A stretch of DNA of 64,000 nucleotides from Stictocephala bisonia. Taxonomy: Eukaryota > Arthropoda > Insecta > Hemiptera > Membracidae. The stretch covers positions 162,436 to 226,435 of the forward strand of contig JAQJVL010000671.1 of NCBI GenBank assembly GCA_035578905.1, given 5' to 3'. Positions 1 through 64,000 of the stretch are shown here, in pieces. The position numbers and the translations under genes were made by a program. The notes beneath the pieces were generated by a model. It was not told the DNA's origin, ran no database searches, and saw nothing but the letters and a program-made list of their open reading frames with translations. How positions within the stretch are numbered: position 1 is the stretch's first letter; each line of letters begins with the position of its first letter.

Positions 1-80
1 GCTTTCTATAGCGTATCGGAGTTTTTGGAGATGACTGCGCACTAAAAATCAAATATTTCAACGACTCCTGTGTAGGCTAT

Positions 81-118
<38 letters not shown>

Positions 119-146
119 TTAACCTTATTTATTTGTTTAACTTTAC

Positions 147-1250
147 TTAAGGGGAGTTGAATGGCCCATAAGACTCAATGTTAAAATAAGGTAACTTTAG
201 GTACACTTTTCTCAGACCTCATATCAGTTAGGAGGTTGAAATTTTTACACAAAGTGTATGATGCTATACTATACCCATAACTCTAAAATCTTTTTAAAAT
301 ATCAAAGAAAACTTACAATTTAATTTTTTTGTTTTTGTATTTATATATATATTTTTTAGATATAATATTTAATAAAATATTTATTTATCATTTAAATTTG
401 ATAAAACTAGAGTTACACACTTCACTTAGACAACTTTACACTCAGTAAAAATTTTAGAGTTGTAGCTTTTATACTTTCTGAGAAAAAGGTACATATATCT
501 TAAAAAACTAAAAATTTTAGAAACGGCAAAAAACAAAAAAAATGGAAATAAACGTAGATTAAAACTACCTTTAGAAGCCTCCTGGGCAGTAGCTTTCCTC
601 CATCTCCTCTTCTTCACCCAATAGCTGTCTTCTTTTCCTTATTCTTGCCTCCTTAGTCATTAATTCTGCTTTTATATCTGCTTTTTTCATTCTTACTTCA
701 TCGAGGTTCCGCAAAGTGCTGATGGTGTATTTGCCACAGTCTTTGATTCCTAGTTTTTTCAAACACCTAATTCTCCCTATATTTCCTTCATTGAATGTTA
801 GGATAGCATCATGAACACCTAACTCAAGAGTCTCTTTTCCCACAAATACATTTTTGGGGATTCGGTTCCACACAACATTGTTCACGTTCTGTGTTTTACC
901 ATGGAGGCACTTTTTCAGAAGGTCTAGTTTGGACAAATCTCTGTATACAGGTTATATAGCTAGCAATACAGCTTCTGGGAGGGAATGTTTATGGTTGTAG
1001 GCATTTTCTTCTTCTTTTCCTCTGCTATCTTGTATTTACAGCTAAACTATCTTTCATATAGCTAAACTAGTACTATATGAAATGCACAAAATTTGTTAAA
1101 CATACATATTTTAGAAAATTCATAGCGGCTGTTTGAAATGTCCAATCTTTGTGAAAATTGCAGTAAAATGTTCATAAATAACCAAATAATAAAGTAATAA
1201 AATAAAAAAGAATATTTTTTTTTCAATTTTTGACATTCAACTCCCCTTAA
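147..1250. mobile_element. Nested DNA transposon with TTAA target duplication (copy 1), possibly Kolobok-like
   Basis: The element proper is 151-1246 (1096 bp). It begins GGGGAGTTGAATG and ends CATTCAACTCCCC, a perfect 13-bp inverted repeat, and both ends are flanked by TTAA (147-150 and 1247-1250). TTAA target duplications are known for piggyBac and Kolobok. The terminal GGGG does not resemble the CCC start usual in piggyBac, and the antisense ORF inside looks like the C-terminus of a Mutator/Kolobok-type transposase, so Kolobok-like is my inference. The element interrupts the LINE-A 3' UTR, since LINE sequence resumes after the second TTAA. Only the 3' end of a transposase remains, so it is non-autonomous. 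Confidence 0.7.
571..936 (-). pseudogene. Transposase C-terminal remnant (Mutator-like/Kolobok-type) in nested element, copy 1
   Basis: The open frame has 121 codons. Residues 6-17 read LLKKCLHGKTQN, followed by NNVVWNRIPKNVFVG and LELGVHDAILTFNEG, then a basic stretch (KEARIRKRRQ), an acidic run and a terminal YCPGGF. From memory this pattern is the C-terminal segment of large insect proteins annotated as Mutator-like transposase domain, where the sequence CLHGKTQN-NE-NxxxW is typical; here a few residues appear to be deleted after QN. The N-terminal and catalytic parts are missing, so I call it a remnant. The identical protein is encoded at 8089-8454. Confidence 0.6.
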
Positions 1251-1310
1251 TTTTGACGCATGCTATACAACAATGTATTGTGTTTATGGCAATAAAGAAT
1301 ATTATTATCA

Positions 1311-1689
<379 letters not shown>

Positions 1690-1977
1690 GCTCCTTAAAC
1701 AGTGTTTTCATAATCTACTGAACCCATTAACCAAACTAGTTAACCTAAATAAATAAATAAATATAAATAAATAAATGTTTTATTGCATATTTTTACATTT
1801 GTATAATGCATCGCAATCGTCATTACTATGAAATATTTAAACTAAGCTAAAATTATTCATCCACGCTTACATCCAGATCCACATTCATACATACAATAAG
1901 CATGCATTCACACACCCATTCTTTCAAAAAAAGAAAAAAAATGTTTCCCACTCAGCCAGCCTACTCTTGCAATTTTA

Positions 1978-4917
1978 CTAGATCTCCCAGTTATGTGCCA
2001 AAAACTCGTCCGAACTGTAGAATGCCTCTGCAATCAACACTTGCTTCAGACGAGATTTGAACGCCTTCAGCGTATGAGCACATTTGATTGAATTTGGCAG
2101 CTTGTTGACAAATTGAACACCTGCCTGTGCGGGCAATCGTTCGTAAGCTACCGTCCTGTGTTTCCCAGTTCGGTAGTTACCCCTGCCTCTAGTCTCATAA
2201 GAGTGTATGTCGCAACCTCTTATGGACTCGCATTTTGATTTAAAAAAGAGACATGTTTCAAGAATGTAGAGGCAGGGTAATGTCAACAAGTTCAGGTTTT
2301 TGAATGCTGCTCTGCACGACTCTCTCTGCCTAAGTTTTGCGATTATTCGAACCGCTCTTTTTTGAAGAACAAAAATTCTTGAGAGGTTTGCGTTGGAGCA
2401 ACCTCCCCACACCGCCAGTCCGTAGGAGAGATGTGGGTAAATTACTCCGTAGTACGCCGTCATCAGTACCTGAGTTGGGCAATACTCTGACAGTTTTCTC
2501 AAAACATAAATTCCTGAGGACAGTTTTGAGCAAACGTGGTCTACTTGGCAATCCCAAGTCAATCCTTGATCTAGGTATATTCCTAGGAATTTTGCTGAGT
2601 AGACCTCTTCGATCTCAGTTTCATCCAGCATGACTGTAGGTATCTCTGAGTCTTTTTGACGCAAACCAAATTTGATGAAGTTTGATTTTGTTGGGTTGGT
2701 TTTGAGGTTGAGATTATTGAAATGTTGGATTGCGCTGTTGAGCTCCAAAAAGGTCACTTTTTCGAGCTCTTGGATTGTTTTTGCGTTCATGCAGAGTGTC
2801 GTGTCATCTGCATATTGGACAATTTGTCCTTGTTGTGCGGATGAGGCAACATCGTTGACGTAGATCAAGAAGAGCAGCGGACTAAGTATAGAGCCTTGTG
2901 GGACCCCATAATTTAGCCACTCCTCTCCCGACCGGGTTTCAGAAATTCCAACGAATTGTGTTCTATTACTGAGATACGATTCAAGCCATTTGAGAGGCAC
3001 TCCTCGTATCCCGTAATGTTCAAGTTTGTAAAGAAGCAGACAATGATCAACACAGTCAAAGGCTTTTGACAAGTCAAGGAAAACACTGAGTGTCTCTCTT
3101 CGACCTTCAATTCCATCTACTATCATTTCTACTAGACGCGTTACTGCGTCTGTAGTCGATTTACCATTTCGAAATCCGAACTGGTTGTTTGATAGCAGAT
3201 TGTGCCTATCGAGAAAATCCACACATCTTGTGAGAAAGACTTTTTCAAAGATTTTGCTGAAGATTGGAAGCATTGAAATTGGGCGGTAATTTTGGGGAGA
3301 GAGGGGGTCGCCCTTTTTAAATATTGGGGATACCTTTGCCTTTTTGAGTGAAGACGGAAAGGTTCCCGATGTGAAAGAGTGGTTGATCAGGTGTTCCAAT
3401 GGTCCCAACAGGTGTTGAGAACAGTTTTTGAGGAGCCACGTGGACAAATGATTCGAATCGTTCGATTTTTTTGACTGAAGGTCTCTGATCACCCGGTCAA
3501 TCTCCAGTTGAGAGACAGGGGCCAACGCCATTGAGGCTGCTGGACTCTGCACTCGAGGCGGGAGAGGCTGTCGCGGAGTAGGACCAAGCCCTTGGTCCAC
3601 TCCGACCGAGGCAAAAAATTTGTTGAACTCATCCGCGACCTTAAGAGGGTCTTGAATGCGTTCATTTCCAATTTCCAGTTCAATTCGTTTGTTTGTGGGT
3701 GGTTTTTTATTGTTAATGACGGCCCATGCAGTTTTTGAGATGTTTTTGGACGTGAGCAGAGTTTTATTTACATCATAGGCCTTTGCAGCTCTGATGACTT
3801 TCCTATAGATTCGTTTGTAATTTTGAAAAAAGAGCACGAATTCTGGATTTGTTGAGCACTTCTTAATTTCGGAGAGAAATAATAAATTCTCTCTCGAAAC
3901 TAGGATACCTTTGGTAATCCATGTGCAAAATTTTTTTCTCGGCTTTTGTTTGATTTGTTTCATGGGGCAGCTCACGTTTAAATGGTAACTAAATGTTGAT
4001 TCGAAGGTTTCAAATTGTTTATCAACGGGATCATTGAAATTTAAAAAGTCCCATCTCTCCCGCGCAAGCATGGAGTTCAGAAGCGAAATGTTTTCGGGCC
4101 TTGTTTCCCTGGCTGATCTCATTTGAATTGTATCCCGTTTTGGCTCATGGTCATCAACGATGACCTGCTGGCCATAATGATCAGATATGGCCGTGTTGAT
4201 CACAGTCGCTTTGATGTTGGTCAGGTTTGTTATTATGTTGTCGATGGCAGTTGCTGAATTATTGGCCACTCTCGTTGGCGAGTTGATTGACCATGCTAGT
4301 CCAAACGAACTTAGCAAGTCAGCAAACTGTTTTGTCATGGGACAACTAGCGTCTAGGACGTTTATGTTGAAATCTCCCATGACAATGAAATGTTGGTTCT
4401 TTTTCAACATTTCCGACAACATGAAATCAAATTTTTCCAAGAAGGATTCAAAGTTTCCGCTGGGAGATCTGTACAAACCAATTACTGTCAGTAGAGATCT
4501 GTTGGTTTCGACTTTTACCCCTGTTATTTCGAAGTCCTTGTCAGTGGATGCAGTCGGTTTGTAAGGGGTAGTCGAAAATTTGTTTTTTGAAAAAATTGCC
4601 ACCCCCCCGCCTTTAGCGGTTGTACGGCAATGGTGGTTGGCCAATTGATAATTTAGTATCTCAAAATGATCGATAATTCTGTTGTTGAACCCATGCTCGG
4701 TAACAACTAGCATATCTGGATCGAGTTCCTCGCACAACAGAGAAAATTCGTCCATCTTATTGGTTGCCATTTGTGCGTTCTGGTGCACCAATGAAACTTT
4801 GCATTTTGAAAATTTTTGTTGATTTGATTTTTTAGAATTTGGATTGATTTCGTGTTTTTTTGATTTGTTTTTTTTGTTTGTCAGTCTGTTGGAGTAGCTG
4901 AGAGTGGGCTGCCTAAA
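1978..4917 (-). CDS. LINE-B ORF2: APE-type endonuclease plus reverse transcriptase
   Basis: ORF2p nicks target DNA and primes cDNA synthesis. The frame is open from 5271 (1097 codons), but the first part overlaps ORF1, so I begin at the probable frameshift site. With residue numbers counted from 5271, the endonuclease covers about 157-370: HQN at 163-165, catalytic E192, GDFN at 299-302 and SDH at 363-365. Reverse transcriptase covers about 640-900: NYRPIS at 661-666, DLSKAFD at 733-739, GVPQGSILSP at 789-798 and the catalytic YADD at 820-823, followed by a thumb and C-terminal region. No ORF2 methionine lies between the ORF1 stop and the first endonuclease strand, and Met168 would cut off HQN. 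Expression by -1 frameshifting from ORF1 (see 4914-4920) is therefore more plausible than independent initiation. The frame is intact to its stop at 1978. Confidence 0.9.
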   Translation of the reverse strand, partial: FRQPTLSYSNRLTNKKNKSKKHEINPNSKKSNQQKFSKCKVSLVHQNAQMATNKMDEFSLLCEELDPDMLVVTEHGFNNRIIDHFEILNYQLANHHCRTTAKGGGVAIFSKNKFSTTPYKPTASTDKDFEITGVKVETNRSLLTVIGLYRSPSGNFESFLEKFDFMLSEMLKKNQHFIVMGDFNINVLDASCPMTKQFADLLSSFGLAWSINSPTRVANNSATAIDNIITNLTNIKATVINTAISDHYGQQVIVDDHEPKRDTIQMRSARETRPENISLLNSMLARERWDFLNFNDPVDKQFETFESTFSYHLNVSCPMKQIKQKPRKKFCTWITKGILVSRENLLFLSEIKKCSTNPEFVLFFQNYKRIYRKVIRAAKAYDVNKTLLTSKNISKTAWAVINNKKPPTNKRIELEIGNERIQDPLKVADEFNKFFASVGVDQGLGPTPRQPLPPRVQSPAASMALAPVSQLEIDRVIRDLQSKKSNDSNHLSTWLLKNCSQHLLGPLEHLINHSFTSGTFPSSLKKAKVSPIFKKGDPLSPQNYRPISMLPIFSKIFEKVFLTRCVDFLDRHNLLSNNQFGFRNGKSTTDAVTRLVEMIVDGIEGRRETLSVFLDLSKAFDCVDHCLLLYKLEHYGIRGVPLKWLESYLSNRTQFVGISETRSGEEWLNYGVPQGSILSPLLFLIYVNDVASSAQQGQIVQYADDTTLCMNAKTIQELEKVTFLELNSAIQHFNNLNLKTNPTKSNFIKFGLRQKDSEIPTVMLDETEIEEVYSAKFLGIYLDQGLTWDCQVDHVCSKLSSGIYVLRKLSEYCPTQVLMTAYYGVIYPHLSYGLAVWGGCSNANLSRIFVLQKRAVRIIAKLRQRESCRAAFKNLNLLTLPCLYILETCLFFKSKCESIRGCDIHSYETRGRGNYRTGKHRTVAYERLPAQAGVQFVNKLPNSIKCAHTLKAFKSRLKQVLIAEAFYSSDEFLAHNWEI

Positions 4918-6113
4918 AAATGAGGCCGTTGCAATGGCCTGCTGACGGCCTCGGCGTACGACGCCAAGCCAGGAGTCACCATTTGACTTGAAGACAAGGA
5001 CCGCAGGGGCGTCGTTGTCAGGTCGTAGGTCACCACTGGGTCCGCTACTGACGGTGAAGGCCCACGCGAAACCCTGGGGCTTGGTGGCGTAGGTCCCGGT
5101 GGAGGCGTCGTCAGGTCGCATGTTCTCGCCGAGACGAACACAGACGAGGCCGGCCAGGTGGCGGGACGCACGTCTCTGGGCGCTTCGGTCGGCGCAGCCT
5201 TCGGAGATTGGCTCAGTCGAGAGGCGCATGCTCTGGAGAGAGCGTTGACCAGGAGTTTCGCCAACAGCCACTTGCCACGCTTATGGAGGTGCATGCCATG
5301 CCTCGTGAAATGCTTCCGCTGCAGTATGTTCGTGTCGAGGACGGTGATGTTGTGCCGTACAGCAAGCTCTTCAATGTAAGCATTCACGAGGGCTGTCTCC
5401 TGGTTTATGTTGTGAGTGGCGGGCAGGTCATGACGATGTGGTAGGGTGGCAATGACTATCTTGGTGTTAGCAGGCCTTGAGGTGATTTTTCTCTCCAGGT
5501 GAGCGTAGATGTTGGTCTGCTCCCCTGCTGCCAGGTCATTCGTGCCCGCAACCAACACATCGCAGTGGTCTTCTTCCTTCCCTCTGAGTGGCATCGGAGC
5601 TCTGATCTGGAGGAGTTTAGCGCCAGGCTGGCAGAAACCGGTCACATGAGTCCGTTGGCTTATGAGTTTGGACGTCATCTCGGCGATACCCCGCACGTGA
5701 CTGTCGCCTCTGATCATCACTGACGAGAATGTGATGGGGTCAGTTTGTGAAGGGAAGGATGGCTTAGGCTTGGTTGTTGCGTCAAATGTGTGGGATATAG
5801 AAGTATTGTTTTTTTTTTTTTGGCCGGTTGTTTGAAATGCTGAGGGATTTGAGGATTGGCGTTGAGAATTTAGGTGTTTTTTATGCTGGGATTTTTTTCT
5901 TCTGTTGGGTGGATTTGGACATTTTGATTGGGTTTGTACCGGGGGGTTTGTATTTGTCTGTGATGATCGGGCATCTTTAAGTGGGCTCTTACATTGGCAG
6001 TTGGTAGCGTTTTTCCGCAGAATCCTGACCTCGGCCTCCAAAACCTCTATTGTTGTCCTCATACTTTGGAGCAAATCGTCATTATGAGAGTGTGTCCACC
6101 TTTCATTTGAATC
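4881..6113 (-). CDS. LINE-B ORF1: esterase (SGNH)-type nucleocapsid-like protein, 5' incomplete
   Basis: ORF1p of CR1-like LINEs is the RNA-binding/chaperone partner of ORF2p. Counting from the TTG at 6074 (397 codons), a short heptad stretch (VLEAEVRIL, about 11-19) precedes a basic, Asn/Gln-rich linker (about 25-115). The SGNH fold follows: GDSHVRG at 123-129, GTND at 177-180 and HGMH at 259-262. The Asp usually found before the catalytic His is replaced by His, as I recall for other insect LINE ORF1s. A Pro/Ser/Thr-rich tail ends at 4881. The frame stays open upstream of 6074 to the junction with LINE-A copy 2 near 6115, and the real start codon is not visible. It overlaps ORF2 by about 390 bases in the other register. 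Confidence 0.85.
   Translation of the reverse strand, partial: DSNERWTHSHNDDLLQSMRTTIEVLEAEVRILRKNATNCQCKSPLKDARSSQTNTNPPVQTQSKCPNPPNRRKKSQHKKHLNSQRQSSNPSAFQTTGQKKKNNTSISHTFDATTKPKPSFPSQTDPITFSSVMIRGDSHVRGIAEMTSKLISQRTHVTGFCQPGAKLLQIRAPMPLRGKEEDHCDVLVAGTNDLAAGEQTNIYAHLERKITSRPANTKIVIATLPHRHDLPATHNINQETALVNAYIEELAVRHNITVLDTNILQRKHFTRHGMHLHKRGKWLLAKLLVNALSRACASRLSQSPKAAPTEAPRDVRPATWPASSVFVSARTCDLTTPPPGPTPPSPRVSRGPSPSVADPVVTYDLTTTPLRSLSSSQMVTPGLASYAEAVSRPLQRPHFLGSPLSATPTD
4914..4920 (-). promoter_or_regulatory. Candidate -1 ribosomal frameshift site between LINE-B ORF1 and ORF2
   Basis: On the minus strand the sequence reads CA-T-TTT-TTA-GGC. The heptamer T TTT TTA fits the canonical X XXY YYZ slippery pattern in exactly the ORF1 reading frame (His385-Phe386-Leu387 of the frame counted from 6074). 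Slipping back one base gives Ser-Phe-Phe-Arg in the ORF2 frame (ORF2 residues 117-120). The ORF1 stop is about 30 bases downstream. I did not identify a convincing downstream hairpin or pseudoknot by eye. Confidence 0.5.
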
Positions 6114-6132
6114 TTGTTATTTTCCAAGCCTG

Positions 6133-7503
6133 ATGAAAAAAGCTAAGGTTATCCCTATTTTTAATAAAGGGGAAACAAATTCTGTAAATAATTATAGACC
6201 CGTATCAATTCTCCCAATTTTTAGTAAGGTTTTTGAAAAATTGTTCCTACATAGACTTCTTTCATTTATTGATCAATTTGAAATCCTCAATAATGAACAA
6301 TTTGGTTTTAGAAAGGGGAAAAGCACGATTGAGGCTGTAACTAAACTAGTTGATACGGTCATGGAAGCACTGGACAGAAGAGAATCTAGTCTTAGTGTTT
6401 TCTTGGACTTGTACAAAGCCTTCGACTGTGTAAATCACAAAATTCTAATTTCAAAATTACACAATAGTGGCATACGGGGAATTCTACTCTCATGGCTGAA
6501 ATCATATCTTCACAACCGCTCACAACAAGTGGAAATAAACACAATTCTTTCAAAAAGTATGACTGTTGAGCATGGTGTCCCACAGGGATCTATCATTGGC
6601 CCAGTCCTTTTCTTATTGTATGTAAATCATCTAAAGTCCTCATTGACCGAAGGTCAGATGGTACAATTCGCTGATGATACAAATATAACTTTTCACGAAA
6701 ATTGTAAAGAAACATTGGAAAAACAAAGTTTTATTAATTTGAACGTTTGTATTCAATCTTTATTAGACATTAATTTACAAACAAACGAGTCAAAATCCAA
6801 TTACATACTTTTTTCTGGACGTAGAGCACTCCAAGAATGCGGTCCATCAGTAATACTCAATGATACTGAAACTGAAGAAGTAAATGAGACCAAATTTCTA
6901 GGAATACACCTTGACAGAGGACTCACGTGGAATGCACACATAGATGCTATATGTGATAAAATATCCTCTGGCATTTATGCACTTAGACATTTGGCACAGT
7001 TTTGTAACACCCAATTATTGAAAATGGCCTATTACGGTCTTATATATCCACACCTGTCGTATGGAATTACGTTGTGGGGGGGTCGTGCAAGATTTAATTT
7101 TTTGAGATGTTTTATTTTACAAAAAAAGGCTGTGATAATTATTTCAAAATTGGGATTTAGAGATTCTTGCAGAAATAGTTTTAAAATGTTAAACATGCTA
7201 ACACTTCCGTCCCTTTATATGTTTGAAACAGTTCGATACTGTCAAAATAAATATACACTAACAAGGGGAAGGGACGTGCATGATCACAACACCAGGGGGA
7301 GGAACGTGCTCAGAACCGGACAGCTTAGGCTCCGGGTTTACGAAGCACTGCCGTCCGAAGTAGGGGCCAAGTTGATCAACGCGTTACCGGAAGATATAAG
7401 AGGCGAGTCCAACGGAACACTGTTTGAGGGGAAATTGCGGCGCTTCTTCGTCAATGCAGCTTTCTATAGCGTATCGGAGTTTTTGGAGATGACTGCGCAC
7501 TAA
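6133..7503 (+). CDS. LINE-A reverse transcriptase, C-terminal part (5'-truncated ORF2)
   Basis: The 456 codons start at an internal Met. In-frame codons just upstream (YFPSL before MKKAKV) show that the reading frame continues to the truncation point near 6116. Motifs: NYRPVS at 20-25, [11 protein letters not shown] at 55-65, DLYKAFD at 92-98 (Tyr where Ser is usual), [11 protein letters not shown] at 147-157 and the catalytic FADD at 179-182. The thumb and C-terminal region resemble LINE-B ORF2 ([30 protein letters not shown]) but are clearly a different family. The endonuclease and the N-terminal RT motifs are gone, so this copy cannot work on its own although the remaining frame has no stop. 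Confidence 0.85.
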
Positions 7504-7541
7504 AAATCAAATATTTCAACGACTCCTGTGTAGGCTATTAC

Positions 7542-7542
<1 letters not shown>

Positions 7543-7628
<86 letters not shown>
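7543..7628. repeat. (TA)n microsatellite in LINE-A copy 2 3' UTR
   Basis: About 86 bases of TA with one interruption. The matching tract in copy 1 (about 84-113) is only about 30 bases, which is the largest length difference between the copies outside the (CA)n tails. Confidence 0.9.
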
Positions 7629-7634
<6 letters not shown>

Positions 7635-7662
7635 TTAACCTTATTTATTTGTTTAACTTTAC

Positions 7663-8767
7663 TTAAGGGGAGTTGAATGGCCCATAAGACTCAATGTTAA
7701 AATAAGGTAACTTTAGGTACACTTTTCTCAGACCTCATATCAGTTAGGAGGTTGAAATTTTTACACAAAGTGTATGATGCTATACTATACCCATAACTCT
7801 AAAATCTTTTTAAAATATCAAAGAAAACTTACAATTTAATTTTTTTTGTTTTTGTATTTATATATATATTTTTTAGATATAATATTTAATAAAATATTTA
7901 TTTATCATTTAAATTTGATAAAACTAGAGTTACACACTTCACTTAGACAACTTTACACTCAGTAAAAATTTCAGAGTTGTAGCTTTTATACTTTCTGAGA
8001 AAAAGGTACATATATCTTAAAAAACTAAAAATTTTAGAAACGGCAAAAAACAAAAAAAAATGGAAATAAACGTAGATTAAAACTACCTTTAGAAGCCTCC
8101 TGGGCAGTAGCTTTCCTCCATCTCCTCTTCTTCACCCAATAGCTGTCTTCTTTTCCTTATTCTTGCCTCCTTAGTCATTAATTCTGCTTTTATATCTGCT
8201 TTTTTCATTCTTACTTCATCGAGGTTCCGCAAAGTGCTGATGGTGTATTTGCCACAGTCTTTGATTCCTAGTTTTTTCAAACACCTAATTCTCCCTATAT
8301 TTCCTTCATTGAATGTTAGGATAGCATCATGAACACCTAACTCAAGAGTCTCTTTTCCCACAAATACATTTTTGGGGATTCGGTTCCACACAACATTGTT
8401 CACGTTCTGTGTTTTACCATGGAGGCACTTTTTCAGAAGGTCTAGTTTGGACAAATCTCTGTATACAGGTTATATAGCTAGCAATACAGCTTCTGGGAGG
8501 GAATGTTTATGGTTGTAGGCATTTTCTTCTTCTTTTCCTCTGCTATCTTGTATTTACAGCTAAACTATCTTTCATATAGCTAAACTAGTACTATATGAAA
8601 TGCACAAAATTTGTTAAACATACATATTTTAGAAAATTCATAGCGGCTGTTTGAAATGTCCAATCTTTGTGAAAATTGCAGTAAAATGTTCATAAATAAC
8701 CAAATAATAAAGTAATAAAATAAAAAAAATATTTTTTTTTCAATTTTTGACATTCAACTCCCCTTAA
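7663..8767. mobile_element. Nested DNA transposon with TTAA target duplication (copy 2)
   Basis: The element proper is 7667-8763 (1097 bp), with the same 13-bp inverted ends as the copy at 151-1246 and TTAA at 7663-7666 and 8764-8767. Both LINE copies carry it at the same base, so the insertion predates the separation of the two LINE copies. Confidence 0.7.
8089..8454 (-). pseudogene. Transposase C-terminal remnant in nested element, copy 2
   Basis: It encodes the same 121 residues as 571-936 with no amino-acid difference. Such identity in a non-catalytic remnant fits a recent duplication better than selection on the protein. Confidence 0.6.
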
Positions 8768-8829
8768 TTTTGACGCATGCTATACAACAATGTATTGTGT
8801 TTATGGCAATAAAGAATATTATTATCATT

Positions 8830-9057
<228 letters not shown>

Positions 9058-9559
9058 ATATACTCAGCTAACCTAGATAAATTAAGAAAAACTTTAAAAA
9101 GTAACATGTTTACAGATTAGATAGTTTTCACAGAAAATCATATATCCTTACAAACAGGTACATACACGAAAAAAGGAATAAAAACAACAAATCAGCACTT
9201 TAACGGTTGTTTTTACATAAAAAATAAGGGTTACAACAAAAACATCACTTTATTTTATGGTATGTTTTTTTTCTTTAATTGTGAACCCTTAAACGTTTAT
9301 AAGAAGATATTTTTTCACAAGTCTATTTCAATCTATAAACATTTGCCTTTTTAAACGGGTTTCCTACGTTGATATGGATTAGTTTAGTAGTATACAAAAA
9401 TAGTTTTATTTATAGGATAAAAGGGAAAGTAGCACTGAAGACGATAGAGTTTCATACCTATCGAAACGTTGTGTTAGCTTAAAAAACACTCGATGTATTA
9501 GAGGCCTGTTATCATCAAAAATTTTACCAATATGAACTTCCCAGCTTTAACAAATAATT
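9058..9559. other. AT-rich non-coding stretch
   Basis: No coding region is seen. A motif at about 9435-9475 (ACTGAAGACGAT ... ATCGAAACGTTGTGTT) recurs in diverged form at about 32505-32550 (CCTGAAGACGTC ... ATCGAAATGTCGTGTT), which suggests a dispersed repeat of unknown type. Confidence 0.5.
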
Positions 9560-10300
9560 TTCAAACCCAAAGTTAGTTATGGGTGCTAACAAAGTTGACT
9601 ATGGGTGGTACCCAAGTTGTTTATGTGTGGTACCCAAGTTGGTTATGGGTGCTACCCAAGTTGGTTATGGGTGGTACCCAAGTTGGTTATGGGTGGTACC
9701 CAAGTTGGTTATGGGTGCTACCCAAGTAGGTTATGGGTGGTACCCAAGTTGGTTATGGGTGGTACCCAAGTTGGTTATGGATGGTACCCAAGCTGGTTAT
9801 GGGTGCTACCCAAGTAGGTTATGAGTGGTACCCAAGTTGGTTATGGGTGGTACCCAAGTTGGTTATGGGTGGTACCCAAGTTGGTTATGGGTGGTACCCA
9901 AGTTGGTTATGGGTGGTACCCAAGTTGGTTATGGATGGTACCCAAGTTGGTTATGGGTGCTACCCAAGTAGGTTATGAGTGGTACCCAAGTTGGTTATGG
10001 GTGGTACCCAAGTTGGTTATGGGTGGCACCCAAGTTGATTATGGGTGCTACCTAAGTTAGTTATGGGTGCTACCCAAGTTAGTTATGGGTGCTACCCAAG
10101 TAGGTTATGAGTGGTACCCAAGTTGGTTATGGGTGGTACCCAAGTAGGTTATGAGTGGTACCCAAGTTGGTTATGGGTGGTACCCAAGTTGGTTATGGGT
10201 GGTACCCAAGTTGGTTATGGGTGGTACCCAAGTTGGTTATGGGTGGTACCCAAGTTGGTTATGGGTGGTACCCAAGTAGGTTATGATTGCTACCTAAGTT
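9560..10300. repeat. 22-bp minisatellite, about 33 copies
   Basis: Tandem units of the form GGTTATGGGTGGTACCCAAG plus TT, with variants (GGTGCTACCC, TAGGTTATGAG). Each unit has a central GGTACC and complementary CTTGG/CCAAG edges. The unit contains no stop in any plus frame and is not a multiple of three, so long overlapping open frames appear in all three forward frames; these are artefacts. Confidence 0.95.
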
Positions 10301-10317
10301 CAAAGATCACGTATTTT

Positions 10318-10349
10318 GTTCAAAAACAACCTCTGGGTTGTTTTTGAAC
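10318..10349. repeat. Perfect 14-bp hairpin next to the minisatellite
   Basis: GTTCAAAAACAACC (10318-10331), loop TCTG, then GGTTGTTTTTGAAC (10336-10349). Short direct copies of GTTCAAAGAT flank it (about 10298 and 10359). Confidence 0.85.
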
Positions 10350-10588
10350 TATACACTAGTTCAAAGATGTCAAGCTGCTCCATCCCAACCTATCTCATTC
10401 GAATGGTTAATGGTAAACATGGCTCTGATTGGCTGCTATCGAGGTATTTATTAACTACCTTATTCTTAGGTGTTTGAGATACTTTCTTAGTACACACCTA
10501 GAGCCTATAAATAATACTTTTTTTCAAGTTTGATGGTCCAAAGTCTTATAGTTTTTGAGAAAATGTAAACAGTTAATCATTACTGGCT

Positions 10589-10590
<2 letters not shown>
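10350..10590. other. Non-coding sequence after the minisatellite
   Basis: Nothing recognisable on either strand. Confidence 0.4.
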
Positions 10591-10646
<56 letters not shown>

Positions 10647-10707
10647 TATGCATTGTTTATATATATATATACAAACATTTATATATATATAAACATTGCA
10701 TATTCAT
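10591..10707. repeat. (TA)n tract merging into a near-perfect palindrome
   Basis: (TA)n to about 10643, then ATGAATATGCATTGTTTATA (from 10642) is mirrored by TATAAACATTGCATATTCAT (ending 10707). The arms are about 28 bases with one mismatch, separated by a short AT-rich loop. Confidence 0.8.
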
Positions 10708-11890
10708 CGTTCAGTATTTCAAACCGGTAGAGTAAAAATATAGTGTTAAATTCCCAGTAAAATGTTGAGTGAGTCGTAAAACTTGCACAAGTAGTCTTTA
10801 ACAAGCTGACGAAGCGAAGAGAGACGATAAAATGTAAATGGCTGTTTCCAACCACTTTTCCGCCATGTCTAGAGGAGACCTACTATCTGCGGGAGAACAC
10901 ATCAGTTCCGTTCGATCGTCAAGGTGTGGGCGAGTATGAAATGGAAATGTATATTAGAAGTAGTCTTTTTACTTGGGAATGCTGAAATTCCCATATCATC
11001 AGTAGTTAGTTACAAATTTAACGCACTCTTTTATAATTTTTCCTATGCTAAATCCTGTTATATTAGAAAACTCTTATTGAACAGATGAAGGCGGAAGTTA
11101 GTCATGCCTGTGAAGCAAGGCGGCTCAGTGGTGGGAAGATTCCTCTCTGCTGCTGGAACCCCTACATGCACAAAATATAACACGTAGGGCACAATGGACT
11201 GCTCAATGTCCAGATACAAATGCTAACTGACAAACCTGCAAGTGAATTTACTTTCCGTCACGAAACCCACGTAATCGCAAACTGAAAGTGTGATATAGTT
11301 TTTGTTTTGTTGACGACGTTGATAAAGACCAAACCACTGAAGTTGGGCGACAGCTCTATAGCCGGAGTACACAAACATCGTTGTCCAACAGGACAAGAAC
11401 ACAACAATAGTTAACTAACGCTCTCCAGATCCAGTAGGGATGTGGGAAAACCGGCCCATTGTTATTGAGCTAAGTAGTACAATGCCTGGGGCTAACTGCG
11501 TTATCCCTACCACCACAATGGATACCAATAAAAGCTTTTCGAAATACATATTACTGTTGACCATTAACGAACGAAACATTCACACGTCATCATCCATTAC
11601 AGAATATTCATACGTATATTTTGTACTCTTCAATTGAAAACTACGCCAACTAATAAATGTGACGAAATATTTATGTACATATTCGTAGAATATAGAGATC
11701 TTACATGATTTTCATGAATTGAAAAAAATCAATATTAACCCCAGAAACAGGAATACATATGCTGTTTGTCCCGGAAGTTCTGACTTATATATAAAAAAAA
11801 GGTTTATATAACATTAATATTTCCTACTAATACGAATACGACATCGATTTTGTACTTCAACAAATAAGCGAGATATTCAACAACAAAAAT
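10708..11890. other. Non-coding stretch without recognised features
   Basis: Somewhat less AT-rich than its surroundings (for example 10790-10940 and 11080-11530), but I found no splice-bounded exon, RNA gene or mobile-element protein. The 65-codon open frame at 11440-11637 shows no recognisable motif. Confidence 0.4.
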
Positions 11891-11892
11891 GT

Positions 11893-12030
11893 GTTAGTTT
11901 AGGTTAGGTTAGGTTAGGTTGTTTAAGGTACCTACCTAGTATTGACGGATAACATGTCACCACTGGAATAGTAGGTAACTAACCTATTCTAACTTAAACT
12001 AACCTAACCTAACCTAACCTAACCTTATAT
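11893..12030. repeat. Inverted pair of short TTAGG telomere-motif arrays
   Basis: (TTAGG)4 at 11899-11918 and (AACCT)5 at 12001-12025 face each other about 80 bases apart. The sequence between is itself imperfectly palindromic (GGTACCTACCTAG on the left against TAGTAGGTAAC on the right). TTAGG is the usual telomere repeat of insects. Confidence 0.75.
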
Positions 12031-12543
12031 AAATTAACATGACTCACTTACAATTTATCGTAGGTGGAAATTGATATCATGTCCGTGTTTAGGAGAGAAA
12101 TATACATAAAACTCCTCTATTATATAATATTTTCTGAAATTTGTCTCAAACAGCAGTATTTCCTGAGATTAATTCTTGTGGATTCGGAAATTAATGCGGG
12201 AGGGACACCTGTATTCCATATTTTTCAGAATTATTAAATGTCGTAAAAAAATGTAAGTTGTTAGTGCTGTAACGTATAAGTAAACCTACTGCATACGATA
12301 TGTGTTATATCCACCCATATTTAATTCGTGTAAATGTACTGATATGAGGTAAGCTATTACATTATAAAACTTTCATTTCAGTTTGAGTGTAGATCAGTGA
12401 TATGAACGGCAACCATTTTTTCTAGCTGGAGTACCTTAAATACTATTATTGGTTTTAATACGTGTTATATTTTTATATCTCCCTTCCTCTATGATTGTCT
12501 TATTCATTTATATAAGCGGAGACGAATGGTATTCACAACTTAC
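12031..12543. other. AT-rich non-coding, presumably intron 3' of the exon at 12544-12676
   Basis: No feature seen beyond the GTAAGT donor at its upper edge. Confidence 0.4.
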
Positions 12544-12676
12544 AAAGGAGAAGTAGTAGAAGGTCAAGAGAATGGTGAGTCCTGCACAACTGACAGCAGC
12601 CACACTGAGGCTGGACACGAACAGGGCATGTTTGAGTCGCACACAGTACCTCTTGTACAGATCTTCTAGCTCCATT
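12544..12676 (-). CDS. Candidate single exon of a host gene, membrane adenylyl cyclase N-terminus (tentative)
   Basis: On the minus strand a polypyrimidine-type acceptor (GATTGTGTTTCAG) is followed by 133 bases open in one frame and a GTAAGT donor directly after the Phe codon. The product begins MELEDLYKRYCVRLKHALF and runs into a hydrophobic segment of about 25 residues that looks like a first membrane helix. A short LExLYxRY motif just before the first transmembrane span is, from memory, shared by several membrane adenylyl cyclases. That assignment rests on one short exon and is tentative. No neighbouring exon was found in the window, so the gene would have very large introns or the exon may be isolated. 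It is the only non-transposon coding candidate I found. Confidence 0.4.
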
Positions 12677-14730
12677 CTGAAACACAATCGGCGTTGAGAG
12701 AAGAAGAATGGTAAATTTAATTTATTTGAAATACTAACTTGACTGTTTACCATTTGTATTGGTCAGAATATTTTTATAATACATTCAGAATAATTAAAGT
12801 AATAGTGATACACAAAGGTGCTAAATTATAATGCATCAATTTTAGACCGATTGCCATCGTGCCAGCTCTTTCAAAAGTATTTGAAGTATTATTATAAAGA
12901 TAAATATACAAATTATTTTGAGAAGCAAAAACCTTTTTAATTTTTTAGTTTTTAAAACTGATATTTTCGCTTTTAAAAACAGCATTCTATTTTTTTAAAA
13001 AAAAGAAACTAGATAAAATTAAAAAGAAATAATTAATTTACTTCTCACTAAACAGTTTGATACAGTAATATTGTACCATCTAAACTAAGTAAATATGGAT
13101 TTGAAGGCCCAACAGAGGTGTCTTAATTGACAAATAGAGTATGAGTGCTACAAAATATTTACTCGTTGCACGAAGAAATTAAGTTTGGAATTCCTCACGG
13201 CTCTTCCTTGGGGACTTATTAGTGTATATAAATTATACTGCTAAAATGTAAGGTTTTAAAATATTAAATGTGTTTTATATGCTAATTGCCTGGGATTGGG
13301 TATTAGTGGACCCACTTGTGATGATTTATAAGAAACACTTATTCAACAACAAATATATTCAAAGCTGGGTTGAATTACTGACAAACATTGTCTCAATATT
13401 ACAAACACTTCAAAATCATCTGGAAATAACAATTTCAAACAGACTATAACTACATTAGAAATAAAACAATTGTGTTTTTTCAATATTTACTAGATATTAC
13501 TATTATATATGTAATGGTAGATTCATATCAACTGTATAATAAAACATATTACTAATGGAATTTATTGTTAGAAAATTTCAAAATAGTATTACTTCCCCCT
13601 CTCATAACCTCAATACACTTGCGGTGGAAATGATCCACCACCCATCCATCCACAAAATTACGGTGCCACCCAACACAATTGTCCATACATACAATTTGTA
13701 ATCATGATTTATTGTAGATTTAAATTTTCTTCGGAAATATTTGTTTTTAGTGGGCGATTGTTAATTTTATTGGTTCAATAGAACTAAAACATCAGTACTA
13801 CTACTTAGAATTTACTTCGAATCTGCAAATTAATGCAAATGAACTTGTAAAGGCCTTTTTATTAGTGTTATCACTTTCTTGAAACGGAATCACTGAAACA
13901 CTACAGCGGAAAAATACGTGATATTTGACAAACAATCTGTCATTTTTCAATTCTCGTTTTCCCTTTTGAGAGGGTTTACCTGTAACACTATTATAAATAA
14001 CAACGGGTCCCTTGTTAAACTATCTATTGTATAATACTGCATATGAGTGATGTGATAGGTACACGTAAAGACATGTATGTCTACTTTTAACTTCGAAAAT
14101 CAGCTTTATCGGAATTTAGAAGAAGTGGTGGTAAGAGATCGAAAGAGAAGTTTGGCTTTTAGACAACACCAGGAAGTGTGTTGAAGATAAATTAACCTAT
14201 CTTGTAGATTGAAAAATCTTGCTTCAGTTACAAATGAACTGAGCGAGCAACAAGCACTGACAAATAGAATGATACTGAAAGGGCAAATCAAATTGTAACA
14301 CTCGAGTCACTCCATTTCAAGTATGTATTTGGCTAAAGGCTTATTACTCATTTTTATTGCCTATATGGGAGCAGCTTACGACGTTCAAGTGGCTTTGAAA
14401 GATATCAGAGAACCAAAATTGCTCTCGTATTCGTCAGTAATGATTAATGTTGTGGGGTGAATTAGATAGAACAATATAATAATATAAGAAGTGGAATTTA
14501 ATGGTTTTGAAAATATTTGAGTGAAAATTTAGCATTTTATTCGTCTACTTCCAGCTGTTATCAGTTATTTCCCAACAGGTATTTATGTTCAAACATGTAA
14601 CAAAATTGAATGTCGGGAGTTTTTGAATGATATATTATACAATTCATAAATGTATTTTAATAATTTACAATTGGAGTGTATGATTAACTTAAAACCATAA
14701 TGCAAAGTTTAGTTAGCCTCGTAGATAGTA
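12677..14730. other. AT-rich non-coding, no gene recognised
   Basis: Scattered stop codons in all frames. The 61-codon open frame at 14106-14291 (minus) has no motif I know. Possibly intronic if the exon at 12544-12676 is real. Confidence 0.4.
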
Positions 14731-14738
14731 ATAGAAAG

Positions 14739-15203
14739 GGGTTGGTAGTGAATAACATTGTCAACACGTTTTGTAATTTCCATTCCAGGAAGAAGACGCT
14801 CTCAGACCTAAATGGTATCATTAGCATGCAATAGGCAATAATGTCTTGTTTGCTCGGCCTCTTTGTTGCCGTCCCGGCCAGTAATACACAAAGGGTTGGT
14901 AGTAAATAGCCCTGTCATCACATTACTGTAATTTCCGTCCCAGGACGAACACGCTCTCAGACCTAAATGGTCTCATTAGCATGCAATAGGCAATAATGTC
15001 TTGTTTGTTCGGCCTCTTTGTTGCCGTCCTAGGCAGTAATACACAAAGGGTTAGGAGTAAATAGCCCTGTCATCACATTACTGTGATTTCCGTCCCAGGA
15101 CGAACACACTCTCAGACCTAAATGACCTCATCAGCATGCAATAGGCAATAATGTCTTGTTTGCTCGGCCTCTTTGTTGTCGACACGGCCAGTAATACACA
15201 AAG
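14739..15203. repeat. Tandem triplication of a 154-155-bp unit
   Basis: Units start with GGGTTGGTAG at 14739 and 14893 and the diverged GGGTTAGGAG at 15048, with the next start at 15203. Each contains CTCAGACCTAAATGG, CATGCAATAGGCAATAATG and TCTTGTTTGCTCGGCCTC. The second and third units are more alike than the first, as expected for an ageing short array. Confidence 0.9.
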
Positions 15204-15796
15204 GGTTACTAGTTTTGATATTTTGGTTATTTCATGTGTTAAAATGTTCGATTTTATTACCACTGTGATTTGCTTCAATGTATTCAGTTTTGCTGAAAAA
15301 TTTAAAATTAAGAGTATTTAACTTATAATTGTTAAAAAATATTTTATGGGATAGCATTTCAATTATGATTATATAATACATATTTACTCAATAAATAGAG
15401 ATAATATGTATGTGTAAATATATTGTAGGATATTTGTAGATTGCTACAGGGTACCAACGAACAAGTGGTCACACTGTGAATTACTTATAGTTTAATATAA
15501 TATGATTAACTTTTTAAAACCATCCGTTGTCTACAATTTATTAATATTTCGTATAAATAACAAAAAATGAAGTTATTTATGTTGGAAATATTTTATACAA
15601 TGTTGTGATCTTATTAACGTGAAAAAAAACACGAATTAATGCACTGCAATGAGTTAAATGGATGTTAGTTGTAAATAAACATAAATGTTTTATGGTATTG
15701 ACTATTTTACATGGAGTAACAGGAGCCACCTCAGTACATGGTACGCCAGCCACGTCTCAGTGTCTTGGACAATCTATAAATTAAATGGGGACAGTT
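15204..15796. other. AT-rich non-coding
   Basis: No features recognised. Confidence 0.4.
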
Positions 15797-16038
15797 TTTT
15801 TTTTTTTTTTTTTTTTTAAAGGAGAGGCCGATCTCCTCCTTAACCTTACTCTGACCATTCCCCATAGACCATTGATCTGTGCGAGGAACTTATTCAGTCA
15901 GAGTAAGGGGGCGAACCTGTACAGTAGAAGGTGAATATTACTGATAAATCTTTTCAGTCTAGGCCGGATTCGAACCAGCGCTATCTCTAACCCAAGCTCA
16001 AAGTCCTGACGCCTTAGACCACTCGGCCACCGGCTCGA
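15797..16038 (-). mobile_element. tRNA-derived SINE with poly(A) tail
   Basis: Read on the minus strand it starts with a tRNA-like head: pol III A box TGGCCGAGTGG (plus-strand 16019-16029) and B box GGTTCGAATCC (15966-15976). The spacing of about 43 bases suggests a Leu/Ser-type tRNA with a long variable arm. A tRNA-unrelated body of about 150 bases follows, then a poly(A) tail (plus-strand T run at about 15797-15820). It is not a functional tRNA because the head continues directly into the SINE body. Confidence 0.85.
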
Positions 16039-16209
16039 CCCAATTAGTTAGTTTGAACTAAATTGAAAATAACAAATGGTGTTGAAGTAAGAATGAAAAG
16101 AGGCCGTATTACGAATATTGCCTTTTTTTTTATTTGAGCAAAAAATTCGATTGATGACTATCATGTTATTTTATGACTGACCATAATTATTTGTGTTCTT
16201 TGTTTATCA

Positions 16210-16680
16210 ATTCTTGGTCGGCACTGGTGGCGCAGTGCTGTAACCCAGCTACATGGGGACAAAGTGTTTGGGAGATTGTAGGCGATAAGTTGGATGCTCG
16301 GACCTCTTGATACCGACATGGCGTTCGCTTAATGGTTGCTATCGGCGTGGACACTACTAGAGAAGTCTGGGATCTCCATGTTGGGTGGTAATCATTGTGC
16401 GGATGTTGTGTGGGGGAGATAACTGAGTATCAGGCTTGTCAATTAGCTGAAAATCAGACCAGCACTACGTGGTTCGGATTCCACGTAAAGCTGTAGGTCC
16501 CTTAGTTACCCTGGCTGTTGGGCTATTAATAAATTGCCCTTTCTGAGGAACAGTTGAACTCAGTTAGTAACCAGACTACACTCATCCACACTCAGCCTAC
16601 ACTCATATAACCGTTCATATTCGCCTTAAAATACCAACAACGTTGTGTCGGCGTCTCGTATGTAAGAATAAGAATATAAG
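16210..16680 (+). mobile_element. SINE-like dispersed repeat, family 2, copy 1
   Basis: Contains a possible A box (TGGCGCAGTGCTG at about 16228), the conserved segments TTGTAGGCGATAAG, CTACGTGGTTCGGATTCCAC and AAAGCTGTAGGTCCCTTAGT, and ends in a tail (AGTAACCAGACTACACTCAT ... GTCGGCGTCT). The same body recurs at 19290-19830, 40380-40770 and, inverted, 48340-48640. The tail is shared with the repeat at 29915-30210. Confidence 0.7.
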
Positions 16681-19280
16681 AATTTGAAATTTAAATTTAA
16701 AATTTTATATCACAAATTTTAGTGAATTATACAATTTTCTAACCTAAATAGCTTTTGTAATTGATATGATTTAAAATTAACTAGCGACATATCTCTAAAA
16801 ATAATTATTTTAATGAATAAAATAAATTTGAAAAGAATTACTGCATAGAAAACAAGTTTCAAACGTCATAATGGCCAGTTTAATGAAAAAGCAATGATTT
16901 CATTGAATTTGTCGTAGACTTCTTAGTTTCTTAGTTAAAAAACTCGAGTAAAAATAATTTCTGCGCCGACAATACAACAGATTATTTGTCTTATTGTTTT
17001 ATGTTGTTTTGGAAATCAAAATGTTCTTATTTTAGAATTAAAAGAGTAGTTAATGTTTAAATCAAATTTTAACTGGTGTCAAGCATGGGCGTTGAAATAA
17101 TATTACACTAAAGTGAAAACCAAAAAGCAAAAACGTAGAAAAAGTGTTACAAGTTATTTTTCCTCATGTTAAATATCTCAAATATTTGGAATGGCAAATA
17201 GAGTAAGAAACGCAATAAATGAAGCGAACTAAAAACTGGCAACAGATTTATGCGCAAGATGGAAACGTACTTGTCACTACACTACTATGAGTTCAGCTGT
17301 TTTCGTTATGTGTTTACAACCTGCGAAACATCATATTTTCAACAGCTGTCTATTGTTTACTACCGAAAGTAACATTGTTTACAACCGAAAATGTTCCACA
17401 GTCAACAACACCTGTTTTTAAAACATGTTTCTAATTTAATAAACAGTTAACATTCCAAAAATGAGTTTTTATTCCGTAGTGTAGTGAAAAGTATCGTTCA
17501 AAATTCGAGTGAAAGTGTTTTGTATGTTCTCGACCATTTGAAGTGCTCGACAAGTCTCGCACTTCAAACATATGGTCTCGAACATGCAAAACCCCACTTT
17601 CCACTCTTGTTATGAAATATACTATTCTATTTATGTTCAACCTTCAAATATACCACAGTTAAATCTACAATTATACAAGTATTTTTTTTTTCAAAACATT
17701 TACTCACTATAAATGTTGTAAGTAAAAGAGCTCAAACAATTAAACTATCAATATTTGTGATTTACGAGCATTTACCACTTGGAAAAATGTATTTCACTGA
17801 CTTCACCAATTACATTTAAGTTACTACATGTTGACTAAACAATGTAGAAACTGTTATACAACTAAATAACAATTACAAAATGTCGCAATAATTTATTATT
17901 TAGGTTAGGACTACCTTAAAAACACCCATTTTCATAAAAATGTTTGATTAGATTCTACACGTCTAAAATGTTTGAATATTATCTAATTAATGGTTTTAAA
18001 ATGTTGTTAAAGACATAAAGAAAACTATTAAAAAGATATTGTAACTGACTTTGAACAATACACTATTATTTTCAATTGATTTTTACTATTTTTTGGTTTA
18101 TAAAATATGAATAGTAATATTTATGCCTTAAATATATGTTGGTTATATTAAAATAATTAAACAATTTTAGACTTTCCAATAGTATATTTTATTTGCGTAA
18201 AGTATTTTGCCTACACGGTAAGTATCATAGGACACCGACAAAAAATAATTAAAAAAAATTGTTAACATATTATAATAACGGGGCCAACAACTTTTAAATT
18301 ATGGTACGTTTGAAAAAAAAAAAAAAACTGCCCAAATTCTCCGTTCATATAGTATAATTTAACCAAAAATTGTTATTACACTTTCACATTTAGCCTTGAT
18401 TAAATTTTTAATATACCTTATGTTATAAAAGTTATAAATATTACTATTTATTGTTAAAAAATGTTTTTAAATTAATTTCTATTGATGTCTGATAATACCT
18501 ACCTTGTAAGCAAAAGACCTCACACAATTAAAATATATTATTGGAAATTCGGAGAATTTCTCAATTATTTAAACTATTGATAAATTCTCCAACAAAGAAC
18601 CAAAACAAGAACATGCATATTTTGCATAACGTGTCTTCTTTATGCATGCATAAAGGATTCTTTAGGAATGCATAACATTCCTCCATATTTCAAAGCATGT
18701 ACACCTATAAATAAGAACAAAGTAGGTAAGTTGTAGGAAATAAAATAACTTTAACACTTTATTCTTATTACAGCTGTTTGTAGTTTAGAAAGTGCGCTCA
18801 GATAAGACACTGAACTGTTCTTAAGTTTTAAAGTTTCCTTTAATGATATGTTTTACTTTCATTTTTTTTCGTGAAGGTTTATCCACACATTTATTATATG
18901 TTTGATGTTTATGAGAAGTCTGATAAGTTAATATTTTCACTTACACCATATTTTTTTAAAAAGAGAGCTTAAAAATGTATACATTATACAAATATTTTTC
19001 TAAAAGAAAATTTAGACAGAGTTATAAATCACTTATGACTGCCATACATAGTTTTTATAATTTAAGGAATACTTTAGAATGTTTTACTAATTAAATCTCT
19101 TTGTAAAACTCGTAAGTAGAATGTAAATCGACTCAGTAATTACCCAAATTAAAAAGTCATAAAACACTTACCCAATATTCGGGATGGATAGAAGAAACAC
19201 AGAATGGGTACATTGTAATTTATAGGATATAAAATCATAAAAACGATTCCTTTATTTATAACTTATTAGCCTCTCCTATT
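16681..19280. other. Long AT-rich non-coding stretch
   Basis: About 2.6 kb with no coding, RNA or mobile-element signal that I can identify. Slightly less AT-rich parts at 17260-17600 contain several CAACAGCTGT and TGTTTACAACCGAAA-like repeats but no open frame of note. Confidence 0.4.
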
Positions 19281-19289
19281 GGTAGTAGA

Positions 19290-19835
<546 letters not shown>

Positions 19836-20888
19836 TTGAAAATACACTACGCGTGCATACAGGATACATTATGATTGGATTTGGTTAAGTTTCCTTTGTT
19901 CGTAACTGCCAAATATAGATAAAAACTTTTAACCAGTATTTTCTGAGGCATGGGAAACTCTATTTGGAGGAAAATCCCCGTGAGTCGACCCATATCCCGT
20001 AGATCCCGGTTTGATAGTCTCGATGACGTATGTTCACACCGTTCGCCCTCTTCGGTGGGTTTTATATACTTTATTTGTACATGTAATCGTAGATGGTAAA
20101 CCAATTACTAGAGATGGTAAAACAATGGCAATGTTATTCATAGAGTGGATTGTTATTGCTACGCGAGTAATCAAACACACACGTGGTAATCGGATTATCA
20201 TGAAGTAAATGCACGATAAAATAAAGTAATTAAAATAATATTAAGCAACTCATTACTAAGAAACCCCAAAAATTATGAGGTTTTAGTAACTGAAATGTGT
20301 TATTCAATCAGAATGAAATTAGTTTTATTTAGTGTATCATTTGTTATTCAGGAAATAAAGTTATAAATTAATATGATTCATAAAACATTTATTGTTTTGA
20401 AGATGATGAAACATTATTCGGCAATTTCGGGCGAACAATATATTCGAACACTTGAGAAGTTTAAAATGATTTTTGGAAACAACAAGATATTAATTTGATT
20501 ATTATTATTGACAAATTTGATTGTAAATAAGAAAATAGTTCTCCATTTCAATAATTTTTAAGTTTTACATAAGGAATTTTTTCGTATTCAGTCATTCTCT
20601 TACCGTAGTAAATACAATTGTTATTTTTTAATATCTTTTATTTCACTGTATAAACCAGTAAAAATACTTTGAATAACGAACACATTTAATATGTTAGACA
20701 TACATTTAGACAAGGTTGCACAAATATGTATATTATTATTAAAATAATTTTGTTATCTTGAAGAAAAAGTAGTACAATGGCTTGAACGAAACTAAATAAA
20801 AGAATATCATGTACTATTCAGTAATTAAGTAATTCTTAATTTAAGTAGTCTTCAGGCTATAACTGAAACAATATCAGTTTTCTAACCA
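19836..20888. other. AT-rich non-coding with one dispersed repeat fragment
   Basis: About 19925-20025 (AACCAGTATTTTCTGAGGCA ... GTAGATCCCGG) matches about 34430-34510 (GCCAGTATTTCCGATAGG ... CGTAAATCCC), an unnamed dispersed repeat. The rest shows nothing. Confidence 0.45.
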
Positions 20889-23800
20889 TGTAGCATTTCA
20901 TGACAGGGACACTTGCGACTTCTTCGTTATCGATACTCTCATCTTATGCTAAACCAGAGAGGGTAGTATTTTACCACATAAATGTGTGAGTATAGGTGGT
21001 AGAGGCAGTAACTCATGCTGTATCTGTAACCATGTAGTCCTCCATCACGACAACCCTTGGGACCTTTACGTTACTCCTGCTGTATATGTTATGTAACCCT
21101 ATAGTCTTCCATCACGCCTACCCTTGGGACCTTTACGTTGTCGATACTCTCAATCTATGTTAAACCACGGCGGGTAGTATTTTACCACATAAATGTGAGA
21201 GTATAGGTGGTAGAGGCAGTAACTCATGCTGTATCTGTTATGTAACCCTGTAGTCCTCCATCACGCGAACCCTTGGGACCTTTACGTTGCCGATACTCTC
21301 ATCCCATGTATAAACCACGGCGGGTAGTATTTTACCACAAAAATGTGTGAGTATAGGTGGTAGAGGCAGTAACTCATGCTGCATCTGTTATGTACCCCTG
21401 AAGTCCTCCATCACGCCAACCCTTGGGACCTTTACGTTGCCGATACTCTCATCCAATGTATAAACCACGGCGGGTAGTATTTTACCACATAAATGTGTGA
21501 GTATATGTGGTAGAGGCAGTAACTCGTGCTGTATCTGTTATGTACCCCTGAAGTCCTCCATCATGCCAACCCTTGGGACCTTTACGTTGTTCATACTCTC
21601 ATCCTATGTATAAACCACGGCGGGTAGTATTTTACCACATAAATGTGTGAGTATATGTGGTAGAGGCAGTAACTCGTGCTGTATCTGTTATGTACCCCTG
21701 AAGTCCTCCATCACGCCAACCCTTGGGACCTTTACGTTGTTGATACTCTCATCCTATGTATAAACCACGGCGGGTAGTATTTTACCACATAAATGTGTGA
21801 GTATAGGTAGTAGAAGCAGTAACTCGTGCTAAATCTGTTATGTAACCTTGTAGTCCTCCATCACGCCAACCCTTGGGACCTTTAATTTGTCGATACTCTC
21901 ATCCTTTGTATAAACCACGGCGGGTAGTATTTTACCACATAAATGTGTGAGTATAGGTGGTAGAAGCAGTAACTCGTGCTGAATCTGTTATGTACCGCTG
22001 AAGTACTCAATCACGCCAACCCTTGGGACCTTTTCATTGTTCATACTCTCATCCTATGTATAAACCACGGCGGGTAGTATTTTACCACATAAATGTGTGA
22101 GTATAGGTGGTAGAGGCAGTAACTCGTGCTGTATATATGTTATGTACCCCTGTAGTCCTCCAACACGCCAACCCTTGGGACCTTTACGTTATCGATACTC
22201 TCATCCTATTAATAAAACACGGCGGGTAGTATTTTACCACATAAATGTGTGAGTATAGGTGGTAGAGGCAGTAACTCGTGCTGAATCTGTTATGTAACCC
22301 TGTAGTCCTCCATCACGCGAACCCTTGGGACCTTTACGTTGCTGATACTCTCATCCCATGTATAAACCACGGCGGGTAGTATTTTACCACATAAATGTGT
22401 GAGTATAGGTGGTAGAGGCAGTAACTCGTGCTGTATCTGTTATGTACCGCTGAAGTCCTCAATCACGCCAACCCTTGGGACCTTTTCATTGTTCATACTC
22501 TCATCCTATGTATAAACCACGGCGGGTAGTATTTTACCATATAAATGTGTGAGTATAGGTGGTAGAGGCAGTAACTCGTGCTGTATATATGTTATGTACC
22601 CCTGTAGTCCTCCAACACGCCAACCCTTGGGACCTTTACGTTATCGATACTCTCATCCTATGTATAAACCACGGCGGGTAGTATTTTACCACATAAATGT
22701 GTGAGTATAGGTGGTAGAGGCAGTAACTCGTGCTGAATCTGTTATGTAACCTTGTAGTCCTCCATCACGCCAACCCTTGAGACCTTTACGTTATCGATAC
22801 TCTCATCCTATGTATAAACCATGGCGGGTAGTATTTTACCACATAAATGTGTGAGTATAGGTGGTAGAGGCAGTAAATCGTGCTGTATCTGTTATGTACC
22901 ACTGAAGTCCTCCATTACGCCAACCCTTGGGACCTTTACGTTGTTGATACTCTCATCCTATGTATAAACTACGGCGGGTAGTATTTTACCACATAAATGT
23001 GTGAGTATAGGTGGTAGAAGCAGTAACTCGTGCTGAATCTGTTATGTACCCCTGAAGTCCTTCATCATGCCAACCCTTGGGACCTTTACGTTGTTGATAC
23101 TCTCATCCTATGTATAAACCACGGCGGGTAGTATTTTACCACATAAATGTGTGAGTATAGGTGGTAGAGGCAGTAACTCGTGCTGTATCTGTTATGTACC
23201 CCTGAAGTCCTCCATCACGCCAACCCTTGGGACCTTTACGTTGTTGATACTCTCATCCTATGTATAAACCACGGCGGGTAGTATTTTACCACATAAATGT
23301 GTGAGTATAGGTGGTAGAGGCAGTAACTCGTGCTGAATATGTTATGTACCCCTGAAGTCCTTCATCATGCCAACCCTTGGGACCTTTACGTTGTTGATAC
23401 TCTCATCCTATGTATAAACCACGGCGGGTAGTATTTTACCACATAAATGTGTGAGTATAGGTGGTAGAGGCAGTAACTCGTGCTGTATCTGTTATGTACC
23501 CCTGAAGTCCTCCATCACGCCAACACTTGGGACCTTTACGTTGTTGATACTCTCATCCTATGTATAAACCATGGCGGGTAGTATTTTACCACATAAATGT
23601 GTGAGTATAGGTGGTAGAGGCAGTAACTCATGCTGTATCTGTAACCTTGTAGTCCTCCATCACGACAACCCTTGGGACCTTTACGTTATCGATACTCTTA
23701 TCCTATGTATAAACCATGGCGGGTAGTATTTTACCACATAAATGTGTGAGTATAGGTGGTAGAGGCAGTAACTCAAGCTGTATCTGTAACCTTGTAGTCC

Positions 23801-26180
23801 TCTATCACGACAACCCTTGGGACCTTTACGTTACTCGTGCTGTATATGTTATGTAACCCTATAGTCTTCCATCACGCCTACCCTTTGGACCTTTACGTTG
23901 TCGATACTCTCAATCTATGTTAAACCACGGCGGGTACTATTTTACTACATAAATGTGTGAGTATAGGTGGTAGAGGCGGTAACTCATGCTGTATCTGTTA
24001 TGTAACCCTGTAGTCCTCCATCACGCGAACCCTTGGGACCTTTACGTTATCGATACTCTCATCCTATGTATAAACCACGGCGGGTAGTATATTACCTCAT
24101 AAATGTGTGAGTATAGGTGGTAGAGGCAGTAACTCGTGCTGTATCTGTTATGTACCCCTGAAGTCCTCCTTCACGCCAACCCTTGGGACCTTTACGTTGA
24201 TGATACTCTCATCCTATGTATAAATCACGGCGGGTAGTATTTTACCACATAAATGTGTGAGTATAGGTGGTAGAAGCAGTAACTCGTGCTGAATCTGTTA
24301 TGTAACCTTGTAGTCCTCCATCACGCCAACCCTTGGGACCTTTACGTTGTCGATACTCTCATCCTATGTATAAACCACGGTGGGTAGTATTTTACCACAT
24401 AAATGTGTGAGTATAGGTGGTAGAGGCAGTAACTCATGCTGCATCTGTTATGTACCCCTGAAGTCCTCCATCACGCCAACACTTGGGATCTTTACGTTGT
24501 TGATACTCTCATCCTAGGTATAAACTACGGCGGGTAGTATTTTACCACATAAATGTGTGAGTATAGGTGGTAGAAGCAGTAACTCGTGCTGAATCTGTTA
24601 TGTACCCCTGAATTCCTCCATCATGCCAACCCTTGGGACCTTTACGTTGTTGATACTCTCATCCTATGTATAAACCACGGCGGGTAGTATTGTACCACAT
24701 AAATGTGTGAGTATAGGTGGTAGAGGCAGTAACTCATGCTGCTTCTGTTATGTACCCCTGAAGTCCTCCATCACGCCAACACTTGGGATCTTTACGTTGT
24801 TGATACTCTCATCCTAGGTATAAACTACGGCGGGTAGTATTTTACCATATAAATGTGTGAGTATAGGTGGTAGAGGCAGTAACTAGTGCTGTATATATGT
24901 TATGTACCCCTGTAGTCCTCCATCACGCCAACCCTTGAGACCTTTACGTTATCGATACTCTCATCCTTTGTATAAACCACGGCGGGTAGTATTGTACCAC
25001 ATAAATGTGTGAGTATAGGTGGTAGAGGCAGTAACTCATGCTGCATCTGTTATGTACCCCTGAAGTCCTCCATCACGCCAATCCTTGGGACCTTTACGTT
25101 GTTGATACTCTCATCCTATGTATAAACCACGGTGGGTAGTATTTTACCACATAAATGTGTGAGTATAGGTGGTAGAGGCAGTAACTCGTGCTGTACATAT
25201 GTTATGTACCCCTGAAGTCCTCCATCATGCCAACCCTTGGGACCTTTACGTTGTTGATACTCTCATCCTATGTATAAACCACGGCGGGTAGTATTGTACC
25301 ACATAAATGTGTGAGTATAGGTGGTAGAGGCAGTAACTCGTGCTGTATATATGTTATGTACCCCTGTAGTCCTCCATCACGCCAACCCTTGGGACCTTTA
25401 CGTTATCGATACTCTCATCCTATGCATAAACCACGGCGGGTAGTATTGTACCACATAAATGTGTGAGTATAGGTGGTAGAGGCAGTAACTCGTGCTGAAT
25501 CTGTTTTGTAACTTTGTAGTACTCCATCACGCCAACCCTTGAGACCTTTACGTTATCGATACTCTCATCCTATGTATAAACCACGGCGGGTAGTATTTTA
25601 CCACATAAATGTGTGAGTATAGGTGGTAGAGGCAGTAACTCGTGCTGTATCTGTTATGTACCCCTGAAGTCCTCCATCACGCCAACCCTTGGGACCTTTA
25701 CGTTGTTGATACTCTCATCCTATGTATAAACCACGGCGGGTAGTATTTTACCACATAAATGTGTGAGTATAGGTGGTAGAGGCAGTAACTCGTGCTGTAT
25801 CTGTTATGTACCCCTGAAGTCCTCCATCACGCCAACCCTTGGGACCTTTACATTGTTGATACTCTCATTTTATGTATAAACCACGGCGGGTAGTATTTTA
25901 CCACATAAATGTGTGAGTATAGGTGGTAGAGGCAGTAACTCGTGCTGTATCTGTTATGTACCCCTGAAGTCCTCCATCACGCCAACCCTTGGGACCTTTA
26001 CGTTGTTGATACTCTCATCCTATGTATAAACCACGGCGGGTAATATTTTACCACATAAATGTGTGAGTATAGGTGGTAGAGGCAGTAACTTGTGCTGTAT
26101 CTGTTATGTAACGCTCCATCACGCTAACCCTTGGGACCTTTACGTTGTCGATACTCTCATCCTATGTATAAACCACGGTG
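20889..26180. repeat. Satellite array, 150-bp monomers, about 35 copies
   Basis: The segment TAAACCACGGCGGGTAGTAT recurs at 21311, 21461, 21611, 21761 and 21911, giving a 150-bp monomer. Each monomer includes ACCACATAAATGTGTGAGTA, GGTGGTAGAGGCAGTAACTC and CAACCCTTGGGACCTTTACG. Some units are longer through a CTGTATATATG insertion, and a shortened hybrid unit occurs at 21061 and again at 23821. The first and last units are diverged. CACAT-AA-ATGTG can form a small hairpin. No coding potential. Confidence 0.97.
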
Positions 26181-29100
26181 GGTGGTGGTAATACTAAATA
26201 CTAATATGTTCACCGACACAATTTGTAAAAATATCTAAGCAAAATATTTAATTCGTAACTGTACGCTACATAGCAGCAAAATTTTTGAAGTAATGCTTGA
26301 TCTTAAAATATTTACTAATATACCGAGACGTAAAAATCATCAAATGTTAATTTTATTAAACCTAATACCTGTTCTTAAAAACAGTATAACAAAACAGATT
26401 TGTTCTCAAATATTTACAAATTCTTTGTTATTAACATTGTTGACATATATAAAATATATTATTTATTTACTTAATGGCCTGAAGGTGTTTAAATACATAT
26501 TTTAGGTTAACAGTAACAAAATATGAATAAAAAAAGTGGCACATAACCCTTAGGGCAGTGAAGATAATTATAACAATTGAAAATAGACTAATTCAACTGA
26601 AGATTAGTTCTCATTAACATCCGTCGTAAGAAAATGAACATCAATATACGTTACGAGCTAATAAATATTTATATTTGCTGTTCATCAATAAAAAGAAGTT
26701 GTCTCTTAGTAGAATTTCCACGTACTATCTAAATTCTATAAATAAAAGTTGAAAGTATAATTTTCCCAAAGTTATGTAATAATAATGTTTAAATTACGTT
26801 TATTATATTTTGTTCATATAAAAATAAAACATGTGTTCAGTTAATGGTGGAAATAAGCCGTGAGAGATATTTTATTTGTTGGAAATCAGTTTTTATACAG
26901 TAACAAAGAGATAAGTTTTATTAAGATATCAAATTAAAGCTTCCACTACAGTACTTCTTTTTTACTGTTAAGGGATGTACTACATTAATTAACCCACCTT
27001 CTATGTGAAGGTATTTATTTTCTATACGAATGTCAGATTTATAAACACAATACATAACATAAAAGAATAACCTACAAAGTAATCTGGGAATATCAATGCA
27101 TTCTTAGCATAACTAAGTCTTATAAGAAACATTACCTAGAAATATAATTCTATTTGTAGTCATTGATCGAACTTACTAACCCGTGAAAGTCACCCTACAA
27201 ACATTAATATGGTACCTAAACAAAGTACAAATATTTCAGTGATTAATTTCTAAAATTTGTTTTAAAATCTCCATAACTGAATTTAAAATCCAAATTTGAT
27301 CCTTGCTCAGTAAGTAAAAGATTCGTTTTTGAAATGGGTCACACATTGTGTATATATGCTCACGAGAGATGTTATTTATTCTTTGTAAATCAAGTTTTAT
27401 ACCTAAAAGGAAAAAAAACTTAAAACATTTTTCAGATGTACTTTTGACATATTTCAGTTATTTTAAATAATTTTTTCTATAATATTTTTGTCGTTTTTTC
27501 GCCAAACAAAAACTTTAAAACCATTTTTGTAGATGAAAATTTTTTGGGATTGACGAAAGAACTACTTTCACGGTGAATAACGAGAAGCGGCCATTGCTCA
27601 ATTATTATAAACACCAACTATCAAACACAGAAAACGAAATCACATATATTTTCGCCGTAGGCCAGCACTCAAGTTTAACGAAAATCGCGAATATTTGTGA
27701 AGGATATGTCAAGTTTGTTTATGTTAGGTTAGTTTTTTAAAGGCGTTTTTAAGGGTGAAAATTGAATTTAATTGGATAACCCAATTGCATATGCGTGTTC
27801 AACGTACAAAATACATTAAGTGATTTGTTATTTAATCGTACAGATTTTTTAAAATTTGTTCGTAAAAAATCCTTAATACTTTGATTTTAAATTAGAAAGC
27901 AAGTTTTCCTTACAATAAAATGACCTCTAGTGATAATATAACTCAATTTGAACCACATTGAAACACTAAACTTTAATTAATTTTAAGTGAGTGATAACTA
28001 AATATATACCCAGTTTTATTACTTTATTAAATTTAATACAGCTGGTAACTTTTTGACACTTTACCTTCGAAAGTTTTGCCGTGTGATAAGCGTGCGTAAA
28101 ATACCGTGGAACAGCATTCAACAAACATTCTTCTGGAATGGTTTCAGATTTTTATAAAACAACTGTTTCCACGGATCATAAAGTCACCGAAGTGCGCCTT
28201 TAAGCACTACTAACAATGAAACGGAAGAATACTTGGCCTCTAACAAACCTCTTACAATTGGCCAATAGGCAACGCGTATTGACGTCACTTGACCAGTGAT
28301 GTCACAGGATTTTTAGAAACGGCTATTTATATTTTGATCAGCTGATACAAAATTTTTAAGAGCATGTCGCACAGTAAAATAACTGATAATGGAGTACATT
28401 AATAATTGTTTACCTACTGATGCGTGTTTTTATTCGCAAAAAGCGTATTTGGTAGTAATAGTGATTTTTTTAAATATGATCTGTTTGGTGATTGTGTTTC
28501 AAATTAATAATCACTTTCAAGCTTAGATTTGAACTATACACCATCATTATGATTCAAACAGTAAAATAAAATGTTATTCAAATTAACAAAGTTGATTTGT
28601 TTGTAAATTAAATATATTTTGCCGGAAATGGGTTAATGATTAGTTACAAATGTTATAAGAGTCAATCAAATTATATCATTTGTTGACAAAACAAATCGTA
28701 GTAATATTTATTTACTCCCAAATGATTCTCGTGTCTAATAAAACGGAAATTACAGGAAATAGATGTAGAACAGCTGATTTTGCGTGGACGTCACCGGAAG
28801 CAGGGTGGCAGTTTTATTAATCAACAACTCGTACATAACAGTCACGTTAGGTTTAGTGGGAAAATCAGTAAATATCGATTCCATCTGTCATCGGACAGAG
28901 GAAACTTACGCTGGACGTTTGTCACGTCGGATTTAACATAAATGGACTTTTTAGATGTATATATTCTTTTTTTTAAGTAAATAACAATACCTGAGCAACA
29001 TATTAAAAAAATTAGAGATGTATTTCCATTATTATTAATACGGTGATCATCGATATTTGGGTGAATATAGATTTCGGATGATGCGTGATGCGTGTAGTTG

Positions 29101-29420
29101 AGTGAATTTAGCTATTGTTACAATATTTAAACGTATTTTTTATAATTTTTATTATAATATTTAAATGGTGTACGTCAAAATCATGAAGTGGTAAGGTCAA
29201 CTTTGTGAATTATTCAGTATATACTAAAATTATCACAGTACAGTACTGACACTGTTTCTCCCTTAGCAACGGTCCAAAAAACTGAATTTAAGTCAATTCA
29301 CAATAAAAAATAAAATTAATTAATAATAATAACTCTTAATTAAATATTACTCAAATACCTGTTGTTCTAACTTTTGTTGCCGCATAGTTATTGACGTCAT
29401 AATTAAATGAATAGCTTGTT
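26181..29420. other. Long AT-rich non-coding stretch
   Basis: No coding exon, RNA gene or transposon protein recognised. The 70-codon frame at 26293-26505 is low-complexity Ile/Leu/Lys. A palindromic TGACGTCA (28280-28287) followed by TGATGTCA (28297-28304) is the only sharp motif noticed. Confidence 0.4.
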
Positions 29421-29620
29421 TGCACAGGAGGCACTCTGTAACTGTGTGATCCAATGTTCGGAGAAACTCTCCACAATCACATGACTGATCTAGTGTCGAT
29501 TCCTTTTATATCTCCAGTAACTACATCTGACCACGCAAGTTTGAACGCAATTTAAAACAGGAACCATTCCCTACTATGTAGGTTCATCCCACCTACAAGC
29601 ATTGACGGATCGATAATAAG
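29421..29620 (+). repeat. Dispersed repeat shared with 31640-31790
   Basis: TGTGTGATCCAATGTTCGGA ... CTCCACAATCACATGACTGATC matches TGTGTGATCCATAGTTTCAA ... CTCCACAATCACATGACTGATCG about 2.2 kb downstream in the same orientation. Identity of the family unknown. Confidence 0.5.
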
Positions 29621-29629
29621 GTACTAATT

Positions 29630-29725
29630 ATCCATAAAAACTACTATACACTATTCCTTAGAAAGTGTAATTAATTAATAGCTCAATGCCAAATGAACAG
29701 CTGGTAGTTATCAGCTGATACCTTT
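29630..29725 (-). repeat. Inverted fragment of the neighbouring SINE
   Basis: The reverse complement (CAGCTGATAACTACCAGCTG ... ACACTTTCTAAGGAATAG) matches 30008-30070 of the SINE at 29915-30210. Confidence 0.6.
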
Positions 29726-29914
29726 CAAAACGTATTATAACTTTGATTGGGATACATAACTTATATACATCATTATTCTTACTTTCATGACATTTTTAAA
29801 GAACAGTTAAAGCTTTTTTATAAAAATAAATATAAACTTAAATAGACATTTTAAATGCTGTACAGATGTAAACAAAGTTACTTAAACAGAAAGTTAAACT
29901 GCCTCTTGAGCAAA

Positions 29915-30210
29915 TTGGTCGGTAGCGTAGTTGGTTCAATCCCAGCTTCATGAGCTAAAGGTTGTCAGTTCGATCCCAATCAGAGTCATAATACATTTTG
30001 AGAGGGATCAGCTGATAACCACCGGCTGTTCATTTGTCATTGGGCTATTAATTAATGACACTTTCTAAGGAATAGTCGACCTTAGTTTGTAACAATGACT
30101 ACATTCGCTCATCTACACTCATCACACTCATTCGAAATCCATATTCGCCCATATCTTGACGATCGGCGTCTTATGAATAAAAAAAAAATAAATAAATAAA
30201 AAAATAAAAA
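29915..30210 (+). mobile_element. tRNA-derived SINE, family 3
   Basis: A box TAGCGTAGTTGG at 29923-29934 fits the pol III consensus. B box AGTTCGATCCC at 29967-29977. The body ends with the tail GTAACAATGACTACATTCGC ... TCTTGACGATCGGCGTCTTA, shared with family 2, and an A/T-rich AATAAATAAATAAAA end (about 30176-30210). Confidence 0.75.
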
Positions 30211-31639
30211 AATTTAAATAAATAACGCCAGCAAAGTGCTTGTGGATTAAAAATACAGTGAATCTAAATATACTAGTCACAAACCGTTGCTTCTTCATCC
30301 CAATTGTTTTTTTTCTTGTGTTGTATTAAGCTGAATTATGCCAGTGCTCGTGTTTTTTTATTACTATTTTTTTTTCATAGGATTTTCATTTAATTTGCAA
30401 AATTAAATATACTCGTATTAGTTACATACAGAAGAAGTTTATCTATCTGCCTGATCATTACAATTTCATTATTTAGTAAACTTTCATCTAACTATTTACT
30501 AATAATGTGAACTTTTAGTATAAGCTTAATAAGACTGGAAAATATAATACCACAGTAAACATTAAAGAACGAATATTTCAGTCTATAAGACATATTTCAA
30601 TTATGATGAACTAGACTATGTGTAAAAGAGTAAAAAAGTGTAAAAAGAGACCTGATTGTCTAAATTCCTGTTTATCTATTCACATGTGGATCTGTAATTA
30701 GTCTATTTGTCGTTTCTATAAAATCTGTAGCGGGAACATTCCAAAACGATAAATTTTAGGAAACTACAGTGTATTAAACTATTATTTTATGTATTTTGCC
30801 TTGATAGCCTGCTTATGACAGACGAGGGACGCGCCACTAGAGCTTGGTAAACGGTCTTTATTAACATATGTATAGATCAAGTTGTACATAAAAGTGGATA
30901 ACTGTCATCGAGACATATTGACACAGATTTCTAACAGTCTCTTGATAAGACTGAACAATTATAACCACTAATTAAGATGTAAATAGATATAATGGGAACA
31001 TACAAGTAAAATATCAAGTATCATATTATTCGTTGTAAAAAATTATAACTAGCATGTATTATCTAAAAAAATATTGTAAAAATTTAAGAAATGTTATTTA
31101 AGTATATAAAGTGTGAGTCCATAAGTATTCTTAAACATGTGAGACCATATTTTCAAGTGAGATCGTCAATAAAATGTTGACCCAATATCTTACTCGAGAA
31201 ATGTCTTAGAAGGTTTATTTCAACAATATTATTATCTGAATCTGAAGTACGAATTTAAAATAATACATATTAATTAATAAGTGTATATCATTACCTTTGC
31301 CAACTTTTGCTACCGTTTATATATTCGATTCTTAAAACAATAACTACTATCAGTATTGGTGATATTATGGTGATGAATATTAAAATAAATAAATAATTGT
31401 TATTACTAAACAACTTTTCAATAAAAAAAATCATAGCATTAATGTTGGATTAATGGAGCTTTAAAAAGTAAAATAAACTATTTAATTGCATTTCAAATAA
31501 TATTTTTTGAACTGTTATGCCTCACACTTATAAAGTTCCAATAAAAACTTCTATAAAAAAAGAAAATAGTTGTGAACAAAATAACAAATACAAATGATTC
31601 ATCCTATTTCTAAAAGATGTTCGCATTTTTAATTGTGTC
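30211..31639. other. AT-rich non-coding
   Basis: Nothing recognised. Confidence 0.4.
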
Positions 31640-31790
31640 TTTTTACTGTGTGATCCATAGTTTCAACTTAGGCTCCACAATCACATGACTGATCGTTTAC
31701 CATTCCCCACTACTTCAACTTAGTCCATTATCCTTACTAGGAAGGTTCATTCTACTGAAGACAGTCATAGGGTCTGATTATAGAAACTTG
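31640..31790 (+). repeat. Dispersed repeat, second copy of 29421-29620 family
   Basis: See the first copy. The shared core includes CTCCACAATCACATGACTGATC and a following CCATTCCC(T/C)ACTA segment. Confidence 0.5.
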
Positions 31791-33339
31791 TTTTGGTCTT
31801 CAAACATATCCAAGTTAACGCTCAGTTGGTTTTTTGTGAAAGTTCATTTAAGATTGACAAGGAAGCTATTCGAAAAAGTGGTTATCTAGATTTAAGTCGC
31901 CCTGCGCGTTGGAGTATATTTTGCAAAACGGGTAGATTTCGAGTAGATAGGTTCTTTCTGAACTCTCTGAGAAGTTCTCTTTGCGTCTTATATTCGGAGG
32001 AGCTATGTTGCACAGCATAGTAGAGAGACGTAACAAACACTTTCTTCATAACAAACATAACCTTTCGACATGTACAACACTCATGTTGGGATCATGTGTT
32101 ACTCACTAACTTAACCTATATTTACAACTAACATGTTTTTGTTTTCAACAAACACATATCAATTTAATAAATTCCTTAAACAACTAAATGCTTACAGAAT
32201 ACTCTTTGTAAAGTCACTTGTACTATAAACTTTCACACGTATTTTGTAACTATGACAAAACACACACTACAAAGAACATAATGTGAAAACGTAATCAATG
32301 ACCAATGCACATAGAATAGTATATTAAAGTTATCGAAGAGCGTTTGATTTGCCTTATGTATATAGTTATGTGTGATAGATTTTAAGACTTTCTAAAACTT
32401 TTAAGCATGTAGGTGTTAAGGATTTTCTTACATTGGCAAGTGTTAGTTGAAGAAAAAAAGGTATAACATTAATTTTAAATGTATACTAAAGTAGTAAGTA
32501 ACTCCTGAAGACGTCAGTAGTATTATACAAATCGAAATGTCGTGTTTGTTTCTTAAAACACGTAAAGAATCTCCAGCAAATCTACCAATCACGTACAATT
32601 TTTTTTTGGAAAGGAGTACTTTAATTACAATTTTGAAAGTATCTTGTACTTTAAATTGTAAAAATTACACTCTGTTGAATTTTAATAAATTTATACTCTT
32701 TTATTAAAGCATGGTTTAGAATTAAAACTATATGAATAGCGAATAAAATTAACAACAGTTTATTTGAACATATTTCTTATACATTCAGACACAATAATTG
32801 CAATTAATAGTATAGACACAATAAAATGTATTGCAGTAATTGAAATTATCGATTAAATTAAAATGATCATCTTTAAACTATTCTGTACAATCAAGAACAT
32901 TGTATTCCTGAAAGAACATTCCTGGTTTGAGCCGTCATAAATCGGCTGGAGGATAATTCACCGTCCGGAAGGAAGTTATTTTATGTCATACTGCAGGTCA
33001 TTGATGGTGGAATTCTTATTGAATTCTCGGCAGTATACCTTTACTGCATCATTCTGCCTGCTCATAAAACCTTTCATGTATAACATGAACTGCTTTCAGA
33101 CGTTTAGGTTTTACTTAGTCTCAAATGAATAATTTTATAATTAATTTTACAAGTGTTGCATTTAACACGTGCTTTTCACATTATCTTAAAAAGTACCGTA
33201 CGGTATTGTACACAAAGAAATATCCTACAAGATAGAACAGAAATGTTAACAGGTTTAGGACTCGTTAAATTAATATATTTCAAAGCAAAGACCACTAATC
33301 TTCTAAACATTTAAACACAACGTACTCAATCATCACGAA
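31791..33339. other. AT-rich non-coding
   Basis: The 75-codon frame at 31793-32020 has no recognised motif, no signal peptide and no splice-bounded look. The diverged copy of the 9435-9475 motif lies at about 32505-32550. Confidence 0.4.
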
Positions 33340-33670
33340 ACCTCCATACTGAACAGACTTTAATGAAGGTTGAAGGGAAGTTGGCTTTTGTATCTTAAGA
33401 AAGCACTAAGAAAGGATTTCTCTAAATTATTTATTTTATCAAACACCTGATACAAAAAACATAAACATGACACTAAAGATTGGCTAGTTTAGTTTTCACT
33501 ATAAAATTTTTAATGTAATTTCTTCAAACTCTGATATGATTCTTTGCATCTCTCTATATTTTACTTTTATTGGTTTTATAGACCACAAACATTTGTTATC
33601 TAGAAGAACGGCAGCAGGCTGTGCTTATATATTGATTGACGGTTCAGAGAGAAACTCGTAGGGAAGAATA
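33340..33670 (+). repeat. Dispersed repeat shared with 41370-41720
   Basis: Segments GAAGGGAAGTTGGCTTTTGT, AATGTAATTTCTTCAAACTCTGA-like and TTATCTAGAAGAACGGCAG correspond in the same order to GAAGGGAAGTAAGCTTTGTA, AAGGTAATTTCTACTAACGC and TTATCTAAGAGACCGGCAG. Diverged, family unknown. Confidence 0.5.
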
Positions 33671-34285
33671 AGCAAGTGTAAGATAACTATACTGTAGCGA
33701 ATCAAGTTCTTTCAGCTTGTAATATATAAAGCATGCTTTTCAAACTTATGTCATCTTCAAAACCTCTCTTAATCTTTGATTTATGTTTTACAATTCATAA
33801 ACAAACACAATATAATAATTAGTGAGTGGATCTTGTGTGGATTCTTCCACACAAGAAGAATCGAGACCCACCCATCATGGCTCACTCACCTTCCACTCAT
33901 CAGATTTGCTGTTTCACTCACTCACCAACCACACAAGGTCCACCTGCCCTTCCATCTCAAATCCAGTCCTATGGCCTACCTACTTAGAAGAGGCTTTGTA
34001 GGTCCCAGAGGTAGTGCTGGCTTAAATCGAAAGTACTTTATTCAGTCAAGTTTCAACACTAAATCACCTCAGTTTTCATGGAACTTGCATTCATTAATCC
34101 ATTACTGCTTAAATATATACTTACCAATATGCGTAGTTTTATTAAAAATATATATATATATATTATTAATACTAGCAGAGTTTTAAAAATGCAATTGTGA
34201 TTGTCAGAGTAATTATTTCAAACATCAATCAATAGAAGATTAATAACCGAGTATATAACTTGCAATACTCATATGTGATATTAGT
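33671..34285. other. Non-coding; one moderately GC-rich patch
   Basis: 33830-34030 is richer in C (CACTCACTCACC, CCACCTGCCC), but the open frame across it (33776-34186) shows no domain. I do not call it a gene. Confidence 0.4.
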
Positions 34286-34287
34286 GT

Positions 34288-34289
<2 letters not shown>

Positions 34290-34382
<93 letters not shown>
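34290..34382. repeat. (TA)n microsatellite
   Basis: About 90 bases of uninterrupted TA. Confidence 0.95.
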
Positions 34383-34384
<2 letters not shown>

Positions 34385-34429
34385 ATCGTTTAATCCACTA
34401 CTAAAACCAGAACTCACAGGTGTAAGTAA

Positions 34430-34560
34430 CAGCCAGTATTTCCGATAGGATAAGAAACTCTATTCGAAGGAAACCCCCTTAGATCTCGTAAATCCCTATT
34501 TAAAAGCTCCCACGACCATTCCTATCGTATTACACGTTTCCTTTAGTTCTAATGTATATA
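34430..34560 (+). repeat. Dispersed repeat fragment matching 19925-20025
   Basis: Shared CCAGTATTT, AACTCTATT(C/T)G(A/G)AGGAAA, CCC and GTA(A/G)ATCCC in the same order. Confidence 0.5.
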
Positions 34561-35336
34561 GAACATTTCAATGTTTGAAACAATATATTTTTATATTGTT
34601 ACATTAACAAATAAAAATTTGTGTCTGAAATAACAAAATAATATGTATTAAAGACGAAAATTCATTTAAATAAAACTTAAAAAGAATCTGGTAGGTACCA
34701 TGAGAAAACTTATATGGTAAGTTAACATATTATAAAGTAAATATGGACGAAACCCATAGATATATTTCTGCAAATTTATAATTTAGATTTTTGTTACTAA
34801 GCTATTTAAGAATTGTTTGTGATGTATAACAAATGTATTTTGTACTCAGCAAACATATTGATGAAACATTATTTATTTATTACAAATTACATTCTTACGA
34901 AATCAATTAATTCACATAAAAAAATCAAACAATAGCCACGTGATCCATCTTAGAATTATAAATTTGATTGAATTTACGATAAACGTTTAATACACTTATC
35001 CTTTCGTTCCAGAACTATGTAAGAAATAATAAACAGCAATGTTGTCATTGCTATTTTACTAACTTCAAATCCAGGAGAACTGTAAGTTAATAAAAGCAGT
35101 GACTATCACTTTTTAAGATTAGTATACTCAAGGTGTTTCCAAATTAAATTCTCAAAATAAAAGAGACGGTTTATTTGTTAAAATAAATCCATACAGATAA
35201 AAGTCGTTAAAAGATATTAATTATTTTACCTCCATATTGTATTGTTCAGTAAATATTTATGATCAGTTTAACCAATTAATTTTATATTTTACAAAATATA
35301 TTCAAAGATTGGAACGTTAAACGTATAAAATAAAAA
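34561..35336. other. AT-rich non-coding
   Basis: Nothing recognised. Confidence 0.4.
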
Positions 35337-35339
35337 TTG

Positions 35340-35607
35340 AGTTTGATCTTGATGATGTTGATGATGTTCTTGATGATGATCTTGATGATGTTGATGATGA
35401 TCTTGATGATGATATTGATGATGATATTGGTGATGATCTTGGTGATGATCTTGGTGATGATCTTGATGATGATCTTGATGATCTTGATGATGATCTTGAC
35501 GATGATCTTGATGATGATCTTGATGATGATCTTGATGATGGTCTTGATGATGATCTTGACGATGGTCTTGATGATGATGTTGATGATGATCTTGATGATG
35601 ATTTTTA
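35340..35607. repeat. GATGATCTT-type microsatellite
   Basis: Tandem GATGATCTT/GATGATGATCTT with occasional GAC, GGT and GAT variants. Repeats of Asp-His-His-Gln or Ile-Ile-Lys in open frames are artefacts. Confidence 0.95.
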
Positions 35608-35860
35608 TCACTAATTATTTTATTCAATCCAAAGTGGGTTAAGTGCACAAGTTGAGTTAACTTCCTTTTCATTAGCTAAATAATTTTAAAATGAAAATAA
35701 TTTTATTTTACGAAATTCGGGTAGCTGAGTAATTTAGAATATGTTTATTGATCATTAAATTAACCAATGTTTATTAGAATTAATGTTTCTTTTAGTTTTA
35801 ATGTATAAGTTCTTTATGTTGCAGTTTGGAGATACAGTACCGAAGGGATGTTTGAGTAGA
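35608..35860. other. AT-rich non-coding
   Basis: Nothing recognised. Confidence 0.4.
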
Positions 35861-35864
35861 CTTG

Positions 35865-36000
35865 TTAGAGGTGGTAGCATTGACAGTATCAATTATGTAA
35901 CCCAATACCTCTCCATCACAACAATCCTAGGGATCCGTTAGTTACAGATAACTTCACCCTCTGTGTAACCCAGGGGTAGTTGGTAGGCGCAGGTTAACTC
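35865..36000 (+). repeat. Solitary diverged relative of the 150-bp satellite monomer
   Basis: GAGGTGGTAGCATTGACAGT ... TATGTAACCC ... CTCCATCACAACAATCCTAG ... CTCTGTGTAACCCAGGGGTAG follows the order of the monomer segments GGTGGTAGAGGCAGTAACTC, TATGTAACCCTGTAG, CTCCATCACGCCAACCCTTGG and CCTATGTATAAACCACGGCGGG in the array at 20889-26180. It lies directly before an RT relic. Confidence 0.6.
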
Positions 36001-36009
36001 TACATTATT

Positions 36010-36735
36010 ATCTATATAGATTGGTACTTCATGTACCATGAGGGTGTGAGACAAGGTCGTGCCCTCTTTCCATTCAAAATATCCTGGAATCCGTGGACGA
36101 AGTAAGAGAATATATGGTAGGAGTGATAATAAACGGAAGAAAATAGATATGCTATGTCTATGTAAGTAGACGGTACTGCTATCAAATATTCAACAGAAGA
36201 AGTCCTGGAAAACATACGTGATGAAATGGACAGAGTTGTTCTCCAAGAATGATTCTAATTGAAGATAAATAGACAGGAAAAATCCAAAACCAAGACTACA
36301 CATTGCAATTAGAGTAGACAGTACAAAAGTTCACATACAAGAAAAATACAACAAATAAATATTAGTATATGCATAAGAAAAATATGCTTGGATGCCTGTG
36401 TCTGGAATATAGCAATGAAAGGGTGTAAAACTGGAAGCATTCGAAACTTTGCACTCTCGAATAATGCTGAAAATTAGTTGGGTTGAGAGATTCACAAATG
36501 ACGAAGGTTTTAGAAGGGGGAGAGAAGAAAGATTATGGAACAGCATCCAGACAAGGTGAGACAACATGAGGCGTATACTCCGCAGGAATTCCATCATAAA
36601 GGATATAATAGAAAGTCTCATTGAGGGGAGAATCTCGAGGACCCAGGCTGAATTACACAAAACAAATCATAAAGGGGTGTGTTTCATACGTAGATTTCAA
36701 AAGGGAGGCAGAAAAGTTTCTGAAATGTAAACTGC
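36010..36735 (+). pseudogene. Decayed LINE reverse transcriptase fragment (RTE/craniofacial-protein-2-like)
   Basis: Across shifting frames I can read EGVRQGRAL (usual form GVRQGCPLSP), an INGRKI segment, a damaged catalytic region (VDGTAIKYSTEEVLENIRDEMD, where YADDTA is expected), then MLKISWVERFTNDE, NMRRILRRNSIIKDIIE, SLIEGRISR and GPRLNYTKQIIKG. Motifs near the C-terminus such as WV-R-TN-E and RGRPR-NYxxQI are typical of the LINE proteins that automated annotation often calls craniofacial development protein 2-like. Several frameshifts and an in-frame TGA (in EERLWNSIQTR-stop-DNMRR) show it is dead. Confidence 0.7.
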
Positions 36736-37849
36736 TGCAGATCAACCAGGGAAAGAAGACTTTAATGTATTTTATAACCTTACATAGAAAATACTTCTTC
36801 GCTAATTTGATAAATTTAAAACCTTAAAAAAATGTTAAAACCTGTTTTAGTTAGGTTGTTAATTTTTATTACACAAGTTCAGATATGATCCACTGCGAGT
36901 TGTTGTGTTAATACTACCGTAAATACATTATTTATATATTTATTTGGATACTACGTCGTGGTAGAAATACGACACAGGTAAACGTCACAAAATACATTTT
37001 TATTACAATATTAGTAAACTTTGAACCAATGTTACGTAAAACCAGTTTTACCTTCTGCAGACCAGAAGAATTCCCAATGGAATTGATTATTTCATTTTTT
37101 AAAGAATCTCTCCGGCCTTTTTGGCTAAGGAAAGTGGCCAAAAGGAAAGTGAACATGGTTTACTCAAATCAATCACCATAATATTTATAAATTTTTTACT
37201 TGTATTAAAGTAAATGTTGTGCTGCGTAACGTTACATTTTTGTAGTAAGTATATTTTAGGTATTATCTGTAAATTAAAAATCGCATATGAATAGTAACTG
37301 TTGTAAAATATCAATTTAGAATGCTGAAGTAATTTTTTCAATATAGAACGTAATGAACCCTCTCTAAAAGGGAGTCAATTAAACATTAAGATTGATCCAA
37401 TTAATTAGCTATCAATCAACCTTAATTTGTTGTCGTAGAAGCACTTTCACAGATGGTGCATTTTTAATGTCAGGACTTCTCAAGATCAGTTAGTGGATTA
37501 AACAATTAATGTTATCTAATGTGAAATTATAATAATATTGTTTACTATTTACCGTTAACTAACACCATGGTTCCATGTGGAGACTAATCATTTTTACTAT
37601 TTTATTGAACCAAACCCTTTTTTCATATTCAACTACAGTATTAATATTCAAATATGAATCAATTTTATTTCAGCTGCATATACCCTTATGTCAAAAATCA
37701 AAAACTAAATGTCAGGAAAACTATAAAAATGCATAGTAAATTCTACTATCTAAAACTATAATTCAAAAACATTATACCACGTCAAAACTTCTGTATAACA
37801 TTTCTTTCGAACATTCCTTTCAACTTCTCACTCCCGTTTGTTGAGCTTC
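36736..37849. other. AT-rich non-coding
   Basis: No feature recognised. The open frames at 36932-37156 and 37099-37341 (minus) have no motifs. Confidence 0.4.
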
Positions 37850-38270
37850 TGATTATACGGTGTCCCAGTTGTAAGCCAAAAACCCGTCAGGTCTAAATGC
37901 TTGAGAAGTTAGGCATATTTTAAGACAACTTATCAAGGTGCTAATAGATATGCAAAATAAAGTAGTCTGTAGCATTTAAATGCAAAGCAGTGACAATAGT
38001 TGCAGTTTTGTCAACGCATCTTTGCAAGATTCTCTGAATCTGAACTTCAGTCGTGCCATTATGTCAATCGCTTTTTTTTTTTTTTTTTTTTATTGAACTT
38101 CTGAACTGGATACCTGCAGAAGCGTCACGCAGCACCACACCGTAGGTTACCCGTAACGCACCATCATCAGGAGGAAATAAAGTGAAACATTACTTTATTG
38201 TACAAACAAATGGTGAGGTTAGGACTAAAAAGTTCTCTCTTACACTGAACCATATTCTGAGTGGGGCAGA
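37850..38270 (-). pseudogene. Relic of a CR1/Jockey-like LINE ORF2 C-terminus
   Basis: TCCCAGTTGTAAGCCAAAAACCCGTC (start about 37864) matches the end of LINE-B ORF2 at 1983 onwards (TCCCAGTTATGTGCCAAAAACTCGTC). Further on, CACCACACCGTAGGTTACCCGTAACGCACCATCATCAGG corresponds to LINE-B around 2406-2466 (PHLSYG region). A 20-base T run at about 38071-38090 interrupts it, perhaps an insertion tail. Frameshifts throughout. Confidence 0.55.
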
Positions 38271-40110
38271 ATATTGCTTAGTATAATTATTAGTATAAAT
38301 CGTATAATGTTTACCCTTATATCAAAAATCTTGATCAAATTAAAAAGCCCAAATGATATCATACCTTGGTTAAAATTGTTCGCAGAGGTTTTCTAAGTAG
38401 ATTTGTCCATGAAATCTGAAACAAACGAAGAAACTCGTCACCTAAAAACCATACAAATTATATCGTGTGAGCTACAGTAACCATAAAAACGCACTTAACC
38501 CAAACTTATTACAATACAGATTCTTCCAGGAATATTGTCTTTCATATACACATCCCTCTGTTTAGAGGGTGATAAAGGTGGTTTATCAAAATTGCTCAGC
38601 AACATTTTCGTTGTGTAATAAGCTTATGCAATGTGACGTTTACTTATTTCTATCAGCACGTTTGCATGACATTTTTTGTAACTATATTTTTGCTAGTTGT
38701 AAAACTATTTAGTAATTGTAATTATTCTTAAATATCTAAAATATTTCAGCAAGGGGTTTATTGCAACAGTAATTACTAAACTTTAATTATCGAAAAAAAT
38801 GCAGGCTCTCAATATATCAGATTACAAGAAACATTTTTCAATGTGGTTAAAAAGATTTGTCCTACTAGTTTGATATCATATATGTTCAGGCATATTCAAT
38901 TTTTAAAGTACTTTATCTAATTAAAATATAACAAAGCGGTTGGAAATGTAAATTGAACTGGTTTTTTTTAACATTAAGAACGTTAAAAACAACTTTAGTT
39001 AAAATTGTACTTGCTGCTTTAATTTTATTATACGACGAAAAGAATGCAACAAAACATGTTTGCAATAAATGTTAACTAACTTTGAATAAACAATGTACCC
39101 TCGACAGTCACCTCAATGTATCTCAGAGCTTAACCAGTAAAAACAAAGCAACACATCTTTCTACTTACACATCATTTGGGAAACCAAAGTCTCAAGCCAC
39201 CGTTTTATATCAAAAATCCTTTCCATCCACTTAAGCTGCATGTATATAAATTTACAACTGTCAGAAAAGTGTTTTATGTACAAATATTATTATTGGTGGT
39301 CACTTAACAACGTATTAAATATTTGTTTTATACAGTACTAGGAGACACCCCTGCACGTTTCGAGTGCCAACACAGTCACTCGGGGTATTTTAGTTTAATC
39401 ATTTTTGGGTTTTAGGTTGTTTTTGTTTTTCTGGAGGGCAGAATCTATAAACGTTGTATGTTCCAAAATATAATGTTATGTTCAGATTTAGGATATGTAT
39501 ACCTGTAGTTTGATCACACTTGGCTGTATTATTGTCGTATTACCTTCTTTTGGTTTCAGAGTAATATTTTAGTTTTTGGGACAGAGACCCCACTCATACT
39601 GTTTGCTTTTTGTTCAAATCTGATGGTGTATTTTGAGTTAGGAAAAAAATAATTTAGTTTTATAAAAGTTTTTAAGTTGACATTCAAATAAACGATGTGG
39701 ATTTTCTACACATACGCAAATGTAAACGTTTGATAGTTTTCTGTAGTTTTTTTCATGCTAGGTCAAAAAATACTATTTTTTTGCAAATTCCACATGAGAA
39801 ATACATTGGAACAATTTTTAAGCCAAAAAAGGCTGCCTTATTTTATGACAGAGGTATGCAGTGTCGAGATAGTCGTCACGACGGCTGCAGCAAGGTCGGT
39901 ACTAATTTGATTTACTTTACACGTGATATATAATATGTATATTATTTATGATTTCTATATCTGTTATTTTAGTTAATTACATGTTCTGTACACTTTTATT
40001 TCCTATACGTGTACACACGCAAGTGCAATGAATCGAAAAACGCGTGTCCTCTATTATGGTCAAAAGTTGTAAAACACGCGTTGTTCCGTGCAACTGTAAC
40101 GTCTCTGATA
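38271..40110. other. AT-rich non-coding
   Basis: The 78-codon frame at 39697-39933 has no motif that I recognise. No other feature. Confidence 0.4.
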
Positions 40111-40199
40111 TTGTCAACCTACAACCACCCTCCCCCAGCTGGACACCCTTTATTAGAGTAAAGGGTCTTTAACCACTAGGCTTACAGATCAGTGCCACT

Positions 40200-40335
40200 A
40201 TATATAGTTGCACAGAAAAGTACCATCCTCAGCTGGGTCCGTACTAACGATTCTCAACTTTGCACCTGGAGATAACGGTGTTAGGCAACATCAAGTCTGG
40301 CTGTTCCTTGGATGGGTGACCAGTGAAGATTCCCA
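40200..40335 (+). repeat. 5S rRNA-derived segment (SINE3-like head or pseudogene)
   Basis: GTTAGGCAACATCAAGTCTG ... CTTGGATGGGTGACCAGTGA-AGATTCCC (about 40280-40333) resembles the 3' half of eukaryotic 5S rRNA (TTAAGCAAC ... TACTTGGATGGGTGACC ... GGGAA), which includes the pol III intermediate element and C box. A weaker match to the 5' half precedes it. The RNA is too diverged to be functional. Confidence 0.5.
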
Positions 40336-40379
40336 CCCTTTCACCCAACCTGCCTGCCTTGAAGTCACCTTAAAGACGA

Positions 40380-40770
40380 TGGTCACCTGTTGTTTAGTTA
40401 GCACCCAGCTACTTTAGGTAAAAGTGTTGTGGAGTTGTAGGCGATAGGTTTTATGTCTTCTTAATACTGACACGCCGTCCGCTCAATGATTTTCATCGAC
40501 ATGGAGACAATGTTGGGTGATTGTCGTAGTTCGGATGTTATGTATAAAAGAGAACTGAGTATCGTGCTTGTCAGATAGCTGAAAGTTAGACCAATACTAC
40601 GTGGTTTGGATTCCACGTAAAGCTGTAGCTCTCTTAGTTACCCTGGCTGTTTTATATTAAGCCCCACTGTTCTTTCTAATACACAGTTGAACTTAGGTAG
40701 TAACAATGACTACACTCGTTCGCCCCTCGTATAATGCCCCATAAAACAAAAGGTCGTCGTCATAATATTG
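40380..40770 (+). mobile_element. SINE-like dispersed repeat, family 2, copy 3
   Basis: Body segments GTTGTAGGCGATAGG, CTACGTGGTTTGGATTCCAC and AAAGCTGTAGCTCTCTTAGT plus the tail AGTAACAATGACTACACTCG match the copies at 16210 and 19290. The 5S-like segment lies about 50 bases upstream in the same orientation and may be its head. Confidence 0.7.
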
Positions 40771-41369
40771 AAAAATAATAATGAACAAAGAAAGAGCTTC
40801 TTAGCCTTTCACTTCATCCGATAAACTAAAATTTGTTTAAAGATGTTTATCAAAAATGTATCATTAAGTTTGGTGGAAAATACATGAAAATTGTAATTAC
40901 GTATTTCTATTTGTTAAGATTTCAGTTAAAACGTTATTTTAAGTAAGGTAGATAAAAGTAGAAAGTTTTGTTCTGAATTTTAATTTCCGTTAATCATTTC
41001 CCCTGTATTTGAAAATAACTGTATTTTCCTCGCCATACAGTATCTATTGTCAGAGAGGTTTCAATACATTATATCTGAACGTTGCCAGTCTAAATGTCTC
41101 AAGGGGGTGTTCCGTGCCTCGCCACGTAACAATGTTGACTGTCGAATATGACAGAATTGTCACTGTCTCCAATTTCACTTAGGTGACGTAGAGACAATAT
41201 AAATATGAAGATACAGGATTTTGACTGGTTTGTTTTATCTTAATATACTATGTAATACAAAACCAAAGTTTTCACTCGTCATGAAATCTCCGGAACCACT
41301 AACAGATTGTGACAAAATGTAATAAATGAATAAATGATTTATTTCCATCAACAACATGACATTTTAAAA
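40771..41369. other. AT-rich non-coding
   Basis: Nothing recognised. Confidence 0.4.
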
Positions 41370-41720
41370 ACAATTATTGGAGCTAATTTGAAGGGAAGTA
41401 AGCTTTGTATCATGAACATCCCATAAATGTTCTTTTTTTCCGTAAGAGTAGTATTGACATTAATTTAATTTAATAATTTAATTCAATCAGCTGTTATAAC
41501 AAAAACATAAAAAATTACACAACAGTTAGGCAAATTTGATTTCACTTGTGAAATGTTTAAGGTAATTTCTACTAACGCTGACATGATTAGTGCACTTTGA
41601 ATCACCCTAAAGTAGACTTATAGGACCTTATAGACTATCTAAAAACCTTGTTATCTAAGAGACCGGCAGTAGACTGAGCGAGGTGTAGGAACCACCTTGT
41701 AGTTTAACAAGGGCTGTTGG
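41370..41720 (+). repeat. Dispersed repeat, second copy of the 33340-33670 family
   Basis: See the first copy for the shared segments. Confidence 0.5.
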
Positions 41721-41851
41721 CTCTTTGTTAAATAAATAACAATTAATAAGTACTCTCTAAATAAGTAATATCATTGATTTTATACACAAATAGATTTCCC
41801 ATCCAATGTTAAATTCTGAGTCTCAAAATATCAGCTGTTTTGAGGCCCATT

Positions 41852-42151
41852 GTGGAGCGCTAGTGTAGTCCCATGTAAATGTAATGCAGTTTAAAACAGC
41901 TGTGGTTGCGGGCCACACAAACTAACAAAATTACTGCCACAAATATTCCTATTAGATGGTTTATCTGTGTAGGTTTATATAATCAATGGTAATATATTTA
42001 CCTTTAAAATGAACCCCTGCTTATACATCATTTACAAGATACCTCTAGTAATGGACATGTTTGTGTCAGTAGTTTGGTTAGTTAGTGAGGTCTGCTACCA
42101 CAGCTGGTTTAAATTGCATTACATTTACGTGGGACTACACCAGCGTTCCAC
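41852..42151. repeat. Inverted repeat of about 55-bp arms (possible MITE)
   Basis: GTGGAGCGCTAGTGTAGTCC ... TTTAAAACAGCTGTGGT (41852-41906) is mirrored by ACCACAGCTGGTTTAAATTG ... GTGGGACTACACCAGCGTTCCAC (42097-42151), with a spacer of about 190 bases. No target duplication was clear. Confidence 0.7.
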
Positions 42152-43449
42152 TAATTTTAAATCTAGACCATAGGAAAACATTGAAAAAGTATAATGACTT
42201 ATGTAAAAAGTTGATTTTTGAATTGTTTCATTTAACGCTTAAAAAGGTAACAAACATTTCAAAAGTTTTTAACAAAAAAAAAAAAAAAAAAAAAAACAAA
42301 CATTTTCTTGATCACTTTAAATAAAAAAACTCACAATATTAAATTATGATCTACTAGACTGGACCTTTGATAATCGTCCACGTTCATTATAATGATAGAA
42401 ATTAACTGTACAGTACTGTTTAAATATAAAAGCATGTTTCAGCCTGCAGACGGTAAAATAGTATCTTTAATATTGGTTTATTGGCTTTGCAGTTTGGGAA
42501 ACGATCTCCTGAAAAACTACAAACTAATAATAAATATCTGAAAGTTCTGCGTCTAAAAAACGTTTACAAATAAAAACAACTTAAACACATGGAAACAATT
42601 AACTTCCACAAACATTTATTATATTTAAACGATTAAATTTAACCAACAAAACATTTTAGTGAGTGCACACAAGGCCACCATGAACGTTAGTGACGAATTA
42701 AATTACCCTCAGATATATTGGTTTATAAATATGTGACTTGTAAGGGGCTTTTTACACGTATCTCGTTTAGTTAAAATGTAAGCTCAGGTATTATCCTAAG
42801 CATCTGTGACTGACATGAGTCTTGTACCTATTTGTATAGATTTTGTTTCATATTTGAATACCTGAAGGGTTGAAAATCTCCAACATACTGACAATCAATA
42901 TATTTCTAAGAAGAAATAATAGCTGATAAAAAGACTAAAAGATTACTCTCAATGAGTGCAAAGATAATAAGCGTTAAGTAAATTATTCGCCACAATTAAT
43001 TACTTAGCCTTATGGGTAAGTTTAAAAGAACAGGGAAGTTAAATATTATCCATACTAAACAAACGATTTAAAAATCTGCGGAACATATTAATGTTGTAAG
43101 TCCTAGTTGAAATCTCTTCGATAATTTTAATTTAATAAAGTGTCTGATTAATGTCCGTGTTTCCTCCAGGGTGTAATCCACGTCTTTGATTTTACCAATG
43201 ATAAATTCAAATGTAATCCCAATAAAAATTTTTTTAGGTATGAGATAAATATTAGGATTTTTTCTTTAATATAGGTTTAAATTTGTAAATTTAAATATAT
43301 TCGTAATTTGTGATATTGTTTTCGTCACTATTCCAACGGCTAAATTATTATAAATTTTAAATGTCACATTAATAAACATTCTTGATATAAACTTGCCTTA
43401 GTACTTGGCTATCATGTTTCCAATCCTAAAATCTATTTAAAACCATTTA
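42152..43449. other. AT-rich non-coding
   Basis: Includes a 22-base A run at about 42273-42295. Nothing else recognised. Confidence 0.4.
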
Positions 43450-43451
43450 TA

Positions 43452-45003
43452 CAGGGTGTCCCTGAACTCTCTGAGGATATTTTTAGGTGTTGATTGTGGG
43501 TAATAAACAAGACATAATATCATATTTAAAAATTCCAAATCACCTCCGGTACCCATACAGCCACAATTTTGTATTTTTTACAATTTTTTTTTTATTTTTA
43601 AAACTATTTAATAAATAGAGTTAAACTTTATTATACACATTACTTAAACCATTTTATTACTGAAATAAAAAAAATCAAAAACCTTTATGAATTAATTTCA
43701 AAATGGCGGCTCTTTGAAATTGTTGTTCCTGATAACTTTTGAAAGGTAAGGAATACAACAAAAAATCACTAGAATACCTTTTTTCAAATTAAATTTACAA
43801 TCCAAAAAAGTAATGTTAAATGAAATCGACGACAAACAACCGAGATTTGCGTATTTTTGTATTTAATAATTTACGCGTCAAGGTGTACATTGTCAATGTC
43901 GTGCCGCGCGAGTCAACTACAACAATACATTAGAGATCTATTCTGATTACTTTTATCCAGAACATAACAATAAAGTGATCTGTGATTTTATTGTAATAAA
44001 AATACCTCTAGCATGTAACGGGAAAAAAGTGCAGACGATTTTTGTAATTACTAAATTAAAAGTTAATTTCAACCTTAAGTAGTGCACTAAAAACTAAAAT
44101 TTTTGTAAATTCTAGGTTGGTAGAATTGTTGGAGGTGTTGGAATTATTGATGTAGAAAATCAATTTGCAGCTGTGCGCCAGTCACTTTCCAATAGTTTTT
44201 TCTTTGCAATCAAATGAGAGGACAACATTTTAAGCATAATGAAAATAAATTAGTTCGTAATGTGAAAATAAATTAAATTAAATTATCAATTTATAATCTA
44301 ATGCTTTTTTTTATATAATTTTACTTGTTTCATGTCTACTAACTGCTTTGCATCACAAATAAATTTTACAACAATTTTAATTTTTAGGGCACTACTTAAG
44401 GTTAAAATTAATTTTTAATTAAATAACGACGAAAATCATCTGCAAATTTCTTCCCGTTACCTGCTAAGGGCATTTTCATTACAATAACGTCACAAATCAC
44501 TTTATTATAATGTTTTGGATGATAGTAATGAGAATAGATCGCTGATGCATTGTTGTTGACTCGCGCGGCACGACATTGACAAGGCTGTATACCTTGAGGC
44601 GTAAATGATTAAATACAAAAAAACTCAAATATCAATTATTTATCATTCAATTTCATTCAACTTTACTTTTTTGGATTGAAATTTAATTTTTTAAAAAAAT
44701 GTATTCTTGTGATTTTTTTATTCCTTACCTTTCAAAAGTTATTAGGTATCAAAAATTTTAAAATAATTAAAAAAGGTTTTTGATTTTTGTCTTTCAGTAA
44801 GAAAATAGTTTTATTTATGTGTATACCAAATGTTAACTCTATAGGTTGAATAGTTTTTAAATAAAAAATAATTTGTAAAAAATATAAAATGGCGGCTGTA
44901 CGGGTACCGGAGGTGTTTTGAAATTTTTAAATACGACATTATGTCTTGTTTTCACCCACAATCAATATCTAAAAATATCCTCAGAGAGTTCAGAGACACC
45001 CTG
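43452..45003. mobile_element. Large foldback (inverted-repeat) element with TA target duplication
   Basis: The left end CAGGGTGTCCCTGAACTCTC and the right end, read in reverse complement, CAGGGTGTCTCTGAACTCTC are flanked by TA (43450-43451 and 45004-45005). Homology between the arms continues inward for about 650 bases per side (shared TTGATTGTGGGT, CACCTCCGGTACCC, ACTTTTGAAAGGTAAGGAAT, GTCAATGTCGTGCCGCGCGA, ACCTTAAGTAGTGC), leaving a middle of about 250 bases. The arms differ at many bases, so the fold is old. A TA duplication suggests Tc1/mariner-type mobilisation. No transposase is encoded. Confidence 0.85.
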
Positions 45004-45005
45004 TA

Positions 45006-48000
45006 TTGTTTCATTAATTGCATTTATAATTTTTTTTGCAATTAAAACTGATAATTTATTTTGTTGCTTTATCTCTTTGAGTGGCTGTTCAAAAAAGGAA
45101 CAATTAAAAAAAGTACATAAAAATACCATAACTCAAAATAAAAAAGTGTATATTTCCTTCATATGAAATTGTTAAAATGTTGCTTTGTTTCCAATTTTTT
45201 ATTTTAATCAGGTCTACTTTATTTAGAAGAAAATTGATTGTTTATAGCCTTAGTTGTTTATTTGTTTACTAATGTTATTCTTAGAACAGTTTAAGTTAAT
45301 GTTACTTATTGCAATATGTTGGTTTAAATAGTGTAATAAAAAAGCATGCATTTTTTTAGTTTACAGTATATTTTACTGACAATGAGACTAGCCACATACA
45401 GAGCCATTTATTGCAAAACTGGGATTGAGACAGATTTAGGACGATTTTTCATTTGAAAAGCGGCTCCAAAAAGCGATTTTGGAGCAATAAATTCTGAAAA
45501 AAACATAAGAAAGAGAACAGGAAAGAAAAAGTTCGTTCAAGAAATTCAACTTTCTTGAATCGATTAAAATGAAAATTTGCAAAATCCGCTTGTATTAGTT
45601 TCTTTTGAAATGGTTTTAAAACATTCATTTTTATATTTTCCTCTTTGTAGTACATTGCATTGAATAAAGAAATGAACAATCAGGGTATCTTAAATAAATA
45701 GTTTAAAATTAAGTATATTAGGTATATTTTTTAATAACTTCAGGATTACTCCAAAAGTAAATCCTTAACATTATTCGGCACGTGCTAAAGGAAGTTGCCT
45801 CCACGCAGAATGTTAAATCGGAAGCATCACTGCCTCTTTGATCAAAAAACGCCTGGATGATTTCCTCTGTTTTGATCAAACGAAACTCAAACACTTGAAA
45901 TCAGCTGTTAACGTATATATAAGCCTTAAATTTTTCCTTTTTTGAGGTTTAAAACAAAATTTTAGATTTATACTTCTTTACTGGTATTATTTTACGATTT
46001 TATTATGAAATAGCTTTCCAAGTTTGATAGTTTCTTTTATGCTGGACACTAAAGTTTAAATTCAATGTAATTTACTCGTATGTTTTAGGTTAGGTTAGGT
46101 TAAAGGGCAGTTATGGAGTTATGTATTAACGCTAACTAAATAGCAAGATTAAAATCAAAACTGTAGGTAGAATAAAACGAGAATTTTATTTTGGATTTAT
46201 TCATATGGTTTAAAACAGACTGTGTTTTTGAATTCTTTTGTATCTAAAGTGATGTCTCTATTATTTTAAAAGGCATGGCAGTTGGATTAGTGCTAAATAA
46301 CAGAATAGACACAACCTGGTTAAGGATACGTTATTTTATAGCTCAGTAATTTTTAATAACCATTAATCATATATGCCCATGGTTGCCAGGTTAATTTCCG
46401 CAATGGTGCGTTTCAATTATTGTTCCGTTCACATTTACCTACTGTAGCACGGGCATTTTTATAATTTTATGTTATTCTTGAAGAGGATGATAGAAGGGCA
46501 AATGAGTGTAAAAAGTGTAGATTTTTCAAGGAGTGAAGTACTAACCGTCAGCTCGGTGGGATCGAACTTTGGAACACGAGAGGAATTCCAGAAAATACGA
46601 ACCGAGGTTGATTGACCGACAGGTATTGATACTTATTAATAAAAGTGTACGTCTTTTTAATAAGTATACTTTTTAAATTAATGTAGTACTATAATTTATG
46701 AATGGACTATTTTATTTACATGGTACAACACTTTTTAATGTATTTTACGTTAAAAATTAAGTATTTATCTAAAACTTTTTGCCACAAGTGAAGTAAGAAG
46801 AGAACCCAACGACCAATGGCATCAGCACAACATTTATCATAGTATTATATATTTTTGTTTCTATGCATGTTTGCTTATGTGCTCTAACACAATTAAAAAT
46901 TACCAAAATAGTATAACACTAAAACTGAATAATATTTATTTTTAGAGAAATGAAGCAATAGTTAATTTTTTGTACACAGCTATTGCAGTACAAACAATCA
47001 CATTTCATCGTAAATCGTTCAACATTAAAAGAAATCATTGTGGTTTGTAAAAAATAAAACAATCAAATACATTTCTAAATCGCGCATTGTGTGGGCATAA
47101 ACATTCAAAATTTTTACTGAAATGCTCCAACAAGATGTTAATAGATAATCAATAGAAAATATGGTAAAGTAGAGTAAATGGTGGGGGTAGACAGAGTTTT
47201 TGGGTGAAATACCAACGTGACAAACTTCATAAAGGGTGTGACAGTATCAATTACCGACATCTAAATTAGAGAATGTAACCTAAAAAATGCATATGCGTCA
47301 TTTCAGTCGATGTTGGATACATTTTTATTGGTTAAAATATTTAAATACTTTTTGGAAAAAAGCTCAAATAAAATATGATTATCTTGGTAACATAACTGAC
47401 AGTAATTGGCCTCTGCGGCCAAATACAACCTGGCTCGGTCTATCCAGGCTTCACTACCCTTGTTGGTCCTACCAGGCACGGTGGTGTGCAACCACAGGCA
47501 TATTACTGAACGTGTGTAGATATAGAATGATTGGTTGGGTTTTATACTTAAATTATGTAAAAAGTTACTAATTTTTTAATCTTTTAAGAATGATAAACCT
47601 TAAAAATTTTACCAATGATTCAAAATTAAATTGGGTACGGTTTTAAATTAGTTTAATGACAATTACTGAAATGTTTAATGATTCGTACGATATATATTTA
47701 CGTAAACAATAAAGTAAATTTATAAATACTATATCTACAAACATTTTACATTGTATTTTTCAGGTGGACTCATATCACTAGTAGTTGCAATAACATTACG
47801 CTTTCTTGTCTTGTATACAATTCACACTGTCAACTCTAAGTAAACTTGGCGATGTAAAAATGTCACGTGACAGTTGTGATTTGATTTCTGTCTCTCCCCA
47901 GACAAACAGTACCTGACGTATCCTTTGTTATACCATCTCACGCATATATTGGAAATCAAATACAATACAATAACGAAACATTAACGATTAAATCTGACAA

Positions 48001-48335
48001 TACAATTTTAGTATACAACTTATTACAATTATACATAAAAATATTATAATCACAGTTTTGTTAACTTTTTATAATTCTGTTGAATGCAACTTGTGTTTTG
48101 CTTTTGTTAAATAACATCCTTCAGGATTTTTATCATAAAGAATTATTTTCTTTTATCTGCATCTGGTATGAAAAACTCGTCATATGTTGTCTCCTCCATC
48201 GAATTTCAAATTTATTATTTATTATTTTTATTTAGATTTTCTCAGATATTTCGTGCCGACATATCTTTGTGAAGGCCAATGGGAGTGATTATGAGAGGGT
48301 TGGATGACCTGCAGTGATTCTGGATCCTAATCAAG
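45006..48335. other. AT-rich non-coding with a short TTAGG array
   Basis: TTAGGTTAGGTTAGGTT at 46085-46102 is a third short telomere-motif array. A GC-richer patch at 47400-47500 has no recognisable origin. Open frames of 60-95 codons carry no known motif. Confidence 0.4.
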
Positions 48336-48339
48336 TTTG

Positions 48340-48640
48340 AATTATTTTTAGAGAGGGTAGTTTATTAATATATCAATAGCCAGCATCTAAAGATTTACGT
48401 GGAATCCAAACTACATAATATTGGATTGATTTTCAACGAACAAGCCTGACATATAGCTCCCTCCCCACTAACGACTTGCAGCAACCAATTTGAACTCCCA
48501 AGATTTCTCTAGTAGTGACCCTGTTGATGGCAACCAATAAGAGAACGGCGTGCAGCATTAAGACGACCGATCGTAGAACCTATCGTTTATAATCTCCACA
48601 AGATTTTCTCAAAACTAAAATCAAAGCTCAATCATGTCAT
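48340..48640 (-). mobile_element. SINE-like dispersed repeat, family 2, copy 4 (inverted)
   Basis: The reverse complement contains CTACAATC-type ends, GATTATAAACGATAGGTTCTACG, CTAGAGAAATCTTGGGAGTT and GTTTGGATTCCACGTAAATC, matching the body of the copies at 16210 and 40380. More diverged than those. Confidence 0.6.
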
Positions 48641-48664
48641 GTACTTTTAATTGATTTTTAAAGA

Positions 48665-48784
48665 AATTCATTAGTGAATCTATATGGCTAAGAGCAGTAA
48701 AAACCTTATTCTTTCCCCTGAGGACCGTGTGCTAGGGTCATAATCCATATTGCAGGCTGAGGCATTGACACTCTACGCAATTGT
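48665..48784 (+). repeat. 131-135-bp unit, outlying copy
   Basis: GTGAATCTATATGGCTAAGAGCAGTA ... GACCGTGTGCTAGGGTCATAATCCATATTG ... CATTGACACTCTACGCAA matches the units at 49866-50190. It ends where the R2-like LINE fragment begins. Confidence 0.8.
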
Positions 48785-49607
48785 TTACGATCCTATGTAC
48801 GGCAGTACTATAAAGCCACCGTTGCTGTGAAGCCTGATCAAGGTATGGTGGCTAGTGTCATAACTAGCTGCCCAACGGCCAATCACATGCTGTACCAGGG
48901 GAGATACACAATATTCGCTGACTAGCGGTTCATCCACAAGGCCCGGCTGAATGTCCTCCGCCTTAACGGCTGCCGACGCTGGGGTGCCGCCAACGACCAT
49001 CGCTGCAGGAGATGTGGGCGTCAAGATGAAACTACGGCCCACGTCTTATGCCATTGCTACGTTCACTTGGCAACTGGAGTGACGAGGCGGCATAATGCCA
49101 TCTTAGACCAGGTAGTCGCTGCTATACGGCAAAGGGGAGAGTTGAAGTCCAGGTGAACAGGCGGGTTCCACTGTCTGATCTGATCGGCCGAGAAGTAGAT
49201 ATTGATGAGGTGGTGGCCCAGTGCCGTCCAGACCTGGTGGTCATCAACCAACGTAACAAAAGTATTAAGATTGTCGATGTCACCGTGGCTTATGAGGACG
49301 GCTGGCAGGTCATTGAAGCTGCCAGAAATATGCCGCGTACGCCCCACTTGCCCGGGTCCTAACGGCGGAAGGTTTTAAAGTATGTATATGTGGATGCCTT
49401 CGTCGTTGGAGCTTTGGGCACTTGGGACAGTTATAATTGGAGGACTTTACATAACCTCAATATTTCTAAGCGGTATGTGACTACCCTCTCAAGAAGATGT
49501 GTTTCTGAAGCCATTCGCTGGAGTCGTGATATTATATATGAAATCGGACACAACCGGCGTCCAACAGTGGCCTCAAGACTACCACGCAAACGAATCTTCA
49601 TTAAATA
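48785..49607 (+). pseudogene. R2-like (RLE-type) LINE C-terminus, broken
   Basis: Read across frames: GMVASVITSCPTANHMLYQG, RYTIFAD-stop-RFIHKARLNVLRLNGCRRWG, the zinc knuckle CRRCG...AHVLCHC (C-x2-C ... H-x4-C), then RRHNAILDQVV. After a frame change comes the restriction-like endonuclease core (CRPDLVVINQ ... IKIVDVTVAYED), and after another VDAFVVGALGTWDSYNW ... RYVTTLSRRCVSEAIRWSRDI. This order (zinc knuckle, PD-(D/E)xK endonuclease, VGALGxWD tail) is characteristic of R2/NeSL-type LINEs. At least one in-frame stop (about 48922) and two frameshifts (near 49150 and 49340-49390) inactivate it. The reverse transcriptase is absent, so it is a 5'-truncated copy. Confidence 0.8.
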
Positions 49608-49865
49608 ACTCTAAACATATATATATATATATATATTTTTTTTAAAATTATTTCCTGACAACATCAGTTTAACGAGGAACGTATCATCCCCAACTATATT
49701 ATTATCAATAAATATTTTAAAATTGACAGCATTCATTCCAAGTAATAAACAATATTCATATTAATATTGTACGTTCCTATTAGTGACTTGGAATATTCCT
49801 ATTCTATCAAATAATTAATTAATTATACATCATAAAATATAGGCAATGAATGCATTTTATATATG
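49608..49865. other. AT-rich spacer with (AT)n
   Basis: A short (AT)n at about 49617-49636 follows the LINE stop, then AT-rich sequence to the next 131-bp unit. Confidence 0.5.
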
Positions 49866-50193
49866 GCCTGAGTGTTCGTGACTGAATCTACGTGGCTTAG
49901 AGCAGTACAAACTGTTACTGCCACTGGGGACGTGTGCTAGGACCACAATCCATATTGAGCGCTGATATATTGACAATCTATGCAATGCAATATCAGACCA
50001 GTGTGTTCATGACTGAATCTACGTGGCCTAGAGCAATATACAAACCTTTTACATCCACTGGGGACCATGTTCTAGGACCACAATCCATATTAAACGCTGA
50101 TGTATTGACAATCTATGCAATGCAATATCTGACCAGTGTGTTCGTGACTGAATCTCCGTGGCTTAGAGCAGTACAAACTGTTACTGGCACTGC
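49866..50193 (+). repeat. Tandem 131-135-bp units, about 2.4 copies
   Basis: ACTGAATCTACGTGG recurs at 49881 and 50012, and ACTGAATCTCCGTGG at 50147. Each full unit also has GGACCACAATCCATATT and TGACAATCTATGCAATGCAA. The third unit is cut at about 50188-50193, where the EnSpm-like element begins. Confidence 0.85.
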
Positions 50194-50204
50194 GTGCCCA
50201 GACA

Positions 50205-50600
50205 GCACATGCATATTCTGTGAACATTCTCAGAATGTTTCCTAAGAATATTCATAATATACCAAGCATATTCTGGAAGATTCTGAGAACATTTCCAGAA
50301 CCATGATTGAATATTCTATGTCCCACCTTGGAAATATTCTCAGAATGTTCTCCAGAACATTCCAGGAACCATCATGGCATATTCAAGGATGATCCTAGAA
50401 TATTCCAAACAAAGAAGTTCAGAGTGTTCTGAGAATGTTCTTGGGAGATTATCCTAGGAATATTCCGGGGAGATTGATAACATTCCTAGGCTTTTCTGAG
50501 AATATCCATCACTGATTCGAATATACCAGGGATATTCTTGTAATATTGCAACTTCAGTATTTAGAATAATCTCAGAATGTTCTTGTTATCTATTTAAGAA
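50205..50600. repeat. Subterminal motif cluster, left end of the EnSpm-like element
   Basis: Repeated, mostly palindromic copies of the core AGAATGTTC/GAACATTCT: GAACATTCTCAGAATGTTTC (about 50222), ATTCTGAGAACATTTCC (about 50279), ATTCTCAGAATGTTCTCCAG followed by AACATTCC (about 50337), GTTCTGAGAATGTTCTTGGG (about 50427) and AATCTCAGAATGTTCTTG (about 50569), mixed with GGAATATTCC-like variants. CACTA elements carry such arrays as binding sites for the accessory protein. Function here is inferred. Confidence 0.65.
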
Positions 50601-51516
50601 TATAGGCGGGAATTTTTTTATTCAAATAACAATTTTTGAAATATATAGTATTATATACATTTGTAAATGAAAAAATAAATGTCCTCTTTTGTTTATCTTG
50701 TGACAGACATTCCTACCTTCTTACCTTTTAAAATTCAAAGGTATTTTATTTCTTCTCACCTGGAAATTGAAATTTTATTTTATTTCCATATTTTATTTCC
50801 AACAAAAATTTAATTCTGACAACTCTAAAAGCTACAGCACTATTAATACAATTTTAATTATTATTTCAAACCGCACTTCTTCAAAATATGTAAAACTGTT
50901 TGTGCAACAAAAAATTACCAAAATTTGTGTTCTGCACATATAAATTGGCTGTTAAATTAACAGTTTAAAAATTATATAGGCTATATATCTGAGAAATCAA
51001 ATTCAGAAGATGGCGTTCAATATCAGTGTTTCTTAATGAGGATAATAAACCACATCAATAAAAAAGTTACCACTCATTTCATGTTAATTTAACATAATCA
51101 TTTAGCAATCAAATCGTCAACAAAAGGGGCATCGTGGTTTAGCCACAAACAAAATAGTTATTATGCTAATGTGATAATCAGCTGTTGTTTTATTATACCT
51201 TAGAAATGAAACAGCTACCGATGTTATGTAATTGGGCCTAAACTGTACATTAAGGGCTTTAAATTAATTTAAACAATAGTTTCTAGCTCAGTGCGCAATC
51301 TTGAGACCATTAAAAGGCACATACCATGGAAGGACCTTCAAACAGCACCTAAATCATGAAAATCGACCTAGCAGTAGTTTAGCCACAATCTCATCCTCAA
51401 AAATCGCCTTACTCTTTTAATATATGGATGAAGTTTGGAATAAAAGAACAATACTAAAATGATGGGAAATAAATTTAATAAAACTAATATTTAATTACAA
51501 AAATAGTGTTTAAATT
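50601..51516 (-). other. 3' flanking region of the DUF4806 gene inside the transposon
   Basis: AT-rich, non-coding. On the minus strand, ATTAAA-type polyadenylation variants occur within 50 bases after the stop codon (plus-strand TTTAAT near 51473 and 51489). I cannot tell which is used. Confidence 0.4.
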
Positions 51517-54500
51517 TTAATTTAACGCTTCTTCATTGTTTCCTTCAGGTACCGCAACAAAGATTCTGAAACAAAACATAGGAATAAAACGTATGAATAC
51601 AAATATTATATTGATTCCTAATGTTTAAAAAACAATTAAGGAACCCTTCAATTAATATGATTCTTTAAATGTTGCAATTATTTGTCAAAAATAATATTAA
51701 CATTCTCAAAAATTTCTGATAGTGAAGTTGCTGTTTACTTTTGGTGTCATAATAATAATAATTCTTTATTGATTTTTACAATGTAAATTGCGAATAGATG
51801 TTAATATTACTTCATAAAAAGCATTAGGGAATTATGTCAAAATATGTGGTTATTCTTGGCTTTATATTGCATAATTTAATTTAAACAAATAAATGGTACC
51901 ATATGGCTGAAACAACTTTTTTCCTTCATTATATTACATAATATATGTAATAACTCTTCACTCATGCTTTGCAATGGAATTTAAAAGGGGCCTCTTTGAC
52001 TAGAGCCATTGACATGTGTTCTGCTGATGCTCAAATTGCTTCACTACGCTCGTAGTTTCCATACATACTTAATCCATTGGCATACTACCCCAGCTTTAAG
52101 GAGACTGCTTTCCTACGCTTGCAAAGTCCGCACAGAATCAAGTACCAAAGTTTTTGTATTCAGTCTCATAACCTTTGTACTAGAGTTTGCCCACTCAAGT
52201 GGTTTTCACAAATTCATTTGTCATTTATAGCAGGCTATAAATGGGCAACATTTATTCAAAACGTTTGAACTATGTTTAAGAAAATTTTAGATGTTTAAAA
52301 TAAAAATAACTTTTTTATTTTTTTTTGTGGGGGGAGGGGGGGATGTTTCTTAAAATCAGTGATTAAAATAAAACAGCTTGTTGTCACAGTTAAATTACAA
52401 CTGCGTGTACCAAATTTTGATTAAAATCAGACCGTTGGTATAATCCGTATATGACTCTTATGTAAAAAACCCTTTGTTTAAAGGAAGGAATCCCAAAGAA
52501 GATATTTTTACTAAAATCTCGAATTGGAAAATTTTTACGAAAGCTCGTTACAGCTGTTATTTCTACAACACCAGGTGGTTACCAAATAGCTGCCAATGTT
52601 AATCCAGTTGGAAAAAATATAATTTTATGATAAATTAAGGCTTGGAATTTTGAAAAATCCCTTCTCAAAACACCTCTGAGTTATAACAAAAAAAAAAAAG
52701 AAGACAGTTATGACAAAATAGTCGGAACATAAGAAACTCTCACAATTCATATTCCAACACTCTCCTTATTTGTGGATTCCCTGGCACTTGATTAAGTTTC
52801 TGAATTTTTCCTGTCAAAAGGGGTAGTTTTAATATCAGATATATACTGACTAAAACTATAACCGGTAGAAAAATAAAACAGATTAGACTATAGTAAGAGG
52901 TACCGTCCCAACCAATGGGTAGTTTATAGGCAAATATAGGATGAACAGGTGATTTTATAGCGAGTGTGGCGCTATCTTGTAGTCTTGTTACAGACTAAGA
53001 CAGACTGTATGCTTAGACAGGACTATAATTAATAGCCTGGACAGTCAAAGGCGGATGTACCTACGGTTTATCGGGGAATCCGAACCACACTTCCAATATT
53101 TGTACAAATTGTTCTAATTGTGAGCATGTTTTTTGATTACTATGGAGTGCAGTATTCATTAGTGCGGACGCAAATCCACACATATGAAGTAGCATCCACA
53201 AGCCATCACTCACAACCATCCGCAACTCAGTTTGAGTTCAGATAGTATTTCAGTAGACTACAAGTGAGTCCGGCTGTGATAAAAAAATTACCTTAACAAT
53301 TTAAGTTAACATAATAGTTTAAATTAGACCTACTTACTTTGCTTTTGCCCTTTCTGATCTCTCCCTTGCTTTGACCAACCAAGCCTTAATGAAACATGCA
53401 ATGCTATCATTGGTTGAGTCATGAAAATTGACCCGCACAATATCTGAAAAACCAAATCTTAAATTAATGAAGGATGACTAGTATTTAAATTATTAGATTA
53501 GATTAAAACAATGACTTCAATTTGGGTTTGTATCACATTATTAAAAAAATAAACACAATAAAGGTTTTAATAACACTACTTGAATGTAAGAAATCTGGGT
53601 AAGAGAATCATAATGAGAAAATTTATTCTTTGAAGATATAAAATTAATATAATTTTAAAAATTCAAAAAAGCATTTATGAACATTTGCCATTGTCCAAGT
53701 GATAGCAGACTAAACAATTACTGACATTTTGTCATTTAATACAGTGCCTGTTATGAACTTTTTATATCATCAATGGTGTAATTATCTGAGGTTTCTTTAA
53801 AGATGGAAAAAATATATGTGGATTACGACATTGCGAGAGGAGTAGTAGAACTCATTACAAATGGATATCAAGCCACATTTTGATTTAGGTTCTCCTACTT
53901 TAGCTCATTTCAGTTTAAGCCCAAAATAAATACTCATAAATACCTTGAAATAATATGCCATAAACAGATTTATTTAGTTTATTAAAAATAAAATAAAAGA
54001 CAGTTTCCCTGTAATTACTCCAAAACCTACAGGCCAGGTTTCTTTCAGGATGGTTTTAGTCTGACCTAATTATTACCAAACAGCTGTTTGTATGATCAAA
54101 ACAAACTTATTTTGAAACATCCAGTAGGTTGAGGTAATGCCTAGTCTTGAACCAAAATAAAGCTCCGACTTCTAAATTGGTACTTAAAATAACTAAGTAC
54201 AGTTTGGTACAAAACAGAATAGAATAATGGTCTGTTTCACTTTACGAGTTCAGATAACTTAAGCACCAACTATATAGCATTTGAGACTACTTACCACAAA
54301 TGACATTGGCCAGTTGAAGCTCCTTAAAAACCATCTTCTTTTTCCAGCCAGCCCAGCTGTATTGGGCTGCTAGTTCATCCGTCATAATCTGCTGCATCAG
54401 ATCTCTCGTACAGAATTTTGGGTCCCTCCCACCAAACTTTGAAAAATGTTGAATCTGTAACATGTAATAAAGAAACATTACAATACACTGTACAATTAGT

Positions 54501-57500
54501 CAATGAAAGCAATAAATATTGCCGTTGGTTAGGTTTATGCTTAGTTCTTAGAGAGATAAATTATTTAGTATTTTTATAGGAGACAAGTTAAAGGCTGCAC
54601 ATTGTCTAGCATTACCCTACAACTATAATTACAACCAAATTATATTATATCCAGCCTATGCTAAAATATTGAAAAAAAGGCAATTTTCAAGTTTAAAACA
54701 AGGGGAGTCACTATTCCCTATGCTGGCTGGCAATGTTAAATTAGTGAGATTTAGGTAAATTTATTTAAAAAACTAAGTGATACAAGTATATGGTTTATTG
54801 TATTTTGTTTGTTGTGCTTTTTTGTAAACTTTAACGAGAGAAATTACATATTATTTTAGATGACTTTCATGAATTAAAAAAAATACTATGTAGTAATTCC
54901 CATGGTTTGTGCGCTTAAATAATTTACTAAAAAATCATTAAACAATATCTTTCAAAAACCTTGTGTTAAAGTATGTACAATTCCATGGTAAAGAAAACAA
55001 AACGCGAATTGTGTGCAACACATCATAAAACATTTTTTTTACCTTTCATGTAAATTTTGCATACAGAATGTAATATATTTTCTTAAACGGAAAACTTCAG
55101 AGCATAATAAAGTTAAAAAATTCCCAAACATTCATACTTTTTGTATGCGACTAGGTGTTACTGTGACAGTTTGCATACTGTAAGGATTACTCGCAATATG
55201 GTCAAATTTTTTCCATCTAATTTACTAAAGCATGTTACATGGAACTTGAGACAAAGTCAATAAAACTTAATTTAAAAACAAATTTGGATGACAATGAAAG
55301 TGTAAAATATACTTACCAAACAGGCCTTGTAGACTCCATCCAAATCTGCCTTCAGTTTATCTTCAACATTATTCACCTCTTGTACAGAAGCCAATGGAAA
55401 ATCCTGATGAATTTCTACATTGTTCAAGATTTCCACTTGGATCTGAGGTTGTCCCCTCACTTCCGGGATTCCTTTACTTTCTTCAAGAGCAATGACCCTT
55501 TGTAAAATTTCATTCTGAGTCTGTTTAATTTCTTTTAGGTTGTCTGCAATGGCTTTCAGTTGGTATTTGAGAGGAATTATATACCTCAAAATGGTCTTAA
55601 TGGATTTTTTATCTGTAGTCTCCGGTGTCTCTACCTCTGTAAAAAAACAAAAACATTAGCAAACTTAGTATAGTAAGATTCCAATTTACCCCTCAGCAAA
55701 GTCAAAGGGGGATAAGTTAGTTTCTGCTAAACAACACGAAAGCCAGCAAAAGAATAGAGGAAAAAGAGTTGATGATATCGTTAAGATTAGTAAATGCACA
55801 TTATGGACAAATTGGTAAACTTCAATGAAATTACATATACCTCTAGATATATTTTGCCATCCAAATTAAGGGGGTTTCATATCTTCTGCCACATCCTGGA
55901 AAAACTGATTTCAATCTCCCTCTTTGTAACCTTTCTTAACCAATTACAGCTATGTTAATGCCATAAATAGTTAATCTACAGCTGAATTGTTGTGAAAATT
56001 TAATTGCAAATAAAATTTAAGAGTAGGCAGTCGGTAAAGCTGGTAACAAATTGTCAAAATACGGGATTTTTGGAGTTATCTAGCATTAAAAGAATAATTA
56101 ATTTAAAAAATCTAAAATGATAAGTGGCATAGATTGGAATATGAAAAACAACGATGCAATAAAGGGGATGCAAAAGGGGATGCAAGCCTCTGTGTGCATT
56201 TTCTTTTCACAATAGCCCATGTTAATTTGGACCAGGAGACGACAATATCATGGTGGCGATACCGAACCCTTAAATGAGGTATAATTCAGTTTCCTTTTAT
56301 CAAATTGGGCACAAATTACAAACTTACACAATTTCTATCTTGAACAGCTGAAGTGAAAAGCCTAAAGAATCAACAGTTCCAAGATGTTGAGAAATGATTG
56401 CAATTTAAATATTTCCTTGTGAAAAATATTGTTATATCCTCAACCATAAAATATTAACACTATTAAATAATTTTGATACACTTTGCAAAATGTTTAGATA
56501 AGGTAGTAATAATAAAGAATTTATCCTACCCTGCTGAGTACGCATTGGTGGAGTCTGGCAGTTTTTCTTTGATCTATTATCACTCTTAGACGGCGTGGCT
56601 ACGCTTTCGTCCACTTTCCTTTGTTTGGGTGGTCTGGGATAGTCCCTCACTTTTAAAGAGGAACTATAAATGTCTTCTTCCTCTGAGCTGTCCTCAGATA
56701 TTAATGGAGGAGGGCAACTGTAAAAACTGTCTTCTTTCCTTGCTCTTGTATGCCGGCTCTTTTTTTCTTCTGTATCGGTATTTAAATCCGATTGGTTTTC
56801 TGCCAGGGTCAGTTTTTCTTTAGCTCTTTCAAATGAATCTGAAAAAAATACAACTGTAACGCAAATAAAAACCACTTTTACTACATTAGGTTAGGAGAAA
56901 ATAGTGGCTCAGGCATTTAACAAAATATGCTTTATAGAGAATATGTATGTGTCATTAATATGCTTGAAAAGTCCTTCATGAGTGAGTGTGAAATTATGAT
57001 CTATACTCTATTATTTCAAATAGCTTTGGGATTTGGCTCGCATTTTAATAAAACTTTGTTTGGACGTAGTTTCAAAGTTTTGTTTGGACGTAGTTTTAAA
57101 ATTAGAAAAACCTTCAAAATGTTGATTATGTTTTGTTTGCGTTAATTTAGGTTGGTTTCCTTGCGTCTATCTATGTACCACATCAAATCTATGGTGAGTC
57201 ATTCTAACGTGCAATGAATTTAAAGCCTGGCCGATTTAGTATAATGTAAAGTTTTTAATTGTGAACAGTTTACAGATTAATATAGTTTAATATGTTTTAT
57301 AGACTGATTCATCAAGTGTTAAGTAAAAAGATTCTGTAAAATGTTATGGTTGACTGGTGCCCTACCAAACTTAACTTTTTATCAATTAAACCTTAACTTA
57401 TTATGCCTACTTTAGATCTACTATTTCATCTGTAAATTCAGCCTAAAATGAGTTTCAAGTTTACATAAAACAGGAAGCATATTCTATAACCCTGAATTTG

Positions 57501-60500
57501 GTACTGAATTTACACTACATTGGTTTAATCCACTTACCACTGCCACCAAGGATCCGCAGGATCTCACATTTCGAATATTGGGGGCCAACTTCTTCCAAAG
57601 CTTGAACTGCTTTATAATATTGTTTGGAGTTTTTAATGTTGGGCCACCAACAAAACGTTTTATCCCTGCTTATCCAATTTTTTGGCACTAATTGTAGTCC
57701 ATCGTCAAACAAGACAATTCTGAATTGTTGTTCATCATGATCTGCAACATCTAAAATAAAATTAAAAGGATTTGGTTGACATTTGTTATTTAAAAGTCAA
57801 TCATAACAAGTGAAAATGTTTAGTATAATATTGTCTTTTACTAAATATAGACCTACTGAAAAAATATGTGTTTCAGTACAAATATACGAGCATTGAAATA
57901 GGTATAAATAGCATTGTAGGTCCACATTCATTTAGCAGGTTTGAATTTATTATAAATTATCAGAACATAATATTAATGAGTAAGAATATTTACAATGATG
58001 CAATACTAATATCTTCCCAAAAGAAGATGATGTAGTGATTCAAAAAGTATTTTAAAGTGATTTAATATCATATTTTTGATTCCAGGCAGTAATTTAAAGG
58101 ATTTTTCTATCATAAAGAATTATTGTTTTACTATTCTACACTTTAAAATAAACTATGAACTCAATTAGAAACTTTCATTGTAACGTGTCAAACCGTTTGG
58201 AATGCTAACTAAAAAATTGGGAACTCTAATGCAGTAACTTTTTAAAACTTACCATTTAATAATACTGTGGAGGAGAAAGTCTTTAAATTGGGATTTATGA
58301 ACCAGCACCATGAATAATTGGTAAAACTACATGTTTATCGTCATGTGCCAATACAAACAGTTTGCATTTTATTTGGTCTAAAGCCCAGATTTTCAAACTT
58401 GTAGATAATCTTGAGACTACTCTTATTCCAAACAAGGTTGAATCACAGGGTTTTTTAAAAAGTTCTTCTTTATGTTCAAATTCTTTTCCTATGATAACAG
58501 GTGAATTGAGTTCCAAACTTTTTGCAAAGTTTTCTATTTTTATTATGGTGCCGTCAATTAATTCACACCACGAATTCGCTTGTGTTTTGGAAATTATTTT
58601 GCAGCTTTTGAAATAAACTGTGCTATATTGGGGATTGATTGAGTTATGTGTGAGAGGCCCTTCATAATGGAGTGACTCTTTGTCTATTTCAACAGTGGTG
58701 TTGTCTTGGAGCAATTTTTTGTTTGGTATGGAGGACTGACTCTGTTGTTCTTCGTAAAACCTTCTACACAACTGCTGCAGAGGTTTATCCGATTTTCGTA
58801 ACTTTTTTTTCAAAATCTGCATCTCGTTCTCAAAAGCGAAGGCGCTAAACTCATCTAACGGTCCAAAAGTTTCAACATCTTGTGCCAAATGAGTAAGGCC
58901 ATGAACATTGTGACTTACATTGTGTCTACCATACAATAGCGAGAAGTTTTGTACAAAATTTTGTAAGAGCTCTTTCGCGTATTGCAGATAAGAGGGAACA
59001 GTTACAAGTTCAGGACTGCAAAGAATTCTAATTCCTACATGTAAACTTAAGAAGTTTTCAAAACAAATCTCTGGCAGAGCATTTTTGAAGGCTATTATAC
59101 CAGTGTATAATAGAATCTCACGGAACTCAGTAGCTTTCCACATCTTAATTTCTTTTAAAGACCTGGGTTTGCGAGAAAATTCAACAGGTATAAAAGTTTT
59201 TGAACTGACCAACCATTCAGAAATTCGATTGATTTGGTAGTTTCCAATTTTGAATTGCTGACGTTTCTTTCTAGTTCTCTTATCACCAAAAATCCACAAC
59301 CCAAGTAACTTTTTTACCACACCAAGGCATACAAGATGCATGTAGTCTATTGGGACATTGGTCACCAGCCCTAAACTTGGAATTTTGGTTAAATCTGTGA
59401 CACCAAGATGAAACTCTTGTCTGCTCCTGTCCACATCGGGGTTAGCATAATCATAATCACTACGTGGTACTGCATTTCTATCATCATAAAAACATACACT
59501 TCCCTGTAAATGGTGGCCATGAATAGTACATTTTGTACAGCTGTTGTAGCCTGAATGACTTTTTACGCTCAGAATAAAGGCCTTCGCAGGAGCATCACAA
59601 ATAATATATTTAATTTTAACACTGTACACAGTTGTTTTTATAATGATTCCATTTTTTGATAAGTCTAAGACTTCATCAATAAAATCCTTCATATATTCAT
59701 TAGCATTGTCAGGCTTTTCATTACCGTGGTAAGCTCCTATCAAAAATATATTCCTTCCTGGTACATTAACCACTCTTCCCATAATGGGCCAAAGGCAACT
59801 TCCAGAAGATTTTGCTATTGGAAGTCCATCGAATCCTACAGCAAGCTCAATTTGGCAAAGATTTTTCACCCCAGAAATATTTTCCCCTATAGATGTTTCA
59901 CTATTAATATTTGTTTTTATACCAGCATGCCAATATTTTCCTGGAAACACATCCCTTATCTCTGTGTATCTTGGCGTATTGAGTAAGGTTCTGGCATCTA
60001 AAGGTAGATCAGCGTGCCCATGTGAATTCAAAAGCTTAAGTAAGTCTGATAATGTTTTGTTTGGGACTTGATTTCTAATTGACCAACTAGCTAGGTCTTC
60101 CTTTAAGGATTGACTACTTTCAGTTTTATTCAAGCTGTCAGGTTCAATAGGATGAGTTGGCATATCCAAGTCATCACTTTTAGATGACGATGAATCAGTA
60201 TAAAGTAAGGCAGTTGAAAATGATGAATTCGGGAAACTTGACAATGAACTAGAGGTAAATGAAATGGAAGAAAGCGGTGAATTTGGTAAACTTGAAAGAG
60301 AAGAAGATAAGCTTGGAGAGTTTTGTAATTGAAAAGGAGGACTTTCCAATACATTTGATTTATCAGTAGGATTACTCTCAAGATTAGTTCCTGAATCATT
60401 TAGATGATCAATTTGTAAGCATGGAATAAACCTATTGTTTTTAAACTGCCTATCATCAGTATTTTCTTCAAAATCGCTTATTGGACCAACTAAGTCATCT

Positions 60501-63500
60501 AAAACATCTAAACTGCTACAGCTTGAATCAGTTGATTCCAAGATTAAGTTGACTTCATGCTTGGTTTCTTCTAAAGCAATCCTCTTTAAATGCTTCAGAG
60601 AAAGATCTTTTAAAGGCTTTCTCCTTTTAGACATGTTTTTCTTACATCAAACGGTTTACAGCAATTCTAAAATAGAAAAAACTTATGTTGGTTACCTCAC
60701 TTTATAAGCAATAACATATAAAAAATAAAAAATCCAGCCTAATACTGGCATTGCTTTGAAAAAAGGTTATTTCATACCTTGTATATATATACCATCAAAT
60801 AAATTCCTCATAAACTAGCCTTAAGACAATAAACAACTATCATATAAGTTAGGTGATATCTAATTTTACAAGTTTTTATAGTTTACCACTTACCAATTAA
60901 GTGGAATTCACAGTTTTTACTTTTCAATTGATTTATATGCACAAAATGTTTTTAAATTACTTGGACTGTTTCAGTTTGAAACATAACCAATGACTGGACT
61001 GGCTAGTAAAAATCTTTTTAGCAAATAAACTAGCTGGTAAAGTTCCCTCCTAAAACAGCCAATCCGTTTTAGACGTTACATCTGTACTCTATAAATTGTT
61101 CAGTTTAATTTAAAATATTTACAAAAATCTATTTCTAAAACAGAAACACATTATTTTGGCTGGCCATAGAAGTATTTGTAAAAAAAATTTATTTATTTTT
61201 AAATAGAGTAACAATTGAACTTGTTTGTGGGTATAGGCCTAGAGCATAATTTTATTAAGGTTGTTATATACCCATAAAAAGTAAAAACTACTTCTTATTT
61301 GTGATATGTGAAGGCTTTTTGTTTCTATTGAAAACCATAACTGTAATTCCTTTTAACAAAAGAAATGAAAATATGTTTTCTGTAACCCAGTTGTCATCGA
61401 TTTTGTAATGGATGTTAAAAAAATGGTTAAACTCTTATTTAAAAGCATTATGAACTATTACTATTGTTACTCATGAAACCAGCACAGTTACAATATGAAC
61501 TAGAAGGTATTTTCATAATAAATAAATAGTTTGCAGTGTTTTAAAATATTTGCATTGGCTAACAAACCAACAATGACAACAGTGCTACTGACTTGAGCAA
61601 ATTATACACAGGATTTCAACTTTTTCCAAACAACTTTAAAATCGACAAAATAATTTCAAAAAATAAAATAACTAATATATAAGATTAGTGTGATAAACTT
61701 AACTACTTTTTTCATTATAAAATTAATTTCGGTAGTTTTAAACAAAATTTTCCCAAATTCTTTCTTACATAGATTGGCTAGAAGGTTCTTCTACTTAAAA
61801 CAGTAGCCGTATGACATTCAACACAAGCAAGGTAAACGCAGTAAACCAACTTTACTTGTCAGATAATAGTGAATAAATAGTCGATAATGAGTAATTGCTT
61901 TAAATATGGGCTTCTACTTAAACATGAAGAGTATGAATTTGTGTTTACTGTCTTTACAATATATTCAAATAACCTAATCTTTTAGAATTTAGAAAAAAAT
62001 ACATCTTGAAATAAACTGTACGCCAACCTACCTCAAAATTAAAATTAAAAAAAAAACTTGTCAGAAAAAAATATTTTACCTTAAACTAGTGATGTGGGCC
62101 GGGTAAATACCCAGTGGGAAGGTAAATATAAATCGGGTATTTACCCAGAGGTCGTTTAAATACCCAAAATGAGGGTATTTTCAGTTATTGAGCTTTTTAT
62201 TACACTTTTTTAATTGTTGATGAAGTATTGGACAAACAGGGACTGAAACACAGCTATTTGATGCCTTAAATTGAAATCAGGAACAATATTCATCCTTCAA
62301 AACTAAACTAAAGGAAAATTGACGTGCGGGTATTTATATGTTTTGGCACTGTAACACCGTAACCTTTTTGTATTGGTTCTTAAAGAGTGTTTTTCTTAAA
62401 CTAAAGTAATATATTGAATAACATATTGTTGTTGTTTAGTTTTTAAAATTTTTAATACATAGGCCTACCAAGGTATTGAGAAGGCCGAGTTCATTAGGGT
62501 ACCGACCGGTACTGAAAATGAGCAACAAAGACAGGTTTTGTAATTTTTCTGATGTAGGCCTACATTACTTTGAATTTCTTTAATAAATGATAAAAACTAT
62601 TCTAAACAAAATTTGATTTTGATTTGACCGAAGTTGTACTTCTACTACTCAACTGATATTTTTCATTGTAAAACATAAACATTGTGTTGAAAACGGTATA
62701 TTGCACCTTTAGTAGAACTTTACCAATGCTCTAAATTAATTTCCACTAATTGTTATCTCATTGTTTGCAAAAAGGCCTAGTTCAGTTGTAACTCTGAGTT
62801 TTCAGGTTATAAATATTGAATTGTATCTTCTTATCCAATTAGTCATAATTAAATTAAATTGTTATTAACTATCTAATCTTATTATATTTCTAGAAAGTTA
62901 ATATAGAATAGGCCTAGTTTGCATATTGGTACCTTTTTTAGGGTTCAACTTTCTGCGACACATGATTTTTAATGTAATATCAAAAATACCCAGGTATTTA
63001 CCCAAATTGGGTATTTACCCAGGTATTTACCCCGATTTATAAGTACCTGGGTATTTCACATCACTACCTTAAACATTAGATCCCAAAATAAATTTGGTGC
63101 TAGAATTTGAATACTAAAGACCTATGTACGCCACATTGGCTTGGTTTAGACTTTGTTTGTGAACATTGGTAGTGTTTTCTATTACAAATAGGTTACCGTT
63201 CTTGACTAGGCCTACTAACAAGCTTAAATTGGCATGATCACAATATCCCCTTTAAATCTTATTTAGATCTATGATTGAAATGGGCTATAATTTTTGGGTT
63301 TCACTTTGGTTTGAACCAGTAACAAAATTCAAATAGCCTAGTTGCCCAGACATAAACTAAAATGATTTATCCCTCAAAAATATCTTCCTGGTGGTAATAC
63401 TGTAAAACGATTTTCCTACTTGATTAATAGGCTAGAAACTTTAAACCTTCTTATAAAATCAGCAACTTTAAAGAACTACCTACTATGGGCATAGGTAACT

Positions 63501-63696
63501 TTACATCAATTAGTATTGATCCATTTAATCCATATAATCTACCATAATTTTATTCAGTGACATGAAACAGAAACAACAACAAAATAGGGCAACATAGTTA
63601 ACCTACAAGTAACAAATGTGGATAGGTTTTACATGTAAAAGTATAAATTAATAGTGGACAGTTATGATAATTATAATTACCTTCAGTGCCAGACAT
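51517..63696 (-). CDS. DUF4806-type accessory protein of the transposon, 7 exons, 390 aa
   Basis: Exons, all minus: 63681-63696, 57538-57750, 56530-56838, 55317-55636, 54295-54454, 53338-53443 and 51517-51565. They total 1173 bases with no internal stop. Every intron has GT/AG ends, mostly GTAAGT donors, and the phases agree at all six junctions. The start MSGTEDVADH needs exon 1 joined to exon 2, which fits exactly. Residues 15-76 form an N-terminal module (LFDDGLQLVPKNW, CWWP at 39-42). Residues 77-195 are Ser/Lys/acidic and look disordered, with a basic PRPPKQRK patch. About 201-233 is a coiled coil. 287-372 is the DUF4806 core (FGGRDPKFCTRDLM, TDELAAQYSWAG, then WLVKARER). DUF4806 proteins are common in insects, of unknown function. 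By position it parallels TnpA of maize Spm, so binding of the subterminal repeats is my hypothesis. The transposase ORF lies in intron 1. Confidence 0.85.
51566..53337 (-). other. Intron 6 of the DUF4806 gene
   Basis: GTAAGT donor at 53337-53332 and a TTTCAG acceptor at 51571-51566. The inside shows no further exon. Two low-complexity runs, and open frames near 52009-52268 without motifs. Confidence 0.7.
51750..51800 (-). repeat. Short LINE-like 3' tail in the last intron
   Basis: The minus strand reads TACATTGTAAAAATCAATAA then AGAATTATTATTATTATG: an AATAAA signal followed by ATT repeats, like the LINE-A 3' end (AATAAAGAATATTATTATC). Probably a heavily truncated insertion in the intron between exons 6 and 7. 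Confidence 0.5.
58253..60666 (-). other. Cassette-like exon containing the transposase ORF
   Basis: The acceptor TTTTTTCTATTTTAG ends at 60667, 32 bases before the ATG. The donor AATG|GTAAGT starts at 58252, about 40 bases after the stop. A single-exon gene would need neither. Joined to exon 1 (63681-63696), the upstream reading frame gives an 8-codon peptide (MSGTEELL) ending in TAA, 22 bases before the transposase ATG. Joined to exon 2 at 57750, the downstream exons would become 3' UTR. This suggests alternative splicing of one transcript for both proteins. The splice sites are seen; their use is inferred. Confidence 0.6.
58295..60634 (-). CDS. EnSpm/CACTA-like transposase (tnp2/Transposase_21-type), 779 aa
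   Basis: The enzyme would cut the element out and reinsert it. The N-terminus (1-20) is basic (SKRRKPLKDLSLKHLKRI), and 30-180 is Ser/Asp-rich and low complexity. The conserved part starts with LPLDARTLLNTPR at 210-222. RNase H-like core candidates: GFDGLP at 267-272 (Asp269), ICDAPAKAF at 345-353 (Asp347) and FENEMQILKK at 601-610 (Glu602 or Glu604). A C-x2-C at 366-369 with His372 follows the second Asp, as in tnp2 proteins. PIDYMHLVCLGV at 428-439 matches the PxDxMH-GV motif, and GLTHLAQDVETFGPLDEFSAF at 579-599 matches the DUF4218-like block before the catalytic Glu. The ATG has an A at -3. No frame damage, so the copy may be active. Length and motif order fit the family of long uncharacterised insect proteins of this type. 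Confidence 0.87.
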   Translation of the reverse strand: MSKRRKPLKDLSLKHLKRIALEETKHEVNLILESTDSSCSSLDVLDDLVGPISDFEENTDDRQFKNNRFIPCLQIDHLNDSGTNLESNPTDKSNVLESPPFQLQNSPSLSSSLSSLPNSPLSSISFTSSSLSSFPNSSFSTALLYTDSSSSKSDDLDMPTHPIEPDSLNKTESSQSLKEDLASWSIRNQVPNKTLSDLLKLLNSHGHADLPLDARTLLNTPRYTEIRDVFPGKYWHAGIKTNINSETSIGENISGVKNLCQIELAVGFDGLPIAKSSGSCLWPIMGRVVNVPGRNIFLIGAYHGNEKPDNANEYMKDFIDEVLDLSKNGIIIKTTVYSVKIKYIICDAPAKAFILSVKSHSGYNSCTKCTIHGHHLQGSVCFYDDRNAVPRSDYDYANPDVDRSRQEFHLGVTDLTKIPSLGLVTNVPIDYMHLVCLGVVKKLLGLWIFGDKRTRKKRQQFKIGNYQINRISEWLVSSKTFIPVEFSRKPRSLKEIKMWKATEFREILLYTGIIAFKNALPEICFENFLSLHVGIRILCSPELVTVPSYLQYAKELLQNFVQNFSLLYGRHNVSHNVHGLTHLAQDVETFGPLDEFSAFAFENEMQILKKKLRKSDKPLQQLCRRFYEEQQSQSSIPNKKLLQDNTTVEIDKESLHYEGPLTHNSINPQYSTVYFKSCKIISKTQANSWCELIDGTIIKIENFAKSLELNSPVIIGKEFEHKEELFKKPCDSTLFGIRVVSRLSTSLKIWALDQIKCKLFVLAHDDKHVVLPIIHGAGS
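60667..63680 (-). other. First part of intron 1 (exon 1 to transposase exon)
   Basis: AT-rich. Begins with a GTAATT donor at 63680 (minus strand) and ends with the acceptor at 60667. It holds the hAT-like element at 62087-63066 and no coding exon that I can see. Confidence 0.6.
62079..63074. mobile_element. hAT-like non-autonomous element with 8-bp target duplication
   Basis: The element is 62087-63066 (980 bp) between perfect CCTTAAAC duplications (62079-62086 and 63067-63074). Terminal inverted repeats are TAGTGATGTG ... CACATCACTA, followed by subterminal arrays of GGGTAAATACCC/GGGTATTTACCC motifs in both orientations. An 8-bp duplication and (C/T)AGxG ends are the hAT hallmark. No transposase inside. 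Confidence 0.88.
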
Positions 63697-63892
63697 CTTC
63701 TACTAAGCGATCACTCAATATATTGATATCTTCCTTCTTCAAAACTAATTAACTCGAACAAATAATTCCAAGTGAAAACACATCGAAATGGCGGCGTGGC
63801 GTCTGGCGTGGTCGTAGGTGGTAAACAAAACAACAGGTCAACAGGTTATAGTTCTAAATATCACCACGTAAGCGCTGTGCGAGTTTTCAGAA
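63697..63892 (-). promoter_or_regulatory. Presumed 5' UTR/promoter region of the transposon transcription unit
   Basis: Upstream of the exon-1 ATG on the minus strand. It is locally GC-richer than its surroundings (63780-63830, with GCCGCCATTT). I see no clear TATA box. Promoter activity is inferred only from position. Confidence 0.4.
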
Positions 63893-64000
63893 TGTGCCAA
63901 GATGAGCGCAAAGTACGTTGTGGGAATATACGATTTTAGAATAATCACAGAATGTTCCTAGAACGTTTGGAGATGAAACAAGCAAAATAAGACATTGGGG
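63893..64000. repeat. Subterminal motif cluster, right side of the EnSpm-like element
   Basis: TTTTCAGAATGTGCC (about 63884-63898), GGGAATATACG (about 63921) and TTTAGAATAATCACAGAATGTTCCTAGAACG (about 63935-63965) repeat the motif of the left cluster. In particular AGAATAATCACAGAATGTTC resembles AGAATAATCTCAGAATGTTC at about 50563. Confidence 0.6.

Follow-up and report, generated by a model that had tools for sequence, protein, structure and literature searches.

A CACTA-type transposon of Stictocephala bisonia with a transposase frame located in the first intron of a DUF4806 gene

General features of the element

The window (the whole 64,000-nt stretch of Stictocephala bisonia DNA that was analysed) contains most of a 13,967-bp DNA transposon, extending from position 50197 to 64163 (C671:226598), with the last 163 bases located outside the window. 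The element carries two genes on the same strand: a transposase gene and a seven-exon accessory gene encoding a 390-aa DUF4806 protein. As proposed in a preliminary description of this DNA, both genes are intact (the 779-aa frame contains no stop) and the transposase is located wholly between exons 1 and 2 of the accessory gene, i.e., within intron 1, which is 5,930 nt long in the window copy. The following features were distinguished:

50195..50196 (no strand): 2-bp target-site duplication TG; partner at 64164-64165, outside the window
50197..50209 (+): terminal inverted repeat CCCAGACAGCACA, on the 3' side of the genes, supported by the copy boundaries and by the matching inverse ending at 64163
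50197..50646 (no strand): subterminal region with 10 GAANNTTC palindromes, a count that no run reached among 2000 first-order simulations
51517..51565 (-): accessory exon 7, which carries the stop codon (splice borders, copy comparison)
53338..53443 (-): accessory exon 6, containing the end of the BEN-like stretch
54295..54454 (-): accessory exon 5, holding most of the DUF4806/BEN-like domain
55317..55636 (-): accessory exon 4 (splice borders, copy comparison)
56530..56838 (-): accessory exon 3 (splice borders, fragment matches)
57538..57750 (-): accessory exon 2 (splice borders, copy comparison)
58253..60666 (-): proposed transposase cassette exon, with acceptor ttttag/A before 60666 and donor TG/GTAAGT after 58253
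58298..60634 (-): transposase, 779 aa, intact, no internal stop, with invariant D269, D347 and E602
62087..63066 (no strand): 980-bp insertion of a foreign element in intron 1, with ends TAGTGATGTG and an 8-bp duplication GTTTAAGG
63681..63696 (-): accessory exon 1, coding part (MSGTE), donor gtaatt
63714..64000 (no strand): window part of the other subterminal region; the full region (63714-64163) has five GAANNTTC, one of which, at 63950, lies in the window

The 980-bp insertion is missing from the aligned copies and is no part of the transposon. The preliminary description had correctly recognized an element here, but its span (50188..64000) has to be corrected at both ends, and the CACTG-type terminus assigned to it, CACTGCGTG, comes from the flanking satellite array, outside the element. 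This terminus was ruled out by three observations: the searched sequence CACTGCGTGCCCAGACAGC occurs a single time across the 1.68-Gb assembly when up to one mismatch is tolerated, the sequence common to the copies begins, going inward, only at CCCAGACAGC, and CACTG is part of the tandem satellite into which the element inserted. The four bases adjoining the 50197 end (CGTG) are present in 0 intact satellite units, which was counted against the best explanation.

The target-site duplication is 2 bp long in seven of the eight loci with both ends seen (TA, TA, TT, TG, TA and AA at six further loci), while that of C625 is readable as 3 bp (GTA); loci with only one end seen (C8525, C1033, C1656, C2467, C5049, C3384 and C7045) were excluded from this count. 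Palindromic GAAnnTTC repeats are clustered at both ends of the element, with 15 of the 17 GAANNTTC motifs placed within the two terminal 450-bp stretches.

Transposase and accessory proteins

The transposase frame is closed by a stop codon at 58297-58295 (ORF table). Residues D269, D347 and E602 are invariant in all 13 aligned transposases and may be the catalytic residues. The only profile scored by this protein was DUF1258, termed Mirage in PMC3985635, and the match is weak (20.9 bits, below the curated cut-off of 33.1); the protein is nonetheless related to this group of the CMC superfamily. Among 55 aligned homologues, minorities matched DUF4218 (17), DUF1258 (15) and Transposase_21 (8) at E 0.01. 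By its sequence, the protein can be classified as a transposase of the tnp2/DUF1258 type; a tnp2-type (RNase H-like) transposase with conserved acidic residues is a feature in common with plant CACTA elements.

The transposase frame is bordered by putative splice sites, both canonical in each of the three better copies (C625, C8525 and C3384). The GTAAGT donor, located 42 nt past the transposase stop, is retained in these three other copies, which suggests that the transposase block serves as a cassette exon within a single transcription unit, comparable to maize tnpD and SmTRC1; simulated element sequence contains a GTAAGT within 66 nt with a probability of 0.0165. The acceptor is lost in a derivative on C259. 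We infer that the two genes share a transcript. AATAAA/ATTAAA signals occur past the transposase stop and ahead of exon 2 (at 58260, 58066 and 57951), and therefore a transcript could end at them and lack the accessory exons.

The seven accessory exons have canonical borders and compatible phases. The C-terminal domain of the encoded protein is DUF4806 (27.1 bits, cut-off 25). Its best match among solved structures is BEND6, weak by sequence (E 0.0067; next match 0.26), this being the only chain under E 0.01 among 177,635 sequences (E 0.095 using the full-length profile). DUF4806 thus looks BEN-like (see also PMC11075544), and because of this likeness and of the GAAnnTTC palindromes at both ends, the accessory protein is probably a TNPA-like end-binding protein. 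A search of the window accessory protein against 5.8 billion proteins gave no match at E 0.001, and a profile built from five accessories retrieved only two fragments, both matching exon 3 of the window gene. The search of the genome with the Pfam DUF4806 profile was uninformative, as 14 control genomes also gave nothing.

Other copies in the genome

Most of the transposase is present on six contigs, including that of the window. The preliminary description would have been contradicted by transposase copies never lying beside the DUF4806 gene; five of these six contigs carry accessory exons downstream, and the sixth breaks off within the transposase. On C625, C3384 and C8525 the gene order and spacing are as in the window, with approximately 98% identity, and the flanks of the copies differ where the ends fall within the assembly. 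Of the 38 corresponding splice sites readable in these three copies, the best besides the window, 34 are canonical, and one or two accessory sites are lost in each copy: the exon-2 acceptor is GG in C625 and C8525 (also in C1656), the exon-6 donor is lost in C8525 and the exon-5 acceptor in C3384. Substitutions in the transposase comprised 63 non-synonymous, 28 synonymous and 5 to stop (four comparisons summed, not independent), and those in the accessory gene 19 non-synonymous, 2 synonymous and 1 to stop (three comparisons summed, not independent); judged by these counts, the changes between copies look neutral. One identical deletion junction was found at three loci.

The copies on C1656 and C270 (apparent identity 79-82%, many stops) were considered as an old subfamily, and this was rejected: the differences resemble insertions of the homopolymer type, as in unpolished sequence, and were not counted as divergence. 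C8525 and C1656 may represent one insertion counted twice, since their left flanks agree at 512 of 600 ungapped positions, and almost completely over the first 69. Accessory matches below E 0.1 were located only on element-carrying contigs, in a search whose list did not include the accessory of the second family (see below) and which is therefore blind to distant ones.

A second family and gene models of other species

A second family was identified in the same genome (contigs C3304, C2049, C2983, C4848 and C264). Its transposase is 38% identical to that of the window over the matched part, and its accessory protein is homologous to the window one (E 2e-22), with equal intron phases at all four corresponding donors. 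In this family the accessory gene is placed upstream, and the transposase frame begins within the last accessory exon, in another frame, with an overlap of 65 nt. Its right end is TACTGGGG, with the palindromic repeat GTTGGCCAAC nearby; the left end was not found within the stretch searched. Because the second family has homologous genes in another order, the pairing of the genes is old, but their nesting is not fixed. The En/Spm-like two-gene nested anatomy of the preliminary description therefore holds for the window element but not as a general rule. A chance association of the two genes is ruled out by the recurring copies together with the homologous pair of the second family.

The evidence from other species consists of three gene models (among the 120 matches listed), one each of an ant, a thrips and a tick, which run from the transposase into the accessory gene. 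In a transposase tree of 33 sequences (31 from the 120 matches listed, three of them trimmed to their transposase region, together with those of the window and C3304), the four rows with the order "transposase then accessory" fall on different branches, and a long branch leads to C3304; its deep forks are weakly supported, and so no ancestral state is claimed. Viral contigs scanned for relatives with context yielded none.

Relationship to known elements

TRC elements, known from Schistosoma mansoni (SmTRC1), Aedes and Tribolium, are defined by ends beginning with CCC and a 2-bp duplication, the latter seen in 7 of 14 SmTRC1 copies (PMC1636069). Both features are present in the window element, which by its ends and duplication length can be assigned to this animal type of CACTA; its end CCCAGACAGCACA is close to that of the Aedes TRC, CCCAGTCAAC (PMC1636069). 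SmTRC1 transcripts skip or include the transposase frame, so that splicing of the Spm type has already been published for an animal CACTA element (PMC1636069), and the proposed cassette exon of the window element would be used likewise. A further likeness is the presence of two tandem frames, found in SmTRC1 on one cDNA clone (PMC1636069). However, SmTRC1 is about 4.5 kb in size (vs. 13,967 bp). Moreover, no detectable conservation was reported for the portions of the SmTRC1 proteins that lie outside the transposase domain (PMC1636069), unlike the second protein of the window element, a 390-aa DUF4806 protein with homologues in other arthropod gene models.

The closest known systems include maize En/Spm, grouped with Tam1 of snapdragon and Tgmt of soybean. 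In maize En/Spm (tnpA, tnpD), a tnp2-type frame is likewise housed in the first intron of a gene with several exons, the product of which binds DNA; subterminal binding and deletion derivatives have also been described (PMC2613891), and the palindromes and internally deleted copies found here may parallel them. Subterminal repeats at both ends are a further feature in common with plant CACTA elements, and the anatomy and splice sites would agree with a single transcription unit giving two products, as in those elements. In contrast, plant elements have CACTA (or CACTG) ends and a 3-bp duplication (PMC4158355), while the window element has the CCC end CCCAGACAGCACA and duplicates 2 bp. TnpA candidates of lettuce were picked by Transposase_24 (PMC8195511), as opposed to the DUF4806/BEN-like domain found here.

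Proposed mechanism and alternative explanations

We consider it likely that the window holds an autonomous-looking, TRC-type animal CACTA element with one transcription unit and two products, an end-binding accessory protein and a cutting transposase. Transcription would start upstream of exon 1. Skipping of the transposase block would join exon 1 to exon 2 and yield the accessory protein, while its inclusion would give a message with two frames; short upstream frames would precede that of the transposase, which would hence, as we propose, be made sparingly. By analogy with maize TNPA, the accessory protein would bind the subterminal palindromes and pair or regulate the ends, and the transposase would cut at the CCC/GGG ends; internally deleted copies might be moved in trans.

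That two separate genes overlap by position, the transposase having its own intron-1 promoter and its own poly(A) site and the accessory gene being transcribed independently, seems rather unlikely. The poly(A)-like signals preceding exon 2 and the length of intron 1, which leaves room for a promoter, are consistent with this arrangement, as is the differing order in the second family, by which nesting is not essential. However, an acceptor just ahead of the transposase ATG and a consensus donor past its stop would be of no obvious use in a single-exon gene, both are canonical in all three better copies, and the models of three arthropods span the transposase into the accessory gene.

Capture of the accessory gene, only once, as host cargo with no part in transposition is improbable. 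A homologous accessory with equal donor phases in a distant second family, the presence of both genes in the ant, thrips and tick models and the confinement of accessory matches to element contigs (in a search blind to distant accessories) argue against it, even though the accessory evolves fast (no match at E 0.001 in the first database search), substitutions among the copies appear neutral and an accessory splice site is missing from every better copy. The probability that the nested layout is an accident of a single copy (an element inserted in an element, or an assembly artefact) is negligible: a foreign 980-bp insertion does sit in the window intron and some contigs (C1656 and C270) look unpolished, but the same order and spacing recur on three contigs with approximately 98% identity and, where the ends fall within the assembly, different flanks.

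Under the preferred reading of one transcription unit with two products, the finding identifies for animal CACTA transposases a conserved partner, which probably binds DNA, in contrast to the one animal element studied for transcripts, in which regions outside the transposase domain were reported as non-conserved. It also offers a testable parallel to maize Spm, with an equal layout and a different DNA-binding domain. More tentatively, and with less confidence than for the mechanism itself, DUF4806/BEN-type proteins might be the animal counterpart of TNPA, i.e., an end-binding subunit as old as the lineage, encoded by a gene that interlocks with that of the transposase in a single transcription unit, nested in most lineages and with overlapping frames in one. 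If this were true, plant and animal CACTA elements would have inherited the nested layout from a common ancestor, the DNA-binding partner having been replaced, and many of the orphan DUF4806 genes of animals would encode subunits of transposons or descend from such genes by domestication. The two families of this genome carry an equal gene pair with different interlocking and different end palindromes, and may be used to test the co-evolution of partner and end repeats, and to tell inheritance of the nested layout from convergence.

Structure of the transposon and its two genes

The copies of the element found elsewhere in the assembly (1.68 Gb) align over 50197-64163 of the window (C671:162436-226435), placing the last 163 bases past the window end; the extent of 50188-64000 in the preliminary description therefore had to be revised, while its proposal of a two-gene, EnSpm-like transposon with the transposase nested in the first intron of a seven-exon DUF4806 (accessory) gene was confirmed:

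60634-58298, minus strand: transposase frame, open, 779 aa (stop codon 58297-58295)
63680-57751, minus strand: intron 1 of the accessory gene, enclosing the entire transposase frame
58253, minus strand: last exon base of a donor (TG/GTAAGT) placed 42 nt downstream of the transposase stop

The seven accessory exons join without a break into a protein of 390 aa (donor phases 1, 1, 1, 0, 1 and 2), with a DUF4806 score of 27.1 bits (cut-off 25). The transposase has 227 homologues at E 0.001 (protein search; 7974 candidates scored, 120 listed). Among the matches listed, those named by organism are all from arthropods except one from a fish (Astyanax), and the best is from Camponotus (46% identity across 77% of the query). 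Residues D269, D347, the CxxC pair C366/C369, D430 and E602 are shared by all 13 aligned sequences. In Pfam, the window transposase matches DUF1258 only, under the cut-off; at E 0.01, 55 aligned members gave matches to DUF4218 (17), DUF1258 (15) and Transposase_21 (8).

Element ends and target sites

The element is bounded by CCCAGACAGCACA and its inverse, and is inserted in satellite DNA:

49940 to ~67770 (window numbering, carried on past the window end at 64000): tandem array, units of ~131-135 bp, split by the transposon; the intact units represent the empty site

The terminus proposed previously, CACTGCGTGCCCAGACAGC, is a 19-mer with a single occurrence, at the window locus (search allowing up to one mismatch). 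A search with one exact 12-mer collected 23 satellite units, 22 of them uninterrupted; these 22 have CACTGGGGA or, in one case, CACTGGAGA, and none contains CACTGCGTG; CACTG is therefore satellite sequence of the array around the insertion, and was rejected as an element end. In the window copy it is separated from the element by four bases, CGTG, which occur in none of these intact units. Target duplications of 2 bp were seen at seven of the eight loci with both ends readable (C671, TG; C921, TA; C612, TA; C84, TT; C259, TG; C5040, TA; C270, AA), the remaining locus, C625, having an additional G or a 3-bp duplication, GTA. CCC ends and 2-bp duplications characterize the TRC elements of Schistosoma, Aedes and Tribolium in the passages of PMC1636069 describing them, and the Aedes TRC end given there, CCCAGTCAAC, is very close to that of the window element.

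Copies, decay and deletion derivatives

End searches located the element on at least 15 contigs. Transposase DNA matches comprise 12 stretches on 11 contigs, and most of the gene is present on six (C671, C625, C8525, C3384, C1656 and C1033). The preliminary description would have been refuted by transposase copies never lying beside the DUF4806 gene, and was not: in the first five of these contigs the accessory exons follow downstream in identical order, and C1033 ends within the transposase. C8525 and C1656, which have a flank in common, may represent a single locus. Only element-bearing contigs gave accessory matches below E 0.1, in a genome search that missed the accessory gene of a second family (see below) and is therefore blind to distant accessories.

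Among the six contigs, both genes are open in the window copy alone, the other five showing stops, small insertions/deletions or truncation. Part of this damage may be assembly error, because C1656 and C270 look unpolished. The copies on these two contigs have stretches rich in homopolymer-type insertions, which resemble long-read sequence before polishing and can be mistaken for divergence. The changes that distinguish the copies look neutral, as expected during decay, and lend no support to selection within the family.

Three derivatives (C7045, C5040 and C612) have one common deletion junction, removing 55428-60517 (window numbering). The occurrence of a single derivative at three places suggests mobilization in trans, in which it resembles defective Spm elements. 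The junction is in frame: 39 transposase residues are followed by the latter half of exon 4 and then by exon 5, and the derivative could encode a short transposase/DUF4806 hybrid, possibly a repressor-like product.

Splicing and transcription

The proposed model has 14 splice sites, every one of them canonical in the window copy, as are 34 of the 38 readable sites in the three best other copies (C625, C8525 and C3384). The exon-2 acceptor is lost (GG) in C625 and C8525, and likewise in C1656; the exon-6 donor is lost in C8525, the exon-5 acceptor in C3384, and the transposase acceptor in the C259 derivative. The element has eight sense-strand occurrences of GTAAGT (four accessory donors, the post-transposase donor and three without known use) and one on the antisense strand; the chance of the hexamer appearing in a simulated 66-nt stretch was 0.0165.

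The acceptor before the transposase and the donor after it are canonical in C625, C8525 and C3384, from which we infer that the transposase block can serve as a cassette exon. Splicing of this block to exon 1 would place an upstream frame of eight codons (MSGTEELL, then a stop) ahead of the transposase ATG, which would lower transposase translation. Poly(A)-like signals ahead of exon 2 leave room for a separate transcript ending before that exon.

Beside the cassette-exon arrangement may be set three of the 120 homologues listed, which are single gene models running from transposase to the counterpart of accessory exon 2:

P0037, Frankliniella (thrips): 1215 aa
P0064, Ornithodoros (tick): 1053 aa, DUF4806 part unrecognized
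P0078, Cardiocondyla (ant): 1049 aa, DUF4806 at 27.6 bits

All three have the gene order of the window element but, being predictions, are no proof of a joint transcript. In a tree of 33 transposases, with weak deep support, the four transposase-then-accessory entries lie on separate branches.

A second family with exchanged gene order

A distantly related, TRC-like family was located on five contigs of the same genome (C3304, C2049, C2983, C4848 and C264). On C3304 its genes are arranged as follows:

22472-17556: accessory exons, upstream of the transposase
17620-15545: transposase, open frame of 703 aa, 38% identical to that of the window over residues 165-632

The accessory gene, spliced here from six exons, encodes 369 aa (DUF4806, 36 bits), a full-length homologue of the window accessory (pairwise E 2e-22) with equal phases at four corresponding donors. 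The transposase frame shares 65 nt with the accessory frame, overlapping the last accessory exon; a 14-codon upstream frame starts at the first ATG of this exon. Between the C3304 transposase and the right end (TACTGGGG) the search gave no convincing accessory exon, and in the three copies examined (C3304, C2049 and C2983) those accessory exons that are present lie upstream of the transposase or overlap it. The gene pair is thus conserved between the window and C3304, while its interlocking differs.

Accessory protein and end palindromes

A profile of four DUF4806 parts, searched against 177,635 sequences of solved chains, gave BEN domain-containing protein 6 (BEND6) as the sole match below E 0.01 (0.0067; next 0.26), and a full-length accessory profile again placed it best (E 0.095). 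According to the portions of PMC7764960 on binding sites, the palindrome CCAATTGG is bound by two BEN proteins, Insv and Elba1, and ACATGT by NAC1; the NAC2 site is non-palindromic. The element contains 17 occurrences of GAANNTTC, 10 and 5 in the terminal 450 bp of the two ends and 2 across the 13,067 bp between; neither end count was reached in 2000 simulations. The right end of the second family instead has GTTGGCCAA(C) repeats, the 9-mer form occurring four times. A natural reading of these motifs is that each accessory would recognize its own palindrome, as TNPA does the Spm subterminal repeats.

Relation to known elements

In maize En/Spm, with which the preliminary description compared the element, the tnpD frame likewise lies inside intron 1 of its partner gene, tnpA, both products coming from one unit (PMC2613891). 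For the animal element SmTRC1, a 2006 paper described transcripts skipping or including the transposase frame and already made the comparison with Spm (PMC1636069). Given these precedents, the window layout is already known in kind. The lettuce TnpA candidates, in the pertinent part of PMC8195511, were chosen by another domain, Transposase_24, in contrast to the DUF4806 of the window accessory. Among the open-licence PMC papers searched, four mention DUF4806; none combines it with CACTA and EnSpm, and the DUF4806 passages of the four contain no link to a transposase. Within the reach of these searches, four points are new: which protein is the partner, that it is likely to bind DNA, the end palindromes, and a second family whose gene order is exchanged.

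Neighboring insertions

One further insertion lies within the window copy:

62087-63066: insertion of 980 bp (ends, TAGTGATGTG/CACATCACTA; duplication of 8 bp, GTTTAAGG), missing from the other aligned copies

We take it to be a non-autonomous hAT-type element. Frames at 48926-49608 (plus strand) resemble the C terminus of a non-LTR reverse transcriptase of R2-like type.
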